From Bacillota bacterium (GTDB lineage: Bacteria; Bacillota; SHA-98; Ch115): 64,000 nucleotides of DNA. The notes under the pieces are model-generated. The model saw only the letters and a list, made by a program, of their open reading frames with translations. It had not been told where the DNA came from and searched no databases. Below, in pieces: positions 1 through 64,000 of this stretch. A program made the position numbers and the translations under genes. The stretch spans positions 62,001-126,000 of the forward strand of contig JABLXA010000008.1 of the NCBI GenBank assembly GCA_013178415.1, in the 5' to 3' direction. The first letter of the stretch is position 1. Each line of letters opens with the position of its first letter.

Positions 1-858
1 GTGCTTTTTGCATCGCCATGGATGGCAGGGTTTCTCTTATTTACCCTCGGTCCGCTGGTGGCGTCCATATGGCTGAGCATGACACAGTATGATGTTTTAA
101 CACCCCCAAGGTTTGTTGGTCTTGACAACTATAGGAACATCATATTAGCAGATCGTCTATTCTATAAGTCACTTTACAATACGTTGTATATCACAGTCTT
201 TGGGGTCCCAGCCAACATTTTGATGGGGCTCGGCATAGCCATGCTTCTCAATCTTAAGGTGAAAGGCATGCATTTCTATAGAACCATATACTATCTGCCT
301 TCCATTGTACCCACGGTGGCTAGCGCGATACTGTGGATGTGGTTGTTGAACCCCCAATTCGGTCTAATAAACGCGGCGCTTTCTCTTCTAGGAATAAGCG
401 GGCCAGCCTGGTTATCAAGTGAGGCATGGTCGAAGCCATCCATAATCCTCATGGGCTTGTGGGGCGCCGGAGGAAGTATGGTCATATACCTGGCAGGATT
501 GAAGGGGATTCCTGAACAGCTTTACGAGGCTGCAGAGATTGATGGCGCAGGGATCTGGGCCAAGTTCTTCAAGATCACTCTCCCTATGCTGACACCTACC
601 CTTTTCTTCAACCTTATAATGGGCATCATTGGACACCTTCAGATTTTCGCTCAAGCCTATATCATGACAGGCGGGGGGCCGGTGGATTCCACGCTTTTCT
701 ATGTGTATTACCTTTTCAATAACGCCTTCGCATATTTCAAAATGGGCTATGCCTCGGCCCTGGCCTGGATACTCTTTCTAATAATCTTGGTCATCACCCT
801 AATTCAATTCCATTTTGCCAACAGGTGGGTCTACTACGAAGGCGCGGAAAGGGGTTGA
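1..858 (+). CDS. Sugar ABC transporter permease, MalF/UgpA type (5' end cut by window)
   Basis: Integral membrane subunit of a carbohydrate ABC importer. Six or so hydrophobic segments are visible, and the cytoplasmic loop that docks on the ATPase is seen as EAAEIDGAG (about residues 176-184), the hallmark of this permease family. The reading frame is open from base 1; relatives normally have about 15-25 residues before the SPW segment seen here at residues 5-7, so the GTG at base 1 is probably internal and the true start lies outside the window. The next permease gene follows 6 bp after the stop, so both belong to one operon with a binding-protein gene presumably to the left. The substrate cannot be read from the sequence; a mono- or oligosaccharide is likely from the family. 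Confidence 0.93.
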   Translation: MLFASPWMAGFLLFTLGPLVASIWLSMTQYDVLTPPRFVGLDNYRNIILADRLFYKSLYNTLYITVFGVPANILMGLGIAMLLNLKVKGMHFYRTIYYLPSIVPTVASAILWMWLLNPQFGLINAALSLLGISGPAWLSSEAWSKPSIILMGLWGAGGSMVIYLAGLKGIPEQLYEAAEIDGAGIWAKFFKITLPMLTPTLFFNLIMGIIGHLQIFAQAYIMTGGGPVDSTLFYVYYLFNNAFAYFKMGYASALAWILFLIILVITLIQFHFANRWVYYEGAERG

Positions 859-864
859 TCCTTT

Positions 865-1758
865 TTGAATACTACTCCTGCCATTGGCACGGGATCTATA
901 CAGATTGACACCCGGTGGAGAATTAGAAAACGCAGAAGAGAAATGGTGGTGCAAATCGTCTCCCATACCGTGCTCATTATTGGAGCCGTGCTGTTTGTTT
1001 TTCCATTCCTATGGCTTGTGTCTACCTCATTGAAACCAGATACCCAGATATTTCTCTTCCCACCGACACTGATCCCGAGGCCTTTCAACTGGCGGAACTA
1101 CTCCAGGATGTTTACATATTTGCCATTTACCCTGTTTTACTGGAATACCATATATATTACTGCTCTTACAGTCTTTGGAACCTTCATATCTTGTTCATTG
1201 GTGGCCTACTCCTTTGCGCGCCTCAGATGGCCCGGGAGGGATCTTTGTTTCATTATAATGCTGAGCACCATGATGCTGCCGCCTCAGGTTACCATGATAC
1301 CGATCTATCTGGTCTTCAAGTATATGGGTTGGATAGACACATTCAAACCTCTTACTGTGCCCGCATTCTTCGGAAATGCATTCTCAATCTTCCTTTTGAG
1401 GCAGTTTTACATGACCATACCATGGGAATTGGATGATGCAGCAAAGATCGACGGGTGTAGTTTCTTCCAAATCTACTGGCGAATAATGCTTCCCCTTGTA
1501 AAGCCTGCTCTGGCGACGATAACCATATTTACATTTCAGGGACAGTGGAATAACTTTTTAGGGCCTCTCATCTATATCAATTCCACTGAAAAGATGCCTC
1601 TTGCGCTCGCCCTTCGACTCTTTCAGACTATGTACGGATCAGAGTGGGGACTCCTGATGGCGGCATCCACCGCTATGACATTGCCTTTGGTTATCACCTT
1701 TTTCTTCTGTCAGAAGTACTTCATTCAGGGCATAACTCTAACAGGACTCAAAGGGTAG
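865..1758 (+). CDS. Sugar ABC transporter permease, MalG type
   Basis: Second membrane subunit of the same carbohydrate importer. An N-terminal cytoplasmic tail of about 25 residues leads into a first membrane helix; the usual family block WLVSTSLKPD follows, and the ATPase-docking loop reads DDAAKIDGC. The C-terminus GITLTGLKG is typical of MalG-like subunits. The start is a TTG at 865 placed about 10 bp after AAAGGGG, the only start that fits the family length (297 aa). It lies 6 bp behind the MalF-type gene. No ATPase gene is present nearby; in Bacillota such importers often share one MsmX-type ATPase encoded elsewhere (family knowledge, not seen here). Two strong hairpins after the stop end the operon. 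Confidence 0.94.
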   Translation: MNTTPAIGTGSIQIDTRWRIRKRRREMVVQIVSHTVLIIGAVLFVFPFLWLVSTSLKPDTQIFLFPPTLIPRPFNWRNYSRMFTYLPFTLFYWNTIYITALTVFGTFISCSLVAYSFARLRWPGRDLCFIIMLSTMMLPPQVTMIPIYLVFKYMGWIDTFKPLTVPAFFGNAFSIFLLRQFYMTIPWELDDAAKIDGCSFFQIYWRIMLPLVKPALATITIFTFQGQWNNFLGPLIYINSTEKMPLALALRLFQTMYGSEWGLLMAASTAMTLPLVITFFFCQKYFIQGITLTGLKG

Positions 1759-2242
1759 GATCTGCAATACGAGACTTCCCGCTGGGGATATCTGACCCAG
1801 CGGGGAGCCTCCTTGTCACTGAATATGGGGTGACTATGACACTGAAGCAGGACCGGGGAGGGGACCTGGAGTCTAATCGCTACCAGGTCCTCTCCAGTTC
1901 CATCAAGAGCATTCCAGGAAGCGGCGGGTTGATCTTGCTGACGCCAATGCCCATTCGTGTGAGGATAGTGAGCACTATATCTCTTTGATCGCTTTCGTGT
2001 TTTATCTCGGCATCATTCGCGGCGAGGAAGGCATATGGAGCCATCGAATGACTGAAACAAGCCTATCACTGCTTTATGCTCAGACGTTCCCACTGCATGA
2101 GACGAAGTACCCCCTTCTTTTGTTCCCAATGGTAGGGTGAGCATTGTCTGCTTGCAGATTGAGAATATATGGGCTCATCATTGTCTATTTGAGAATTATT
2201 GCCTCAATTTCCTTTTTCCCTTGTATTATGGGAATGGTGATC
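1759..2242. other. Intergenic stretch with two hairpins and a possible 54-codon ORF
   Basis: After the hairpin at 1778-1804 a second, longer inverted repeat lies at 1857-1895 (arms GGAGGGGACCTGG and CCAGGTCCTCTCC, one wobble pair). A minus-strand ORF of 54 codons (ATG at 2044, TAG at 1880) shows a protein-like stretch, RDIVLTILTRMGIGVSKINP, but has no recognised family and no clear ribosome binding site, and its end runs through the second hairpin. I regard it as a possible small gene or gene fragment. Nothing else is evident up to the XRE regulator. Confidence 0.35.
1778..1804 (+). terminator. Hairpin after the permease operon
   Basis: Perfect 9-bp inverted repeat CCCGCTGGG / CCCAGCGGG, 19 bp after the permease stop. 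There is no run of T after the stem, so it may be a processing or stability structure rather than a classical rho-independent terminator. Confidence 0.5.
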
Positions 2243-2719
2243 ATGATGGATTTTGAACGCAGGTTGAGGGGTCTACTTGAGGAACGGGGCATGTCTCAGC
2301 AGGAATTTGCGCGTCAGATCCATGTGGCAGAATCTACTTTGTCTCAATATCTGACAGGCAGACGCAAACCGGCTATAGAGATAATCACGCAAATCGCTGA
2401 TTTTTTCGAGGTATCTATAGATTATCTTGTTGGCAGGACAAGCCTTAGGAATTATTCAATATGGAAGACGCAACAAAAATGGGGGAAGTCCCTGGCCAAG
2501 GCCATGGAGGAGGCCAGCCCTGAATACCGCGAAAAAGTTCCGGATTATTTTCCTGTCATTGAGGATGCATTGAATAACGAGATAGATCCTGATATACTCC
2601 AAATTCTTCTTAATGCTTATATCGATGCCAGAGAGCTTGATACAGCCCATTTCAGCGCGGCTAGTTCTGACAAATGCAAGGATGACGAGTATATCGGTGA
2701 TGAATATGTAGACGACTAG
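2243..2719 (+). CDS. XRE-family transcriptional regulator
   Basis: Cytoplasmic DNA-binding protein of about 158 aa. The N-terminal 65 residues form a Cro/C1-type helix-turn-helix: the segment MSQQEFARQIHVAESTLSQY contains helices 2 and 3, followed by the usual DFFEVSIDYLVGR end of the domain. The rest, about 90 residues, is mixed helical, ends in a very acidic tail (DDEYIGDEYVDD) and matches no domain I know. The ORF is open upstream, but homology begins at the ATG ATG at 2243/2246; ATG 2228 is an alternative and the ribosome binding site is weak for all of them. It stands alone between a sugar importer and a GH18 relic, so its targets are unknown. Confidence 0.85.
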   Translation: MMDFERRLRGLLEERGMSQQEFARQIHVAESTLSQYLTGRRKPAIEIITQIADFFEVSIDYLVGRTSLRNYSIWKTQQKWGKSLAKAMEEASPEYREKVPDYFPVIEDALNNEIDPDILQILLNAYIDARELDTAHFSAASSDKCKDDEYIGDEYVDD

Positions 2720-2937
2720 TAATCCGTTTCATGACATCGTGTAGAGCATCCTATCGGCGATAGACCTGCCATAAAATCGAAGTCGGTCGGGCGCACAGGC
2801 GCCGAGACTTACATGAGCTTGCGAAACGCAATACAGGGTGCCTTGAGATTTCCATTACTCGGCGGCGCACAAAGAATGGGCATATATACGTAACAAGGGC
2901 CTTGAAAAGACCCTCTCTGGCAGAGTAGCATCAGTCA

Positions 2938-3307
2938 TCATAAACGGGCATTGGGCTCCCGGGTCCCAGCCGCGTTCAATGCCTCCCTGTCCATGTATGT
3001 GAGAGTATACTCGATGACCTGCTTTAGCCACGGTAGAGGTGAGATTGGCCCTGGCGGACCAGCCACCGGAGAATAATCATAACCCATCAATAGCGGCCTT
3101 TCTCCTTGTCTCGTCGGTCATAAGTATTGCGTGGGCAACCTCTGGATCGAATCTCCTATTTACGATAAGGGGAACGAGAGTTGTGCCATTCGCTCGAGCG
3201 AACTCAATCACATCCTTCTCATGTTGACCCGCGATGCTACAATCTGAGTCCATGCCATATCAGCAGGGACTGATGTCTGTTATGACATCGGGGTGATCGA
3301 AGTAAGA
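2938..3307 (-). pseudogene. Decayed GH18 (spore-type chitinase-like) gene fragment
   Basis: Reading the minus strand gives two separated pieces of a family 18 glycosidase of the YaaH/YdhD spore type. Piece 1 (about 3307 down to 3077) reads DHPDVITDISPC, an in-frame TGA (3260-3262) where the family has Trp, then YGMDSD, HEKDVIEFARANGTTLVPLI and ETRRKAAIDGL before a stop. Piece 2 (3087 down to 2938, shifted frame) reads GYDYSPVAGPPGPISPLPW and LKQVIEYTLTYM. In intact members roughly 100 residues, including the catalytic DxxDxDxE strand, lie between these blocks; here they are missing. A TGA, a frameshift and an internal deletion therefore mark it as non-functional. The family assignment rests on motif order recognised by eye. 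Confidence 0.7.
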
Positions 3308-3464
3308 CTTTCTGCATATCTATCCAACTGGCTGTGCGCAATTCTAAATATCTCTCATATCTCATGGGCAAATAACTTCTTTGTAATCCATAATAGGAAG
3401 TTACTGGCAATATAGGAGCCATGCTCTTAATGTTATGATGACCTAGAGAACACTAGTGGCAGAA

Positions 3465-3560
3465 CCGGATAGTTTAAACCATCAATACTATCCCGACCGG
3501 ATAGTGCTAACTATTTAGGGTAACCCCTAGCTTGACTGGCGTATGATCTCATGGTAAGAT
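3465..3560 (+). promoter_or_regulatory. Promoter and operator-like repeats ahead of the beta-galactosidase gene
   Basis: A sigma-70-type promoter is visible: TTGACT (3532-3537), 17 bp spacing, TAAGAT (3555-3560). Just upstream lie CCGGATAGT twice (3465-3473 and 3497-3505), its inverted copy ACTATCC (3487-3493) and a further ACTAT (3510-3514), arranged so that GGATAGT/ACTATCC and ATAGT/ACTAT form two inverted repeats. Such an array is what a dimeric regulator would bind; the regulator is not identified. Confidence 0.55.
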
Positions 3561-6996
<3,436 letters not shown>

Positions 6997-7357
6997 CCTG
7001 CGCCGGTGAGAACTCAATAGGGCGAATTGGATGGGGAAACGGGGCATGGATACTCCTCTCGGCGGACGCAGCGTAGCCGGGGATGGTAGCACATATAGGT
7101 ATTAATGTCAATTCAAATTACCTCTATATGAGCCAAAATGTCACTTATATATGACACCATATGTAAATATGTTCAAAGTTCCGGAATGATGTGGATAAAT
7201 AAGACGCGCCGGGCCATGAATCCCTTTTTCATGTTCCGGCGCCCAATTCAATGGATTACTGACCTTTGAGTCTTCCAGGTTAGTCTTTATATCAGCCTGA
7301 CCGGCACACCATTTAGGTATGAAAATGTCAACGGTCTATTCTCCAATAATTAGATTA
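6997..7357. other. Convergent intergenic region with hairpin
   Basis: Lies between the convergent beta-galactosidase and aldo/keto reductase genes. A long stem at 7206-7242 (GCGCCGG...CCGGCGC outside, CATGAA...TTCATG inside) could end transcription from either side, though no T-run follows. A 35-bp element shared with another site in the window sits at 7053-7087. The rest is AT-rich with a CATATAT/ATATATG-like character and no gene. Confidence 0.45.
7053..7087 (+). repeat. 35-bp dispersed repeat, copy A
   Basis: Nearly identical (two mismatches by eye) to 19726-19760; the shared core is CTCGGCGGACGCAGCGTAG followed by CGGGGA and GGT. It lies 57 bp after the beta-galactosidase stop. Function unknown. 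Confidence 0.75.
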
Positions 7358-8359
7358 TTAGTTCGATGAGCCCGGGCAAAGCGTGATCTTATCGATCTCA
7401 TCGAGTTCTTCTTGGGTGAAGCTGGGGTTTGAGAGCGCAGCGACATTTTCCTCAATTTGCGAGACTCTTGATGCTCCCACGAGCACACTTGTGATCTGGG
7501 GAAGCCGCAGGGCCCACGCAAGAGCCATTTGCGCGAGGGTCTGGCCACGTCTCTTGGCGATCTCATTTAGTGCCCTTACCTTTGCGAGATTTTCCTCGGT
7601 AACGATCGCCTTCGCGCGTTTTTCTCCCCACACAGCCGCGGCCCTTGAATCGGCAGGTATGGTTCCGTTTAGATACTTATTGGTCAGAAGTCCCGCAGCA
7701 AGAGGGACAAATACTATAACCCCGGTACCTCTGCGTTCCGTGTGATCCAGGAGATCCCATTCGATCTTTCGATTGAGAAGGTTGTAGGCTGGCTGGTGAA
7801 TGGTGATTCTGGTAAGGCCTTCCCGATCAACAACCTCACATGCATGTTCGAAATGGGCCCCGGAGAAGCTGCTTACGCCTATATACAGCGCCTTTCCCTG
7901 ACGGACAATCAAATCTAGGGCCTCCATAGTCTCCTCGAGCGGAGTCACAGGGTCGGGCCTATGGGCATAGTATATGTCCACATAATCAAGGCCCAGCCTT
8001 TTTAGAGATTGGTCAAGGCTCGCGACCAGATATTTCTTTGAGAGCCATTCCCCATATGGACCTGGCCACATCCGCCAACCAGCCTTTGTGGAGATGATCA
8101 GCTCATCCCTGGGCATGGTCTTAAGGATCTTTCCGACTATGAGTTCCGCATTTCCTGGGGGAACGCCATAATTGTTGGCCAGGTCGAAGTGGGTGATGCC
8201 CAGGTCAAATGCCCTGTAAAGACATTCCCTCGCCACATCTTCTCCTTTATAACTTCCGAAAGTCTCATATGCCCCCAGCGAGATAGCCGGAAGCATGAGC
8301 CCGGATCGGCCACACCGTCGATATTGCATCGAATCATATCGGGCTGGTGAAAATTCCAT
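7358..8359 (-). CDS. Aldo/keto reductase, YghZ-like
   Basis: Cytoplasmic NAD(P)H-dependent oxidoreductase with the (alpha/beta)8 AKR fold, 333 aa. The catalytic tetrad can be placed at D59, Y64 (in FDLANNYG), K92 (STKAG) and H133 (YYAHRPDP). The C-terminal cofactor-binding part reads VLVGASRVSQIEENV. The N-terminal block MQYRRCGRSGLMLPAISLGAY and overall pattern resemble L-glyceraldehyde-3-phosphate reductase (YghZ/Gpr) and voltage-channel beta-subunit-like AKRs. The ATG at 8359 is supported by GAGGTGG nine bases upstream. It is the last gene of a minus-strand block with a sugar importer, separated from the unknown protein gene by 169 bp, so it may reduce a sugar aldehyde or keto-sugar taken up by that importer (inference). 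Confidence 0.9.
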   Translation of the reverse strand: MEFSPARYDSMQYRRCGRSGLMLPAISLGAYETFGSYKGEDVARECLYRAFDLGITHFDLANNYGVPPGNAELIVGKILKTMPRDELIISTKAGWRMWPGPYGEWLSKKYLVASLDQSLKRLGLDYVDIYYAHRPDPVTPLEETMEALDLIVRQGKALYIGVSSFSGAHFEHACEVVDREGLTRITIHQPAYNLLNRKIEWDLLDHTERRGTGVIVFVPLAAGLLTNKYLNGTIPADSRAAAVWGEKRAKAIVTEENLAKVRALNEIAKRRGQTLAQMALAWALRLPQITSVLVGASRVSQIEENVAALSNPSFTQEELDEIDKITLCPGSSN

Positions 8360-8528
8360 CCTATGTCCACCTCTATTTACTATGCAAATCCATGAATCCT
8401 AATAACTCCCAGGCCAAACGCCGGAGGAATCGGAAAGAGCCGGCAGGCGCATTGCTGCGTCCGATGAGAGGATCATCCGTCCCCATCTCTGCCCCCGGCG
8501 AGACAGACCGCGTCCAATTGTCGCCAAT

Positions 8529-9146
8529 CTAGAGTTTCTTGTAATATCCATGCACCGCCGCCACCCAGCGTCGAGCAAATTCCATTGATACTTCCGTATG
8601 GATATTCGTAGGAATGAATTTGCCCTGTGATCTCGCCTGGATCATTATTTGAACAAATTCGCCATCATCTGGTTGGGATAGGGGTACCGGGCGGATCCAA
8701 AGAGGCATTGGGACCTGCGTATTCAAATATATGTGGGCTTGCCCATAGGTTTTGGTCACATAATACAGGGCTCCCAGCACTTCTCGGGCGGGATATTCCA
8801 CCTCATCAACAGTAGCCCACCATCCCTCTTCCATGTACTGGAGCCATTCCGCGCGGAATTGGCAGTTCCTGAGTTCCTCCGCTTCGAGATAGATAGCCTC
8901 CTGGCCCTCCGCATTCTCGTTAGTATGGGGCCGAAGATATCCCAGGCTTATTTCCTTGAAGCCAGCAAGTTGCTCTCTCACTTTTCGTGGGACCACATCC
9001 AGATAGAGCCCTACTGTATGGTCTTCGCTCAGTGCTTCTATAGGGGACTTGACCCCTGGTTCTATTTCATCTATCACTGAAAACTTGTGAGCCATGAGTG
9101 GCTCGAGCGCATTGCCCGCTTCCTGCAGTCTCATCTCTTTATTCAA
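8529..9146 (-). CDS. Hypothetical protein in sugar importer block
   Basis: Protein of about 205 aa that I do not recognise. It has no signal peptide, no membrane segment and a balanced, soluble composition, with many aromatic residues in the second half (ALYYVTKTYGQAHIYL, PMPLWIRPV). The gene reads in the same direction as the importer genes, about 120 bp after the MalG-type permease, and is followed by the aldo/keto reductase. Start is a TTG at 9146 behind AAAGGATGAG, or the ATG four codons later. Position suggests a cytoplasmic sugar-processing or sugar-sensing role, for instance a small beta-barrel isomerase-like protein, but nothing in the sequence proves this. Confidence 0.7.
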   Translation of the reverse strand: MNKEMRLQEAGNALEPLMAHKFSVIDEIEPGVKSPIEALSEDHTVGLYLDVVPRKVREQLAGFKEISLGYLRPHTNENAEGQEAIYLEAEELRNCQFRAEWLQYMEEGWWATVDEVEYPAREVLGALYYVTKTYGQAHIYLNTQVPMPLWIRPVPLSQPDDGEFVQIMIQARSQGKFIPTNIHTEVSMEFARRWVAAVHGYYKKL

Positions 9147-9268
9147 CTTATCTCATCCTTTCCCTTCTTGATCTTCGGTTATTTCGATTATATAGACATT
9201 GGTCCAAGAGAAAATCCATTGAGTTCTGGGCGCTCCTCGCATCGGCATTGGTCTGAGGCCGCGGCCTT

Positions 9269-10135
9269 TTATCCCTTGATCCCCGTGAGCGTGATACCCT
9301 GGATAAATGTCCGCTGCACCAGGAAGAAAAGCAAGATCACGGGCGCTACCACCACCGTAGACGCCGCCATGAGCATCTGCCATTCAGCGCCGAACTGTGT
9401 GCGAAACTCCTGGAGCCCCAGGGATATGGTATATTGCGCTGGCTCACTCAGATATATCAATGGCGCAAGGAAGTCCTGGTATGCTGCAAGGAATGTAAAA
9501 AGCGTCACAGTAGCCAGCGCCGGTTTGGCAAGCGGGAGTATGATTCTCGCGTATATGTCAAACTCGGTACATCCGTCAATCCACGCCGAATCTGATAGTT
9601 CCTGGGGTATAGATAGGAAGAATTGACGGAGCAAGAACACATAGAATGCATTCCCGAAAAACGCAGGCACTATCAGCGGCAGATTCGTCCCCACCCAGTC
9701 GAGCCGTTTGAATACTACAAATAAGGGGATCATTGTTACTTGATAGGGAAGCATCATGGTGCTGAGGTATGCATAGAATAGCAGGTCCCGGCCTTTCCAT
9801 TTGATTCTCGAAAAACTGTAGGCCCCCAGCGAACATGAGAATAGAGTCCCGATTACCGTCAAGGCGCAGATGACAAGGGTATTCTTATAGTAGTGGAAGA
9901 ATGGGATGTAATTAAGGGCCCCCGGATAGTTTGTCCACTGCGGAGGTTTGGGAATCCACTGCGGCGGCCAGACGAATACCTGGGTATCAGGTTTTAGTGA
10001 TGTAGACACCATCCATAGGAATGGGAGTATGAAAGAGATTCCGCCCAGAATGCAGATTATATGCGCTAAGCTGGTAGATATGGCCCGAAGTCGCCGTTTT
10101 GAAACTAGGAATGAGGTTCGTTTTGATGTTGCCAT
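9269..10135 (-). CDS. Sugar ABC transporter permease, MalG type
   Basis: Membrane subunit of a carbohydrate ABC importer, about 288 aa from the chosen start. The family block WMVSTSLKPD and the ATPase-docking loop with SDSAWIDGC are present, and the C-terminus GITLTGIKG is almost the same as in the permease ending at 1758, so the two importers are closely related. An ORF start further upstream exists, but the ATG at 10135 has AGGAG five to six bases before it and gives the usual N-terminus. It begins about 20 bp after the stop of the MalF-type gene. Substrate unknown. Confidence 0.94.
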   Translation of the reverse strand: MATSKRTSFLVSKRRLRAISTSLAHIICILGGISFILPFLWMVSTSLKPDTQVFVWPPQWIPKPPQWTNYPGALNYIPFFHYYKNTLVICALTVIGTLFSCSLGAYSFSRIKWKGRDLLFYAYLSTMMLPYQVTMIPLFVVFKRLDWVGTNLPLIVPAFFGNAFYVFLLRQFFLSIPQELSDSAWIDGCTEFDIYARIILPLAKPALATVTLFTFLAAYQDFLAPLIYLSEPAQYTISLGLQEFRTQFGAEWQMLMAASTVVVAPVILLFFLVQRTFIQGITLTGIKG

Positions 10136-10155
10136 TTCTCTCCTATGCCTCCCTG

Positions 10156-11070
10156 TTACATGCCTCTGTAATACACCCAGCTGGAGGTCCTGAACAGTAA
10201 AACTGTGCAAAGCAGAATGAGTATATAAAGAATCCAGGCTTGAGCGCTCGCATATCCCATCTTAAAAAACATGAAAGCGTTCTGATATAGATAGGTAGCA
10301 TAGAACATCGTGGATTCAGCTGGGCCTCCCAGCTGTCCGGCGCCTGCATATGTCATAATATAGGCTTCAGTAAAATATTGGAAATAACCAATCAGCCCCA
10401 TGATCAGGTTAAAGAATATTACCGGACTCACCATAGGTAGGGTTATGTGTACTGTCCTGGCCAGTGATTTTGCCCCATCAATTTCAGCTGCCTCATAGAG
10501 TTCTTTAGGAACGTCCTGAAGACCAGCGAGATAAATCAGGATGGCGTTCCCGCCTCTCCATAGCCCCATAAGTATCAGAGAAGGTTTGCTCCAGGCGGGG
10601 TCAGAAAGCCATCCAGGCCCGATGATTCCAAGTTTATATAGGATTGAATTCAAAAGCCCATACTGAGGATTCAATATCCAGAGCCAGAGCATGGCAGTTG
10701 CCACGGCGGGCGTGATCGACGGCAGATAAAACAGGGTCCGGTATACAGCAAGGAATTTGATCTTGGTATTGAGAAGCAAAGCGATGGCGAAATTTATGAT
10801 CATTCCAAGTGGTAGAGCGATAAGCACCATATATAGGGTATTTTGAATAGACCGCGCGAATATCGCATCCTTGGTCAATAGAGTTGCATAATTACGCATC
10901 CCTATAAAAGCAGGATGCCGGATCGCGTCATAATTCGTTAGACTGTAATAGAGAGACATGGCCACTGGGTATATAACGAATAACGCCAACCCTATGATTA
11001 TTGGGAAGGCGAACAGGACCCCATTGCGGAAATTGCGTTTCTCTGATGCGGTCAAATATGAGAGTCTCAT
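10156..11070 (-). CDS. Sugar ABC transporter permease, MalF type
   Basis: Membrane subunit pairing with the MalG-type permease downstream. Six hydrophobic helices and the EAA loop (YEAAEIDGAK) are visible. The frame is open to 11259, but homology begins at MRLSYLTASEKRNFRNG; the ATG at 11070 follows GGGGTGG by eight bases and yields a normal length of 304 aa, so I choose it. The 190 bp between this start and the binding-protein gene hold a strong hairpin, suggesting that the binding protein is made in excess over the permeases. Confidence 0.92.
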   Translation of the reverse strand: MRLSYLTASEKRNFRNGVLFAFPIIIGLALFVIYPVAMSLYYSLTNYDAIRHPAFIGMRNYATLLTKDAIFARSIQNTLYMVLIALPLGMIINFAIALLLNTKIKFLAVYRTLFYLPSITPAVATAMLWLWILNPQYGLLNSILYKLGIIGPGWLSDPAWSKPSLILMGLWRGGNAILIYLAGLQDVPKELYEAAEIDGAKSLARTVHITLPMVSPVIFFNLIMGLIGYFQYFTEAYIMTYAGAGQLGGPAESTMFYATYLYQNAFMFFKMGYASAQAWILYILILLCTVLLFRTSSWVYYRGM

Positions 11071-11264
11071 TGGAGAAGCCACCCCGTCCATATCAAGTGT
11101 TAGGGGGCATCGCTGCCCCCACTCTATCGCTGCTGAACGAGAGGAGCGCCACCATATCTCTTCCATAGGGAGGAGGGATATTGTATTCCCTTCTCTGGAA
11201 TGGTAGAGATCTCCGTCAAGATGGTGGAGATCTTCGCTCCTCCGCTCGATAAATAGCACAGAGT
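11071..11264 (-). promoter_or_regulatory. Structured spacer between binding protein and permease genes
   Basis: Contains a perfect 7-bp stem with a 4-nt loop at 11103-11120 (GGGGGCA / TGCCCCC), a second inverted repeat GATCTCC / GGAGATC near 11206-11232 and complementary GGAGGAG / CTCCTCC runs that could fold the whole spacer. There is no long T-run. This is typical of segmental mRNA stabilisation or partial attenuation after a binding-protein gene (inference). Confidence 0.5.
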
Positions 11265-12554
11265 TTATTTCTTTGAAGCGTAGAATTGGTCAAGTTCCCC
11301 CTGGACAAGTTTCGTCAGGTCATCTAATGCCTGCTTAGCTGTTTTCTGTCCCTGACGCACATAATCTACAGCTTTTGCCATCTCTGCATAGTAAGTGTCT
11401 GCGACAGGAATCCTGATGGGACCATAGGCATTTTCTCCTGCCAACAGGTCGATTCCCATCTTGAACCGAGGATCTTTAGTGAATTTGTCCATGTATGCCA
11501 CTTTCTTTCGTGGCGAGATGTTCTGAAGCGCATAGCAGAACCGTTCTGACGCCTCCGGGCCTGTTATATATTTGATAAATTCCCATGCCTCATCAGGATA
11601 TTTCGAGCCTTTGGGTATCACAAACATACTTCCTTCGAAGATAGTGACGTTCTTGCGGCCTCCAGCTGGCGGTGGCGCCGGGAAGAAAGCGAAGTCCAGT
11701 TTCGGAGCGTAGCGCCTTGCTTCACTGATCTGCCATTCGCCTGCATCTACCATTACCTGCTTGCCGACAAAGAATGGGTTGTTAGGACTTTGCCTCGCGC
11801 CAAAGCCCGCCTGGAACGCCTGGAGCTTGCGGATATCATATCTCTTGGCGAAGCTTCCGAGCCATTCTAGTGCAGAAACGATATGAGGATCATTTGCCGT
11901 TACACGGTGCTTGGCCTCGTCATAGAAGTTCCCACCAAACACGAGTCCCCAGTGGTATAGCGAGGAAGGTAGATAACCGATGCGTTCTATGTAGCCTCGC
12001 TTGTCGATCTTTGTGGTCTTATCTATAGCCTTATTTAATTCATCCAGCGTACGTGGAGGTTCGTTAGGATCCAGACCCACTTCTCGGAATATCCCCTTGT
12101 TATATGCAATCATCGTAGAGTTAGTGGTCGCAGCCATACCATAGATGTGCCCCTCAAAATCAAAGGAACGCCACAGTCCGGGCATGAAGTCGTTGGGATC
12201 TATTTTATCCCGCTTGATATATTGATCGAGCGGTAGAAGGGCGTCTCTAGCTGCAAAGGGAGCTATCTGGCTGGTCCAAACGCAAGAAGCCACTTCGGGT
12301 GGGTCGCCACCAGCGACAGCGGTGAGGAATTTGTCGTATTGCCCCCACACATTGGTCATGCGTACTTCAATGTTCGGATGGGTGGCATTGAAATCGTCGA
12401 TTATCTTTTGTAGTTCTTTCGCCTCAAATCCTGTCCAGCCGGTCCAATAGCGTACGATTCTTTTCTCTGCGGCCGATGTTCCAAGAGTCGCAACCAGCAG
12501 AAACGCGGCGATTATGAGGACGACCATACCACACCGATTAATACGTTTCATCAT
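11265..12554 (-). CDS. Sugar ABC transporter substrate-binding protein (lipoprotein or secreted)
   Basis: Extracellular binding component of the importer, 429 aa, SBP_bac_1 family. A signal peptide is clear: MMKRINRCG, a hydrophobic core, then a cut near TSAAEKR. No lipobox cysteine is evident, so anchoring is uncertain. The mature part starts with VRYWTGWTGFEAKELQKII, typical of maltose/multiple-sugar binding proteins, and contains the usual PEEAWEF-like block as YPDEAWEFIKYITG. Start is ATG 12554 (or 12551) behind GAGGG. It lies first in the order binding protein, MalF, MalG, and 127 bp behind a LacI gene reading the same way, so that regulator probably controls it. Sugar specificity is not readable. 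Confidence 0.93.
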   Translation of the reverse strand: MMKRINRCGMVVLIIAAFLLVATLGTSAAEKRIVRYWTGWTGFEAKELQKIIDDFNATHPNIEVRMTNVWGQYDKFLTAVAGGDPPEVASCVWTSQIAPFAARDALLPLDQYIKRDKIDPNDFMPGLWRSFDFEGHIYGMAATTNSTMIAYNKGIFREVGLDPNEPPRTLDELNKAIDKTTKIDKRGYIERIGYLPSSLYHWGLVFGGNFYDEAKHRVTANDPHIVSALEWLGSFAKRYDIRKLQAFQAGFGARQSPNNPFFVGKQVMVDAGEWQISEARRYAPKLDFAFFPAPPPAGGRKNVTIFEGSMFVIPKGSKYPDEAWEFIKYITGPEASERFCYALQNISPRKKVAYMDKFTKDPRFKMGIDLLAGENAYGPIRIPVADTYYAEMAKAVDYVRQGQKTAKQALDDLTKLVQGELDQFYASKK

Positions 12555-12681
12555 TGATCAATTCCCTCTCTTTCCAACACAATCTACAGTCGGTTGTGTA
12601 ACTGGGGTAAGTGTGTCGCACAAAAAGAACTGATAGAGAACGACATTTTATCACGAATTCCGGCTTGATCTGGGACTTCCC

Positions 12682-13722
12682 TCATCTCCTTTCAGACGCT
12701 TTTTGATCTATAACCGGCGCACATGACTCGCGCAAGGCCAACCCGCATGTGAGTAGCTTGCTTTTTACCTGTTTTCCTTCTATTCGGTTGATGAGCATAT
12801 TTACCGCAAGCTCCCCTTGCATTCCCTTGGGCTGGGACACTGCGCTAAGTTTGGGGCGCAGGTATTCCGCGTAGGGCATATCATCAAAGCCCATGATGCT
12901 GACATCCCTCGGACAGTTAAATCCCGCGTCCTGTACAGCCTGCATGGCCCCCCAGGCCACACTGTCACAGTAAAAGAGAGCTGCAAAGGGCAGTTCTACA
13001 AGCTGTTTTTTGAGTATGAATGTCATTGTGTCATAGCCTGATTCCCATCCATGACATGGCTGGAATACGTATTTTTCGTTGTACCCGATGCCGAGCTGCT
13101 CCAAGGCATCCCTGTAACCCATTAGTCTAAGTTCAGAGTCAACTGCGCCCTTGGGGCCAGCTAGGTGCACAATGCGGGTGAATCCGAGATCAGCGAAATA
13201 GCGGACAGCGGTCGCGGCAGCCTGTCTGGAATCAACCATCACGTAGGGAATTTCGTCGATCTCCAGGCGGTTTGTTACGAAAACTACAGGAATTCCGGAC
13301 TTTTCTAATCGTATGTACGGTTCGGGGTCGGATCTCCAGCCTGGGACAGCGATGACTCCTGTGACGCGCAATTCCGCCATTTTCCCCAGGCATTCGCGTT
13401 CACGTTCAGGATCACCATTCGTTGTGTAGGTGACTATTCCATGGCCATATTCCCCCGCAGTATCCTCAATGGCCTGAATGATATCTCCAAAGAAAGATTG
13501 ATTGAGTGATAACGCTACAATGCCTATCAATCTGGGGCTGGTCTTTTCCTGAGAACTCTGGAGAGGATCTAGGGTATAACCGAGGGTTTTCATGGCGCGC
13601 ATTACCTTGGCCCGTGTTACGTCAGAGACAGGATAATTGCTATTATTGAGTACTCTCGAAACAGTGCTCCTGGATACACCGGCGAGTTCGGCTATGGCGC
13701 TTACTGTCACTTTGCTCGACAC
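12682..13722 (-). CDS. LacI/GalR-family transcriptional regulator
   Basis: Sugar-responsive repressor of about 346 aa. The helix-turn-helix and hinge are at the N-terminus (TVSAIAELAGVSRSTVSRVL), followed by a periplasmic-binding-protein-like effector domain with VTGVIAVPGW, VVFVTNRLEI and SIMGFDDMPYAEYLRP. The frame allows a TTG at 13728, but the AAGGGG motif is only three bases from it and nine bases from the GTG at 13722, so I prefer GTG. It heads the minus-strand sugar importer operon and presumably represses it until its sugar binds. The region upstream holds an AT-rich palindrome (13806-13820) that could be an operator for autoregulation. Confidence 0.92.
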   Translation of the reverse strand: MSSKVTVSAIAELAGVSRSTVSRVLNNSNYPVSDVTRAKVMRAMKTLGYTLDPLQSSQEKTSPRLIGIVALSLNQSFFGDIIQAIEDTAGEYGHGIVTYTTNGDPERERECLGKMAELRVTGVIAVPGWRSDPEPYIRLEKSGIPVVFVTNRLEIDEIPYVMVDSRQAAATAVRYFADLGFTRIVHLAGPKGAVDSELRLMGYRDALEQLGIGYNEKYVFQPCHGWESGYDTMTFILKKQLVELPFAALFYCDSVAWGAMQAVQDAGFNCPRDVSIMGFDDMPYAEYLRPKLSAVSQPKGMQGELAVNMLINRIEGKQVKSKLLTCGLALRESCAPVIDQKASERR

Positions 13723-13728
13723 ATTCAA

Positions 13729-14177
13729 TTGCCCCTTTTTTCTTGCTTGAGGACTCTATAGTATGGACTTGATGGTATAATATGCTCTTTTTCTTTAAAA
13801 GCGTATAGAAAAGTTTTCTACACAGAAGTCTTAGATTATACAATACACTGACCGCATAATGCTTTTGTCGAGTTGATACTATCATGGATGTGTGATGATG
13901 TCAATATAGTAAGGAGCGGAATTAGAACAATCACTGAACTGAAGTGATTTAAAATGTGGTCGGTATTAGAATCATTGTAGGCACAGATGTATAGAAATTA
14001 CGTTCTTACACGCAGTGATAATTGGAATCGAATTATTAAAGCCTCCGCGGAAGGGATTTCTGAGTCCATATGGTAATCTCATATGAAGGGTACACACGCC
14101 GATGCTACCGCAGCAATATCATCGGAAGGCAGGTAGCGGGCCATTCATTTTCGGAGAGAGGCTGGTGTATATAGACA
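13729..14177. other. Divergent intergenic region with AT-rich palindrome
   Basis: Separates the LacI gene (minus) from the cyclase-family gene (plus). A 15-bp inverted repeat TAGAAAA-G-TTTTCTA lies at 13806-13820, flanked by GTA and CAC, and is a candidate operator. The remainder is AT-rich without a gene; I could not fix convincing promoters for either direction. Confidence 0.4.
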
Positions 14178-14825
14178 ATGCTTGAGGAATTTGCAAATAA
14201 GTACCGGATGGTCGACCTTTCTGTCTTATTGGTCCCTGGCCATGAGGAGAGGCGTCTTGAAATCAGGAAGGGATTGATTCCCCATGACAGGACTGTGATG
14301 CATGAAATAGACACTATGAGCCATATCGGGACTCATATCGAGGCGCCGCTTCATTTCTATGAAGACGGGAAAGATGTAACCGAGCTACCTCTTTGGGCAT
14401 ATATGGGGAATGCAGTGCTTCTAGATGTTAGATTTGACGGGCCTGGCGGCAAAATCGATCCCCCTCTTCTTGAACGCGAGGTAGGGCCGCTTCTGCGGCC
14501 AGGATATATTGTGATCATCAGAAACACAGGGAAGGGATTCAAGGATGGAGATGAGAAACCGTCGCTCACCATCGAAGCTGCAAGTTGGCTGGCTGATAGG
14601 AAAATCAAGATGCTGGGTTTTGATCCCGCTATCACCATCGGGACCACTGTGGACGAAATCCGGACCATCCATGATATTCTCATGAAACATGATATTACAT
14701 TCCTGGAGGTGCTTGCTAATCTTCATGAACTGAAGAAGCGAGAGTTCTATCTATTGGCGCTTCCCTGGAATGTCAAGGGGCTCGACAGCTCTCCTGTTAG
14801 GGCCATTGCCCTTGAGCTCATTTAA
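14178..14825 (+). CDS. Cyclase family protein (kynurenine-formamidase-like metal hydrolase)
   Basis: Cytoplasmic metal-dependent hydrolase of 215 aa, PF04199 type. The signature HxGTHxxxPxH is present at residues 49-59 as HIGTHIEAPLH; in kynurenine formamidases these residues bind the metals and water. Other members open lactams, cyclic amides or related ring compounds, so a role in tryptophan breakdown is not implied; no tryptophan pathway genes are near. It stands alone upstream of an Opp/Dpp transporter operon in the same direction, 540 bp apart with a hairpin between, so it may be a separate unit. The ribosome binding site before ATG 14178 is weak. Confidence 0.85.
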   Translation: MLEEFANKYRMVDLSVLLVPGHEERRLEIRKGLIPHDRTVMHEIDTMSHIGTHIEAPLHFYEDGKDVTELPLWAYMGNAVLLDVRFDGPGGKIDPPLLEREVGPLLRPGYIVIIRNTGKGFKDGDEKPSLTIEAASWLADRKIKMLGFDPAITIGTTVDEIRTIHDILMKHDITFLEVLANLHELKKREFYLLALPWNVKGLDSSPVRAIALELI

Positions 14826-14898
14826 GCTTTTCTTTAATGAGACCCCCTGTAGAGACTGGTTTTGAGGAGTTTTCTGCTTTCAGGAAGGCTCGTTAAGA

Positions 14899-14924
14899 GA
14901 AAGGGGGCCTCTGCTCCCCCTTTC
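14899..14924 (+). terminator. Hairpin after the cyclase-family gene
   Basis: Perfect 9-bp stem GAAAGGGGG / CCCCCTTTC with an 8-nt loop, about 75 bp behind the stop. The T residues are part of the stem; no further T-run follows, so termination strength is uncertain. Confidence 0.55.
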
Positions 14925-15363
14925 ATGAACTATGGCGGGCTAAACCAGAACGTAAGCCATTAGCTGAGTATGTGTGGTATGGGCGCGCTCATCTTCTATC
15001 CATAGGTATTCATCATAATTTATAGCTACAGCCTGCAAAAAGGAGGAATCCTTGTATTTGATGTCGAATCTTTTTTATCAAAATAAAGTCTATTGGATCC
15101 CTATCTATTTGAAATTAGCGCCCTGCCGTGCGGTGATCCTTTGTGGAGATCCTCGGAGTAATGGCTGATTTTGGCATATTATGGAATTAATAATCTGATT
15201 TCGGCATAGGAGGGAAAAAGGATTCTATGATGAAAAAATAAGTATGGGAGGCTTTAGAAACTCTTTTGTGACTGGCTTTTGGCCAATAAGGAGGAGGCCA
15301 AATCTATCCTTTGGCTAGGCACGATAAGAGATAACAAAATATCCGCACAAGGAGGGTGATATC
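14925..15363 (+). promoter_or_regulatory. Leader of the Opp/Dpp transporter operon with direct repeats and a mini-ORF
   Basis: No gene of normal size lies here. Two direct repeats CTGATTTTGGCAT (15165-15177) and CTGATTTCGGCAT (15195-15207) are 30 bp apart, about three helix turns, as expected for a regulator binding one face of DNA. Directly after the second is AGGAGGG and, 12 bp on, ATG ATG AAA AAA TAA (15228-15242), a four-residue reading frame whose beginning looks like that of a secreted binding protein. This may be a leader peptide or the scar of a lost binding-protein gene. The DppB-type gene starts at TTG 15364 behind GGAGG. Confidence 0.45.
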
Positions 15364-16347
15364 TTGCTAGGGTATATTGCTAGACGTATTCTCTATGCTA
15401 TTCCTACCATCATACTTGTATCAATAGTCTCCTTCATAATTATCCAGCTGCCTCCTGGCGACTACCTCACGTCATATATAGCTCAGCTGAGCCAGTCAGG
15501 CGTGACGGTAGACGAGGCTACGATAGCGTCCCTCACGAAGCGCTATGGCCTCGACCAACCCATATACGTCCAGTATTTCAAATGGGTATGGGGGATGCTG
15601 CATGGAGACTTTGGCCAGTCTTTTGAATGGAATAGGCCAGTGAGTTCCCTCATTTGGGAGAGACTTGCCCTCACCTTCGTCGTGTCTCTTTTCACCATGT
15701 TGTTCACCTGGGTTGTATCGTTCCCGGTGGGCGTCTATTCGGCGACTCACCAATATTCAATAGGCGACTACATTGTAACCTTCCTTGGATTCATCGGAAT
15801 TGCCACCCCAAACTTCATGTTAGCCCTCGTCCTCATGTGGATAGCCTATGCTTATTTCGGCCAGAGTGTAGGCGGGCTTTTCTCTCCTGCGTTTGTGGAG
15901 GCGCCGTGGAGTATGGCGAAGTTCGTGGACATGCTGAGGCACTTATGGATACCGGTGATTGTCATCGGTTTGGGTGGCACAGCTGGGCTCATAAGGACTT
16001 TGAGGGCCAACCTGCTCGATGAGCTCAGCAGGCCTTACGTGGTCACGGCCAGAGCAAAAGGAGTGCCAGAGGGGAGGCTTCTTTACAAGTATCCTGTCAG
16101 AATCGCCCTGATACCCTTTATCAGCACTGTTGGCTGGTCGCTTCCCGGGCTCATATCAGGTGAAACCATAACTGCAGTGGTGCTCAGCTTGCCTACCACA
16201 GGACCTTTGCTTTTGAGAGCCCTTCAAAGCCAGGATATGTATCTGGCCGGCAGCTTCATCATGTTGCTCAGCATTCTGACGATCATAGGCACTCTCGTGT
16301 CTGATATATTGCTTGCCTGGCTGGATCCTAGAATAAGGTACGAGTAG
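15364..16347 (+). CDS. Opp/Dpp-type ABC transporter permease (DppB family)
   Basis: Membrane subunit of a peptide/oligosaccharide ABC importer, 327 aa. The N-terminus MLGYIARRILYAIPTI and the block PPGDY are characteristic of DppB/OppB. The ATPase-docking loop reads YVVTARAKGVPE, and the C-terminus ends LAWLDPRIRYE as in the family. Start is TTG 15364, eight bases after GGAGG. The DppC-type gene follows 4 bp later and both ATPase genes after that, so one operon encodes permeases and ATPases. No binding-protein gene is in the operon; the only Opp-type binding protein in the window is at 28933. In Bacillota and Thermotogota such transporters often import oligosaccharides rather than peptides, which fits the neighbours. 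Confidence 0.95.
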   Translation: MLGYIARRILYAIPTIILVSIVSFIIIQLPPGDYLTSYIAQLSQSGVTVDEATIASLTKRYGLDQPIYVQYFKWVWGMLHGDFGQSFEWNRPVSSLIWERLALTFVVSLFTMLFTWVVSFPVGVYSATHQYSIGDYIVTFLGFIGIATPNFMLALVLMWIAYAYFGQSVGGLFSPAFVEAPWSMAKFVDMLRHLWIPVIVIGLGGTAGLIRTLRANLLDELSRPYVVTARAKGVPEGRLLYKYPVRIALIPFISTVGWSLPGLISGETITAVVLSLPTTGPLLLRALQSQDMYLAGSFIMLLSILTIIGTLVSDILLAWLDPRIRYE

Positions 16348-16351
16348 GGGG

Positions 16352-17539
16352 ATGGCTATGTCATCAGAGGATAAGCGGGAAAACAACAATAAACCGGTCG
16401 CGAACAATAATGGCGTAATTCCTGAGATAACGGAAGAGGAAGCCCCAGCTGGTGATGAAAGGATATACGTTGCTTCCCAATGGCAGCTCACATGGTGGAA
16501 GTTCAGGCGACATCGTTTAGCTATTGTAAGTGGGATTGTGCTCATCATAATATATCTCCTTGCGGCTTTTTGTGAATTCCTCTCTCCCTATGACCCAAAC
16601 GTCTATGACGTCAAGTACACCTATGCCCCGCCTCAGAGGATCCGCTTCATCGATAAAGACGGCAGGTTCCATATGAGGCCCTTCGTCTACGGGTATAAGC
16701 GGGAAATCGATTTGGAGACCCTGAGACGAAAGTATGTTCCTGATCCTGATAAGGTATATCCCATATACTTCTTTGTCAAAGGGGCACCATATAAGTTTTG
16801 GGGGATTTGGGAGAGCGACCTTCATCTCTTTGGAGTCAAGGAAGGCACCATCTTCCTTTTGGGCGCTGATCGAATGGGGCGGGATATGTTCTCTCGGATT
16901 CTTTATGGGGCGAGGATCTCTACCACGATCGGGCTTGTGGGGGTGCTGATGAGCTTTGTGCTGGGGATCATAATCGGGGGATTCTCAGGCTACTATGGTG
17001 GAACCTTTGATGTTATAACCCAGCGTGTCATCGAGTTTCTCAGGAGTATACCAACTATTCCTCTATGGATGGCATTGAGCGCAGCGCTTCCTCCTCACTG
17101 GCCTCCACTTCGAGTGTATTTCGGTATCACCGTCATTCTTTCCCTTATTGGATGGACTCACCTTGCAAGAGTAGTGAGGAGCCGGTTCCTCTCACTGAGG
17201 GAGGAAGACTTCGTAATGGCGGCCAGGCTCGTCGGAGCCAGTGAATTCAGGATAATAACCAGGCATATGGTCCCGTCATTCATGAGCTACATCATAGCAT
17301 CGATCACTCTTTCCATCCCGGGAATGATCCTGGGTGAGACAAGTCTAAGCTTCCTGGGGCTCGGACTCCGCCCGCCAACGATAAGTTGGGGCGTTCTCCT
17401 GCAGGAGGCCCAGAACGTGAGAACAGTCGCTTTGACCCCGTGGCTTCTGCTCCCAGGCCTGATGGTGGTAATCACGGTGCTGGCATTCAATTTCCTAGGC
17501 GATGGGCTCCGGGATGCGGCAGATCCTTATGCCAGGTAG
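16352..17539 (+). CDS. Opp/Dpp-type ABC transporter permease (DppC family) with extended outer loop
   Basis: Second membrane subunit, 395 aa, longer than the usual 280-310 aa of DppC. The N-terminus is a hydrophilic tail of about 50 residues, then one helix, then about 100 extra residues between helix 1 and the conserved block LGADRMGRDMFSRILYGAR. That long external loop (roughly residues 75-165, including YGYKREIDLETLRRKYVPD) is found in a subgroup of permeases linked to oligosaccharide import (family knowledge recalled, not searched). The EAA-type loop reads FVMAARLVGASEF and the C-terminus DGLRDAADPYAR is canonical. ATG 16352 is directly behind AGGGGG. Confidence 0.93.
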   Translation: MAMSSEDKRENNNKPVANNNGVIPEITEEEAPAGDERIYVASQWQLTWWKFRRHRLAIVSGIVLIIIYLLAAFCEFLSPYDPNVYDVKYTYAPPQRIRFIDKDGRFHMRPFVYGYKREIDLETLRRKYVPDPDKVYPIYFFVKGAPYKFWGIWESDLHLFGVKEGTIFLLGADRMGRDMFSRILYGARISTTIGLVGVLMSFVLGIIIGGFSGYYGGTFDVITQRVIEFLRSIPTIPLWMALSAALPPHWPPLRVYFGITVILSLIGWTHLARVVRSRFLSLREEDFVMAARLVGASEFRIITRHMVPSFMSYIIASITLSIPGMILGETSLSFLGLGLRPPTISWGVLLQEAQNVRTVALTPWLLLPGLMVVITVLAFNFLGDGLRDAADPYAR

Positions 17540-17647
17540 TCCTCCATGCCGACTCGACCGGCGCCATCGGGGATCGAGACATGAAGATGGCAACCGGCTA
17601 CTTTTAGAGAGGAAGACTGACTGCTATATGAGGTGGCGGTGGATATT

Positions 17648-18670
17648 ATGGGTAATAATGATATTCTGCTAGAGGTGAACGGCCTCAAGACATATTTCTT
17701 CTATGATGAGGGCACGGTAAGAGCCCTGGATGGTGTTAGCTTTGAACTCGGGAAGAACAAGACCCTGGGAGTGGTTGGGGAGAGCGGGTGCGGCAAGAGT
17801 GTCACCGCCCAGTCTATCCTGAGGATCTTAGGGCCAAGAGGGAAGATCGTGGAGGGGAATATCATCCTGCACAGAGGCGAGGAAGAGGGCGGGGATTTGG
17901 ACCTCACCACACTGGATCCAACAGGTCCTGAGATAAGGCGGATCCGGGGCAAGGAGATAGCTATGATCTTCCAGGAGCCGATGACCTCCCTTAGCCCTGT
18001 TTACACTATAGGGAATCAGATAATAGAGGCTATACTTCTCCACCAGGATGTGGATCAAAAGCAGGCACGCAAGCAGGCCATAGAGATGCTGGCTCGTGTT
18101 GGGATACCGAGGCCTGAGCAGAGGATAGATGAGTATCCCTATCAGTTGAGTGGTGGGATGAGGCAGAGGGCGATGATAGCCATGGCCTTGTCATGCCACC
18201 CCAAGCTTTTGATAGCTGATGAGCCCACAACGGCCCTGGATGTCACGATCCAGGCGCAGATACTGGATCTGATGCGGGACCTGCAGAGAGAGTTTGGGAT
18301 GTCCATAATGATGATCACCCATAACCTCGGGGTTATAGCCGAGATGGCAGAAGATGTGGTGGTCATGTATCTTGGAAGGATAGTTGAGAGCACATCAGTT
18401 GATGATCTATTCCATAACCCGATGCATCCATACACAAAGGCTCTGTTGAAGTCAATCCCCAAGGTGGGGAGAAAGAGCAGGGAGAGGCTGGAGTCCATAA
18501 AGGGAGTAGTCCCTGATGCCTATAACATACCCCCGGGATGCTCGTTCCATCCGAGGTGCCCTCAGTTTAAGAGGGGAGTATGTGACAAAGAGATCCCGAA
18601 GCTGGTGGAGGTTGCCCCCGGGCACCGGGTAAGCTGCCTTTTATATGGCGAGGTGGAGAAAGATGCGTAA
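17648..18670 (+). CDS. Opp/Dpp-type ABC transporter ATP-binding protein (DppD family)
   Basis: Cytoplasmic ATPase that powers the importer. Walker [10 protein letters not shown]-loop [10 protein letters not shown], signature LSGGMRQR, Walker [13 protein letters not shown] and the switch histidine in MITHNLG are all visible. The C-terminal extension with four cysteines around [19 protein letters not shown] is the oligopeptide-transporter-type domain that in relatives can hold an Fe-S cluster. The frame opens at GTG 17633, but ATG 17648 ([10 protein letters not shown]) gives the usual N-terminus and has GAGGTGG about 11 bases upstream. It is 108 bp behind DppC and overlaps the next ATPase gene. 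Confidence 0.95.
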
Positions 18671-19697
18671 GAATATACTCCTGGAAGTGAAGGATCTGAA
18701 GAAGCATTTCCCCATACGTAAGGGGATATGGAGGCATGTGGTGGGGTATGTGAAGGCAGTAGATGATGTGAGCTTCAGGATCCCGGAAGGGGAGACACTG
18801 GGGCTCGTGGGAGAGAGCGGGTGTGGCAAGACCACCACAGGGAGATGCATCCTCCGGGCCATAGATCCAACCAGCGGGCAGATCCTGTTCAGGAAGAACG
18901 GGGAAATGGTGGATGTGGCGAGTCTGGACCATAAGGAACTCAGGAGCCTACGCAAGGATATGCAGCTCATATTCCAGGACCCATACTCCTCTCTAAATCC
19001 AAGGATGACTGTAAAGGATATCATTGGTGAACCTTTGCTGGTGAACAACGTGGCAAAGGGCAAGGAGCTGGAGGACAGGGTTGCGCAGCTCATGAGGCAG
19101 GTAGGGCTCAGGCCTGAGTATATGAGGAGATACCCGCATGCCTTCAGCGGAGGGCAGAGGCAGAGGATAGGTATAGCGAGGGCACTTGCGTTAAACCCGA
19201 GGCTTGTAGTCTGTGATGAGTCAGTGTCAGCCCTCGATGTATCTATCCAGGCTCAGATATTGAACCTTCTCCAGGACCTGCAGGCAGAGATGCACCTCAC
19301 CTATCTCTTCATAGCCCATGACCTGAGCGTAGTGGAACACATAAGCGACAGGGTGGCAGTGATGTATGTGGGGAAGGTAGTAGAGGTGGCGGATACAGAA
19401 GAGCTCTTTGCGAACCCGAAGCATCCATATACTGAGGCTCTGCTTTCAGCGGTGCCGAAGCCAGATCCGAGGTTCAAGACAGAGAGGATCCTGTTGAGGG
19501 GAGAGGTAGCTGATCCAGCGAATCCTCCAAGCGGGTGCTATTTCCATCCCAGGTGCAACTATGCCCAAGAGATATGCAGCAAGGAGGCGCCAAAGCTGAG
19601 GAACATCTACGGCGAGGATGACAAAGAGCATATCGTGGCCTGTCATTTCGCAGAGAAACTTGAACTCAGGGGAATTGCGGTGGCGCAAGGAGCGTGA
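18663..19697 (+). CDS. Opp/Dpp-type ABC transporter ATP-binding protein (DppF family)
   Basis: Second ATPase of the importer, about 344 aa. Walker [10 protein letters not shown]-loop [10 protein letters not shown], signature FSGGQRQR, Walker [13 protein letters not shown] (Glu present) and HDLSVVEH are visible, followed by the C-terminal [18 protein letters not shown] cysteine motif. ATG 18663 is preferred because GAGGTGG lies six bases upstream and [12 protein letters not shown] is the family N-terminus; it overlaps the DppD stop by 8 bp, suggesting translational coupling. The deacetylase gene starts 67 bp later in the same direction. Confidence 0.95.
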
Positions 19698-19725
19698 AGA
19701 GGATAGACGTGTCGGGGAGTGGTTG

Positions 19726-19760
19726 CTCCTCTCGGCGGACGCAGCGTAGTCGGGGACGGT
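19726..19760 (+). repeat. 35-bp dispersed repeat, copy B
   Basis: Matches 7053-7087 with two mismatches. Here it directly precedes the start of the PIG-L deacetylase gene and supplies the GGGGA that could serve as its ribosome binding site. Confidence 0.75.
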
Positions 19761-19764
19761 GAGT

Positions 19765-20541
19765 ATGTCATCCAAATCTGAAATCTTCCGGCCAATGGTT
19801 CAGATACCGAAGATCGAGGAATGCCAGCGGATCTTATGTGTCCAGCCGCATCCGGATGATACCGACATCGGCGCGGGCGCCACCATTGCAAAGCTGGTTC
19901 GCCTGGGAGCCGAGGTCATATATCTGACGGTGACGGACGATTCCGCCGGAACTCAGGACCCTGCCCTTGGGCTGGATAAGCTCGCCGCGATCAGAAGGCA
20001 GGAACAGGAAGCGGCCGCCCGCGAGCTGGGGGTCAAGGAAGTGCGGTGGCTTGGATATCCAGATGCCGGTGATTATTCATCTTATTCGGTTCGCCTCGAC
20101 ATTATCCGCGCCATACGAGAGCTTCGTCCCGACCTTCTGATGACAGTAGATCCGTATCTTCCATACGAATCTCATCCTGATCACCTGATTTGCGGACAAG
20201 CTGCTGCAGCTGCCGTGCTGCTCTACAATTTCGTCAATATCAAGAGCGACCCGGCTATCGACGTCTCATTCAGACCCTATCCAATTCGCGGCATAGCATA
20301 CTATCATACGGCCTACCCCAACACATACGTTGAAGTGAGTCAGAGGGACTGGGATAGGAAGTTTGCGGCTATTGCCTGTCACAAGAGCCAGGTAGATGAG
20401 GCGACCATGGAGAGATTCAGCATATATTTTGATCTGAAGGCCAGAGAATATGGCGCCAAGGCTGGCTGTGAGAGGGCAGAAGCATTTAAGGTACTTGCTC
20501 CGATTATGCTACACTGTGTGGTTGATGCGATCCATATTTGA
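19765..20541 (+). CDS. PIG-L family deacetylase (LmbE-like)
   Basis: Zinc-dependent hydrolase of about 258 aa that in characterised relatives removes an acetyl group from N-acetylglucosamine-type amides (GlcNAc-PI, GlcNAc-inositol, bacillithiol and mycothiol precursors, chito-oligosaccharides). The metal motif PHPDDTD is at about residues 28-34, and the second histidine motif is in SHPDHLICG (residues about 134-142). No signal peptide is present, so it acts in the cytoplasm. It is the fifth gene behind an Opp/Dpp-type transporter, 67 bp after the last ATPase, which suggests that the imported compound carries an N-acetyl group. Bacillithiol synthesis (BshB) is an alternative, but no bshA or bshC is near. 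Start ATG 19765 or GTG 19759. Confidence 0.9.
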   Translation: MSSKSEIFRPMVQIPKIEECQRILCVQPHPDDTDIGAGATIAKLVRLGAEVIYLTVTDDSAGTQDPALGLDKLAAIRRQEQEAAARELGVKEVRWLGYPDAGDYSSYSVRLDIIRAIRELRPDLLMTVDPYLPYESHPDHLICGQAAAAAVLLYNFVNIKSDPAIDVSFRPYPIRGIAYYHTAYPNTYVEVSQRDWDRKFAAIACHKSQVDEATMERFSIYFDLKAREYGAKAGCERAEAFKVLAPIMLHCVVDAIHI

Positions 20542-20573
20542 GCCTGGCGTTCAAGGACTGATGAACGCCAGGC
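20542..20573 (+). terminator. Hairpin directly after the deacetylase stop
   Basis: Perfect 11-bp stem GCCTGGCGTTC / GAACGCCAGGC with a 10-nt loop beginning at the base after the TGA. No T-run follows. It probably ends the transporter-deacetylase operon before the convergent dehydrogenase gene. Confidence 0.6.
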
Positions 20574-20675
20574 CGACGTCCATGGGATCGGCGCTCGCGG
20601 AGTTGACGCCCGTAGAAGAGCGCTCCAAAATCCCTGCTAAAGGGGATACGATGGCGGCACTTGTTCTTGGCATTT

Positions 20676-21719
20676 TCACGGTTTCAGCAGAATCTTCCCC
20701 TTTACTTTCCCCGACATCAGATCCTCAAAGGCTTTGGAGATTTGCCCAAGGGGGACGATTCTATCTATTAACCTATCGCAACCGAGGCGTCCTTTCTGAA
20801 AATAATAGACCGCTAATTCCCATTCCTTACCCGGGAAGGGGGCCGAGTATGACATCCAGGAGCCGCGAATAGTGAGTTCTTTTCTGTTTATATTCTCAAA
20901 TTCCCTGAGGGTGAACGAGATATTTCCTGAGGGCGTCCCGATGAACATTACCTTACCCTTGTTGGAGGCAATCTCGATGCTGAATTTCTCCGTGGATGCT
21001 ACCCCCGCCGCCTCTACCACAAGCTCAAAGCCCCGGCCATTGGTCTCTTGCTTGACGATTTCTTGAAATCCCTCATCTCGCGTGTTCAGGCATACATCCG
21101 CTCCATATTCCTCCGCCATTTTCAACCTGGTATCATCGATATCAAAGGCGAAAATGCGTTTAGCTCCCAAGATTCTCGCGCATTGGAGGACGAGCAACCC
21201 GATCGTTCCCATTCCCATGATCGCTACGTCTGAGCCACCACGGAAGTCAATGCCAAATAGGCCATGAAACGCTACAGTGGCAGGCTCAAAGAACGCGCCC
21301 TGTTCATATGATACTCCCTCGGGAAGTTTGACTGCATTGATACCTGGGAGTTTCACATATTCAGCCCAGCTCCCAAAAACCCTGGAGCCTATAAATGTAT
21401 AGTGCTTGCATTGGGCGTAATTTCCCTGCACGCAGTCCACGCACCTGTGACAGGGAATGAGAGGAGCGCCGGCGACACGATCCCCCACTGATATACCCCT
21501 TACCTGTTTCCCCACCTCCGCAACCTCTCCCGAGAATTCATGACCCAGCACGATTGGGTAATAGTGGGCCGCATTCCCCAATACGCGCGGTACATCGGAT
21601 CCGCAGATTCCGGTAGCTTTCACATTCACCAGGATCTCATCGTCATTGATTTGGGGCACCTCTATCTCTTCGTAGCGAATATCTCTTTGACCATGCAATA
21701 CTGCAGCTTTCATCATCAA
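20676..21719 (-). CDS. Zinc-binding dehydrogenase, galactitol-1-phosphate / sorbitol dehydrogenase-like
   Basis: Medium-chain dehydrogenase of 347 aa that oxidises a secondary alcohol of a polyol or polyol phosphate with NAD(P). Catalytic zinc ligands are C39 (GICGSDVPR), H60 and E61 (GHEFSGE); structural zinc cysteines are C90, C93, C96 and C104. The nucleotide-binding fold reads AIMGMGTIGLLV and the aspartate FAFDIDDTRL after strand 2 suggests NAD. The stretch ICGSDVPRVLGNAAHYYPIV is very like galactitol-1-phosphate 5-dehydrogenases (GatD). The gene reads toward the deacetylase operon and lies 6 bp upstream of the kinase gene's stop, i.e. kinase then dehydrogenase form one minus-strand operon. 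No phosphotransferase system is present, so the substrate may be a free polyol or sugar. Confidence 0.9.
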   Translation of the reverse strand: MMMKAAVLHGQRDIRYEEIEVPQINDDEILVNVKATGICGSDVPRVLGNAAHYYPIVLGHEFSGEVAEVGKQVRGISVGDRVAGAPLIPCHRCVDCVQGNYAQCKHYTFIGSRVFGSWAEYVKLPGINAVKLPEGVSYEQGAFFEPATVAFHGLFGIDFRGGSDVAIMGMGTIGLLVLQCARILGAKRIFAFDIDDTRLKMAEEYGADVCLNTRDEGFQEIVKQETNGRGFELVVEAAGVASTEKFSIEIASNKGKVMFIGTPSGNISFTLREFENINRKELTIRGSWMSYSAPFPGKEWELAVYYFQKGRLGCDRLIDRIVPLGQISKAFEDLMSGKVKGKILLKP

Positions 21720-21725
21720 TCCCCT

Positions 21726-23267
21726 TCAGCGTTCGACTTGCATACTTAATTCGTGGAGAAGGTCGAAACAATCTCGCAGCCTATTGTATAGTTCGATGTA
21801 TAGTTCATAATACCTCTGGTAGATGCGGTGATTCGACTCATCAGGAATATGGGTCCGCTGGATATGCACTGTTCGATTCACAGCTTCCTCGAAATTCTTA
21901 TAAACCCCCACACCTATCCCGGCTAACATGGCAGCCCCAAGGGTGGTGGCATGATCAGAAGAGGGTACGTGAGTAGGTCTTCCAGTGATATCGGCTTTGA
22001 TCTGAGTCCATACCCGGCTGTTGGAAGCCCCTCCTACGCTAACGAGTTCGCTGGCATGAGCCTTTACCTCTTCCGCAGTGTCGAGGTTATGGAGGAGTGA
22101 ATAGCCCACTCCCTCCATGATGGAGCGGATGATGTGAGCCTCTGTCTTATCGTAGGAAAGCCCAAAGAAGACCCCTCGGGCTTTGTTATTCCATATTGGG
22201 GATCGTTCTCCGGCCATGTAGGGGAGAAAGATGAGTCCATCGCTCCCTGGTCTGATTTGGCTCGCCTCCTCGCTCATGACCTCAAATGGGCTGATCCCGC
22301 GCTCTTTGGCCACCTGCCGGGCCCCGGCCCCCAGGTGTTCATCGAACCACTTGAGCGTTCCCGCGCCCCCCACCGTGCCTCCTTGGAGAAGCCATTGACC
22401 CGGGAGCACATGATAGCCTAGGATGAGTTTATGGTGGATCAGGGGCTGGTCAACCTGGATGCTCATGCCGCCAGCCTGGCCTCCCTGCTCTTGAGTCTGA
22501 CCGGGTCTGATAACTCCTGCGCCCAAGGTGCAACAAGCCGCGTCGAGTCCCCCTGCCACTACCGGCGTTCCCTCACATAGGCCCGTTTCTCCTGCGGCCT
22601 GGCGGGTGACGCCTCCTACCACCTCGTGGCAATGATAAATTGGCGCGACCTTCTCCAGGGAAAGGTCCAATTCATCAGCCATCTCTTCATCCCAGGCACC
22701 TTTCGAGATATTGAAGAAATGAAACCCATATCCCTGTGAGTAGTCTTGAGAATACATCCCTGTAAGTTTGAAAACTATAAAGGCGTTGCTCTGCAGGAAT
22801 TTATGAGCCCTGTTATATACCTCAGGCTCATTTTCCTTGAGCCACAGCATCTTGGGAACAATATATGCAGGGTCCACCGGGTTACCGTTTAGGTTGATAA
22901 GCCTGTCTTCCCCTGATTTGTCTTTCATCCACTGAGCTTGCTCGGTCGCCCTCCTGTCGAGCCAGATCATGACATTATGAAGAGGGGTTCCCCTCTCATC
23001 GACGGGGAGGCAGGACCAGCTCTGGCCCGCCACCCCAACAGCGGCGATCTCGTCAGGGCGGATTGCATGGTCCCGCATCATCGCTTGGATAGCATCACAG
23101 GCAGCATGCCACCATTCCCCGGCATCTTGCTCCACATAGCCAAAGTGGGGATAATATGTCTTGTAATTCATTGTAACTGTGCCAGCAATCTGACCCTCAA
23201 GGCCAAACGCGGCTACCTTGCAACCTGAGGTCCCAATATCTATCCCCAAGAGTAGTCTCCTGCTCAT
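21726..23267 (-). CDS. FGGY-family carbohydrate kinase (xylulokinase-like)
   Basis: Cytoplasmic ATP-dependent sugar kinase of about 513 aa. The N-terminal phosphate-binding motif LLLGIDIGTSGCKV, the YVEQDAGEWW block, the domain-linking AGGLDAACCTLGAG and the second FGGY signature region EGVGYSLLHNLDTAEE, then VSVGGASNSRVWTQIKADI are all seen. The overall pattern is closest to xylulokinases, but family members phosphorylate several ketoses and polyols, so I give no symbol. The frame extends to 23297, but ATG 23267 (MSRRLLLGID) lies right behind AAGGGGAAGG. It is followed 6 bp later by the zinc dehydrogenase, a pairing that suggests phosphorylation and oxidation of the same sugar or polyol. Confidence 0.9.
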   Translation of the reverse strand: MSRRLLLGIDIGTSGCKVAAFGLEGQIAGTVTMNYKTYYPHFGYVEQDAGEWWHAACDAIQAMMRDHAIRPDEIAAVGVAGQSWSCLPVDERGTPLHNVMIWLDRRATEQAQWMKDKSGEDRLINLNGNPVDPAYIVPKMLWLKENEPEVYNRAHKFLQSNAFIVFKLTGMYSQDYSQGYGFHFFNISKGAWDEEMADELDLSLEKVAPIYHCHEVVGGVTRQAAGETGLCEGTPVVAGGLDAACCTLGAGVIRPGQTQEQGGQAGGMSIQVDQPLIHHKLILGYHVLPGQWLLQGGTVGGAGTLKWFDEHLGAGARQVAKERGISPFEVMSEEASQIRPGSDGLIFLPYMAGERSPIWNNKARGVFFGLSYDKTEAHIIRSIMEGVGYSLLHNLDTAEEVKAHASELVSVGGASNSRVWTQIKADITGRPTHVPSSDHATTLGAAMLAGIGVGVYKNFEEAVNRTVHIQRTHIPDESNHRIYQRYYELYIELYNRLRDCFDLLHELSMQVER

Positions 23268-23301
23268 GACCTTCCCCTTCTTGTGTCCAGTCATCATTGA
23301 C

Positions 23302-23520
23302 TCACATGCACTTTTCTACGATCTCCATAAGGTCCTTTTTGGAAGCTAATTTGGGATGCCCTTTTAGATCTGGCTGGAAGCTATTATATACCAGATCACA
23401 GAAATTTTCGATCTGTCCCCGCTTCAAGCCATAACCACCGAAGCCGGCATCGACTCCTATACGGTTGAAAAGGCCGGTAAGGATAGATGGGAGCCTAGAG
23501 GCCTTTTCCGCAAACTCGTC
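23302..23520 (-). pseudogene. C-terminal remnant of an iron-type alcohol dehydrogenase
   Basis: The minus strand encodes about 73 residues ending at a TGA (23302-23304): segments SILTGLFNRIGVDAGFGGYG, LKRGQIENFCDLVYNS, LKGHPKLASKKDLMEIVEKC. This matches the helical C-terminus of group III (Fe-dependent) alcohol dehydrogenases, where a 'eedi..l...' helix is followed by 'nPr..t.eei..il'. The frame cannot be followed past about 23520 into the rest of such an enzyme; the next 300 bp are unrelated. I take it as the leftover end of a deleted gene upstream of the kinase. Family call is by pattern only. Confidence 0.5.
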
Positions 23521-23827
23521 GCCATCGGTCTAGGGCGACCGAAAACTCATCACCAGCAGTTTGAAGTAGCCAAGGGCTCGCCACCCATTTTAGAGATCTG
23601 GCTAAAAGTTTTTACCCGCGCTTTGGGGCGGCGAGGAAATATCCACCCGCTCCGGAGACCTGGTCAAGATACCGCCAGGTACTCGAGGGCCCGCTCCCTT
23701 TGAGAAATCACGCATGCCTATATGATAGACTCATCTTCAGAATTAGGCATGGCACGAGATGTCTACAGAAAAATCTTTCTCGCTAAGCAGGAATTTATGA
23801 GTATGGGTTGAAGTATATAGATAACGT

Positions 23828-23842
23828 CCGGAACCGGTTTCG
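23828..23842. promoter_or_regulatory. AACCGGTT operator, copy 1 (LacI-type)
   Basis: CCGGAACCGGTTTCG, centred on the palindrome AACCGGTT (23832-23839) with the central CG typical for LacI/GalR operators. It lies about 180 bp ahead of the LacI gene starting at 24016; a near-identical copy follows that gene at 25155. Confidence 0.6.
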
Positions 23843-23850
23843 AATAAACC

Positions 23851-23970
23851 TTAATCCGAGTCCAAGTCTGAATCCAAATTTGATCCTGATCCTGATCCTG
23901 ATCCTGATCCTGATCCTGACTCTGACTCTGACTCTGGTTCTGATGTTAATCTCGATTTTAATTCTGACGT
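23851..23970 (+). repeat. Hexanucleotide tandem array (20 units)
   Basis: 120 bp read as 20 consecutive 6-mers of the form NNANTC-like: five degenerate units, six perfect TGATCC (23881-23916), three perfect TGACTC (23917-23934), then six degenerate units. The centre is homogeneous and both flanks decay, as expected for a slippage-born microsatellite that ages outward. It lies between the operator copy at 23828 and the LacI start at 24016. On the minus strand it would encode alternating Arg-Ile/Arg-Val, which I regard as spurious. Confidence 0.9.
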
Positions 23971-24015
23971 GGTGTGATAGGGTCTGATCCGGTCCGGTGG
24001 TGGATCGATGAGGGT

Positions 24016-25083
24016 ATGAATATAAACGATATCGCGAGGCTTGCCAACGTCTCAAAAGCTACAGTATCGCGCGCTTTAAATCATAGGAAAGATGTGAGTG
24101 AGGAGACCAGGGAGCGTATCCTCCGGATTGTCAACGAAGTGGGGTATAGCCGGAACTTCGTGGCGAGGGGGCTCGCGACCAAGAGGCTTCAAAGCATAGG
24201 GCTTGTGATTCCCAGGTCCGCGAGATTCATTTTCGGAAACCCTTATTTCAGTGAGCTTATTCAGGGAATAGGGGAGGTTGTTGATGTCCGGGGGTATCAC
24301 CTGGTGCTGAGCACTTCTCCTGATAAGTCAGTCTATCTCCGACTTTTCAGCGAGAAGCGGGTAGATGGCTTAATACTCCTGGGCAGCGGGATCAGGGAGT
24401 CTGATTTTGAGAAGATAAACTCGATGCTTGGGCATGATTTCCCTGTGGTTTTGATAAATAGGAGAAGTCGGAAGTTCAGGTGTCCTGCTGTGACAGTAGA
24501 TGATACTGATGGCGTCTTCCAGGCGATTGGGCATCTGTATGAACTTGGTCACAGGAGTATCGCCACCATCGCAGGTCCTCCGGAATCGATTCATGGTGGC
24601 GAGAGACTGGAGGCCTACCGTCGGGCGCTTGAAGATTATGGACTAGCAGTTGATGAACGCCTCGTGGTTCTGAGTGATGATACGGAGAACGGCGGATATA
24701 AGGCCGCAAAGGAACTCTCTTCTCGCGGGGTGGAGTTTACCGCCATTTTCGCGGCAAACGATCTAATGGCCCTTGGAGCCATGGGGTATTTTCAGGATTC
24801 AGGTATGAGGATCCCTGATGATGTGTCTATCGTAGGATTTGACGACATACACCTTGCCTCGCTTGTGAGGCCCTCCCTTACGACGATAAAGCAATCCATC
24901 AGGGAGGTGGGCGAGACAGCCGCCCGTCTTCTCCTGGATATTCTTGAAAGAAAAGATGGGACGTTGCGAGCGGGTGAGGTTAAGCTTCCTACAGAACTCA
25001 AGGTGAGACAGAGTTCTGGGCCTCCACGCAAAGTAGTAGCAGTAAAAGATATGCAGGGCGGCCTAGGCGTCTGGATGGAATGA
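24016..25083 (+). CDS. LacI/GalR-family transcriptional regulator
   Basis: Sugar-responsive DNA-binding protein of about 355 aa. The N-terminus MNINDIARLANVSKATVSRAL is a canonical LacI helix-turn-helix; the hinge and effector domain follow with SIGLVIPRSARFIFGNPYFS, HRSIATIAGPPES and SIVGFDDIHLASLVRP. Translation probably starts at ATG 24016; GATGAGGG is close upstream, and the longer frame from 23974 adds non-conserved residues. The matching operators at 23828 and 25155 bracket the gene and suggest that it represses itself and the following TIM-barrel/glycosidase-like operon. The hexamer array in its leader could influence promoter spacing. Confidence 0.93.
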   Translation: MNINDIARLANVSKATVSRALNHRKDVSEETRERILRIVNEVGYSRNFVARGLATKRLQSIGLVIPRSARFIFGNPYFSELIQGIGEVVDVRGYHLVLSTSPDKSVYLRLFSEKRVDGLILLGSGIRESDFEKINSMLGHDFPVVLINRRSRKFRCPAVTVDDTDGVFQAIGHLYELGHRSIATIAGPPESIHGGERLEAYRRALEDYGLAVDERLVVLSDDTENGGYKAAKELSSRGVEFTAIFAANDLMALGAMGYFQDSGMRIPDDVSIVGFDDIHLASLVRPSLTTIKQSIREVGETAARLLLDILERKDGTLRAGEVKLPTELKVRQSSGPPRKVVAVKDMQGGLGVWME

Positions 25084-25154
25084 GAGTGAGATTTGGCCGA
25101 TGGTGAGAGTATCGCATAGCATCTTATACTAAAAATGGAACGTCGCTGCAAGTT

Positions 25155-25169
25155 ACGGAACCGGTTACG
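25155..25169. promoter_or_regulatory. AACCGGTT operator, copy 2 (LacI-type)
   Basis: TACGGAACCGGTTACGG is centred on AACCGGTT (25159-25166), matching the site at 23828 in 12 of the central 13-15 positions by eye. It lies about 55 bp ahead of the TIM-barrel gene start at 25219, the position of a repressor site. Confidence 0.65.
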
Positions 25170-25218
25170 GGGATCTATGCTCATTATCTATGGACATCAT
25201 GGTAAGGGAGGGATTTTT

Positions 25219-26034
25219 GTGAGGCTTGGGCTATTGACAAATTGCTTCAGAGGGAGGAGCCTCCTTGAAATCGCGGACTGGGCGCACGCCAATGGCTTCT
25301 CCGCATTGGAGGTAGGCCCCCATATCCAATTGGATGCGGATGTTTTCCGTAAGGCGCAGGAGAAGATTGAAATATGCGCTTTAATCTATTGCAGGAATTT
25401 CTTTGATTCAGACCCGGCGGTAGCTGAAGGACATGTCAAAAACCTCAAGGCGCGGATAGAATTTGCCATTAAGCTCAATATACCGTTAATTGTGACTTCG
25501 ACGGGCATAGTTGAGGGCGCGGGATATGAGGGAAGCATTGATAGGGTAGTCGGGTTCTTTGAGGAGATGGTTGAGCTGATAGGTGACAGCCCTCTCCGCA
25601 TTGCATTCGAAAATTGCCCTGCGATGGGGAATATAGCCATATCCCCATATATGTGGTCGAAGCTTTTCGAGAAACTACCCCCTGAGAAGTTCGGTCTTGC
25701 ATATGATCCTTCACATCTGGTATGGCAGCTCATAGATCCATACAGGCATATAGAGGAGGTTAAAGATAGGATTTTCCATGTGCATGCCAAGGATACACAG
25801 GTCCGGCGGAATATTCTTGAGAATGCCGGTATTCTCATGCATCGTCTATGGTGGAAACATAGGCTCCCCGGCCTTGGGGATATAGACTGGGATCGGATGA
25901 TAGAGACGCTCAGAAGGGCTGGATATGATGGGATTGTAAGCGTAGAACACGAGGATCCTGAATGGGAAGGTAGTTATGAGAAGGTGGAAAGGGGGCTTTT
26001 GATGACTCATGAGCATCTGGCCAGACTTGTCTGA
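25219..26034 (+). CDS. Sugar phosphate isomerase/epimerase-like TIM-barrel protein
   Basis: Cytoplasmic protein of about 271 aa with the AP_endonuc_2 / xylose-isomerase-like TIM-barrel fold. Typical metal-site strands are seen: ALEVGPHI (strand 2), IAFENCPAMG (glutamate), GLAYDPSHLVWQ (aspartate and histidine), FHVHAKDTQ (histidine) and VSVEHEDPEWEG (final glutamate). Members isomerise or epimerise keto-sugars, sugar phosphates or inosose, or dehydrate keto-inositols, so the exact reaction is open. The frame extends to 25135, but GTG 25219 (VRLGLLTNCFRG) has GGGAGGG six bases upstream and gives the family N-terminus. A LacI operator just upstream implies sugar control. It is the first of three such proteins within 4 kb. 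Confidence 0.88.
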   Translation: MRLGLLTNCFRGRSLLEIADWAHANGFSALEVGPHIQLDADVFRKAQEKIEICALIYCRNFFDSDPAVAEGHVKNLKARIEFAIKLNIPLIVTSTGIVEGAGYEGSIDRVVGFFEEMVELIGDSPLRIAFENCPAMGNIAISPYMWSKLFEKLPPEKFGLAYDPSHLVWQLIDPYRHIEEVKDRIFHVHAKDTQVRRNILENAGILMHRLWWKHRLPGLGDIDWDRMIETLRRAGYDGIVSVEHEDPEWEGSYEKVERGLLMTHEHLARLV

Positions 26035-26181
26035 GTATTGGCCTCTGCATATTCATGATGAATGGACAAATTCCGATCCCCATAATTTGGTATATTGTCG
26101 TTTAGGAGAATTGAGAGATAAGAGGAGCATGGATTTTGAGATGCCCTCAGTTTCGCTACACGTGACAGGAGGTAGATCTCA

Positions 26182-27198
26182 TTGAAGAGTTGCTGCAATC
26201 ATAAAGTCAATAATATCGGGTCTTGTCCCCTGGCGAGGAAGTGGATGGGGATCGCTCCTCTATTTGATCCGGAGAAGGGCGTAACTGTGCTAGAGCCGCT
26301 TGGGACCGGGAGCGGTTACTGGGTTGGGGCTCCGGGCGTGATCTATGATGACGAGAAGAACAGGTTCTATCTGTATTACAGGTTGAGGATACCAAAACCA
26401 GGCCGGGGTATCGAATGCCGAGTCGCTGAAAGTGAAGATGGGCTGCACTTCACGGACATCTGGAGCGCAAAAAAAGAGCAATTCCCCACAAGTTCCATGG
26501 AAAGGGCAAGCCTAACCAAGTGTCTCGATGGCCTTTACAGATTATATGTGAGCTATGTAGATCCTATCGATAACAAGTGGCGGACTGACATGATGGAAGC
26601 GAAATCTCCTTCAGAGTTTGATATTTCGTCCCGGAAGAAAGTCTTCACCGCCTCTGATGTGGGGGCCGAAGGCGTCAAAGATCCATATGTGGTCATAATC
26701 GGAAGGTTATACTACATGTTCCTCAGTTATGCCCCGACGCCTACGGGGATAGACGAGAATCTGCGGCAGGAGATGCACGCAACGGCTGATGTTTACAACA
26801 CAGGCCTTACAAGATCGCACTCCGCGCTTGCAATAAGCTCCGACGGTGTCAACTTCAAATGGCTGGGGGATGTCATGTCTCCGGGTTCCTCAGGATGGGA
26901 TAGCTATGCAACGAGAATATGTTCCGTGGTCTACATCCCCCCTGTTTTCACGGTCTTTTACGATGGCAGCGCTGATGTCTCGGAAAACTATGAGGAGCGC
27001 ACCGGCCTTGCGATTTCATGGGATCTCAGGCGCTTCGAGAAGATCACAGGCAATGGCCCAATCCTGGTGTCCCCCCACGCACGCGGCACTTTGAGATATA
27101 TGGATGTGATCCAGTTCGAAGATGAGATCTTCTACTATTACGAATATGCAAGGGGGGATGGGTCGCACGAGCTGAGATTGAATAGGGTAAGCGTTTAG
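26182..27198 (+). CDS. Five-bladed beta-propeller glycosidase-like protein (GH43/GH130-related)
   Basis: Soluble protein of 338 aa without signal peptide. Repeated blade patterns such as APGVIYDDEKNRFYLYYR, CRVAESEDGLHFTD, RASLTKCLDGLYRLYVSYVD and AEGVKDPYVVIIGRLYYMFL are those of GH43, GH32, GH68 and GH130 propellers; the KDPYVV strand resembles the central KDPxV block of GH130 phosphorylases and GH43 enzymes. I cannot assign catalytic acids with certainty. Start is TTG 26182 with AGGAGGT eight bases before it; no better ATG exists. It sits between two TIM-barrel isomerase-like genes, so it probably splits the glycosidic or phosphorylatable bond of the imported compound in the cytoplasm (inference). 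Confidence 0.75.
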   Translation: MKSCCNHKVNNIGSCPLARKWMGIAPLFDPEKGVTVLEPLGTGSGYWVGAPGVIYDDEKNRFYLYYRLRIPKPGRGIECRVAESEDGLHFTDIWSAKKEQFPTSSMERASLTKCLDGLYRLYVSYVDPIDNKWRTDMMEAKSPSEFDISSRKKVFTASDVGAEGVKDPYVVIIGRLYYMFLSYAPTPTGIDENLRQEMHATADVYNTGLTRSHSALAISSDGVNFKWLGDVMSPGSSGWDSYATRICSVVYIPPVFTVFYDGSADVSENYEERTGLAISWDLRRFEKITGNGPILVSPHARGTLRYMDVIQFEDEIFYYYEYARGDGSHELRLNRVSV

Positions 27199-27278
27199 GT
27201 AGCCTGAATGTAGGTTCGAGATTGTGGGTCCATAGGAGTCAGGTCAAAATCTCAATACTCGAGGGGTGATACATTCGC

Positions 27279-28091
27279 ATGCATTTGGGTTGTCAAACTA
27301 TCGCATTCGGTCCGGAGAGGCTCCAAAATGACCTTGTAGGCGTGCTGGATAAGATAGCGGCTATAGGGTACGAGGGTATCGAGATAGGTGCGCGCTTTCT
27401 TGACCTGGATTCACCCGGGGCTTTCGCGAAACTGTTGCAAGAACGTAGTCTTGCCTTGGCTGGCCTGCATCACGGTGCCAATCTTTATGCCCCCCAAAAC
27501 CTCCAAGATCTTGTGGCACACTTCGGGCGTATAGCAAGTTTTGGGAAGAGTATAGGGTGCAGGAATGTGATTGTAAGCGGGGCTAGCAAGGAAGGCGGTT
27601 TAGGCCCGGAGGAAATCGCCTCGCAGGCCCGGAGTCTAAATATCATAGGACGTGCTTGCGCAGAATCCGGCGCCATGGCTCTTTATCACAATCATGCCTG
27701 GGAATTCATGAATGACGGTGCAGTTATAAAAGAAATCTGTAGACTTACCGATCCGGAGTTTGTCGGGTTTGCGGTAGATCTCGGGTGGGCGAACTATGCG
27801 GGAAGCGACCCCAGCAAGGTCTTGCTGGATCATAGGGATCGCGTAAAGCATGTACATGTCAGAGACCAGAAAGGTAAGTATTTTGTTGAGCTGGGACATG
27901 GTGATATCGACAATGAACACATCGTGGAGACTCTAAGGGAAATAGGATTTGATGGCTGGGTTGTGGTAGAGATGGAACTCCACGCCCCCCATTATGGTGG
28001 ACGGCTTGAACCCGCCGAGAGTGTGGCGATTGGTTTTGGTTATATGAGGGCGCTCTTTGCTGTAGCTGGTCCAGGAAGGGGAGTGGCTTAA
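27279..28091 (+). CDS. Sugar phosphate isomerase/epimerase-like TIM-barrel protein
   Basis: Protein of 270 aa, second TIM-barrel isomerase-like member of the cluster. Metal-site strands: GYEGIEIGARF, MALYHNHAWEF (histidine-asparagine-histidine as in inosose dehydratase/epimerase relatives), FVGFAVDLGWANYAG (aspartate), KHVHVRDQKG (histidine) and WVVVEMELHAPH (glutamate). The YHNH and VDLGWAxYAG patterns are those of IolE/inosose-type and 3-keto-sugar dehydratase or isomerase proteins. ATG 27279 follows GAGGGGTG by about nine bases. The stop TAA is followed, in the same frame and without a gap, by a further TIM-barrel coding region (28092-28883). Confidence 0.88.
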   Translation: MHLGCQTIAFGPERLQNDLVGVLDKIAAIGYEGIEIGARFLDLDSPGAFAKLLQERSLALAGLHHGANLYAPQNLQDLVAHFGRIASFGKSIGCRNVIVSGASKEGGLGPEEIASQARSLNIIGRACAESGAMALYHNHAWEFMNDGAVIKEICRLTDPEFVGFAVDLGWANYAGSDPSKVLLDHRDRVKHVHVRDQKGKYFVELGHGDIDNEHIVETLREIGFDGWVVVEMELHAPHYGGRLEPAESVAIGFGYMRALFAVAGPGRGVA

Positions 28092-28883
28092 ATAATACTC
28101 ATAGGATGCGCGGAACAGATTCTACCCGGGGATAATCTGGAGGCCAAATTTGAGGCCGCGAGCCGGCTTGGGTTCGACGCTATAGACCTTGTAGGGAAAG
28201 GTTTGAAAGCCAACGCAGAGATCGTAAAGCGTTTTGCCCGAGAAACGGGGTTGAAAGTAGGAGCCATCTACAGCCGGCTATCAGGTTGCCTCTTGGATCC
28301 TGACCCAAAGGTGCGAGAGCTTGCTATAACGGAGTTGAAAGATCGATTGGAAAGCGCCGCAGAGATAGGCGCGATTGGGGTGATATTTGTTCCCATCTTC
28401 GGCGCGGCCCGACTCCCCGACCTACGACCATTGTTTGCATCAGTGTCTGAATTGGAAGGAGAGCTTCTTGTTGGCCTCTTGAAGGAGATTGCTAAGGAAG
28501 CTGAATCGCTTAGAACCACCCTAATCCTTGAGCCGTTGAACAAACAAGAGACCCATTTTATCAATACCCTGCCACAGGCAGTGAGAATATGTGATCGAGT
28601 CGGGAGCGGTGCCCTCAAGATCGTTGCTGATGTTTATCATATGAATCTGGAGGGGGAGGATCTTGTAAGGGCGATAACGGAAGCAGCGCCATATATCGCC
28701 CATGTGCATCTTTCGAATTCGGACCGTACAATCCCTACGCCGGAGGATATAGATTTTGGTTCAATCCTGACAGCGCTCGATTCCATTCATTACAAGGGTT
28801 GTGCAGCTCTTGAGTGTAAAGCTCCAGAGAATAGCGAAGCATTAGGTCATTCGGCGAAGTTTCTAAAGGGGTTCCTCAAATAG
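28092..28883 (+). CDS. TIM-barrel isomerase-like protein without a standard start codon
   Basis: The longest conventional ORF starts at TTG 28203, but the frame is open back to the stop of the preceding gene and the upstream codons read like the N-terminus of the family: ILIGCAEQILPGDNLEAKFE, then ASRLGFDAIDLVGKG. Strand 1 and helix 1 of the barrel would be missing if translation began at 28203. Between 28092 and 28203 there is no ATG, GTG or TTG in frame; the first codons are ATA ATA, and AAGGGGAG lies eight bases before 28092. Either AUA is used, or the start mutated, or the TAA of the upstream gene is read through. Further motifs: TLILEPLNKQETHF, KIVADVYHMNLEG, AHVHLSNSDR, GCAALECKAPE, all normal for this fold. 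Likely a functional third isomerase-like enzyme, but possibly impaired. Confidence 0.7.
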   Translation: MILIGCAEQILPGDNLEAKFEAASRLGFDAIDLVGKGLKANAEIVKRFARETGLKVGAIYSRLSGCLLDPDPKVRELAITELKDRLESAAEIGAIGVIFVPIFGAARLPDLRPLFASVSELEGELLVGLLKEIAKEAESLRTTLILEPLNKQETHFINTLPQAVRICDRVGSGALKIVADVYHMNLEGEDLVRAITEAAPYIAHVHLSNSDRTIPTPEDIDFGSILTALDSIHYKGCAALECKAPENSEALGHSAKFLKGFLK

Positions 28884-28932
28884 ACAAGATCTTAAGGCTC
28901 AAGATGGTATCTATGCAAGGAGGGATAGAACC

Positions 28933-30870
28933 ATGAAGCGATGTTCCGCATCAGCAATCCGGATTTCCTTTACCTTTGTGTTCATCATGATTCTGGGCCT
29001 GGCCTGCCAATTCGCCATGGCAGCGCAATACGGAGAGGCTCCCATGCTTGTTCCTCTGGTTAAGGCCGGCAAGCTTCCCCCTGTCAACGAGAGATTGCCG
29101 GAGGAACCAGCGGTGGTTAAACCTGTAGAGGAGACTGGGCAGTACGGTGGTACTGCCAGAGTTGTTACGGTGCGTCCTCAAATCCTGGAGGATGGCGGGC
29201 TTATGATGAGCCAGGAACCCATATTGCGCATTGACTCTGACGGGAAGACCGTGGTACCCAATATAGCTAAGAAGTGGGAGTTCACCTCAGATGGAAAGAC
29301 CTTGACCCTCTACCTGCGAAAGGGAATGAAATGGTCTGATGGGCAGCCCTTTACAGCTGATGACATCCTCTTCTGGTGGGAAGACGTAGTTCTTAACGAT
29401 GAGCTCACTCCGGTGAAACCAAAGGCTTGGTCTCCGGGTGGTAAACTTATGAAAGTCGAAAAGCTCAATGAATATGCAATTCGGCTGCATTTTGCGGTGC
29501 CATATCCGATGGCGTTATTCCGGCTCGCTCATTCGGATGGATTTGAAGGGTCCTTCTTCCTCCCAAAACATTATCTCAAACAGTTTCATCCTAAGTATAC
29601 TTCAAAGGGTGATCTTGAAAAGCTCGCAAAATCTCAAGGCTTTGACACATGGTCGAGGCTATTCCTGGCGAAAGCACAGATAAACGCTGGCAGCGGCCGT
29701 GCAGTTGATCCTGGAACTCCGACGCTGAAGGCCTACAGGATCGTTCATAAAGGTCTTGATACGGTCACCGCGGAGCGGAACCCCTATTATTGGAAGGTTG
29801 ACCCAAAAGGGAACCAGCTTCCGTATATCGACAGGATATTTGTCATGGTAGTAAAAGACTTCGAAATGGTAAATATGAAGATAACTTCGGGTGAGGTAGA
29901 TTTCGCTGGTTTCAACACCTTGCTGGAGAATTACCCTCTTTACAGACAAGTCGCAAAAAGGAACAACTACCGTGTGTTGATGTGGCAGGATGTCTTCGGC
30001 GGGGAACTCATCCTCATGCCCAACCAGACTCATAGCGATCCTGTGATGCGGAAGATCTTCCAGGATAGGCGTTTTAGGATAGCCCTGTCTTTGGGGATCA
30101 ATCGTGAAGAGATGAATCAGCTGTTTTACCTGGAATTGGCGGAGCCGAGGCAGACTACTGTTATACCACAATCTAGTTACTATGAGCCTGAATTTGCAAA
30201 AGCGTATATTGAGTATAATCCCGAAAAGGCAAATCGGCTTCTGGATGAGATGGGGCTAAAGAGGGGAGCCGATGGTTATCGTCTAAGGCCGGACGGGAAG
30301 CGGCTTGAGATATTGATAGAGTATACCCGGGTTGACACTCCTCGTGGCCCATTATGCGAATTTGTCCAACAAGGGTGGGAAAAGCTTGGGCTAAAGGTCG
30401 CTGTAAAAGAGATTACAGGCGAACTGCAGGATGTACGCGCCCGTGGGAACCTGATGGATATGACGGTGTGGAACGCTGATAAAAACACGGATGTCCTATT
30501 TCCGATAACCCCAATGTGGTATGTGCCTATGAGCTGGGGGTGGGAAAATAGCTGGTGTCCGCTCTGGGCTCAATGGTATGTATCTGGTGGAAAAGCGGGG
30601 GAAGAGCCACCTCAGGAGATGAAGCGGCTCATTTCCCTATGGGAGAAGATGCAGAGCGTAATGGATGACCAAGAAAGGATCAAGCTCGGTAAGGAGATCT
30701 TACGCTCCCAGGCAGAGAACCTCTGGACCATAGGGACCGTGGGACTTGCTCCGCACCCCGTCATAGTACGAGATAATTTGAGGAATGTGCCTGAAAAAGG
30801 CTTGTGGGGTTGGGATACAATCTGGACATATATTTATCACCCGGAGCAGTTTTTCTTTAAGCAGAAGTAA
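28933..30870 (+). CDS. Opp/Dpp-type ABC transporter substrate-binding protein
   Basis: Extracellular binding protein of 645 aa, SBP_bac_5 family. A signal peptide is evident (MKRCSASAIRISFTFVF, hydrophobic core, cut near FAMAAQYGEAP). The mature protein shows the usual order: FTSDGKTLTLYLRKGMKWSD, FTADDILFWWEDVV, KLNEYAIRLHF, FRIALSLGINREEMNQLF and YNPEKANRLLDEMGL. At about 620 mature residues it is longer than peptide-binding DppA/OppA and matches the large subgroup seen with oligosaccharide importers (family knowledge recalled). ATG 28933 follows AGGAGGG. It is probably the missing partner of the DppBCDF-type operon at 15364-19697, 9 kb away on the same strand. Confidence 0.92.
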   Translation: MKRCSASAIRISFTFVFIMILGLACQFAMAAQYGEAPMLVPLVKAGKLPPVNERLPEEPAVVKPVEETGQYGGTARVVTVRPQILEDGGLMMSQEPILRIDSDGKTVVPNIAKKWEFTSDGKTLTLYLRKGMKWSDGQPFTADDILFWWEDVVLNDELTPVKPKAWSPGGKLMKVEKLNEYAIRLHFAVPYPMALFRLAHSDGFEGSFFLPKHYLKQFHPKYTSKGDLEKLAKSQGFDTWSRLFLAKAQINAGSGRAVDPGTPTLKAYRIVHKGLDTVTAERNPYYWKVDPKGNQLPYIDRIFVMVVKDFEMVNMKITSGEVDFAGFNTLLENYPLYRQVAKRNNYRVLMWQDVFGGELILMPNQTHSDPVMRKIFQDRRFRIALSLGINREEMNQLFYLELAEPRQTTVIPQSSYYEPEFAKAYIEYNPEKANRLLDEMGLKRGADGYRLRPDGKRLEILIEYTRVDTPRGPLCEFVQQGWEKLGLKVAVKEITGELQDVRARGNLMDMTVWNADKNTDVLFPITPMWYVPMSWGWENSWCPLWAQWYVSGGKAGEEPPQEMKRLISLWEKMQSVMDDQERIKLGKEILRSQAENLWTIGTVGLAPHPVIVRDNLRNVPEKGLWGWDTIWTYIYHPEQFFFKQK

Positions 30871-30924
30871 GGTGATTTTGGGACCATATGATCTCTCTGA
30901 ATAGTAGATAAATACATGTTAATC

Positions 30925-30981
30925 CTTCTTTGCGCTCTGTGATTGGGTCCCTAATATTCTCCACCGCAGAGCGCAAAGAAG
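30925..30981. repeat. Perfect 15-bp inverted repeat after the binding-protein gene
   Basis: Arms CTTCTTTGCGCTCTG (30925-30939) and CAGAGCGCAAAGAAG (30967-30981) are exactly complementary and separated by 27 nt. It lies between the binding-protein stop and the oxidoreductase gene. The loop is large and no T-run follows, so it is either a processing or stability hairpin or a protein-binding palindrome. Confidence 0.75.
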
Positions 30982-31040
30982 CAGTATGGTCTCTTCTCTT
31001 TCATGGTGACCTTTTACTGGACAGAAAGGAGTCATAGAAT

Positions 31041-32072
31041 ATGAAATTGCGCATCGGAATCATCGGCACCGGACGCCGGGGCAAGGATCATATAAGACAG
31101 CTTGTCAAACGTGATGATGTGGTCGTCACCGCTGTATGTGATATAGTCCGTGAGGTGGCGGATGAGGCGGCCAGGATCGCGGGGGCTCCCCGGATTTATG
31201 TCGATTACAGGGAAATGCTTGATAAGGAAACGCTCGATGCAGTTATCGTTGCGACCCCGGCGCCTGTGCATGCCGGTCCGGCAGTCTTGGCTCTACAGAA
31301 AGGTCTCAACGTCATGTGTGAAAAGCCTCTTGCCTGGTCCTTGAGGGATGCGCTGCGTATCGTAGATGCGGCTCAGGGGTCAAGGGGCCTTTGTGAGGTG
31401 GGTTATCAGTATCGACATAATCCAGCTGTTGGCCTTGCGCTCGAACGACTAGGAGGCTCGGGAATAGCGCTTGTGCGCGGTTTCTATTATCACACCGTTC
31501 CGCTGGTCGAATCCATTAAAGATGTAAGAACTGGAGGGGGCCAGATCTTTGACCAGGTGACCCATCTTATCGATCTTTCTCGGGTCTTTGCAGGTGATGT
31601 GGTCAAGGTGTATTCCCGCTACACCCGCAACGCCCGGGGTCCCGAAGAATTCAACAATTGGGATGGATATGCTGTGACCTATGAATATAAATCCGGCGCT
31701 GTCGGGAATTTCTCCAGTACATATGCCTTGTTTCTGGGTCATGGCGAACCGCCCACTTTGGATATCATTGGTCGAGAGGTGCTGGTGAGGTTTGCTGGAA
31801 GCAAACTCATAGTGGTGACCCCGAAGGGGAGGGAGGAATTCGGTCCTGAGACTGAGGGCTTTACCGTCACCACAGATATAATTGGGGATTTCGTGACCGC
31901 GGTGGCCACCGGAGATCGAAGTTTGATCAAATCGCCCCCAGGAGATGCGATTAACAGTCTCGCGGCCACGATCGCGGCCAATATGTCGGCACAGACAGGA
32001 CAGATAATCTGTACCGATGAGCTTATTGAACGCGCCCGCAGCGGCGAAGAGGTCCCAGCGCTCCTAGAGTAG
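31041..32072 (+). CDS. Gfo/Idh/MocA-family oxidoreductase
   Basis: Cytoplasmic NAD(P)-dependent dehydrogenase of 343 aa acting on a sugar, inositol or sugar acid. The Rossmann motif GIIGTGRRG opens the protein and the family signature CEKPLAWS is at about residues 94-101. The catalytic region reads GGGQIFDQVTHLIDLSRV, with aspartate and histidine four positions apart as usual. ATG 31041 follows AAGGAG. As the last plus-strand gene of the cluster it pairs with TIM-barrel proteins; in inositol and several 3-keto-glycoside pathways an enzyme of this family oxidises the ring and TIM-barrel enzymes act on the keto product (family knowledge), so a similar route is plausible here. Confidence 0.92.
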   Translation: MKLRIGIIGTGRRGKDHIRQLVKRDDVVVTAVCDIVREVADEAARIAGAPRIYVDYREMLDKETLDAVIVATPAPVHAGPAVLALQKGLNVMCEKPLAWSLRDALRIVDAAQGSRGLCEVGYQYRHNPAVGLALERLGGSGIALVRGFYYHTVPLVESIKDVRTGGGQIFDQVTHLIDLSRVFAGDVVKVYSRYTRNARGPEEFNNWDGYAVTYEYKSGAVGNFSSTYALFLGHGEPPTLDIIGREVLVRFAGSKLIVVTPKGREEFGPETEGFTVTTDIIGDFVTAVATGDRSLIKSPPGDAINSLAATIAANMSAQTGQIICTDELIERARSGEEVPALLE

Positions 32073-32116
32073 GTCTCTGTGCCGCGGCAGTACCATTTCA
32101 GTCTGGGTCTGATATT

Positions 32117-32157
32117 TCCGGCCCATCCCACACTCAAAAGCGCGGAATAGGGCCGGA
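32117..32157. terminator. Terminator-like hairpin between convergent genes
   Basis: 8-bp perfect arms TCCGGCCC and GGGCCGGA with a 25-nt loop, followed by CCTTTCGCTTATTCT on the plus strand. It lies between the convergent oxidoreductase and M28 peptidase genes and may serve the plus-strand gene. Confidence 0.4.
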
Positions 32158-32302
32158 CCTTTCGCTTATTCTATGAGCAGCGGAACAAGATGATCACAGA
32201 ATTACTACAGTCTCATTGCGTTGGCGCCAGGTATATGACAAATACCACAAGAATATCTGCTATGGCCCAGCACCCGTGGGTCCGGGACTAGCGGCCCTGG
32301 AT

Positions 32303-33724
32303 TCATTCGGTCGAAAGCAAGTCAGCCAAACCCAAGCTCGCCAGATCGTCGAGGAACCTGGAGGCGTCGTCTTCTTTGAATTCGCCAAATTCGGCTGCCA
32401 CGCGCCGTATTATTTCTGATAGCGTCCTTCGAGAATCCATCAGATTGACGAATTCAAAGAGTTTTGACAAAAAGAGAGAATCCTCCCTATCCCTCCTTTT
32501 GTAGAAGTCGGTCCTTTCAGGACTGATCTGCCGCCAGAAACAGCTCATGTCAAGGGGAGCGCGAAAATGTCTCACAGGGATCACAGAGGCCGTCAATGTC
32601 ACTGGGGGCTGTTGCCCCACCATGCGCATAGATACGTCTCCAGTACCGCCGGTATCTCTCTTGCCCATTGAGCATGATAGCCGTCCGATCTTTTCCTTCA
32701 CATATTCGGCCTCGCGGCGAAGACTCTCGCAAGCCTGGTTCAAATCAGATTCCAAGTCAGAGGGGATTTCCGCGCTGGAAACTAGGTCCAAAATTGATCG
32801 TAAGGCTGCTTCCTCGCGTTCCACGAGAAAACCGATCCATCCGTTGTCATTTGCGCCGATATGTTCCGCTATCATCTGCGCGGCTGACCAGAGCCTTGCC
32901 CTTGCACCTGACTCTACGAGGGATAGCACAAACCTTGCCCGCTCTTTGTCAAAACTTGCTATATCGAGAACATATGAAGCCGCCACCAGGCCCACCAGTC
33001 TAAATTCCTCTGGGTCTGTTTTATCTATGCTGTCCATGTTGGAATGATAGAACCTATCCGGCCAGTGCCCGAGGAAAACCGTTGGAATCCCTACTGTCGG
33101 GTCGACAAGTATGTAGTGGTCTGATCCCCCGGCGTAGCCAGAGATGCGGTAACGTCGTATAGGTACGGGAGATGCGGGGTCAAACCCGATCTTTTTGTCA
33201 AAAAACCTGCGTGTATAGTATTCCGCTATATCATTTACAGCCGAAGGGCAACTCCACGGCGTCGAAGTTACTATGAAGCACGACCCAGTGGAGGCCTGGT
33301 CTTCCCCCACCATATCCAGGTTGATCCCTGCAACGACTGATTTGGGCCACTCGGGGTGAGCATCAATATACGAGACGGTGCCGTACATTTCCGGAACAAA
33401 GAGAAATCTTATAGATCTCCTGGGTCTCGAAAGGACCCTACTTCCCACAAGAGTGGAAATAGCTCTAGCGATTTCCATGCCGAGGCCACAGCCGCTGGCA
33501 TTATCGTTTGTTCCTGGCCTTGGGTGACAAAGGTGCGCTACAACAAGAACTTCCTGATCTGAGAGATCGGATCCAGGTAAAACCCCCGTCACAACCTCCA
33601 TATCCCCACGACCTAGTTTGACGGCGACCTCGGCCTTAACTCGGACCCTCTCCTTCGCAAGTATATGCCGCAGGCGATCGGCCTTTCTTGCAGATAAAGA
33701 AAATGCGAATTCTCGCGATCCCTC
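32303..33724 (-). pseudogene. 5'-truncated M28 aminopeptidase-like gene
   Basis: The reading frame encodes an M28-type zinc peptidase core: VAHLCHPRPGTNDNASG (H23 and D33 counted from ATG 33601), PEMYGT with E71, INLDMVG with D96 and GGSDHYILVD, then a helical stretch and a C-terminal winged-helix-like end (RRTLSEIIRRVAAEFGEF). The only in-frame ATG is at 33601, yet family-like sequence continues upstream of it (REFAFSLSARKADRL, VKAEVAVKLGRGDMEVV) until a TAG just inside the neighbouring gene. Full-length relatives as I recall carry 150-200 further N-terminal residues. The 5' part therefore seems lost, replaced by the DedA-PAP2 gene whose stop abuts the frame. A shortened active product from 33601 (432 aa) cannot be excluded. 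Confidence 0.6.
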
Positions 33725-35042
33725 AATTTCCTAATCTCCTCTTAGACATCTCAGAGGCTATGATGCAGCATATCGCCCAAAATCCTCCTATGGCAAATCC
33801 GGCCAACACGTCGCTTGGATAATGGACGCCCAGGTAAATCCTGCTTACGCCGATCATCAAGATTAGAATGAGAGTGAGCAGGAGAATAAGCAGTCTAGCG
33901 CTGCCCCTTTTCATTATCGTGAATATCTCATAGGCCAGGACCCCGAGAACAGCCGTAGAGATCGTGGCATGGCCACTCGGGAAGCTGAACCCGGCAGCTT
34001 CAACCAGCCGGGGATATTCAGGCCTCGGACGTTCAAAGATTACTTTGAGAATGCTTTCAAGTATCCCGCCACCCGTGACAGCCATTAGAGGAGTGATGGC
34101 GGCTAAGATGCGATTTGATGAAGGCAATTGTCCTGTCCGGTGACCATAATGCCGGTATAAAGAATACGTGGCGACAACGGATAACCCCAGGAGAGCGATG
34201 GGCGATCCGATTATGGAAAGAAAGCGCATAATATTCATCGCGCCGGGTCCGAATATGCCCCTTACATACATCGTCAGAGTGTTGTCCATCATGCTGAGCT
34301 CATTTTCATAGAGATCCTCAGCGATCTCTGCAAAAATGAATAGAAAGGTCGCTCCAAGAGCGAGGCCCATGACCATGAAGATTGCAAGCTCCAGCTCAGG
34401 AGCGGTGAGCCTCCTGAGTCTATTTTCGATGAGAATTCTCGCCTTATGAAGTGATCTCTGCATTGAGAGTAAGACTTTAACATATCTAGCCAGAAGATAT
34501 CCGATGATCAGGAGTCCGGCGATTCCGAAAGTCAGGGGCCCAGAATATCTGGCCAAGAACTGAGTCGCTGCCTGGCCCATGAACATTATAAGTAGAGCCT
34601 CCAGGAAGAATCGTATACCCCGGCCGATGATGGAAGCCCATAAGAACGTCATCTTGTCTATGCGGAAGACGCCGGCAGCAATGGTAAACACCTTATATGG
34701 TATTGGGGTGAGCGCTGCGATGAGAACCGCCCAACCGCCGTATTTGCCGAAAAGGGTCTCTGTCTGTCGGGTCCGTTCTTTTCCTGCGAATTTCTCCAGT
34801 AACGGTCGTCCCGCCCGGGCTCCGATCAGATATCCGAAAAAACCGCCCAGCGTGGAAGACACTGTACACAGGAAAGCATACCAGAGCGAAAGGCGGGTCG
34901 ATGTAAGACACAAAGGAATTAAGATAATATCCGGGGGTATCGGAAAAAAAGACGCCTCAGCAAAGGCGACAACGGATAATCCCAATGCCCCGTATTGCTG
35001 AAAAAGCAGGGCTGAATGAGAAATGAGCTCACTGAGCGTCAC
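33723..35042 (-). CDS. DedA-family / PAP2 phosphatase fusion membrane protein
   Basis: Integral membrane protein of 439 aa that joins two domains. Residues 1-200 are DedA/SNARE-associated type, with the re-entrant motif FAEASFFPIPPD (about 27-38) and the basic helix ending GRGIRFF (140-146). Residues 220-435 are a PAP2 lipid phosphatase with all three phosphatase motifs: KVIFERPRP (K333-P341), PSGH (355-358) and SRIYLGVHYPSD (S400, R401, H407, D411). DedA proteins act as lipid scramblases or flippases and PAP2 enzymes remove phosphate from undecaprenyl pyrophosphate or phosphatidate, so the fusion probably dephosphorylates and returns a lipid carrier across the membrane (inference). ATG 35042 gives the normal N-terminus. 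Confidence 0.92.
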   Translation of the reverse strand: MTLSELISHSALLFQQYGALGLSVVAFAEASFFPIPPDIILIPLCLTSTRLSLWYAFLCTVSSTLGGFFGYLIGARAGRPLLEKFAGKERTRQTETLFGKYGGWAVLIAALTPIPYKVFTIAAGVFRIDKMTFLWASIIGRGIRFFLEALLIMFMGQAATQFLARYSGPLTFGIAGLLIIGYLLARYVKVLLSMQRSLHKARILIENRLRRLTAPELELAIFMVMGLALGATFLFIFAEIAEDLYENELSMMDNTLTMYVRGIFGPGAMNIMRFLSIIGSPIALLGLSVVATYSLYRHYGHRTGQLPSSNRILAAITPLMAVTGGGILESILKVIFERPRPEYPRLVEAAGFSFPSGHATISTAVLGVLAYEIFTIMKRGSARLLILLLTLILILMIGVSRIYLGVHYPSDVLAGFAIGGFWAICCIIASEMSKRRLGN

Positions 35043-35074
35043 AAAGTGTCACTTCCAGTTTTTAATATTCGCCT

Positions 35075-35207
35075 CGAAAACAGTCGATGGCCATTTTCAT
35101 TCTTCGGTGGCGCCGGCCGGGCCGGTATGGCCGATTATTCCAAAATAGGCTTGCCTGCCGGAGGTATTTTCATTTTTGGTAGCGCGGTCCCGTCGGCATG
35201 GCCGCCC
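35075..35207. repeat. Two degenerate copies of the 65-bp CATTTTCATTTTT repeat
   Basis: The unit from 35075 (GAAAACAGTCGATGGCCATTTTCATTC..., then a GC-rich part with CCGG and TATGG) and the unit from 35141 (AAAATAGG, TATTTTCATTTTTGG, then GTCGGCATGG) resemble the better preserved tandem pair at 62696-62825. The second copy ends at the stop codon of proA. Confidence 0.6.
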
Positions 35208-36500
35208 CTATCCCCTTACTTGCCCCTGGCCATAAATCTTATATTTTATAGTGGTAAGCTCGGGGAGGCCTAAAGGTCCCCGCGCGTGGAGCTTCTGAGT
35301 GCTTATTCCCATCTCTGCCCCGAACCCAAATTCGCCGCCATCGGTGAAACGGGTGGAGGCATTCACATACACGGCTGCCGCATCAACTTCATTCAAGAAT
35401 TTCTGCGCAGCTTTTTCATCTTTTGTGACGATGGCTTCAGAGTGCTTTGTGCCATAGCGACGAATATGTTCTATAGCCTCATCCACATCCCGGACGATCT
35501 TGACCGCCAATATAAGATCCAGAAATTCCGTCTCCCAATCAGATTCTGCGGCATCCAATGCGCCTGGCAGGTATTGTTTCGCCTTGGGGCAGGCCCTGAG
35601 CTCAACGCCTAATTCATGCAGCTTTGCTCCGAGCCCCGGGAGGAGCCTTGGGGCTATAGCCTCATGCACCAGGAGTGTTTCCATAGCATTGCATACAGCC
35701 GGACGTTGACACTTGGCATTTATGACAATATTCTCGGCCATATCTATATCCGCTGATGTATCTACAAAGACATGGCAATTGCCGACCCCGGTTTCAATGA
35801 CTGGTATGCGACTGTTTTCAATGACTGCGTTGATGAGTCCGGCGCCGCCCCTGGGTATCACCACATCTATCCGGTCGCGTCTCTTGAGAAGTTCAGAGAC
35901 AGCGTCATGGCCGGGTGATTCTACCAATTGAATGGCTTCCTTGGGGACCTCGCTGCCTTTCAGCGCGGTAGTCAACACCTTGACGATTTCCCTGTTTGAG
36001 GAAAGCGTTGAGGAGCTTCCTCTGAGGATCACAGCGTTACCTGATTTAAGCGCAAGGCCGGCCGCGTCTGCCGTGACATTCGGCCTCGCTTCATAGATGA
36101 TTGCAATAACTCCAAAGGGTACCCTCACCTTTTCTATGCGGAGCCCATTGGGCCTTGTCCAGGAGGAAACGACTTCCCCTACTGGATCAGGAAGGGCCGC
36201 CACATCCCGAAGTCCTTTCGACATATCTTCGATACGCTTCTGGGTGAGAAGGAGGCGGTCAAGGAAAGCCTTAGACGCTCCAGAAGCCCTGGCTTTTTCC
36301 ATATCTTCGCCATTCGCTGCAAGGATGGCCGCGCTATTATCTATAAGGGCATCGGCCATACTGTTGAGGGCGCGGTTTTTCGCTTCTGTTGACGCGGTTG
36401 CAAGCGCCCAAGAGGCTTCTTGCGCCAACCGCGTCTTCTGTGAGATCTCATTCATCCATGGAGAATTCTCTTCTCCTTTAAGCTTGGTGTTTATAGCCAT
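35208..36500 (-). CDS. proA: Gamma-glutamyl phosphate reductase
   Basis: Second enzyme of proline biosynthesis: reduces L-glutamyl-5-phosphate with NADPH to glutamate-5-semialdehyde. At 430 aa it is of normal length. Conserved blocks include RIEKVRVPFGVIAIIYEARPNVT, LKSGNAVILRGSSS, VIPRGGAGLINAV, the catalytic cysteine in NAKCQRPAVCNAMETLLVH and the C-terminal FTDGGEFGFGAEMGISTQKLHARGPLGL (cited in parts). The ATG at 36500 is used; ATG 36455 is an alternative. The proB gene lies 36 bp upstream on the same strand, so proBA form an operon. A degenerate repeat abuts the stop codon. Confidence 0.97.
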   Translation of the reverse strand: MAINTKLKGEENSPWMNEISQKTRLAQEASWALATASTEAKNRALNSMADALIDNSAAILAANGEDMEKARASGASKAFLDRLLLTQKRIEDMSKGLRDVAALPDPVGEVVSSWTRPNGLRIEKVRVPFGVIAIIYEARPNVTADAAGLALKSGNAVILRGSSSTLSSNREIVKVLTTALKGSEVPKEAIQLVESPGHDAVSELLKRRDRIDVVIPRGGAGLINAVIENSRIPVIETGVGNCHVFVDTSADIDMAENIVINAKCQRPAVCNAMETLLVHEAIAPRLLPGLGAKLHELGVELRACPKAKQYLPGALDAAESDWETEFLDLILAVKIVRDVDEAIEHIRRYGTKHSEAIVTKDEKAAQKFLNEVDAAAVYVNASTRFTDGGEFGFGAEMGISTQKLHARGPLGLPELTTIKYKIYGQGQVRG

Positions 36501-36536
36501 CTTTCTTCACCAGCCTCTTCCAACATTAGTAAAACA

Positions 36537-37352
36537 TCAATGAGTGGCCCTGGCGGGCGGTTTCGCGATAAATAGCGTGCCGCATTGTTTTCCATCGAGT
36601 ATTTCTAACACTACGGAATCGGCCGAACTATTGGCGATCACCACGTTCACGCCGCAGGATGTAGCTATGCGGGCTGCCTCGATCTTCGTCTTCATTCCCC
36701 CGACACCTAAGTCTGAGCCAGATCCCCCCGTAGTGCCCGGGATATTCTCTGAGATCTCCGTCACCATAGAAATAAGCTTGGCATTCTGATCGATTCGGGG
36801 GTCGGCGGTATAGAGCCCATTTACATCCGAAAGCAGGATAAGCATTTCCGCTCCAATCAGAGTCGCCACAAGGGCAGATAATGTGTCATTATCTCCGAAT
36901 TTGATTTCCTCAACCGCGACCGTGTCATTTTCATTCACTATGGGTATTGCGCCGAAGTTCAGCAGTGAATCGAAAGTGTTCTTTATATTTATCCGGCGCT
37001 CATCTGACGAAATATCTTCCCGGGTCAGGAGCACCTGGCCGACCATGTAGCCATATTCACTGAAGAGCTTTTCATACATCTGCATCAGGAGCCCCTGCCC
37101 TATGGCCGCCAGTGCCTGTTTATCAGCGAGACAGGATGGCCGCTTACTGAGGCCGACCCTTCCCATCCCGGTGGCAATAGCCCCCGAAGTCACAAGAACG
37201 ACCTGGATTCCTCGATTTCGTACATCCGCCAGCTGCCTGACAAGGTGATCCATTCGTGAGAAATTGATCTTGCCATTACCATATGTAAGTGAACTGCTGC
37301 CAACCTTCACCACGAGTCTCTTGACATTGCTTACGAATGCTGTGCGGTCCAC
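36537..37352 (-). CDS. proB: Glutamate 5-kinase without PUA domain
   Basis: First enzyme of proline biosynthesis: phosphorylates glutamate with ATP to glutamyl-5-phosphate. It has the amino-acid-kinase fold: VVKVGSSSLTYG, QVVLVTSGAIATGMGRVGL, PIVNENDTVAV, FGDNDTLSALVATLIGAEML and LGVGGMKTKIEAARIA. The protein stops at 271 aa, just after the kinase domain; the E. coli enzyme (367 aa) has a C-terminal PUA domain that is absent here. Such short kinases occur in several Bacillota. The start is a GTG at 37352 with no clear ribosome binding site, the only start consistent with the family N-terminus. It is followed 36 bp later by proA. Confidence 0.96.
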   Translation of the reverse strand: MDRTAFVSNVKRLVVKVGSSSLTYGNGKINFSRMDHLVRQLADVRNRGIQVVLVTSGAIATGMGRVGLSKRPSCLADKQALAAIGQGLLMQMYEKLFSEYGYMVGQVLLTREDISSDERRINIKNTFDSLLNFGAIPIVNENDTVAVEEIKFGDNDTLSALVATLIGAEMLILLSDVNGLYTADPRIDQNAKLISMVTEISENIPGTTGGSGSDLGVGGMKTKIEAARIATSCGVNVVIANSSADSVVLEILDGKQCGTLFIAKPPARATH

Positions 37353-37640
37353 CGTGTCATGTTGATGGGTATCTATTGCTTGCCTGCCGCTAGTCTCGTC
37401 CTGGTCTTGACCTTCATCATGGTCATGAGCAATATTAGAAGAAAGAGAATCAGAATGCTGTGATAGAATAGACGGGCAGATCGTGGATGTCCCCCTCTCC
37501 GCTGCTGGGCAGGCGATCGAGAGATCTACTGCGCCGCCCTAGCAAGTGTTTCTGGTGCAATTATACACTTGCCGACAAGGTAGGCGCAAGCGAATGCTCA
37601 TAGCTGACATGTCCTTGTGGTTCTGACATCACGGAATATA
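37353..37640. other. Divergent intergenic region with an 8-bp inverted repeat
   Basis: Separates proB (minus) from the glutamate-synthase-like gene (plus). It holds an inverted repeat GCAAGTGT (37542-37549) / ACACTTGC (37565-37572), of possible operator function, and otherwise no gene or recognised RNA until the promoter at 37641. Confidence 0.4.
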
Positions 37641-37668
37641 TTGACTCATGTCAGATTTATGTTATAAT
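37641..37668 (+). promoter_or_regulatory. Promoter of the nitrogen assimilation operon
   Basis: TTGACT (37641-37646), 16-bp spacing and perfect TATAAT (37663-37668). Transcription would start near 37675-37680, placing the two hairpins and attenuator below at the very 5' end of the mRNA. Confidence 0.75.
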
Positions 37669-37690
37669 CTATATTAAATCAAGATTTCCT

Positions 37691-37781
37691 AGGCACGATG
37701 AAGTGTCTCATGAGTGCTGGGTGATGGCGCCCACACGACGGGCCTTTTCAGAAAGGCCCCAAGTGTGGGCGTTTTGTATTT
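37691..37781 (+). promoter_or_regulatory. Dual-hairpin attenuator, candidate ANTAR-controlled leader
   Basis: Hairpin 1: AGGCAC (37691-37696), hexaloop GATGAA, GTGTCT (37703-37708). Hairpin 2: TGGGT (37718-37722), hexaloop GATGGC, GCCCA (37729-37733), extended by GTG/CAC around a bulged C. Terminator: GCCCACAC (37729-37736) pairs with GTGTGGGC (37763-37770), enclosing GGGCCTTT / AAAGGCCC, and is followed by GTTTTGTATTT. Hairpin 2 and the terminator compete for the same bases. Two small six-nucleotide-loop hairpins with the second overlapping a terminator is the known target form of ANTAR antiterminator proteins, and an ANTAR regulator is encoded in this operon. The loops have G at position 4 as in the known consensus but G, not A, at position 1. 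Confidence 0.65.
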
Positions 37782-37796
37782 CAAGGAGGGGGCAAA

Positions 37797-39434
37797 ATGA
37801 GTTATAGTAAGGGTATCAATTCCAGTGCGGCGACCCTCACTAAGAATCGTGTACCTGGTAGTGTATGCCCTGCTACAGGGCTTTGCGTGACTTGTGTCGA
37901 TGGGTGTACTGGGCTTTGTGAGGTAGGAAAGTCAGCCATCAGGGGCAGAGAGGTAATCTATCCTAAGCCTTTTGGCACCATGACAACGGGGTCTGAGAAA
38001 GATTATCCAGTAGATTTATCTCATTTTACCATTATGGGCACGGCTGCAGGGGCGTGGGGAATCGAGGCCGATAGCGACAAAGCCCTGTTTCCGGCAGTAA
38101 ATGTGGAGACTCAGGTTGGCGGTTATGGCGAACCAGGTTTGAGCGCCAGGCCGATAAAGCTGAGGATTCCATTTTTCGTTGCTGCTCTCGGATCGACGCG
38201 TGTCGCGAAGGATAATTGGGATGGCCTCGCCATCGGCTCTGCTATATCCGGCACCATACTAACCATCGGGGAGAATGTGGCGGCGATGGATCCTGATGCA
38301 GAGATCAAGGGCGGTCGTGTGGTAAACGCTCCGGATCTCGCCCGTAGGGTCAAGCTTTTCAAGGACTGGCAGGATGGATATGGAACCATAGTGGTGCAGG
38401 CCAATGTGGAGGATACCCGACTCGGGGTCCAGGAATATGCCATTGAAAAACTTGGGGTTGAGGCTGTTGAGATCAAATGGGGGCAGGGCGCCAAAGATAT
38501 AGGTGGCGAGGTCAAGCTGCCCACCCTCGAGCGTGCTTTGCAATTGAAGTCGCGGGGATATGTGGTATTGCCGGACCCAGAGGATGAGGAAGTCCAAGCT
38601 GCTTTCAAGAGGCAGGCCTTTAAGGAATTTGAACGTCACTCACGGATTGGAATGGTTGATCATGAATCTTTCATATCTAGGGTCAACGAGCTCCGCAGGG
38701 CTGGCGCCAAATATGTTTTCCTCAAGACCGGCGCCTATAGACCCGTAGATCTGGCGAGGGCACTTGCTTTCGCTTCAGAGGCGCGAATCGATCTTGTCAC
38801 TGTTGACGGAGCCGGCGGCGGCACCGGGATGAGCCCTTGGAGAATGATGAATGAGTGGGGCATCCCGACGGTTTATCTTGAAAGCCTTGTATACCAGTAT
38901 TTAAGCTACCTTGATTCCCGTGGCGCATTCGTGCCTGATGTGGCAATCGCCGGCGGATTTGTGCTGGAAGATCAAGTGTTCAAGGGGATAGCCCTTGGTG
39001 CTCCTTACATCAAGGCTGTCGCCATGGCGCGAGCTCCTCTGACAGCTGTAATGGTCGGTAAGACTATCGGAGGCCTTGCTGCTAAGGGCAAATTGCCAGG
39101 AGACCTCAAGGATTACGGGGAAACCGTTGAGGATATCTTCATGAGTGCCTTTGAACTCAGGAAGAAATATGGCAAAGATTTTGCGCGGATTCCTGAGGCT
39201 GCCATCGGGTTATATAGCTACTTTGATAGAGTTGCCTATGGTTTGAAACAATTCATGTGCGGCGCGAGGAAGTTTGCGATAAACTATATCTCGCGTGATG
39301 ACATAGCGGCGCTCACAGAAGAAGCGGCGTCCCTGACAGGAATTCCATATGTTACGGAGCTGGACCGGGAGGATGCGTACGCGATCTTGGATCAAGCGCC
39401 TACCGCAACGAGCGCGGCGGTGGCAGGTTCATAG
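37797..39434 (+). CDS. FMN-binding glutamate-synthase-family protein with N-terminal cysteine cluster
   Basis: Cytoplasmic flavoprotein of 545 aa related to the FMN (synthase) domain of glutamate synthase GltB. It lacks the N-terminal amidotransferase domain, so it cannot by itself take the amide from glutamine. The TIM-barrel shows IEIKWGQGAKDIGGEVKLP-type glutamate-synthase block (residues about 224-242), TVDGAGGGTGMSPWRMM and FVPDVAIAGGFVLEDQVFKG. Five cysteines cluster at the N-terminus (C24, C30, C33, C37, C41) and could hold an Fe-S centre. ATG 37797 follows AAGGAGGGGG. It is the first gene of the operon with glnA and an ANTAR regulator, and its leader is a candidate attenuator, pointing to a nitrogen-assimilation role. 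Confidence 0.92.
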   Translation: MSYSKGINSSAATLTKNRVPGSVCPATGLCVTCVDGCTGLCEVGKSAIRGREVIYPKPFGTMTTGSEKDYPVDLSHFTIMGTAAGAWGIEADSDKALFPAVNVETQVGGYGEPGLSARPIKLRIPFFVAALGSTRVAKDNWDGLAIGSAISGTILTIGENVAAMDPDAEIKGGRVVNAPDLARRVKLFKDWQDGYGTIVVQANVEDTRLGVQEYAIEKLGVEAVEIKWGQGAKDIGGEVKLPTLERALQLKSRGYVVLPDPEDEEVQAAFKRQAFKEFERHSRIGMVDHESFISRVNELRRAGAKYVFLKTGAYRPVDLARALAFASEARIDLVTVDGAGGGTGMSPWRMMNEWGIPTVYLESLVYQYLSYLDSRGAFVPDVAIAGGFVLEDQVFKGIALGAPYIKAVAMARAPLTAVMVGKTIGGLAAKGKLPGDLKDYGETVEDIFMSAFELRKKYGKDFARIPEAAIGLYSYFDRVAYGLKQFMCGARKFAINYISRDDIAALTEEAASLTGIPYVTELDREDAYAILDQAPTATSAAVAGS

Positions 39435-39437
39435 AAT

Positions 39438-39533
39438 CTTGATGGTTCAAGCGCAGGTCGACATGGGTAGCCATTTGAAACTCGACCTCCTCCTATATAA
39501 AAGCAAAGATCCGTCCCTTCGCGGGCGGATCTT
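39438..39533 (+). terminator. Attenuator/terminator structure between glutamate-synthase-like gene and glnA
   Basis: A strong stem AAGATCCG (39506-39513) / CGGATCTT (39526-39533) with inner CCC/GGG is followed by GTATTCTT and resembles a rho-independent terminator inside the operon. Upstream lie a small hairpin CTTG-ATGGTT-CAAG (39438-39451), whose hexaloop has A at 1 and G at 4 as in known ANTAR targets, and a larger stem GGTCGA (39456-39461) / TCGACC (39482-39487). The second stem does not overlap the terminator, so the ANTAR interpretation is weaker here than at 37691. Confidence 0.5.
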
Positions 39534-39584
39534 GTATTCTTGGGCCAGGAGACATATCATAAAAATGCGAAGGAGGGGTCTGAT

Positions 39585-40916
39585 ATGATGGTACATACCG
39601 CCGAAGACGTAATTGCAATGGCAAAAGAGCTGGATGTCAAGTTTGTTAGACTTCAGTTTACTGATATTTTGGGCATTCTCAAGAACGTCGCTATAACGGT
39701 TGAACGCCTCGAGAACGCTCTGAGGGACGGAGTCACATTTGATGGCTCTTCCATCGAGGGCTTTGTCCGCGTGGAAGAATCAGATATGCTGCTAAAGCCG
39801 GATCCTACCACGTTTACCGTATTCCCATGGCGCCCTCGTGAAGGCGCGGTGGCGCGGCTAATTTGCGATATATGTTATCCAGATGGAACAGCATTTGAAG
39901 GTTGTCCGAGGCAGACCCTGAGACGCGTGCTAAGTGAGGCCGCTGCAATGGGGTATCAAGTCAATATCGGGGTTGAGGGTGAATTCTTCCTGTTCCATAC
40001 AGATGAAAATGGCCGGCCAACCACTGTAACTCATGACAGGGGAGGCTATTTTGACCTCAGCCCAGTTGATTTGGGTGAGAATGCCAGGCGGGACATGGTC
40101 CTGGTGATGGATGAAATGGGGATGGATGTTGCAGCTTCACATCATGAGGCATCCCCCGGACAGCATGAAATCGCCTTCGGACATACCGAGGCCTTGCGGG
40201 CATCAGACAATATTGTCACCATGAGATTCGTGGTACGTTCGATAGCGCAGCGGCATGGGCTATATGCAAGTTTTATGGCCAAGCCTCTTTTTGGCACAAA
40301 CGGATCAGGCCTACATTTGAGCCACTCGCTGTTTTCAAATGGCCGAAATGTCTTTTTCGATCCTATTAAGCCGTATCAGCTAAGTGAGACGGCTCTTTAC
40401 TTCATTGGCGGTTTATTGGAGCATAGCAGAGCTATTACAGCCATCACAAATCCGACGGTGAATTCATATAAAAGACTCGTCCCGGGCTTTGAAGCCCCTA
40501 CACACACAGCATGGGCTTTTCGCAATAGGAGTCCTCTGATCCGCATCCCGGTTCAACGTGGCGACGCCACCAGGATCGAGCTCAGGGGCCCGGACCCTAC
40601 ATGCAACCCATATTTGGCTCTTGCGTGTTCCATTAAGGCTGGGCTGGATGGCATATCGAGGAAGATTATGCCCCCTGAACCGGTCAACGAGAATATATTC
40701 GACAGTGATCCCCAGGAGCTGGAGAAAAGGGGCATTAAGCGTCTTCCCACTTCACTTGGGGCGGCGCTGGAGGCTTTGTCTCAAGATGAACTCCTAAAGG
40801 CCACGCTCGGGCGTCACATCTATGAGAAGTTCATCCAGGCCAAGCAGCTCGAGTGGGAAGCATTCTCGCGCTTTGTTCACAAGTGGGAGCTAGACGAGTA
40901 CCTGGCGAAATTCTAA
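39585..40916 (+). CDS. glnA: Glutamine synthetase type I
   Basis: Makes glutamine from glutamate, ammonia and ATP. At 443 aa it has the length of the GSI-alpha class of Gram-positive bacteria, which lacks the adenylylation tyrosine loop. Motifs: VRLQFTDILG, TFDGSSIEGF, VEGEFFLF, HHEASPGQHEIAFG (metal-binding glutamates and histidine), FMAKPLFGTNGSGLHLSHSL, NPTVNSYKRLVPGFEAPTH and IELRGPDPTCNPYLALA. The frame opens at 39540, but ATG 39585 lies about seven bases after AAGGAGGGG and is the likely start. It is flanked by a glutamate-synthase-like gene and an ANTAR regulator and preceded by a terminator-like structure, so its level is probably set by antitermination. Confidence 0.97.
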   Translation: MMVHTAEDVIAMAKELDVKFVRLQFTDILGILKNVAITVERLENALRDGVTFDGSSIEGFVRVEESDMLLKPDPTTFTVFPWRPREGAVARLICDICYPDGTAFEGCPRQTLRRVLSEAAAMGYQVNIGVEGEFFLFHTDENGRPTTVTHDRGGYFDLSPVDLGENARRDMVLVMDEMGMDVAASHHEASPGQHEIAFGHTEALRASDNIVTMRFVVRSIAQRHGLYASFMAKPLFGTNGSGLHLSHSLFSNGRNVFFDPIKPYQLSETALYFIGGLLEHSRAITAITNPTVNSYKRLVPGFEAPTHTAWAFRNRSPLIRIPVQRGDATRIELRGPDPTCNPYLALACSIKAGLDGISRKIMPPEPVNENIFDSDPQELEKRGIKRLPTSLGAALEALSQDELLKATLGRHIYEKFIQAKQLEWEAFSRFVHKWELDEYLAKF

Positions 40917-40966
40917 TTCTAGGGCTGGATCGAACATAGTTGAACTCCATCGAAGTGGGGGCCACC

Positions 40967-41551
40967 ATGCCTAAAAGGAATGTTTTCATCGCTGACGCTG
41001 ACAGTCAAGCGAGGCGAAGATTGAAGAGATTGCTTATCGACGCTGGATATGCTGTCTCTGGTGAAGCCCAAGATGGTCACGGGGCTTTGAGGGCTATTCG
41101 CGCCGCAACGCCCGATGTGGCCATGGTAGATGTCGACCTGCCCGGTCTAGGCGGCCTGGAGGTTGCCAGGATTCTAGAGGAGGACCGTTTATGCCCGGCG
41201 GTTATAATTGCATCTCAGATGACATGGGAGATGGTTGAAAAGGCCAGAGAATCAATGGTCCTTGCCTGCATAATGAAACCCATCGCTATGCAGGATCTAG
41301 TTCCTACCATAGAGTTCGCCATTGCCAACTACGAGAGAACCATATCCCTGCAAGACAAGATCCGGCAGCTCGAAGAACGCCTCGATACGCGTAAGGTGGT
41401 GGAGCGCGCCAAAGGCTATCTCATGAGGAGCCTTGGGATCTCTGAAGCCGAGGCCTACCGGCTTATTCAGAAGAGAAGCATGGACAAAGGGGTATCCATG
41501 CGCAAGATCGCTGAGGCTATCTTACTTATGGAGGATCTAAAAGGGGGATGA
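40967..41551 (+). CDS. ANTAR-domain response regulator
   Basis: RNA-binding antitermination regulator of about 194 aa. The N-terminal receiver domain has acidic residues D10 and D12 (FIADAD), the phospho-acceptor D55 in AMVDVDLPG and the lysine in CIMKPI. A coiled-coil linker (LQDKIRQLEERLDTRKV) leads to the ANTAR domain: VERAKGYLMRSLGISEAEAY, RLIQKRSMDKGVSMRKIAEA. Phosphorylated ANTAR proteins bind paired hexaloop hairpins in nascent mRNA and prevent terminator formation (established family knowledge). ATG 40967 behind GGGGG is preferred over TTG 40940. It closes the operon with glnA and may regulate the leader at 37691. No histidine kinase gene is next to it. Confidence 0.93.
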   Translation: MPKRNVFIADADSQARRRLKRLLIDAGYAVSGEAQDGHGALRAIRAATPDVAMVDVDLPGLGGLEVARILEEDRLCPAVIIASQMTWEMVEKARESMVLACIMKPIAMQDLVPTIEFAIANYERTISLQDKIRQLEERLDTRKVVERAKGYLMRSLGISEAEAYRLIQKRSMDKGVSMRKIAEAILLMEDLKGG

Positions 41552-41654
41552 TGATTCTCCTTTTATGGCAAGCGGTCTGATAGGTATGCTCGTCGTACGA
41601 TGAATGCATACTATAGGTGATCAAATTGGTCGAAGGCGAGGAGGTATGCGCGAG

Positions 41655-41954
41655 ATGCCTGATCATGAACGCGAGCCGCATGAGCCTCGGGAAGAGGCCT
41701 TTTACGATAATGATGTAAATATTGGCGATAAGGGCAAGGTAAGGGCGATCTTGCCAGTCGAGCCCCAAAACTATACTGGGGAAACAGTAGACGTGCTGGT
41801 TGAGGTGGTAACTGGCGATAAAAAGAAGGGAATAGGCAGGGTAGCAAGCCCTCCGGGCGATGGGAGTTGGGTCGAGGAGGGGGAACTCGTTTATTATACC
41901 ACACTCAATGATGGTCCCGTGCCTTATATTATCCACTCTACAAGGCCGAAATGA
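41655..41954 (+). CDS. Small hypothetical hydrophilic protein
   Basis: About 99 aa, not recognised. The N-terminus is rich in His, Glu and Pro (MPDHEREPHEPREEAFYDND); the remainder looks like one small beta-rich domain (GDKGKVRAILPVEPQNYTGE, VDVLVEVVTGDKKKGIGRVA, LVYYTTLNDGPVPYIIHS). No signal peptide or membrane segment. Start chosen at ATG 41655 because GAGGAGGT is nine bases before it; the ATG at 41646 touches that motif. It is about 100 bp behind the ANTAR gene and 24 bp before a DUF421-type pseudogene; the three may once have formed a stress- or envelope-related unit, but this is a guess. Confidence 0.65.
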   Translation: MPDHEREPHEPREEAFYDNDVNIGDKGKVRAILPVEPQNYTGETVDVLVEVVTGDKKKGIGRVASPPGDGSWVEEGELVYYTTLNDGPVPYIIHSTRPK

Positions 41955-41978
41955 CGGGGGAGGGAACCAAAGCGATAA

Positions 41979-42472
41979 ATGATACATCCCATGGAGGTTA
42001 TTTTCAGGACCATTGCGGCATTTGCGGGAATTCTCGTCGCGACGAGAATCATAGGGGAGGTGGTCTCGCCACTATCTCATATTGATCTTGCGGCAAGGAT
42101 AACTCTGGGTTCCATGGCAGCGGATATGGCCTACAATTTGAGGCTTAGTGCCCTCGATACCATGCTTGCCATCTTTGTTTTCAGTCTTTTGTCTTTGTTG
42201 ACTTCATGGGCGGCTCTTTTTGCCAGGCCACTCCGGAAATTGTTGGTTGGCATTCTTATAACATTAAGCTGCCGACTCAATATGAAGGGCTTCATTCTAT
42301 ACTGGTGCTAGAAGGTCAGGTTATCAAATCAAATCTTGAGCGCAACAATCTTTCCGTAGAGTGGCTCACCCAACAGTTTCAAAATCGCGGAACCACGGCT
42401 GACCGGGTGGTCTTGGCCGCCCTTGACACAAAGGGAAGTCTCTATGTAGACAAATACAAGGATAATCAATAA
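41979..42472 (+). pseudogene. Frameshifted DUF421/YetF-type membrane protein gene
   Basis: Frame 1 (from ATG 41979) gives the N-terminal half of a DUF421 protein: EVIFRTIAAFAGILVATRII, DLAARITLGSMAADMAYN, a second hydrophobic segment and RPLRKLLVG. After about 42250 the family sequence resumes in another frame as ILVLEGQVIKSNLERNNLS and RVVLAALDTKGSLYVDKYKD, ending at 42472. About 47 bases between GTTGGC (near 42250) and ATACTGGTG (near 42299) do not fit the family, where a Pro-Thr-Val-like strand directly joins these blocks. An insertion of non-triplet length therefore breaks the gene. YetF-like proteins sit in spore-former membranes and have an unclear role. Confidence 0.75.
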
Positions 42473-42593
42473 ACCTTGAGTAACCGCTAAATGACCTTCT
42501 GCAGGAGACCACACTCATCCCCTTGGCTTCAAAGGCGCTATCAACATCCTATGTTTGAGGTATTTTGTGGCGATTCGCGGCGTTTTACGTTAC

Positions 42594-42622
42594 TTGACAA
42601 AACTCGCTCCACCAGGTAGTAT
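42594..42622 (+). promoter_or_regulatory. Promoter of the tRNA pair
   Basis: Consensus TTGACA (42594-42599), 17-bp spacing and TAGTAT (42617-42622), ending 14 bp before tRNA-Lys. Strong match as expected for stable RNA genes. Confidence 0.75.
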
Positions 42623-42636
42623 ATAGGATGGTATCC

Positions 42637-42712
42637 GGGCCATTAGCTCAGTCGGTAGAGCACCGGACTTTTAATCCGGGTGTCCGGGGTTCGATTCCCC
42701 GATGGCTCACCA
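42637..42712 (+). tRNA. tRNA-Lys (anticodon TTT)
   Basis: Cloverleaf by eye: acceptor GGGCCAT with ATGGCTC, D-arm TAGCTCAGTCGGTAGAGCA, anticodon stem CCGGA/TCCGG with loop CTTTTAA (anticodon TTT at 42670-42672), T-arm CCGGGGTTCGATTCCCCG. Discriminator A and encoded CCA (42710-42712) are present. Confidence 0.97.
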
Positions 42713-42719
42713 TTCATTC

Positions 42720-42795
42720 GCTCCCATCGTCTAGAGGCCTAGGACACCGCCCTTTCAAGGCGGCGACGCGGATTCGAATTCCGCTGGGAGCGCCA
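42720..42795 (+). tRNA. tRNA-Glu (anticodon TTC)
   Basis: Acceptor GCTCCCA with TGGGAGC, anticodon stem CCGCC/GGCGG with loop CTTTCAA (anticodon TTC), T-arm GCGGATTCGAATTCCGC, discriminator G and encoded CCA (42793-42795). It lies 7 bp after tRNA-Lys and is co-transcribed. Glu-tRNA beside a nitrogen-assimilation locus may be coincidental. Confidence 0.96.
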
Positions 42796-43131
42796 CTCCT
42801 TATTTCTATGTTACCTTCATGCGCTCGCTTTTGAAGATCGTAGAAATATCTCAACCCAGTTCCCCCATGCGATTTTCGCCGGTGCCATCAATCATCTATG
42901 GGCATATAGTCACGATTCCGGCTATTTTTGGGGCCGGGCGGACGGCAATCTCGCGTCATGATGTGGCGACGCTGTTGCAATTTGGAAAAATACATGGTAT
43001 GATTTGGATATGGGAGAGATCAACTTTTGATTGCTGCCGGGGAGAACGAGATATAGGGGGCAGAGTTTACTATGGCGCTACCTCATATCCATGAGCCATA
43101 TCAAAGATCCGGAATAAAGGAGGAAAATGAT
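42796..43131 (+). other. Intergenic stretch without recognised gene
   Basis: Between tRNA-Glu and the coiled-coil protein gene. A 91-codon ORF is open here but has no ribosome binding site, an unnatural composition and no family pattern, so I do not call it. No clear terminator for the tRNA transcript is visible. Confidence 0.4.
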
Positions 43132-43590
43132 ATGGCGCCCTTATCAGGCTTGAAGGAACAGGCTGCATCTCATGAAACTTCAGACGAAGGAGAGGGGGAG
43201 AGGCAAGGGGTGGATTGGCAAGAGAAGTATCTCGACAAGCTTGACCGCGATATGTCCGAAATGAGAGATTCGCTTCGTCATATGGCGGAGCATGTCGAAC
43301 AGGTGGTAGATAGCCTAAGGGGTGAGATAGCCAGTCTCCGGTCTGAGGTCAAGAGCGAGATCAACGCTTTTCGGTCCGACGTCAACAACGAGATCAACGC
43401 TTTTCGGTCTGAGGTAAAAACTGAGATCAGCGCTCTGAAGTCCGAGCTTAAGGGCGAGGTTGGAGACCTGCATAGGGAAGTCCGCGGAATTAATAAATGG
43501 GTAATCGGGCTTGTCATAAGCGCAATCGCAGGTATCACCGTCATCACGGTGAGTGCCGTCGCTTTAGTTGCAGCGGCCATGAAGGGATAA
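43132..43590 (+). CDS. Coiled-coil protein with C-terminal membrane anchor (DUF1640-like)
   Basis: About 152 aa. After a charged N-terminus the segment from about residue 35 to 110 is a long coiled coil with 11-residue repeats: VKSEINAFRSD, VNNEINAFRSE, VKTEISALKSE, LKGEVGDLHRE. A single hydrophobic helix (WVIGLVISAIAGITVITVSA) follows and ends the protein, so it is a tail-anchored membrane protein with a cytoplasmic or external coiled stalk. The pattern matches DUF1640/CCDC90-like proteins of unknown role. ATG 43132 lies nine bases after AAGGAGG; the longer frame from 43072 lacks one. At DNA level a 33-bp direct repeat (43357 and 43390) underlies the coil and would let it lengthen or shorten in 11-residue steps. 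Confidence 0.8.
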   Translation: MAPLSGLKEQAASHETSDEGEGERQGVDWQEKYLDKLDRDMSEMRDSLRHMAEHVEQVVDSLRGEIASLRSEVKSEINAFRSDVNNEINAFRSEVKTEISALKSELKGEVGDLHREVRGINKWVIGLVISAIAGITVITVSAVALVAAAMKG

Positions 43591-43706
43591 GCTCGGTTTG
43601 CGTGGAATATAGTATAAAGACCCATAGGGGATGCGCCATGGCTCACTAACGGCATAGCGACATCCATTGGTCCTGTGGGTGGAATTTCCGCGGAGGAGGA
43701 AGAGGA

Positions 43707-44813
43707 ATGGCCGGAGCTAACAAGATCTATCGACTTGGCGTCATCGGCTTCGCTCACATGCATGTCAATAGTCTCATTGACTCTTTTGCAGAACTGCCTG
43801 ATGTTCAATGGATAGCATGCGCAGATACGGTGCCGGAAGTGCCCTCTATTTCCACAGAACCTGCGACTCGCAAGGCGAACCTCAGGCGGGCCTTGGAGGT
43901 AACTGGTATTCCAAAGGCCTACGATGATTACAGAGAAATGCTTGACAAGGAAGAATTCGATATTCTCATCTTTTGTCCCGAAAATGCCCGGCATGGTGAG
44001 GTAGCTGAGGCCATCGCGGCCAAAGGAGCCCATATGCTCACCGAAAAACCCATGGCCGCAAGTCTCTCTGAAGCGCTTCGTATGGCGCGTGCCGCCAGGG
44101 CTGCGGGCGTCACTTTGATGGTCAACTGGCCTACTACCTGGTCTCCTGCTATTAGAAAGGCCAAGGATTTGATAGATGCGGGTGAAATCGGCGATATATG
44201 GGAAGTCAAATGGCGTAATGGCGCTTCGATGGGACCTCTTGCGTATGGTCAGAAGATCTCCCCTGCCGAAAAGGGGGCAGAATGGTGGCACCAGGCGAAG
44301 CCCGGCGGTGGAGCTCTTCTAGATTATTGTTGCTATGGAGCATGCCTTTCCAGGTGGTATCTTGGCAAGCCGGCGGTTGCGGCTTACGGACTCAAGGCTA
44401 ATCTTCTCAGCCACTACGGGGACGCTGAGGACAATGCCGTGATTGCCGTTCGATTCCCTAGTGCAGTCGCCATTTTGGAGGGAACATGGACCACCTTCCA
44501 CACGGGGATCCCCACTGGCCCGATCATATATGGATCCAACGGGACCATAGTAGTAGATCATTCGAGAGTCTTGGTATATAAGGAACGTGGCTCTAGTTCG
44601 CCAACGAATGTCTTTGAGAATCTCGCGCTGCCGGAAGGACGCGACAATCCCGCGAAGGAATTGATTCACCACCTAGAGACAGGAGAACCTCTTCACCCGA
44701 CATTGGACCTTCCCGTGAATCTGGACGCTATGGCTATTCTTGACGCGGGGATTCGATCCGCTGTCAGCGGCAAGCTGGAATTAGCAAATGACATCAATTG
44801 GTGCATAGGGTAA
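43707..44813 (+). CDS. Gfo/Idh/MocA-family oxidoreductase
   Basis: NAD(P)-dependent oxidoreductase of 368 aa. The N-terminal Rossmann motif is the variant GVIGFAHMHVNS; the signature TEKPMAAS lies at about residues 112-119 and the catalytic block GGGALLDYCCYGACLSRWYL at about 200-219 has Tyr-Gly where many relatives have a metal- or substrate-binding His. Substrate is unknown; relatives act on sugars, inositols and sugar acids. ATG 43707 is directly behind GGAGGAGGAAGAGG. It stands between a coiled-coil protein gene and a secreted repeat protein gene, so the context gives little help. Confidence 0.9.
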   Translation: MAGANKIYRLGVIGFAHMHVNSLIDSFAELPDVQWIACADTVPEVPSISTEPATRKANLRRALEVTGIPKAYDDYREMLDKEEFDILIFCPENARHGEVAEAIAAKGAHMLTEKPMAASLSEALRMARAARAAGVTLMVNWPTTWSPAIRKAKDLIDAGEIGDIWEVKWRNGASMGPLAYGQKISPAEKGAEWWHQAKPGGGALLDYCCYGACLSRWYLGKPAVAAYGLKANLLSHYGDAEDNAVIAVRFPSAVAILEGTWTTFHTGIPTGPIIYGSNGTIVVDHSRVLVYKERGSSSPTNVFENLALPEGRDNPAKELIHHLETGEPLHPTLDLPVNLDAMAILDAGIRSAVSGKLELANDINWCIG

Positions 44814-44978
44814 CGATGCAATGGGATGGGGCAGGTGTGAGCTCCCCTTGAGGAAAGCCTCAGAAGGGCTGAGAAATACCCCTAAAAAATCCCATAATAC
44901 GCCGAATACTTTTAGTAAAATGGATGATTCCCGGGATGATGGGCCTGGGAATCACTTCTATCTCATGGGGGGAGAGAA

Positions 44979-45902
44979 ATGTCGAAAAGGTGGACCTATC
45001 GTTTAAGGTTGGGGCTCCTCGCCATCCTTCTTTTAGCCCTCGCAGGCGTCTCTTCTGCACAGGAACCTTCAACTGCTGATGGCGCATATGACGAGGTTTT
45101 CGCGTCGAACATCGTGGCTGCATATCCTGAGCTCAATCTTTCTATTGAGGCCATTCTTGAGCTCCGGGCAGGAGGCATGGGATGGGGAGAGATCGCAATC
45201 GCTGCAAGCCTTGCATATTCCTCTGGCAAGACTCTGGATGAAGTAGTGGCAATGGCCGAGTCGGGTCAGGGCTGGGGCGAGATAGCAAAGAACCTGGATA
45301 TCGAACCCGCGAAATTGGGTCACGCCGCAAGTCAGGTGATTGGGAAAGCAAGGCATGGGCAAATTATTGATGGAGGCGAGTTGGAAGAAGCTACTGCTTC
45401 TGAGCTCATCGCCGCCAATTTCGATCTTGAAGATTCAGAGCTTGTGGCGCTTTTGCAATCTGGCGCGAAAAAGCAGGATATCCTTGTGGCTCTCTCTGTT
45501 GCAGTGGCCGCGGAGGACCCAAACGCCTTCAATAGGGCCCTTGAATTACGCCAGGAAAATCGCAACTGGCAGGACGTCTTTGCGCTCCTTGGCATAGATC
45601 CTAAGGGCGTGAGGGAAATGAAAACCATCATGCAGAGGAGCGAACTCAGAGAGCGGCTGCGGGACGCGGCGAAGGAAGTGAAGCAACAAGGCAAACAGGA
45701 TGATAAGATGACAAATGGCGCAGGTGGTTCATCCGATGACGGTACGAAGAGCGGCGGAGATGGTTCATCCAGCGGCAAAAAGAATAACGGCAAAGGAAAT
45801 AGTAACATGGACGGCAATACCAGCGGCGGTCAAGGTAATAGCGGTAATGGGGGTGGCCCGCAGGGTAACAAGGGAAATGGGGGCCGAGGCAAGAAGTCAT
45901 AG
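44979..45902 (+). CDS. Secreted repeat protein with GWGEIA motifs and low-complexity tail
   Basis: Secreted or surface protein of 307 aa. The signal peptide is clear (MSKRWTYRLRLGLLAILLL, cut near VSSAQEP). The mature part has two or three related helical units: SIEAILELRAGGMGWGEIAI, then TLDEVVAMAESGQGWGEIAK, and a weaker third, DSELVALLQSGAKKQDILVA, and RQENRNWQDVFALLG. The last 70 residues are Gly, Ser, Asn and Lys rich (GNSGNGGGPQGNKGNGG) and probably disordered. This 'GMGWGEIA' repeat type occurs in many clostridial secreted proteins of unknown function (recalled). ATG 44979 follows GGGGGGAGAG. A strong terminator follows. It is probably its own transcription unit. Confidence 0.85.
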   Translation: MSKRWTYRLRLGLLAILLLALAGVSSAQEPSTADGAYDEVFASNIVAAYPELNLSIEAILELRAGGMGWGEIAIAASLAYSSGKTLDEVVAMAESGQGWGEIAKNLDIEPAKLGHAASQVIGKARHGQIIDGGELEEATASELIAANFDLEDSELVALLQSGAKKQDILVALSVAVAAEDPNAFNRALELRQENRNWQDVFALLGIDPKGVREMKTIMQRSELRERLRDAAKEVKQQGKQDDKMTNGAGGSSDDGTKSGGDGSSSGKKNNGKGNSNMDGNTSGGQGNSGNGGGPQGNKGNGGRGKKS

Positions 45903-45933
45903 GCCGATTCGACATAAATGCATAACCTCAGCT

Positions 45934-45978
45934 AGCGGCATGGGACTGCAGGACATGAGGTCCCGCGCCGCTTTTTTC
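45934..45978 (+). terminator. Rho-independent terminator
   Basis: Stem AGCGGC (45934-45939) with GCCGCT (45967-45972) and inner GGGAC / GTCCC, then TTTTTTCTTTG. Clear terminator for the secreted repeat protein gene. Confidence 0.85.
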
Positions 45979-46126
45979 TTTGACCTTTGCTTCGCTATGG
46001 CTGATAGATGGTAAACTTCACTTCCCTGTAAAAAATTATTAACCTATCCGTAATTCCGCTGTAATACCGCTATTCAATACTGATGGTCGAGGGGCGCGAT
46101 CAAATCCGCCTGAGGTGGTCGGCTAA

Positions 46127-46834
46127 ATGAGCAAGAAAGTCCTAATCGTGGATGATGAAGCTTCTATAGTTGAGCTTATAGATTTCGCTCTGCGTAAGGA
46201 AGGATTTGAGACCCTGGCCGCCTATGATGGCAGGTCGGCGATAAATAAGGCTTTGTCCGAAAAGCCCGATCTGATACTACTTGATTTGATGCTGCCGGAA
46301 ATCAGCGGATATGATGTATTTAGGAGCATCAGAAAAGAGATGGTTGTCCCGATTGTCATGGTGACAGCTAAAGTAGAGATCGTTGATAGAGTTGTGGGAC
46401 TTGAGCTTGGCGCTGACGATTATATTACGAAACCATTCAGTCCCCGCGAGCTTGTCGCCAGGGTCAAGGCGGTCCTGAGGCGATGTAGTGGTAGCAATCC
46501 GGATCCGAAAGGAAATGAGATTTGTATTGGTGACCTCAGATTGGATTTGAGACGTCGCACTGTCTGGCGGAAGGATCATCCGTTAGATTTCACCCGCAAA
46601 GAATATGAACTACTATTGATGTTCATGTCCAATCCCGGCATTGTGCTTACGCGTGAGGTGCTGTTGGAAAAAGTGTGGGGTTATGATTATGTTGGCGATA
46701 CAAGGACAGTGGATGTGCATGTTGCCAGGTTGAGGCAGAGAATCGGAGATGATCCGGTCGAGCCTAAATATATAGTCACAGTGCGGGGCATTGGATATAA
46801 AATGAAAGAACCCGACATGGCAGGGACTGCATAA
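46127..46834 (+). CDS. OmpR/PhoB-family response regulator
   Basis: Two-component response regulator of 235 aa. Receiver domain: acidic pair D9-D10 (LIVDDEASIVE), phospho-acceptor D53 (ILLDLMLPE), threonine in VTAKVEI and lysine in YITKPFSPREL. DNA-binding winged helix: FTRKEYELLLMFMSNPGIVL, LLEKVWGYDYVGDTRTVDVH, RLRQRIGDDP and YIVTVRGIGYKM. The pattern is of the PhoP/YycF/ResD type. No histidine kinase gene is adjacent, which is unusual because these pairs are normally co-transcribed; the partner must lie elsewhere or be lost. ATG 46127 follows GAGGTGG. Confidence 0.95.
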   Translation: MSKKVLIVDDEASIVELIDFALRKEGFETLAAYDGRSAINKALSEKPDLILLDLMLPEISGYDVFRSIRKEMVVPIVMVTAKVEIVDRVVGLELGADDYITKPFSPRELVARVKAVLRRCSGSNPDPKGNEICIGDLRLDLRRRTVWRKDHPLDFTRKEYELLLMFMSNPGIVLTREVLLEKVWGYDYVGDTRTVDVHVARLRQRIGDDPVEPKYIVTVRGIGYKMKEPDMAGTA

Positions 46835-47205
46835 CAGTCTGAAGCTGCATCAGTCGAAGCTGCATATATTTCTTCCTCATCCTCCTACTCAGGTTGGGGA
46901 AACCATCCCCCGAGTGGTTTCCCCAACAGCCTCCCTATGATTTCAGCTGAATATCGGTCTATGGACGATGCTCTCTATGGTTCGCGTAAAATCTAATGGG
47001 GCGGGAAACCGGGCCGCTCTTGCATATTAGGCAATCCCATGGTACAGTACTAGGCGAAAGGCAAACGCATCTTTTCCGCCAACGCTCTGGCATGTAAGTC
47101 CATGATAAGTTGCCGCGAGAATACACTTTGGCCCAACCTTAATCCGATTATGAGTATAGGTGTCCATCATCGAGAGGCCTGACCTTTTTGGAGGGAAGTG
47201 GGAGC
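46835..47205 (+). other. Intergenic region with strong hairpin
   Basis: A 13-bp perfect inverted repeat GTTGGGGAAACCA (46893-46905) / TGGTTTCCCCAAC (46915-46927) lies about 60 bp behind the response regulator; no T-run follows on either strand. The remaining 280 bp have no gene I can support. Confidence 0.55.
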
Positions 47206-48093
47206 ATGGATAGGGCAATAATGGCTGCATGCATTCAACTCTCGGCCGGCCCGTATTCCTCGCCCTTAGAATTTATGGAACACCTAGATGAGCTTTTCCG
47301 GCAGGCGTGCCATCAGGGCGCTGAGCTTATAGCTTTGCCCTCCTATAGAGGCCTTGCGGTGGAGCAATGGTTGGATATTCTTCGAGACCTGGCAGGAAAG
47401 CATAAGGTATTCATCGCCGGGGCAAGTGTCACCGTTCCCACTCCGCATGGTCCCCTGAATACAGCGTATCTCCTTTCGCCCGATGGCGCCCTCATCGGCT
47501 GGCAAGGCCAGACCCATCGAAATGTAGCGGAGCGGGCATTGGGCTATGCAAGGGATAATGATCTGAGGGTATTTACCACCCCGCTTGGGCGGATAGGTTT
47601 CGTTGTCGGCTCAGATGCATGGTATCCTGAGGTCTCGAGGATTCTCGCCCTTAAGGGGGCCGAGATTTTGGTGGCGCCCATGGCGGTAGAGAAGCCATAC
47701 TTGGAATGGGACCAAGTTCGTGGGATGTGGCAGGAAGTGCAGCAGAATCAAGTTTTCGCGTTGGAGAGCTGTCTTGTAGGAAGGATAGGCTCTATCGAAT
47801 TTGAGGGGCGATCCACGATTTATGCCACGTGTGAGATGACTCTGGATGAAAGTGGAATTTTGAGCCGGGTTTCCGATACATTTTCCGAATCTATCTTAGT
47901 GGCTGAGCTGTCTCCCGAGGCCCTTAAGAAAACGATACAGAAATTCAATATCTTCGACCAGATGAATCTAGACCTCTATAAACGCTATTTCCCCGGGATC
48001 TACCATCGCTCGGCCTGGCCAGATCCGCAGGCTTTCGTCCAGGACAGGTCTGACTCTAGGTCAACAGGAGGGGATGGGGCGAAATGGGGATGA
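47206..48093 (+). CDS. Catalytically inactive nitrilase-superfamily protein
   Basis: Protein of 295 aa with the carbon-nitrogen hydrolase fold: MAACIQLSAG, GAELIALPSYRG, FIAGASVTVP, TTPLGRIGFVVGSDAWYPE, LALKGAEILVAPMA, RGMWQEVQQNQVFALES. All three catalytic residues of the family are changed by alignment with the next gene: glutamate is S46 (LPSYRG), lysine is Q102 (GQTH), cysteine is G135 (VVGSDAWYPE). It can hardly hydrolyse amides or nitriles. The frame is otherwise intact, with a good ribosome binding site (GGAGGGAAGTGGGAG) before ATG 47206, and its last 10 bp overlap the active paralogue, so it is kept and probably made in equal amounts. A regulatory or structural partner role is likely (inference). 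Confidence 0.88.
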   Translation: MDRAIMAACIQLSAGPYSSPLEFMEHLDELFRQACHQGAELIALPSYRGLAVEQWLDILRDLAGKHKVFIAGASVTVPTPHGPLNTAYLLSPDGALIGWQGQTHRNVAERALGYARDNDLRVFTTPLGRIGFVVGSDAWYPEVSRILALKGAEILVAPMAVEKPYLEWDQVRGMWQEVQQNQVFALESCLVGRIGSIEFEGRSTIYATCEMTLDESGILSRVSDTFSESILVAELSPEALKKTIQKFNIFDQMNLDLYKRYFPGIYHRSAWPDPQAFVQDRSDSRSTGGDGAKWG

Positions 48094-49169
48094 AAGACTG
48101 GTGCAAAGAAAAGCTCTTCAATTCCTTCCTTATGATCAAGTCTCGCCCTTCCCTGGTATCAAGAATCATCGGAGAAAAACGCATAACAAGGAGCGACAAT
48201 TGCGATAGGTTGCCTTCGCCTCGCATCAGAGTCGCGGCCGTTCAGATGAAGCTTCACCTGGTAAAAGGGGCAAGAGAATACGTTGAGAAATTGTATGAGC
48301 TGACTAGACGTTCCGTTGAAGAAGGCGCGCAGCTGGTGGTCTTCCCGGAGTATTCAGGAACCCACCTCTTATCTCTTATTCCTGGTATCGAGAAAATGGC
48401 CAGCGGCACCATAGAAGAAGCCATAAGTCAGATGGTTGGAGAGGAAGTCAGAGTTTCTGAGGTGTTCAGGTCCATTTCGCCTGCGGTGAAACGAATCTAT
48501 GAGACCGCTTTTTCTACGTTAGCCAGAAGATTTGGGGTGTATATCATCACAGGAAGCGCTATCCTCGAAGATGACGATAAGCGAATGTATAATATGCTCT
48601 ATTTCTACGGGCCTGATGGAAGATTGATTTCCAGGCAGAAAAAGGTCCATTTGGTGCAGCTGGAATCCAAATGGGGGTTTGCAACCGGAAATGATATTCA
48701 GGTTGTGGACACTCCACTGGGCCGGCTGGCATTTCCCATCTGTATGGATGCCACATATTTCGAGACGTTTCGTATAGCCCTCCTGAAAGGGGCAGATCTC
48801 GTGATCATCCCATCGGCAAATAGCGAAGAGTATTATTTCTGGCGCACCATGCGCGGGATCTGGCCAAGGGTGCAAGAAAGCCAGGTCTATGGGGTCGGGG
48901 CCAATATGGTTGGTCATTTCATGGGAATCACCTTCACGGGAAGGAGCTGTCTGCTCGCTCCATTAGAACTCACTCCCAACCAGGATGGTTTTATCGCCAG
49001 AGCAAAGACATTCGATTCAGAGGAAATCGTGGTCGGGGAGTTTGACTATGAGAGGCTTCATGCATTTAGACGAAAGAATCCTCTGGAATTCAATGAGGAT
49101 CTCTATGCGAAGTATCTACCCTCATTGTATGAGGAGGCGCAGGCAAGGAGGAATGCCGGGGAGATCTGA
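48084..49169 (+). CDS. Carbon-nitrogen hydrolase (nitrilase superfamily), active form
   Basis: Cytoplasmic amidase or nitrilase-like enzyme of 361 aa. The triad is intact: E89 in LVVFPEYSG, K187 in RQKKVHL and C220 in FPICMDATYFE. A non-conserved N-terminal extension of about 45 residues precedes the domain (IRVAAVQMKLH). Substrate is not known; the family cleaves nitriles, aliphatic amides, carbamoyl compounds and omega-amides. The start ATG 48084 overlaps the end of the inactive paralogue by 10 bp (translational coupling). The two proteins share the RGxW..VQ.xQV block, so one arose from the other by duplication. No other genes of a pathway are adjacent; the next gene is convergent. Confidence 0.93.
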   Translation: MGMKDWCKEKLFNSFLMIKSRPSLVSRIIGEKRITRSDNCDRLPSPRIRVAAVQMKLHLVKGAREYVEKLYELTRRSVEEGAQLVVFPEYSGTHLLSLIPGIEKMASGTIEEAISQMVGEEVRVSEVFRSISPAVKRIYETAFSTLARRFGVYIITGSAILEDDDKRMYNMLYFYGPDGRLISRQKKVHLVQLESKWGFATGNDIQVVDTPLGRLAFPICMDATYFETFRIALLKGADLVIIPSANSEEYYFWRTMRGIWPRVQESQVYGVGANMVGHFMGITFTGRSCLLAPLELTPNQDGFIARAKTFDSEEIVVGEFDYERLHAFRRKNPLEFNEDLYAKYLPSLYEEAQARRNAGEI

Positions 49170-49216
49170 CAAGCCGGCAGAGAGCCTTGTACCTGCGCCA
49201 GGAATTAGATCTCTGA

Positions 49217-49774
49217 TTAATTAATCATGCTTGCCAGCCATTTGCCAGTAGCCTTGAGGATGGGTAGCTTCATTTCGAGATTTTGGCGGCGTGCCAGGAC
49301 CATGTCCACCAGGTCGAAATCGCATGTTCGGACTATCTTTTCCATGCTGGCAGAGCAAGATGGCGCCCCGCCGCCTCTGCCGCCCGCGACACAGATTCCG
49401 ATGGCAGGTTTATTGGCGATTCTATCCTTGCCAGTCTCGTGACTGCAAATTCGGCGCAAGCGATCAAGGAAGGCGCGCATGCTTTCGCTCAGATCACCAA
49501 AATATACCGGTGTGGCAAAGACGACCGCGTCAGCCTGCCTGATCCTGTCAACCAAGTGGGAAAAATCATCCTCGACCTTGCATTTGCCATCTGTCCGGCA
49601 GGTGCCCCAGCCATTATCCTCACACTGATGGCACCTTTCAATATTCATTTGTGGCAAAAACGCCTTTTCGGCCTGGCCTCCTTCACTAGCTATGCCCTCG
49701 AGAAATGCTTCCGCCGCTCTTGCTGTCTGCCCGTTGGGGTTACGACTTCCAAGTATCATCAGGACTTTCATCAT
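49217..49774 (-). CDS. Flavodoxin-family iron-sulfur flavoprotein (NADPH-dependent FMN reductase type)
   Basis: Cytoplasmic FMN protein of 185 aa. The phosphate-binding loop is GSRNPNGQTARAAEAF (residues 9-24) and the second FMN block is VVFATPVYFGDLSESMRAFLDR. A compact cysteine motif C48-x2-C51-x7-C59-x5-C65 (CHQCEDNGWGTCRTDGKC) is the kind that binds a 4Fe-4S cluster in archaeal and clostridial iron-sulfur flavoproteins, which pass electrons to CO2-, oxygen- or peroxide-reducing systems. ATG 49774 is behind AAGGTGAAG. It stands alone and convergent to the nitrilase genes. Supports an anaerobic lifestyle. Confidence 0.9.
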   Translation of the reverse strand: MMKVLMILGSRNPNGQTARAAEAFLEGIASEGGQAEKAFLPQMNIERCHQCEDNGWGTCRTDGKCKVEDDFSHLVDRIRQADAVVFATPVYFGDLSESMRAFLDRLRRICSHETGKDRIANKPAIGICVAGGRGGGAPSCSASMEKIVRTCDFDLVDMVLARRQNLEMKLPILKATGKWLASMIN

Positions 49775-50054
49775 GCTTCACCTTCCATCTGGGTTTTCTT
49801 GCATATTTCAATATGAGACAATTGCGGATTATATCTGGCAAAACAATAACGGACTATGCCCGGCAAATCAGATATTTTGCCATGGTATGATGAAATCCTG
49901 CTTTGGGACGGCCATCCTCCTGGAGAGCATGGGAGGGACTGGCGTCGGGAGAAGAGGATTTTGACCTCCTGGGCCGTATTTCATATAAGAGGTGAATGAA
50001 AAGGAGGGGGAAGGCGCATTCCTCTTTTCGGGAGGTGAACTGCGCCGGTCGCTT

Positions 50055-51734
50055 GTGAGTAGCTCAATAAAGTATTCAATTGGCGTGGATTTTGGGACGG
50101 AATCGGGCCGGGCGGTGCTCGTGGATGTTGCTACTGGCAAAGAGATAGCGACGGCTGTCTACAAATATTCAAATGGCGTGATCGATGAGGTCTTGCCAGA
50201 TGGGAATACCAAGCTGCCACCAGATTTCGCCCTTCAGGATCCGGCGGATTACCTCAGGACATTTGAATTTACGATTCCGGCGGTTCTCAAAGAGTCAGGA
50301 GTGGACCCCCATGATGTGATAGGGATTGGGATTGATTTCACGGCCTGCACAATTCTCCCCACCTATGCAGATGGAACTCCATTATGCTTTGATGAAAGAT
50401 TCAGGAGCAATCCTCATGCATGGGTGAAGCTTTGGAAACACCATGCAGCCCAGCCTGAGGCCAATAAGCTGAATGCCATAGCCCGCGAGCGGGGTGAGGG
50501 ATTTCTTCCTCGCTATGGCGGCAAGATATCATCTGAATGGTTCTTCCCGAAGGTATGGCAAGTGCTAGATGAGGCGCCGGAGATCTATCAGGCCGCGGAT
50601 CGTTTCATCGAAGGGGCGGACTGGGTGGTCTGGCAGCTCACTGGGGTTGAGACTCGCAATTCCTGCACCGCGGGGTATAAGGCAATATGGAGTAAAAGAG
50701 AGGGATTTCCAAGTAACGAGTTCTTCAAGGCTCTGGACCCGAGGCTTGAGCATGTTGTGGATGAAAAGATGTCGCGCGTCATCACGCCGCTGGGAACAAG
50801 AGCCGGAGGAATAACCCCAGAGATGGCCCGGAAGATTGGTCTCATCCCTGGGACAGCTGTCGCTGTGGGGAATGTTGACGCGCATGTTGCAGTTCCGGCG
50901 ACAACAGTTGTTGAGCCCAACAAGATGGTTATGGTCATGGGAACCTCCATTTGCCACATGGTAGTCAGCGATGAACTCAGGCTCGTGGAAGGCATGTGCG
51001 GAGTGGTCGAAGATGGTATTCTGCCTGGTTTCTATGGGTATGAAGCTGGCCAGTCGGCGGTTGGAGATATTTTCGCCTGGTTTGTGGAAAATTGTGTCCC
51101 GGGACGATATGAACAAGAAGCCTGCGAGCGCGGCATGAATATACACGAATTGCTCGAGGGGAAAGCGAAAGCCCTTCAGCCGGGCGAAAGTGGAGTTCTT
51201 GCCCTTGATTGGTGGAATGGAAACAGGTCCATACTTGTTGATGCGGATCTCACAGGACTCCTTATTGGGTGCACGCTCGCCACGAAGCCTGAAGAGATAT
51301 ATCGGGCTCTCATCGAAGCAACTGCGTTTGGCACATATACGATAATCCTCGCTTTTGAAGAGAAGGGCATTCCGATAAAGGAGCTATATGCATGCGGGGG
51401 ATTGCCGGAGAGGAATAAGCTCCTCATGCATATTTATGCAGATGTCACGGGCAGGGAAATCAGGGTATCAGCCTCATCTCAGACTCCAGCTCTCGGTTCA
51501 GCCATGTTCGGAGCTGTGGCGGCAGGCAAGGCGGCGGGGGGCTATGATAATATTGTGGATGCCGCAAAACACATGGCACACCTGAAGGATGAAGTTTTCA
51601 GGCCCGATATGGAAAATCATAGAATATACCAGAAGCTTTTCCGCGAATATCGCAAGCTACATGATTATCTCGGCCGCGGGGCGAACGATGTGATGAAGGT
51701 TTTGAAGGCGATAAAGGCTGAAGTTAGGGGGTAA
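50055..51734 (+). CDS. araB: Ribulokinase
   Basis: Phosphorylates L-ribulose with ATP to L-ribulose-5-phosphate in L-arabinose breakdown. About 559 aa, the usual length. Motifs: [19 protein letters not shown] at the N-terminus (GTESGR is typical of ribulokinases), [41 protein letters not shown] and [20 protein letters not shown]. The frame opens at GTG 49992, but GTG 50055 gives the family N-terminus; a GGGAGGTG motif is 17 bases upstream, rather far, so the exact start is open. It is followed by araM and araD. An L-arabinose isomerase gene (araA) is not in the window. An inverted repeat GGCAAA/TTTGCC at 49862-49881 may be regulatory. Confidence 0.95.
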
Positions 51735-51758
51735 GGCCTGTCCGGGGGGAAAGATCAA

Positions 51759-51874
51759 CCTGAGAGGGTGAGGTTCATCTAACAGATACGATCTGCCTGA
51801 GAGATTGAGGCCCGCCCGAGAGGGAGGGCCCATCGGAGGCGCAATATCCGCCTGAGGAGGCAGGTCCGCTTGTG
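51759..51874 (+). repeat. Degenerate repeats with CCTGAGAG core between araB and araM
   Basis: Four related segments begin near 51759 (CCTGAGAGGGTGAGG), 51796 (CCTGAGAGATTGAGG), 51815 (CCCGAGAGGGAGGG) and 51851 (CCTGAGGAGGCAGG). Each contains a GAGG-type sequence. They fill most of the 157-bp spacer between the two genes. Confidence 0.6.
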
Positions 51875-51891
51875 ATCACCGGGGGCGAAGC

Positions 51892-53529
51892 ATGAAAAAT
51901 AGCATGAGACATATAGAGGAATTGTTGGGCAGGTCATTTAATTGCGAATGCGGCAGGAAACATCATGTGCCCATTCAACAGGTTGTTATAGCGGATGACG
52001 CGATGGAGCGCATGAGCGAGTTTGTCACTGCACGCATGGGTGAATTTATCGCCGCGCGCATGGGTGGGTTTGTCGGGCGGCCCAAATTCCCGGCTGGAGA
52101 TTCGGGTTTAAAGGCACTTCTCGTCGCGGACCGGAATACCTATGCAGTGGCCGGAGAAGCCGCGAGGGAAGCTCTCGAGCGCGCTGGTTGCGATGTCGAT
52201 GTTTTGATCCTGGGGAAAACTGACGGTAGTGTAGGGAGCGATCAGAGTGTAAGGGGCAACCAGGGAGCAGGGTGCAGCGGAAATGTCGGGGGAAATCCCG
52301 ATGGCGAGGGCGATCAGCGCGCAGGGTGTAATGACGATGCTGGAGATAATCAAAATACCGCGGGCGATCATAACGTGCTCGAGGCGGATGAAGAAGCCAT
52401 AAGAAAAGTCCTTGCACGGCTTTCGGATATGCCAGCGCTGGCCTATGATTCACGGGCGAGAATAGACTTCAACGATGCGGCCAAGGTCGGATCATCCAGA
52501 GCGCGTTATGGCTTTGCCATTGCCGTAGGTTCCGGGACCATCAATGATATCACGAAGTATGCCAGTTTCAAGGCAAGCGTGCCATATATCGGCGTTCCCA
52601 CAGCTCCATCAATGGATGGCTATACATCTTCGGTGGCAGCGCTCTTGCTTGGCGGTTTCAAGAAAACGCTGCCAGCGGCTCCTCCCCTGGCCGTGTTCGC
52701 TGACCTATCTGTACTGGCACGGGCCCCTTCTGATATGATAGCCGCCGGATATGGCGATCTTCTTGGAAAGCTTACCGCAGGAAGCGATTGGGTGCTTTCA
52801 AAGCTCGTAAATAGTGAATATTACTGTGAATTCGCCGCCAACATCGCAAGATCCATCGCATTTGAATGTCTCGAGAAGAGTGCGGAGATCAAGGCGCGCA
52901 CAAAGGCTGCCATCAAGAGTCTGACAGAAGGGCTGGTCTGGTCTGGGATAGCCATGTTGATGGTAGGCAATTCACGTCCCGCTTCAGGCGCGGAGCATCA
53001 TATTTCACACTATTGGGAAATGAAATCTCTTCGTGAAGGACGGCCGCAGCCTTTTCATGGCGTCAAGGTGGGCGTTGCCGCAGTCCTTGTCGCGAAACTA
53101 TATCGTGAAGTGTTAAAGCTCGATCCTGGCTCATTCGATCTCTCCAAGCTGAAGGAAAGGCACCCCTCGCGAGAAGAACGGGAGGTCAGAATACGGCGGT
53201 TTTACGGCCCCCTGGCTGAGGATGCCATCGCTGAGACCGCTGGCAAATACCTTTCCTGGGAGGAACGGGAGGCGAAGCTACGAGAGGTTTTTGGCCGCTG
53301 GGATGAGATCGTTGCTATGCTGCGGAAGATCGCGCCTGATCCAAAGAGGGTGAGGCATGCCCTGGCGGAGGCTGGTGCGCCTTGCACGCCGGATGCCATA
53401 GGTTTCAGCCGCGGCTGGGTTTGGGAGGCTTTGACGAATGCCAAGGATCTCAGGATGAGATTTACAGTCCTTGATTTTGCGGATTTGCTCGGGTGTCTTG
53501 ATCAGATTGTCGAGCATCTGACTATGTAG
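51892..53529 (+). CDS. araM: sn-Glycerol-1-phosphate dehydrogenase-like AraM with repeat insertions
   Basis: NAD(P)-dependent, metal-binding dehydrogenase of the glycerol-1-phosphate / DHQ-synthase-like family; AraM proteins sit in arabinose operons of Bacillota. Core motifs are present: LLVADRNTYAVAGE, AVGSGTINDITKYAS, PTAPSMDGYTSS, GYGDLLGKLTAGSDW (metal aspartate), SGAEHHISHYW and QPFHGVKVG (metal histidines). At 545 aa it is about 150 residues longer than relatives (about 390-400). The surplus is mainly: three 8-residue repeats near residues 40-63 (RMSEFVTA, RMGEFIAA, RMGGFVGR), a Gly/Asn/Asp-rich insert at about 109-162 (SDQSVRGNQGAGC, GDNQNTAGDHN), and about 25 residues near 180-205. 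These lie at the surface of the nucleotide-binding domain, so activity may survive. Confidence 0.9.
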   Translation: MKNSMRHIEELLGRSFNCECGRKHHVPIQQVVIADDAMERMSEFVTARMGEFIAARMGGFVGRPKFPAGDSGLKALLVADRNTYAVAGEAAREALERAGCDVDVLILGKTDGSVGSDQSVRGNQGAGCSGNVGGNPDGEGDQRAGCNDDAGDNQNTAGDHNVLEADEEAIRKVLARLSDMPALAYDSRARIDFNDAAKVGSSRARYGFAIAVGSGTINDITKYASFKASVPYIGVPTAPSMDGYTSSVAALLLGGFKKTLPAAPPLAVFADLSVLARAPSDMIAAGYGDLLGKLTAGSDWVLSKLVNSEYYCEFAANIARSIAFECLEKSAEIKARTKAAIKSLTEGLVWSGIAMLMVGNSRPASGAEHHISHYWEMKSLREGRPQPFHGVKVGVAAVLVAKLYREVLKLDPGSFDLSKLKERHPSREEREVRIRRFYGPLAEDAIAETAGKYLSWEEREAKLREVFGRWDEIVAMLRKIAPDPKRVRHALAEAGAPCTPDAIGFSRGWVWEALTNAKDLRMRFTVLDFADLLGCLDQIVEHLTM

Positions 53530-53653
53530 ATGGCCGGGCTTGATGGGATGGCTGTGCGTGACGCGCTTGATCGGCAACCGCACTGACATGGCGGCGCTAT
53601 CTTTCAACTCTGGGTCTGGCTATTTCTATCCAATCTATAGGGAATAGCTCGAC

Positions 53654-53689
53654 TTGGAGGCGGATAGCAGGTTGGAGGCGGATAGCAGG
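53654..53689 (+). repeat. Perfect 18-bp tandem duplication at the araD start
   Basis: TTGGAGGCGGATAGCAGG occurs twice without gap (53654-53671 and 53672-53689), and the ATG of araD follows at once. Each copy carries a GGAGG ribosome binding site; only the second is near the start. A TTG in the first copy is in frame, so the duplication could also add 12 residues. Confidence 0.9.
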
Positions 53690-54355
53690 ATGCTGGAAAG
53701 ATTGAGGGAAGAGGTCTGGAAGATGAATCTGGAGTTGCCCAAGAACGGCCTTGTCACCATGACGAGCGGGAATGTAAGTGGTCGTGATTTCGGGACGGGT
53801 TATGTTGTGATCAAACCCAGTGGAATAAGGTATGAGGACTTGAGGCCTGAGGATATGGTTGTGGTGAACCTCGATGGGGAGATAGTAGAGGGCCATCTCA
53901 AACCTTCCGTTGATACCTCGACACATCTTTATGTATATAAGCACATGCCTGAGGTCGGGGGAATCGTCCATACTCATTCCCCCTACGCCACTGCCTTTGC
54001 TGCTCTTGGGCGGCCGATCCCGGTCTATCTTACCGCTATGGCCGACGAATTTGGTGGCCCAATTCCAATTGGTCGTTACGCGAAAATCGGCGGAGAGGAA
54101 ATAGGGCAGGTCATCGTTGAATCAATTGGCAAGAGCCCGGCCATTCTCATGAAGAATCATGGCGTTTTCACCATCGGCCCTACACCATCGGCCGCATTGA
54201 AAGCAGCGGTAATGGCAGAGGATGTAGCCCGCACCGTTCATCTAGCCCTTCAGCTTGGGCAGCCCGATGAGATACCGGCCGAAGAGGTGGAGCGGGCGCA
54301 CAGGCAATATGTTGAAAAGTATGGGCAGGCGACCGCTCGTTCCGTCAACCATTAA
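53690..54355 (+). CDS. araD: L-ribulose-5-phosphate 4-epimerase / class II aldolase family
   Basis: Converts L-ribulose-5-phosphate to D-xylulose-5-phosphate, the last step of arabinose entry into the pentose phosphate pathway. About 221 aa, a normal length. Motifs of the zinc-dependent family: LVTMTSGNVSGRD, VVIKPSGIRYEDL, PSVDTSTHLYVYKHM, GIVHTHSPYATAFA (zinc histidines) and LMKNHGVFTIGPTPSAALKA (third histidine). Gene order araB-araM-araD supports the epimerase rather than fuculose aldolase assignment. The start is ATG 53690 or an in-frame TTG 36 bp upstream inside the 18-bp duplication. Confidence 0.93.
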   Translation: MLERLREEVWKMNLELPKNGLVTMTSGNVSGRDFGTGYVVIKPSGIRYEDLRPEDMVVVNLDGEIVEGHLKPSVDTSTHLYVYKHMPEVGGIVHTHSPYATAFAALGRPIPVYLTAMADEFGGPIPIGRYAKIGGEEIGQVIVESIGKSPAILMKNHGVFTIGPTPSAALKAAVMAEDVARTVHLALQLGQPDEIPAEEVERAHRQYVEKYGQATARSVNH

Positions 54356-54537
54356 GCAATCATCACGCGTCTATGCTGATCCCTGATAGACATCACTTGC
54401 CAGCTAAGGTGATGAAATACTTACCCCCGGCGGCAGGGGGCCGTCTATCTGGCCTTACTCGTGCTCTGCCGTGATGAAAAGCGGGAGGTAGAATTCACGA
54501 TAAAGACTGGGCGCGAGTTCTGGGGGATACTAGCTAT

Positions 54538-54891
54538 CTACGCAGATTGAGCCTTCACTATATGGAAAGACATATCGAAATGGGGACCTTCGGAAAACCG
54601 ATAATCTATAAACAGCTTGAGGATTAATGTTCTTATGGTAATTCTACTTAGAGTAGGGTGGATCCGGCCATCCAGTTCCATTAGCAGATGCCAGTTGTGC
54701 AAAATACGTTCTGCTGGCAGGGCTGCGATCTCCAAACCTCGGGCCTGAGCGTCTTCCAAAAGGTGCCTGATAGCCCGCTCAACGAAAACAGCAGAAGAGG
54801 CTACCCTCACCCAAACAAGTAGAAAGGGAGATGGCTGATGCCAGTAAGATAAAATAGGGCACCGAGAGCGACTTACAGAGGAGACTAACAT
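54538..54891 (-). CDS. Doubtful small ORF or gene fragment
   Basis: 117 codons, not recognised. The central part (AVFVERAIRHLLEDAQARGL, HNWHLLMELDGRIHPTLSRI) looks protein-like and helical. The first codons lie inside the terminator hairpin of the GH4 gene, so at least the annotated start is wrong. It may be the remnant of a larger gene; no ribosome binding site is evident. Confidence 0.3.
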   Translation of the reverse strand: MLVSSVSRSRCPILSYWHQPSPFLLVWVRVASSAVFVERAIRHLLEDAQARGLEIAALPAERILHNWHLLMELDGRIHPTLSRITIRTLILKLFIDYRFSEGPHFDMSFHIVKAQSA

Positions 54892-54904
54892 AACTCTCGG
54901 TGCC
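54858..54904 (-). terminator. Rho-independent terminator of the ROK-GH4 operon
   Basis: Perfect 11-bp arms GGCACCGAGAG (54858-54868) and CTCTCGGTGCC (54894-54904). Read on the minus strand, the stem is followed by CTATTTTATCTT; on the plus strand by TTCCTTTATC, so it may work both ways. Confidence 0.75.
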
Positions 54905-54964
54905 TTCCTTTATCATCTTATGATGCTCCTGAAGTTCATCCTGTAGACATTCGTGCTAGTGGCT

Positions 54965-56251
54965 CTAGGAAGAAAACTGTGGTAAATAATCAGCTTCCAG
55001 CTCAAGAAGCTCGTCTAGTATCTTCTTCGCCGCATCTGCACTGGTGATAAGGGGGTCTAAAAGCAGGGCCTGAAGAGCTATATTGCGATCACCGGTTATA
55101 GCCGCCTCGACAACAAGCTCCTGTACCATCAGTTGCTTATTGCAGAGAGCTGCTATCCCGTAGGGTAGCTCTCCAATATGAATACCATGTACGCCAGATG
55201 CATTGACTACTGCAGGCACTTCCACAATAGATCCATTGGGGAGATTGGCTATATGACCATCATTGGGGATGTTCACCGCCAGCTCATACTGGCACGTATT
55301 CTTGAGTATCCCGCAGATTATGGGAATTGCTCGCTCTCCGGAGACTTGTTTTAGGAGCGGATCAACACTCTCTTTGCCACTATTAATACGATCAAGACGC
55401 TGCCACATTTCATCCTTGCCTTTTTCGTAGGCATCATAGTCATATCCCTTGGTTCCAATGATCTCTCCTGCGAAGGCTACATACTCTCCTGCATGTCCAT
55501 CGCCTGTAGCAGGGAAGAGGCCAAATGTGTCATAAAGGAAACGGGAAAGAGGTTCAAATGTTGGGTCGTAAATGGAGAGCTTCTCTCGAAATTTTGGATA
55601 GAGATCTTCATTAGAATCTTTCTTGCGCATGTCAGTAATCCAGGTGAAATGGTTGATTCCTGCGGCAGTAAGCTGCAATTCTTCCTTGGGAATTCCCATA
55701 ATCTGAGAGACGATCCTATAGCCCGCTCCTATCTGATGGCAAAGGCCTACGGCCTTGACTTTTGTATGTTTCGAAACAGCCAGACAGATGCGACTCATTG
55801 GATTAGTAAAGTTAAGGAGTAGTGCATCAGGACAGATCTCCTGGATATCATGGCAGATATTAAGGATTATGGGGATGTTTCTCATAGAATGGAATAGCGC
55901 CCCTGGTCCTCCGTTCTCCCCCAGGACATGTTTCACTCCATACTTGAGAGGTATCTGGAACTCATTCTTCCAGAGTTCAATACGGTTTACGGCCACAGAA
56001 ACTATCACAAACTCTGCGCCCTTCAGAGCTTCTCGCCTATCTGTTGTGGACTCGATCACCAGTTCAGCTCCAGACTCCTTGACCATCCTGCGAGCAGTGT
56101 TGGTTATGGTCTCCAGATACTCCGCATTGACGTCTACCAGGGTCACTGTGCTGCCCTTAAGATCTTCACCAGCATGGATAATGTCGCATAGAGTCCCAAG
56201 CCCGAAAACAGCACTTCCCGCTCCAATAAGAACAATCTTCGTACGAGGCAT
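54965..56251 (-). CDS. Glycoside hydrolase family 4 enzyme
   Basis: Cytoplasmic NAD- and Mn-dependent glycosidase of 428 aa. Family 4 works by oxidation at C3 and elimination rather than by acid/base hydrolysis. The Rossmann motif is VLIGAGSAVFG (residues 7-17), the aspartate after strand 2 is in TLVDVN, and the metal/substrate residues are N150 in NFTNP, C171-H172 in GLCHQ and N200-H201 in GINHF. The family includes alpha-glucosidases, alpha-galactosidases, alpha-glucuronidases/galacturonidases and 6-phospho-glycosidases; I cannot decide the specificity, although the absence of a PTS argues for a non-phosphorylated substrate. It lies about 40 bp behind the ROK gene and divergent from a sugar importer, so it probably cleaves the imported glycoside. 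Confidence 0.93.
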   Translation of the reverse strand: MPRTKIVLIGAGSAVFGLGTLCDIIHAGEDLKGSTVTLVDVNAEYLETITNTARRMVKESGAELVIESTTDRREALKGAEFVIVSVAVNRIELWKNEFQIPLKYGVKHVLGENGGPGALFHSMRNIPIILNICHDIQEICPDALLLNFTNPMSRICLAVSKHTKVKAVGLCHQIGAGYRIVSQIMGIPKEELQLTAAGINHFTWITDMRKKDSNEDLYPKFREKLSIYDPTFEPLSRFLYDTFGLFPATGDGHAGEYVAFAGEIIGTKGYDYDAYEKGKDEMWQRLDRINSGKESVDPLLKQVSGERAIPIICGILKNTCQYELAVNIPNDGHIANLPNGSIVEVPAVVNASGVHGIHIGELPYGIAALCNKQLMVQELVVEAAITGDRNIALQALLLDPLITSADAAKKILDELLELEADYLPQFSS

Positions 56252-56290
56252 TTGTTACTCTCCTCTCCCTATGATGGTTTTTGGGAACAT

Positions 56291-57454
56291 TCATATCTCC
56301 ATATCATCTCTACCAGCTCTAAGCGCCACTGCCAGGGCCCCAAATACACCTGCAATGGTACCAAGCTTTGAAGGTACTACCTTCGGGACATAAGGCACAT
56401 GTGCCTCAATAATGGCCACAATTTTCTCCAAAAAGGAGGAAATAGCGAATCCAAGAGCCCCTCCTATCACCACTATTTCAGGGTTAAGGACACTTATAAT
56501 GTTTATCAATGACATAGCAAAGTATGTTATTGTCTCATTTATTATCTCCTGCGCTATGTCATTATTGTTTAATGCGAGTGTAAACACAGTCTCTGCGTCC
56601 CTCTCAGGCGGCAAAACCATGTCAGGTGCTATGTTATTCTGCTCGAGTCTATGTACCATGGCAGTGACTATCCCTTCCCCGGCAATTCTACTTTCAAGGC
56701 TCCCCTTTTCCTTAAAGGTGTCCCTGAGGAAGTCTTCTCTGATTACCATAAAGCCTGTCTCGCCCGCTGCGCCATTGGCTCCACGATAGAGTTCTCCATT
56801 GATGATGATCCCGCATGAAAACCCAACACCTAGATTTGCGAATACTATATTTCGATACCCTCTTGCAGCACCTTTCCACTTCTCTCCGATTACCGCCATA
56901 TTTACGTCATTCTCCAGTATTACAGGTACCTCAAATTTCTCTTCTAAGACGCTCTTGAGGGAATGATCTTCATTATCAGCAATAAAAGGGCTCCGAAACG
57001 TATAGCCACGATTTGCATTCACAATGCCAGGCACTCCTACTCCAATAGCTAAAAGCCTTGAGGGATCTATTCCGCTTTCTCCGATAACATGTTCAATGGA
57101 CGTTTCGACCCTTGTGAATACCTTCTCCACACCTTGATAGGCAAAGGTAGGAATCTCCACCTTACTGAGCATCTCACCGCCAATATTGCTGAGAGCGACC
57201 CGTGTATACTTGCCTCCTACATCAACCCCAATGACATAACCGATATCCCTGTTGTATTCCAATAAAGTAGGCTTGCGACCCTTTCCAGATATGTTAGGAG
57301 TGACCTCCTTTATAACTCCGGAAGGAAGCATCTCCGCTATACTGGCAGACACTGTCGGGAAACTAAGATGTAGGCGTTCAGCTATCTGTTTACGAGACAG
57401 AGGGCCTTCAGTCCTAAGCAATTTTACAATAGCGCGCTTACTTGGGCTACTCAT
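56291..57454 (-). CDS. ROK-family transcriptional regulator
   Basis: Repressor of the NagC/XylR type, 387 aa. An N-terminal winged helix (RKQIAERLHLSFPTVSASI) is followed by a two-lobed ROK domain: VIGVDVGGKYTRVALSN, AIGVGVPGIVN, LENDVNMAVIGEKW, NIVFANLGVGFSCGIIINGE and VIGGALGFA. The zinc site of ROK proteins (a histidine after GExG and a CxCGxxGC loop) is absent: the segment reads GAAGETGFMVI, then continues without cysteines. Its inducer is probably the sugar handled by the neighbouring GH4 enzyme and importer. The 710-bp region to the divergent binding-protein gene has repeats that may be its operators. Confidence 0.93.
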   Translation of the reverse strand: MSSPSKRAIVKLLRTEGPLSRKQIAERLHLSFPTVSASIAEMLPSGVIKEVTPNISGKGRKPTLLEYNRDIGYVIGVDVGGKYTRVALSNIGGEMLSKVEIPTFAYQGVEKVFTRVETSIEHVIGESGIDPSRLLAIGVGVPGIVNANRGYTFRSPFIADNEDHSLKSVLEEKFEVPVILENDVNMAVIGEKWKGAARGYRNIVFANLGVGFSCGIIINGELYRGANGAAGETGFMVIREDFLRDTFKEKGSLESRIAGEGIVTAMVHRLEQNNIAPDMVLPPERDAETVFTLALNNNDIAQEIINETITYFAMSLINIISVLNPEIVVIGGALGFAISSFLEKIVAIIEAHVPYVPKVVPSKLGTIAGVFGALAVALRAGRDDMEI

Positions 57455-58164
57455 TTGACTCCCATTCCCTACACTTGAGATCTATAAACAAGTTTGAGAA
57501 CCAATACCATAATAAGCCTCGATAATAAAGATTGCCAATCCTGCTGTTGCATTGCATCGAACGGTTCCTTTGCAAAACATTTTGATTCCACCTACAAGCA
57601 ACTGTCAGATCTCCGAATCCCAGTCACGGCCTGAACCTGGCCTGTTTTGGTCGCACACATACACGCTGTTATGTAATTTATTTGAAATCGTCTATTATGC
57701 ACGGGCATAGTCTTATGGCTTATCTAATTTCCTTTATTATTATTCTAAAGTCATCTTCAAAATCCTTCAAACAAAATAAAATCTAGTGATCAGAGAATAC
57801 CATGTGTGGCGCTATTCACACAAACTCTATCCATATAAATTAAGGCATAAATTAGGGCAAATTGAAGCAGGAAATTATAAGGCTACATAGAATTTTATTG
57901 TCTGATAGATAGTTTACTGGGTGACAAAGGTAAAGCTTATTGAATGTACCCGCCTTTTCAAAATAGTAGCGGGCTCAACTTTTGAACGTTTGAGATTTTA
58001 TGTTGCATGGCCGGCAAAACGTATAGCTTAAGGGGCGGGTAGTTATTATAGTCGTCCATAATAAGGCTTTAACTCATAATAAGGGAAGGGGGTGAACAGT
58101 AGTAAAATTCCTTTTGCGACTTTATACTCTGACTTTATCCTTTATCATTGGGGAGGGCTAGAAA
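57455..58164. other. Long AT-rich divergent regulatory region
   Basis: About 710 bp without a gene between the ROK gene and the sugar-binding-protein gene. Near the right end are direct repeats CATAATAAGG (58057-58066 and 58075-58084) and an inverted repeat TTATTAT (58043-58049) / ATAATAA (58058-58064), possible operators. A small hairpin with CCCGC/GCGGG arms lies near 57949-57973. The ribosome binding site GGGGAGGG precedes ATG 58165. I could not fix promoter boxes with confidence. Confidence 0.45.
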
Positions 58165-59463
58165 ATGAAGATGAAATCAAAGATTCTGAGAAGCCTGGTC
58201 ACTTTGGTCCTACTGGTTCTTGCTTTTACTACCATAGGTTTCGCTAAGGAAAAGGAACAGGTGGAGCTTAATACCATTAGCGGTCCTGGAGGCCTGGATA
58301 TGATGCTACAAAAATGCCGGGAATTCCAGGATAAAACAGGAGTCAGAGTTAATGTTACCGTCGTACCTTACGGCCGAGATCAAAATGTAAAGCTTATCGC
58401 ATCGTTCATGGCAGGCGGATCTCAATATGACGTCTTCGTCATAGACTGTGTGGAAGTACCACAATACGCTGAGGCGGGATGGGCCCTACCTATAGATGAA
58501 TACCTAACCCCTGAGATGAAAAAAGATCTCTTGCCCTTTGCTGCTGACGGAATGATGTATAAGGGGCGCTGGTATGGCCTACCATGGGCTTCAGAATGGA
58601 AGTCTTTCCTCTATAACGCCGCTAAGCTAGAAAAAGCGGGGTACAAAAATCCACCAAAAACCTGGGCGGATCTCATCACCATCTCTAAGAAACTTCAGGG
58701 AGCTCGTCTCGTGAAGTATGGAACCGCATGGTCTTGGGCAGCTAAGGAATGTCTAGTCTGTGACTTTACAGCAATTGCCGCTACATTTGACGCCAAGCTA
58801 TTTGATGATGCGGGGAGCCCGTTATTCGACAAAAATAAAGCAGCCAAGGCCCTTAAGTGGATGGTCGACTCCATTTATGAGCATAAGATCACTAACCCGG
58901 CATCAACCATGTGGACCGAAACCGATGTCAATAAGGCTATGGAAGCAGGTGATGTAGCCTTTGCACTTCGCTGGGGACTTCCTCTTGTTCCATTAAACGA
59001 CCCGTCAATATCTAAGACAGTAGGACAATGGCGTATTGCCTTAATGCCATCCGAAGATGGCAACCATCCTTACACAGTGTCCGGTCCTATGGGCTGGGCA
59101 ATAAGCTTCGGAACAAAGCATCCTAAGGAAGCCCTGGAATTCATATTCTTCAGAGCTGGTCAGGCAGGAGCAAAGGATGCTGCCATTAATGAAGGCGTGG
59201 TTCCAGGCTGGGCTTCTTTGTATAAGGATCCGGAGATTGTGAGCAAGATCCCTCAGCTAGATACAATGCTAGAGCAAGCAAAACACGTAGTGAACAGGCC
59301 CAGAGTCCCATGGTACCTGGACTTCACAAATTCATTTGCTGTGGAGTTAAGTGCAGCCCTTACGAGACAGAAGACTCCCGAAAAAGCGCTAGCGGACGCC
59401 GCGAAGAAGGCTATTGAAATTCGCGGAAGCTATGAAGCAAGAGTGGAAAAGGTTAAGAAATAG
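58165..59463 (+). CDS. Sugar ABC transporter substrate-binding protein
   Basis: Extracellular sugar-binding protein of 432 aa, SBP_bac_1 family. Signal peptide: MKMKSKILRSLVTLVLLVL, cut near TIGFAKEKE; there is no lipobox cysteine. The mature part has the usual blocks KCREFQDKTGVRVNVTVVPY, ASFMAGGSQYDVFVIDC, GWALPIDEYLTPEMKKDL, YGLPWASEWKSFLYN and KHPKEALEFIFFRAGQ. It is divergent from the ROK regulator and is followed by two permease genes after a strong stem-loop. The sugar could be the GH4 substrate (inference). No ATPase gene is in the operon, so a shared ATPase is likely. Confidence 0.94.
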   Translation: MKMKSKILRSLVTLVLLVLAFTTIGFAKEKEQVELNTISGPGGLDMMLQKCREFQDKTGVRVNVTVVPYGRDQNVKLIASFMAGGSQYDVFVIDCVEVPQYAEAGWALPIDEYLTPEMKKDLLPFAADGMMYKGRWYGLPWASEWKSFLYNAAKLEKAGYKNPPKTWADLITISKKLQGARLVKYGTAWSWAAKECLVCDFTAIAATFDAKLFDDAGSPLFDKNKAAKALKWMVDSIYEHKITNPASTMWTETDVNKAMEAGDVAFALRWGLPLVPLNDPSISKTVGQWRIALMPSEDGNHPYTVSGPMGWAISFGTKHPKEALEFIFFRAGQAGAKDAAINEGVVPGWASLYKDPEIVSKIPQLDTMLEQAKHVVNRPRVPWYLDFTNSFAVELSAALTRQKTPEKALADAAKKAIEIRGSYEARVEKVKK

Positions 59464-59521
59464 TCTATTCTGAGCATCTATATGCATTATATTATGGAAT
59501 CTGCTCCATGATAGCTGCCAT

Positions 59522-59551
59522 CCAGGTGGGGTGGTTCTACACCCCACCTGG
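59522..59551 (+). terminator. Stem-loop between binding protein and permease genes
   Basis: Perfect 11-bp arms CCAGGTGGGGT and ACCCCACCTGG with an 8-nt loop, followed by a ribosome binding site (AGGAGG) and no T-run. Probably an mRNA-stabilising or partly terminating structure that favours binding-protein expression. Confidence 0.6.
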
Positions 59552-59574
59552 GGCTACTAGGAGGATATAAAGCT

Positions 59575-60450
59575 ATGTCCAGGCGGACTCTGGGGTATCT
59601 GCTGGTATTACCTGCTGGTCTAGTAATTGGAGCTGTACTTATTTATCCAATAGTGTATTCAGCATATATCAGTTTTTTTGAGATGTTCATTGGACCAGGT
59701 ACTTTGCATCTTATACCAGTGGGCTTCAAAAACTACATTGATACAATCAGGAGTCCACAGTGGTGGGGTGCATTTGCAAGAACGGCATATTTTGTGCTTT
59801 ACGATATCTTGGTGGGAATGAGTTTAGGCCTTGGAATCGCAATTCTGCTAAATAGAGAATTTAGACTAAGAGGGGTAGCCAGGGCTCTAATTCTCTTCCC
59901 TTACGTACTTCCTAGCATAGTGCGTGCTCTCATGTGGAAATGGATATCTAATTCAGACTATGGCTTTCTCAACGGGCTACTTTTTCAATTGGGGCTGATA
60001 GACAATTATATCCCATGGCTTTCAGACCCCAGGTTGGCCATTCATATGTTGATACTTATCAATATTTGGGAAGGAACCCCATTTGCCATCCTCATGTATC
60101 TGGCCGCACTTCAAACCATACCAAAGGAATTGTATGAGGCATCAGAGGTCGATGGGGCCACTTCATTTCAGATGTTTACAAAGATAACCTTCCCCCTCAT
60201 ACTACCCACTACGTTCCTATTAGTCGTAATGAAGACTATTGCTACATTTAAAGTTTTTGATCTAGTGTATGCCTTAACTGGTGGAGGGCCGGGGGAGAGC
60301 ACTCAGGTTATATCCCATCTTATATACACTACAACCTTCGGGTCCTTGCAGTTCGGCAAAGGTGCAGCAATGTCCTATATTCTTTTATTTATTATTCTGC
60401 TATTGGTCATTCTATACTCCAAGTTGTTTGGAGGGGAGGCAGGATGGTAG
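59575..60450 (+). CDS. Sugar ABC transporter permease, MalF type
   Basis: Membrane subunit of 291 aa. Hydrophobic helices begin at once (LGYLLVLPAGLVIGAVLIYP); the ATPase-docking EAA loop reads YEASEVDGATSFQMF and is followed by ITFPLILPTT. The gene end LTGGGPGESTQVISHLIY is typical of the family. ATG 59575 follows AGGAGGATATAAAGCT. The partner permease starts 1 bp after the stop, indicating coupling. Confidence 0.94.
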   Translation: MSRRTLGYLLVLPAGLVIGAVLIYPIVYSAYISFFEMFIGPGTLHLIPVGFKNYIDTIRSPQWWGAFARTAYFVLYDILVGMSLGLGIAILLNREFRLRGVARALILFPYVLPSIVRALMWKWISNSDYGFLNGLLFQLGLIDNYIPWLSDPRLAIHMLILINIWEGTPFAILMYLAALQTIPKELYEASEVDGATSFQMFTKITFPLILPTTFLLVVMKTIATFKVFDLVYALTGGGPGESTQVISHLIYTTTFGSLQFGKGAAMSYILLFIILLLVILYSKLFGGEAGW

Positions 60451-60451
60451 A

Positions 60452-61309
60452 ATGTCAAGCAGGTCATCTAGAAACACCATCAGTGGAATTATAGCTATAG
60501 TTCTTACGATTCTCGCCATGGTATGGACATTACTTCCCATATGGTGGACTTTTCAAACAAGTATTTCGCCGGAGGCTGATATGACCTCAGTTCCTCCCCG
60601 ATGGTTCCCTTCAAAGGTTAATCTGTCTTATTATTGGAGCCTCCTTTTTGAGAAGGCAGGGACAGTTACAGCCTTTAGGGCAGGTACCTTGAACAGCCTG
60701 GTTATCGGTATTGCTGTATCGACAATTTCAATATTATTAGGTTCCCTTGCAGCTTATGCTATAGCGAGACTAGGTGTGCTTTCAGGGAAGTGGGTTATCT
60801 TGCTGCTACTGTTTGCGCAGATGATTCCTCCTGCGATATTAGTTACAGCCCTCTATGTCATTGCATTAAAATTAGGGCTTCTTAATACAAGACTACTTCT
60901 CATAATCATATACACGGCACTATCTCTGCCCATGACTATATGGATCCTGAGGGGGTACTTTCTAACAGTTCCCTTGGAAATTGAGGAATCGGCCCTGATA
61001 GATGGATGCAGTCCTCCGCAGATACTTTTTCGAATAGTGCTCCCTCTTTCCAGATCGGCCCTATTTGCTACGGGAGTGTTTACCTTTATTTCTTGCTGGG
61101 GCGAATTTCTAATGGCTCTTATATTTACCAGTGATCTATCAGCAAAGACAATACCGGTTGTTATAGCTGAACTTATGGGAAGATTTACTGTCGATTATGG
61201 CCTTATGTGTACAGCTGGAATTATAACCTCCATACCCCCTGTGCTTTTGGCATTACTATTCCAAAGGCTCCTAATACAGGGTCTAACCAGCGGAGCTGTA
61301 AAGGGCTAG
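60452..61309 (+). CDS. Sugar ABC transporter permease, MalG type
   Basis: Membrane subunit of 285 aa from ATG 60452, which overlaps the ribosome binding region GGAGGGGAGGCAGG at the end of the previous gene. Motifs: WTLLPIWWTFQTSISPEADM, PPRWFPSKVNLSYYW, the ATPase-docking loop EIEESALIDGCSPPQIL and the C-terminus IQGLTSGAVKG. The frame is open further upstream to 60281, but that part overlaps the MalF gene in another frame and is not coding. It ends the importer operon before a clear terminator. Confidence 0.94.
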   Translation: MSSRSSRNTISGIIAIVLTILAMVWTLLPIWWTFQTSISPEADMTSVPPRWFPSKVNLSYYWSLLFEKAGTVTAFRAGTLNSLVIGIAVSTISILLGSLAAYAIARLGVLSGKWVILLLLFAQMIPPAILVTALYVIALKLGLLNTRLLLIIIYTALSLPMTIWILRGYFLTVPLEIEESALIDGCSPPQILFRIVLPLSRSALFATGVFTFISCWGEFLMALIFTSDLSAKTIPVVIAELMGRFTVDYGLMCTAGIITSIPPVLLALLFQRLLIQGLTSGAVKG

Positions 61310-61353
61310 AAATATCTATACATGCTGATCACAGCGATCTAATAGCCCCTGGT

Positions 61354-61382
61354 GCCCCGGGGTAACCCGGGGCTTTTGATTT
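61354..61382 (+). terminator. Rho-independent terminator of the importer operon
   Basis: Perfect 8-bp stem GCCCCGGG / CCCGGGGC with a GTAA loop (61354-61373), followed by TTTTGATTT. Downstream, TGCACGAATGT occurs twice (61446-61456 and 61464-61474), possible operator half-sites for the following dehydrogenase gene. Confidence 0.85.
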
Positions 61383-61599
61383 CTATGCCAGAAATTTCGG
61401 GTTTAAGAAGGAAATCTCAAAGCTTTGTTGAAAGAACAATATTGATGCACGAATGTTACATATTGCACGAATGTGCGTTGATTTGCCTTTGGCAAAATTC
61501 CATGATAGCTGTTTATGCTGGCCTGGCCGGCGTCATTTAATCGGGGAGGTTGCTGAGCATAGATCGATATCGATTTTAGATAGAAAATAGCGGGGGTGC

Positions 61600-62646
61600 A
61601 TGGAGATGAAGGCGGCAGTATTTCTTGGGCCCCATGAGATGGAAATGCGAGAGATTGAGATTCCGAGACCAGGTCCGGGAGAAGTCCGTATCAAGGTTAT
61701 GGCCTGTGCGGTATGCGGGACTGATGTAAGAATCTATAACCATGGCCATCACAATGTAAAACCCCCGCAGATAATAGGCCATGAGATCGCGGGCGTAATC
61801 GACGAGGTGGGACAGAATGTCAAAGGCCTTGCAGTCGGGGATCATGTCGTAGTAGTTACCTCTGTCCCATGCAATACATGTACCCACTGCCAGCGAGGAG
61901 CCCCAAATCTCTGTCTGAACTTCACGGCCATTGGATATCATTACCCCGGCGGATTTGCTCAATATCTGATCATGCCTGAAGAAGGCGTGAGATCAGGAAA
62001 TGTGATAAAGATCCCAGATTCCCTTCCATTCAATGAAGCCACCCTTGTTGAACCCCTATCCTGCTGCATCAATGGGCAAGCCTATCTAAACATAGGATTG
62101 GGCGATAAGGTTCTGATAATAGGAGCAGGGCCGGTAGGGTACATGCATGTAGCTTTGGCAAAGGCTCAGGGAGCTACAAAGGTCATGTTGGCAAATAGAT
62201 CAGAAGAGAGACTAAAGATCGCCGGGGAATTCGGTGTCGACAGAGCTATTCCTTTGGGAAAGGAAGACCTTGAGAAGGTTGTGATGGAAGAGACTGACGG
62301 CAATGGCGCCGATGTGGTCATAGTAGCCTGTTCATCAGGGAAAGCGCAAGAGGATGCCGTCAAAGTAGCGGCAAGGCAGGGGAGGATCAGTCTTTTTGGG
62401 GGGTTGCCGAGAGATAACCCTTATATCAATTTCAACAGTAATACCGTCCATTACAAGGAAATAGCTATCTTTGGAGCATTTGGCTCGTTCAATAGACAAT
62501 ATAGGCAGGCCCTGGAACTCATCACATCAAAGAGGATAGATGCTTCAAGATTCATCACGGCCACTTACCCCCTTGAGAAGATCACCGAGGCCTTGGAGAT
62601 GGCGGAGAAGGGTAAGAGGCTAAAAGTTGTCGTAAATCCGTGGTGA
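61600..62646 (+). CDS. Zinc-binding sorbitol/threonine-type dehydrogenase
   Basis: Medium-chain polyol or sugar dehydrogenase of 348 aa. Catalytic zinc residues are C39 (AVCGTDVRI), H60-E61 (GHEIAG); structural cysteines are in CNTCTHCQRGAPNLC. The nucleotide-binding motif is IIGAGPVGYMHV. The basic residue after strand 2 (MLANRSEERL, Arg instead of Asp) suggests NADP rather than NAD, an interesting contrast to the dehydrogenase at 20676. ATG 61600 (or 61606) follows GGGGGTG. The gene is followed by a TIM-barrel isomerase-like protein and a class II aldolase, so oxidation, isomerisation and aldol cleavage of one sugar or polyol is a plausible route (inference). Confidence 0.92.
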   Translation: MEMKAAVFLGPHEMEMREIEIPRPGPGEVRIKVMACAVCGTDVRIYNHGHHNVKPPQIIGHEIAGVIDEVGQNVKGLAVGDHVVVVTSVPCNTCTHCQRGAPNLCLNFTAIGYHYPGGFAQYLIMPEEGVRSGNVIKIPDSLPFNEATLVEPLSCCINGQAYLNIGLGDKVLIIGAGPVGYMHVALAKAQGATKVMLANRSEERLKIAGEFGVDRAIPLGKEDLEKVVMEETDGNGADVVIVACSSGKAQEDAVKVAARQGRISLFGGLPRDNPYINFNSNTVHYKEIAIFGAFGSFNRQYRQALELITSKRIDASRFITATYPLEKITEALEMAEKGKRLKVVVNPW

Positions 62647-62695
62647 TCAGATTCCAATCCATGAAGATGGAGTTTTTTGCGACCTACTACTACTT

Positions 62696-62825
62696 TGAAA
62701 ATAGCTGAGCGCCATTTTCATTTTTCGTTGGTGCCGCCCCGGCAGCATGGAGGGCTACCCTGAAAATAGATGACCACCATTTTCATCCTTCTGATGGTGC
62801 CGCCGCAGCGGCATGGGGGGTCTAC
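62696..62825. repeat. Two tandem 65-bp repeats
   Basis: Units 62696-62760 and 62761-62825 have an exact period of 65 bp. Each starts with TGAAAATAG, contains the inverted repeat TGAAAAT / ATTTTCA 11 nt apart, then a GC-rich part with GGTGCCGCC and GCATGG, ending GG.CTAC. Degenerate relatives are at 35075-35207. They lie between the dehydrogenase and TIM-barrel genes. Confidence 0.85.
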
Positions 62826-62869
62826 TTGGGATTAGGATGCGGATTCCAGGATGAGAGGGGAAATTACAA

Positions 62870-63790
62870 ATGGCGAAGCTACATTTGGGGGTCAACCTAT
62901 GCTGGGCAAGGAAGCGCTGGCCTGAGCCTGATGAGTGGATGAGGCTCACCAGAGAAAAGCTGGGCCTAAAATATGTGGAATATTGTTCTGATATGCTGGA
63001 TCCATTTTTTACTTCTGAACCAGGGCGGAGTCTCGCAGCGTTGGAAATAAAGCAAAAAGCGAAGGAATATGGCATTGTCGTATTCGATTATTATACCGGC
63101 CTTGCCCCTCACTGCATGAACCTCCTCTCTCACCCGGATTTGGGGGCGCGGAGTGATGCTTTACGATGGTGCGAGGAAATAATCATGCTGGCCAGCAAGA
63201 TGGGGGCTTCTGGGATTGGCGGGCATTTCGACACGATACCCGACCGCATCTGGAGAGATCCAGATCTGAGGGAGCTGTACAAATCTAATCTTATAGCCGC
63301 CTTCCAGTATTTATCCCGTGTCGCAAAACTCCAGGGGCTGAATTTCATCCTCTGGGAGCAGATGTATACCCCAAACGAGATTCCATATACCCTAGACGAG
63401 GCACAGGAAGTATATGAGAGGGCCAACGAGGGCGCAGATGTCCCCATATACCTTACTGTTGATGTAGGGCATGCCTGTTGTCTGAATTACCCCCATAAAC
63501 CAGAGGACAATGACCCATATCTTTGGCTCAAGAGATTCGCCCATATCTCGCCAGTGATTCACTTGCAGCAGACTGACGGGAAGAGCAGCCATCATTGGCC
63601 GTTCACCGAACAATACAACCGAGTTGGCATCATTCATCCTGAGAAGGTTGTGGAGGCCATCGAGGCATCTGGTTCAAAGGAGAACTATCTGATGTTCGAG
63701 ATCTTTCACTCCTTGGGAACCAATGAAGAACAGCTCCTTGGGGATCTGCAAAGGAGCATAGAATACTGGCGCGAATGGGTGACGGATTAA
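62870..63790 (+). CDS. Sugar isomerase/epimerase-like TIM-barrel protein
   Basis: Cytoplasmic protein of 306 aa with the xylose-isomerase-like TIM-barrel fold. Recognisable strands: LKYVEYCSDML, ASGIGGHFDTIP, LNFILWEQMYTPNEIP (glutamate), IYLTVDVGHACCLN (aspartate, histidine), PVIHLQQTDGKSSHHWPF (histidine pair) and NYLMFEIFHSLG (final glutamate). The layout is more like the group acting on small keto-sugar phosphates (for example erythrulose-phosphate isomerases) than on pentoses, but I cannot prove this. ATG 62870 follows AGAGGGGAAATTACAA. It sits between a zinc dehydrogenase and a class II aldolase gene (34 bp apart from the latter). Confidence 0.85.
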   Translation: MAKLHLGVNLCWARKRWPEPDEWMRLTREKLGLKYVEYCSDMLDPFFTSEPGRSLAALEIKQKAKEYGIVVFDYYTGLAPHCMNLLSHPDLGARSDALRWCEEIIMLASKMGASGIGGHFDTIPDRIWRDPDLRELYKSNLIAAFQYLSRVAKLQGLNFILWEQMYTPNEIPYTLDEAQEVYERANEGADVPIYLTVDVGHACCLNYPHKPEDNDPYLWLKRFAHISPVIHLQQTDGKSSHHWPFTEQYNRVGIIHPEKVVEAIEASGSKENYLMFEIFHSLGTNEEQLLGDLQRSIEYWREWVTD

Positions 63791-63824
63791 GGCCGGGAGG
63801 TCAATGAGATTAGGGGGTGGCTAG

Positions 63825-64000
63825 ATGCCAGTGAATCATACGCTTCAAGACGCCAAGTCTGTCAAAAGAGAGCTTGCGGACTACGGTCGTCGGATCATGG
63901 AGCGCAATCTGGTGGTAGGGCCAGGGGGCAACATCAGCGCCCGCTGTGGAGATACGATCTACGTGAAGCCAAGCGGATTCGCCTTTGATGAGCTTGAGCC
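63825..64000 (+). CDS. Class II aldolase/adducin family protein (3' end cut by window)
   Basis: The first 58 codons are visible and open to the window edge. ATG 63825 follows GGGGGTGG by five bases. The sequence LADYGRRIMERNLVVGPGGN, ISARCGDTIYVKPSGFAFDE is the N-terminal part of zinc-dependent class II aldolases and epimerases (GNxS and KPSG phosphate-binding motifs). It is the next gene after the TIM-barrel protein, 34 bp apart, and probably performs aldol cleavage of the product made by the preceding enzymes. Which member (fuculose, rhamnulose, apulonate or ribulose type) cannot be decided from this fragment. Confidence 0.88.
   Translation, partial: MPVNHTLQDAKSVKRELADYGRRIMERNLVVGPGGNISARCGDTIYVKPSGFAFDELE

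Follow-up and report, generated by a model that had tools for sequence, protein, structure and literature searches.

The window, by which we mean the whole 64,000-nucleotide stretch of DNA analysed here, carries two overlapping genes of the nitrilase superfamily on its forward strand. The first gene, A (positions 47206 to 48093, 295 aa), encodes a putative pseudoenzyme subunit that has the nitrilase fold and lacks the catalytic triad, and the second, B (48084 to 49169, 361 aa), encodes a protein with an intact triad that was assigned to the superfamily by Pfam and by alignment with its relatives. Both proteins exceed the Pfam CN_hydrolase cut-off of 23.2 bits (A, 74.6 bits, E 1e-20; B, 88.8 bits, E 4.9e-25) and they are 30% identical when aligned over their length (E 1e-42), which bears out the overlapping paralogue pair proposed in the first-pass annotation of this DNA. 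Each gene has a likely, Shine-Dalgarno-like ribosome binding site, GGAGGG at 47190 to 47195 for A and AGGAGGGG at 48066 to 48073, within the 3' end of A, for B. The 10-bp overlap given in that annotation holds if B starts at the ATG at 48084. An in-frame ATG at 48090 is an alternative start, and would leave a 4-bp ATGA overlap like that seen in many relatives.

Alignment of the two proteins places Ser46 of A (codon 47341 to 47343) opposite Glu89 of B (48348 to 48350), the general base of the triad; Gln102 (47509 to 47511) opposite the catalytic Lys187 (48642 to 48644); and Gly135 (47608 to 47610) opposite the nucleophile Cys220 (48741 to 48743), which lies in the motif CMDATYFET. The second conserved Glu of the fold is present in both, as E109 in A and E194 in B. 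B has an N-terminal extension of about 45 residues that is absent from A, and an insert that follows the Glu strand and precedes the next helix, a region that is shorter in A. The best sequence and fold matches of the pair are N-carbamoylputrescine amidohydrolase and the Pyrococcus nitrilase/amidase PH0642. Neither protein reaches the curated cut-offs of the NCBIfam nitrilase/amidase equivalogs (AguB, archaeal nitrilase and others). The best scores were 63.9 bits for A, compared to the 410 required, and 79.3 bits for B, compared to 500, and with the cut-offs missed by so much no named enzyme fits. Downstream of the pair, at 49992 to 54355, an FGGY sugar kinase, a dehydrogenase of the Fe-ADH_2 family and a class II aldolase-like ORF lie in a row that resembles a pentose operon.

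Conservation of the pair and its catalytic residues

We searched the genomes of 84,980 bacterial and archaeal species using the alignment of B proteins and found 148 stretches encoding relatives, of which the best 80 were retained. Together with loci from whole genomes, these gave 90 distinct B loci. A lies immediately upstream of B on the same strand in 84 of the 90, as separate genes in 78 and fused in 6. In the other six loci a contig ends less than 250 bp from B, leaving 84 that are testable, and the order is the same in all 84 of these, which is far beyond chance. The median spacing between A and B is -4 bp. More than half of the separate pairs overlap, 17 of them by exactly 4 bp. Nearly all of the best 80 of the 148 relatives are labelled Bacillota, and include Syntrophomonadaceae, Dethiobacter, Halanaerobiales, Thermovorax, Acididesulfobacillus, Thermaerobacter and Symbiobacterium. 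About 72 of 398 genomes sampled evenly across the phylum contain the pair. Among further two-gene loci from this sample, A precedes B in 46 of 47; the exception is a second pair in genome G040. The pair thus occurs in many anaerobic and heat-loving Bacillota, nearly always with both members, and the fixed gene order that had been anticipated from the window alone is observed across genomes.

Loss of one partner is rare, as had also been expected. The only lone A found is L185 (contig C95 of G109, positions 6328 to 7131), in a genome that is 97% complete, and a solitary B-like gene in G169 is very divergent. Four other solitary genes (L159, L167, L168 and L170) have an intact triad and the motif ICYEGMFP and score about equally against the A and B profiles; they are candidates for an ancestral-like homomer. 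We found no relatives in viral contigs, and rejected viral carriage of the pair on this basis. Co-transfer in a polycistron with polA, mutM, coaE, icd or ruv genes was rejected as well because these neighbours are lineage-specific only.

The contrast between the two proteins in the window extends to their relatives. We tallied 111 distinct A and 117 distinct B sequences, leaving out two strongly diverged sets, those of G337 and, in family f27, of the second pair (G040, G120 and G206). The full Glu-Lys-Cys triad is present in none of the 111 A homologues, in agreement with the proposal that A always lacks it. The Lys is missing from all 111 and replaced by Gln in 106, Gly takes the place of the nucleophile in 83, and Ala or Gly takes that of the Glu in most. 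The claim that A had lost all three residues stands for the window's genome and for most relatives, but not for all: the Glu is retained in 4 of the 111 and the Cys in 10, of which nine belong to family f3. In B, the Glu, Lys and second Glu are present in 117 of 117 sequences and the Cys in 116, so that the triad inferred for the window's B is intact in 116 of 117 relatives.

Several further residues of A are conserved, namely Q102, T103, H104, E109, P141 and C209. The Lys-to-Gln replacement in nearly every A, inside a QxQTH motif and together with the retained Glu, indicates conservation of the dead pocket as well. Beyond the nucleophile elbow, the next helix has diverged to one fixed form in A (GMWQxVQQNQ) and another in B (RGIWPRVQE), as would be expected if the two subunits had specialised for each other. 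In a few lineages the second gene has also lost catalytic residues: B lacks the Cys in G140, is degraded in G337, and in family f27 (L019/L183 on contig C1 of G040, L186 in G120 and L187 in G206) the second gene of the pair is missing one to three residues of the triad. These cases suggest that the pair serves without catalysis in some lineages.

Fusions, predicted structures and gene neighbourhood

A and B form a single open reading frame of 660 to 830 residues in four genomes of family f3 (G004, G005, G006 and G014). A fifth fusion in this family, in G008, is cut by the end of its contig, and all five are one clade within f3. A and B are also fused in L069 (the same locus as G082) and in L077. 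These two sit elsewhere in the B tree, beside unfused or unresolved relatives, which suggests that the fusion arose at least three times. Given that A and B are almost always found together and are sometimes fused, the dead A most likely serves B as an integral partner subunit.

Predicted structures are consistent with this. AlphaFold2, run with 58 A sequences, predicted that A adopts the whole nitrilase fold (mean pLDDT 90.3, pTM 0.88), and a Foldseek search of the PDB with this model returned N-carbamoylputrescine amidohydrolase as the best match (E 4e-21), along with related amidases. The AlphaFold model of the natural fusion L037 had a pLDDT of 80.3 and a pTM of 0.78 over 732 residues, about 130 of which are a disordered linker and about 600 ordered. 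By simple arithmetic a single placed domain would give a pTM of only about 0.45, compared to about 0.78 for both, and the halves are therefore predicted as docked. The network may here be recalling the well-known homodimers of nitrilases. The solved structure of one homologue shows the entrance to the active site surrounded by the dimer mate, and the C-termini swapped between subunits (PMC4812014). If A took the place of this mate, it would build part of the B pocket without any catalysis of its own.

A and B are, in our view, likely to be the two subunits of a carbon-nitrogen hydrolase, most likely an amidase, that is an obligate hetero-oligomer and in which A serves as a non-catalytic dimer mate resembling a prozyme. 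B would carry the only active site. A, having kept the nitrilase fold, would replace the second subunit of the standard nitrilase dimer, in which each mate normally walls the mouth of the other's active site and exchanges a C-terminal arm with it. In this position A probably completes the substrate channel of B and stabilises B in the active conformation, and the conserved dead pocket of A (Gln-x-Gln-Thr-His and the kept Glu) may bind a ligand. The three fusions and the confident two-domain model of L037 support the heteromer suggested in the first-pass annotation, in which A may regulate B, act as a scaffold or line the pocket.

An alternative reading of the conserved pocket is that A works apart from B, as a sensor or ligand-binding protein or through a new activity gained by its altered pocket, and is only co-expressed with B. 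The constraint on Q102 and the other conserved residues would fit this reading, as would the orphan A in G109. On the other hand, A has been fused to B three times, the two are not separated in any of the 84 loci from the best 80 of 148 scan stretches and the whole genomes, and G109 is the only place where we found A apart from B. We therefore regard an independent A as unlikely, though deserving some weight. A dimer mate with a conserved pocket remains our preferred reading.

The genes around the pair suggest a metabolic setting. A GH125-like six-hairpin enzyme is encoded near the pair in 37 of the 90 loci (best 80 of 148 scan stretches plus genome loci) and an MFS transporter in 33 of the same 90, some with scores like those of sugar symporters. 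The GH125-like gene matches PF06824 with 68 to 88 bits (cut-off 23.4), mostly over the C-terminal half only, which suggests a relative of the GH125 alpha-mannosidases rather than a typical member. Of the 398 genomes sampled, B and the GH125-like gene occur together in 53, B alone in 19 and the GH125-like gene alone in 7. Thus, 53 of the 60 bearers of the GH125-like gene also have B (odds ratio 127, uncorrected for phylogeny), including genomes in which they lie far from each other or on separate contigs. There are exceptions, among them the window's genome, which carries the pair and in which no GH125-like gene was found at the threshold used. This link is a hint of a glyco-amide route acting on an amide-bearing sugar compound. 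A gene for a PIG-L/BshB1-like deacetylase lies just after B in L071, L073, L086 and L107, and also near L074, where it exceeds the BshB1 cut-off. A general link to bacillithiol, which these deacetylase genes suggested, was rejected, as BshC is found in about 20 of the 72 pair-bearing genomes compared to about 14 expected; it is absent from the window's genome and from family f3.

These neighbours could also mean that A and B belong to one pathway without touching, their coupling being confined to translation. The short overlaps would give such translational coupling, and the GH125-like enzyme and the transporter are clustered with the pair as well. A second step of nitrilase chemistry is unavailable to A, which lacks the triad, and both the fusions of A to B and the known dimerisation of the fold argue for contact. 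We judge linkage without contact to be improbable. In locus L163 (contig C12 of G264, positions 5821 to 9057), a single 1078-aa frame joins B to the GH125-like glycosidase, with an A gene just upstream. A whole pair that acts as a non-catalytic binding or scaffold complex for the glycosidase would be in keeping with this fusion and with the few lineages in which B is dead too. We judge it very improbable: all four conserved residues (Glu, Lys, second Glu and Cys) are kept by 116 of 117 B sequences, which is hard to explain without catalysis.

Returning to the hetero-oligomeric hydrolase, the broader picture that we can offer is of a hitherto undescribed family of heteromeric amidases in bacteria, whose pseudo-nitrilase subunit, ancient and obligate, both completes the active site of its paralogue and controls it. 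The enzyme would act together with a sugar-type transporter and the GH125-like glycosidase on an amide-bearing sugar compound. We propose this tentatively, as a possibility falling somewhat short of an even chance.

Selection on A and its history

The first-pass annotation had predicted purifying selection on A, and the substitution rates agree. Nei-Gojobori dN/dS between close relatives is 0.06 to 0.3 for A and 0.05 to 0.28 for B in nearly all pairs, well below 1. The highest value for A, 0.49, comes from one pair with long, differently predicted N-termini, the ends of which are poorly comparable. A evolves somewhat faster than B, with a mean identity of 34% compared to 44%. A forms one clade with 100/100 support in a tree built from a clean set of rows, and B forms one clade with 99/100 support in a larger tree. 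In this larger tree, which was the first built, A was not cleanly apart from the outgroup; that outgroup contained the proteins of G040's second pair, and the tree included long branches. The single, fully supported A clade is most simply explained by loss of the Lys once, before these lineages split, and the loss would then be ancient. A topology in which A and B together stand apart from the single nitrilases was rejected (p-AU 0.009), but the long-branch B-like single L152 was counted among the singles, and A and B may still be sister groups. Distances among A proteins and among B proteins are correlated (r = 0.89, compared to a permutation maximum of 0.08), a result that shared species history alone would also produce. 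That A is a duplicate decaying into a pseudogene, as its lost catalytic residues and faster evolution might suggest, has a negligible chance of being right and is ruled out by its dN/dS and its age, to which may be added a reading frame that is open in every complete locus and a fixed position beside B.

Comparison with known systems

A and B share their fold with the nitrilase superfamily (PF00795), including N-carbamoylputrescine amidohydrolase and PH0642, and B shares with these enzymes the Glu-Lys-Cys triad and the second Glu. These enzymes are established as homo-oligomers in which every subunit is active (PMC4812014), whereas here one paralogous subunit is always triad-less. Automatic annotation would label such genes simply as nitrilases. 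If confirmed, the pair would represent an old pseudo-subunit in this superfamily that is widespread in Bacillota; it also points to a pathway, as yet uncharacterised, in which a GH125-like glycosidase takes part too. Most work on pseudoenzyme partners concerns a small number of eukaryotic enzymes, with far less on bacteria. The separate proteins, single-chain fusions and pairs in which the normally live subunit is dead would then be a ready comparative set for studying the control that an inactive subunit exerts over an active one.

The nearest precedent that we found is NIT4 of grasses. NIT4A and NIT4B are, like A and B, nitrilase paralogues, and their activity is reported to depend on heteromer formation (PMC3537687). 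They differ from A and B in being plant enzymes with no operon or fusion. Full-text searches of open-licence papers found no report of a pseudoenzyme subunit in the nitrilase superfamily, and an earlier report may exist elsewhere. We know of no report that NIT4A or NIT4B is triad-less.

In its presumed mode of action the pair most resembles the prozymes of trypanosomes. In trypanosomes, a dead paralogue of S-adenosylmethionine decarboxylase (AdoMetDC), the prozyme, and a dead deoxyhypusine synthase paralogue each activate the live enzyme by forming a heteromer with it (PMC5201418, PMC3663545). As with A and B, a catalytically dead paralogue is conserved alongside a live one, and the bacterial pair would work in a similar way. 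The prozymes belong to unrelated enzyme families, are eukaryotic and are encoded outside operons. A dead paralogue as an obligate partner is thus a known kind of arrangement, while its occurrence in a nitrilase, and on this scale, looks new.
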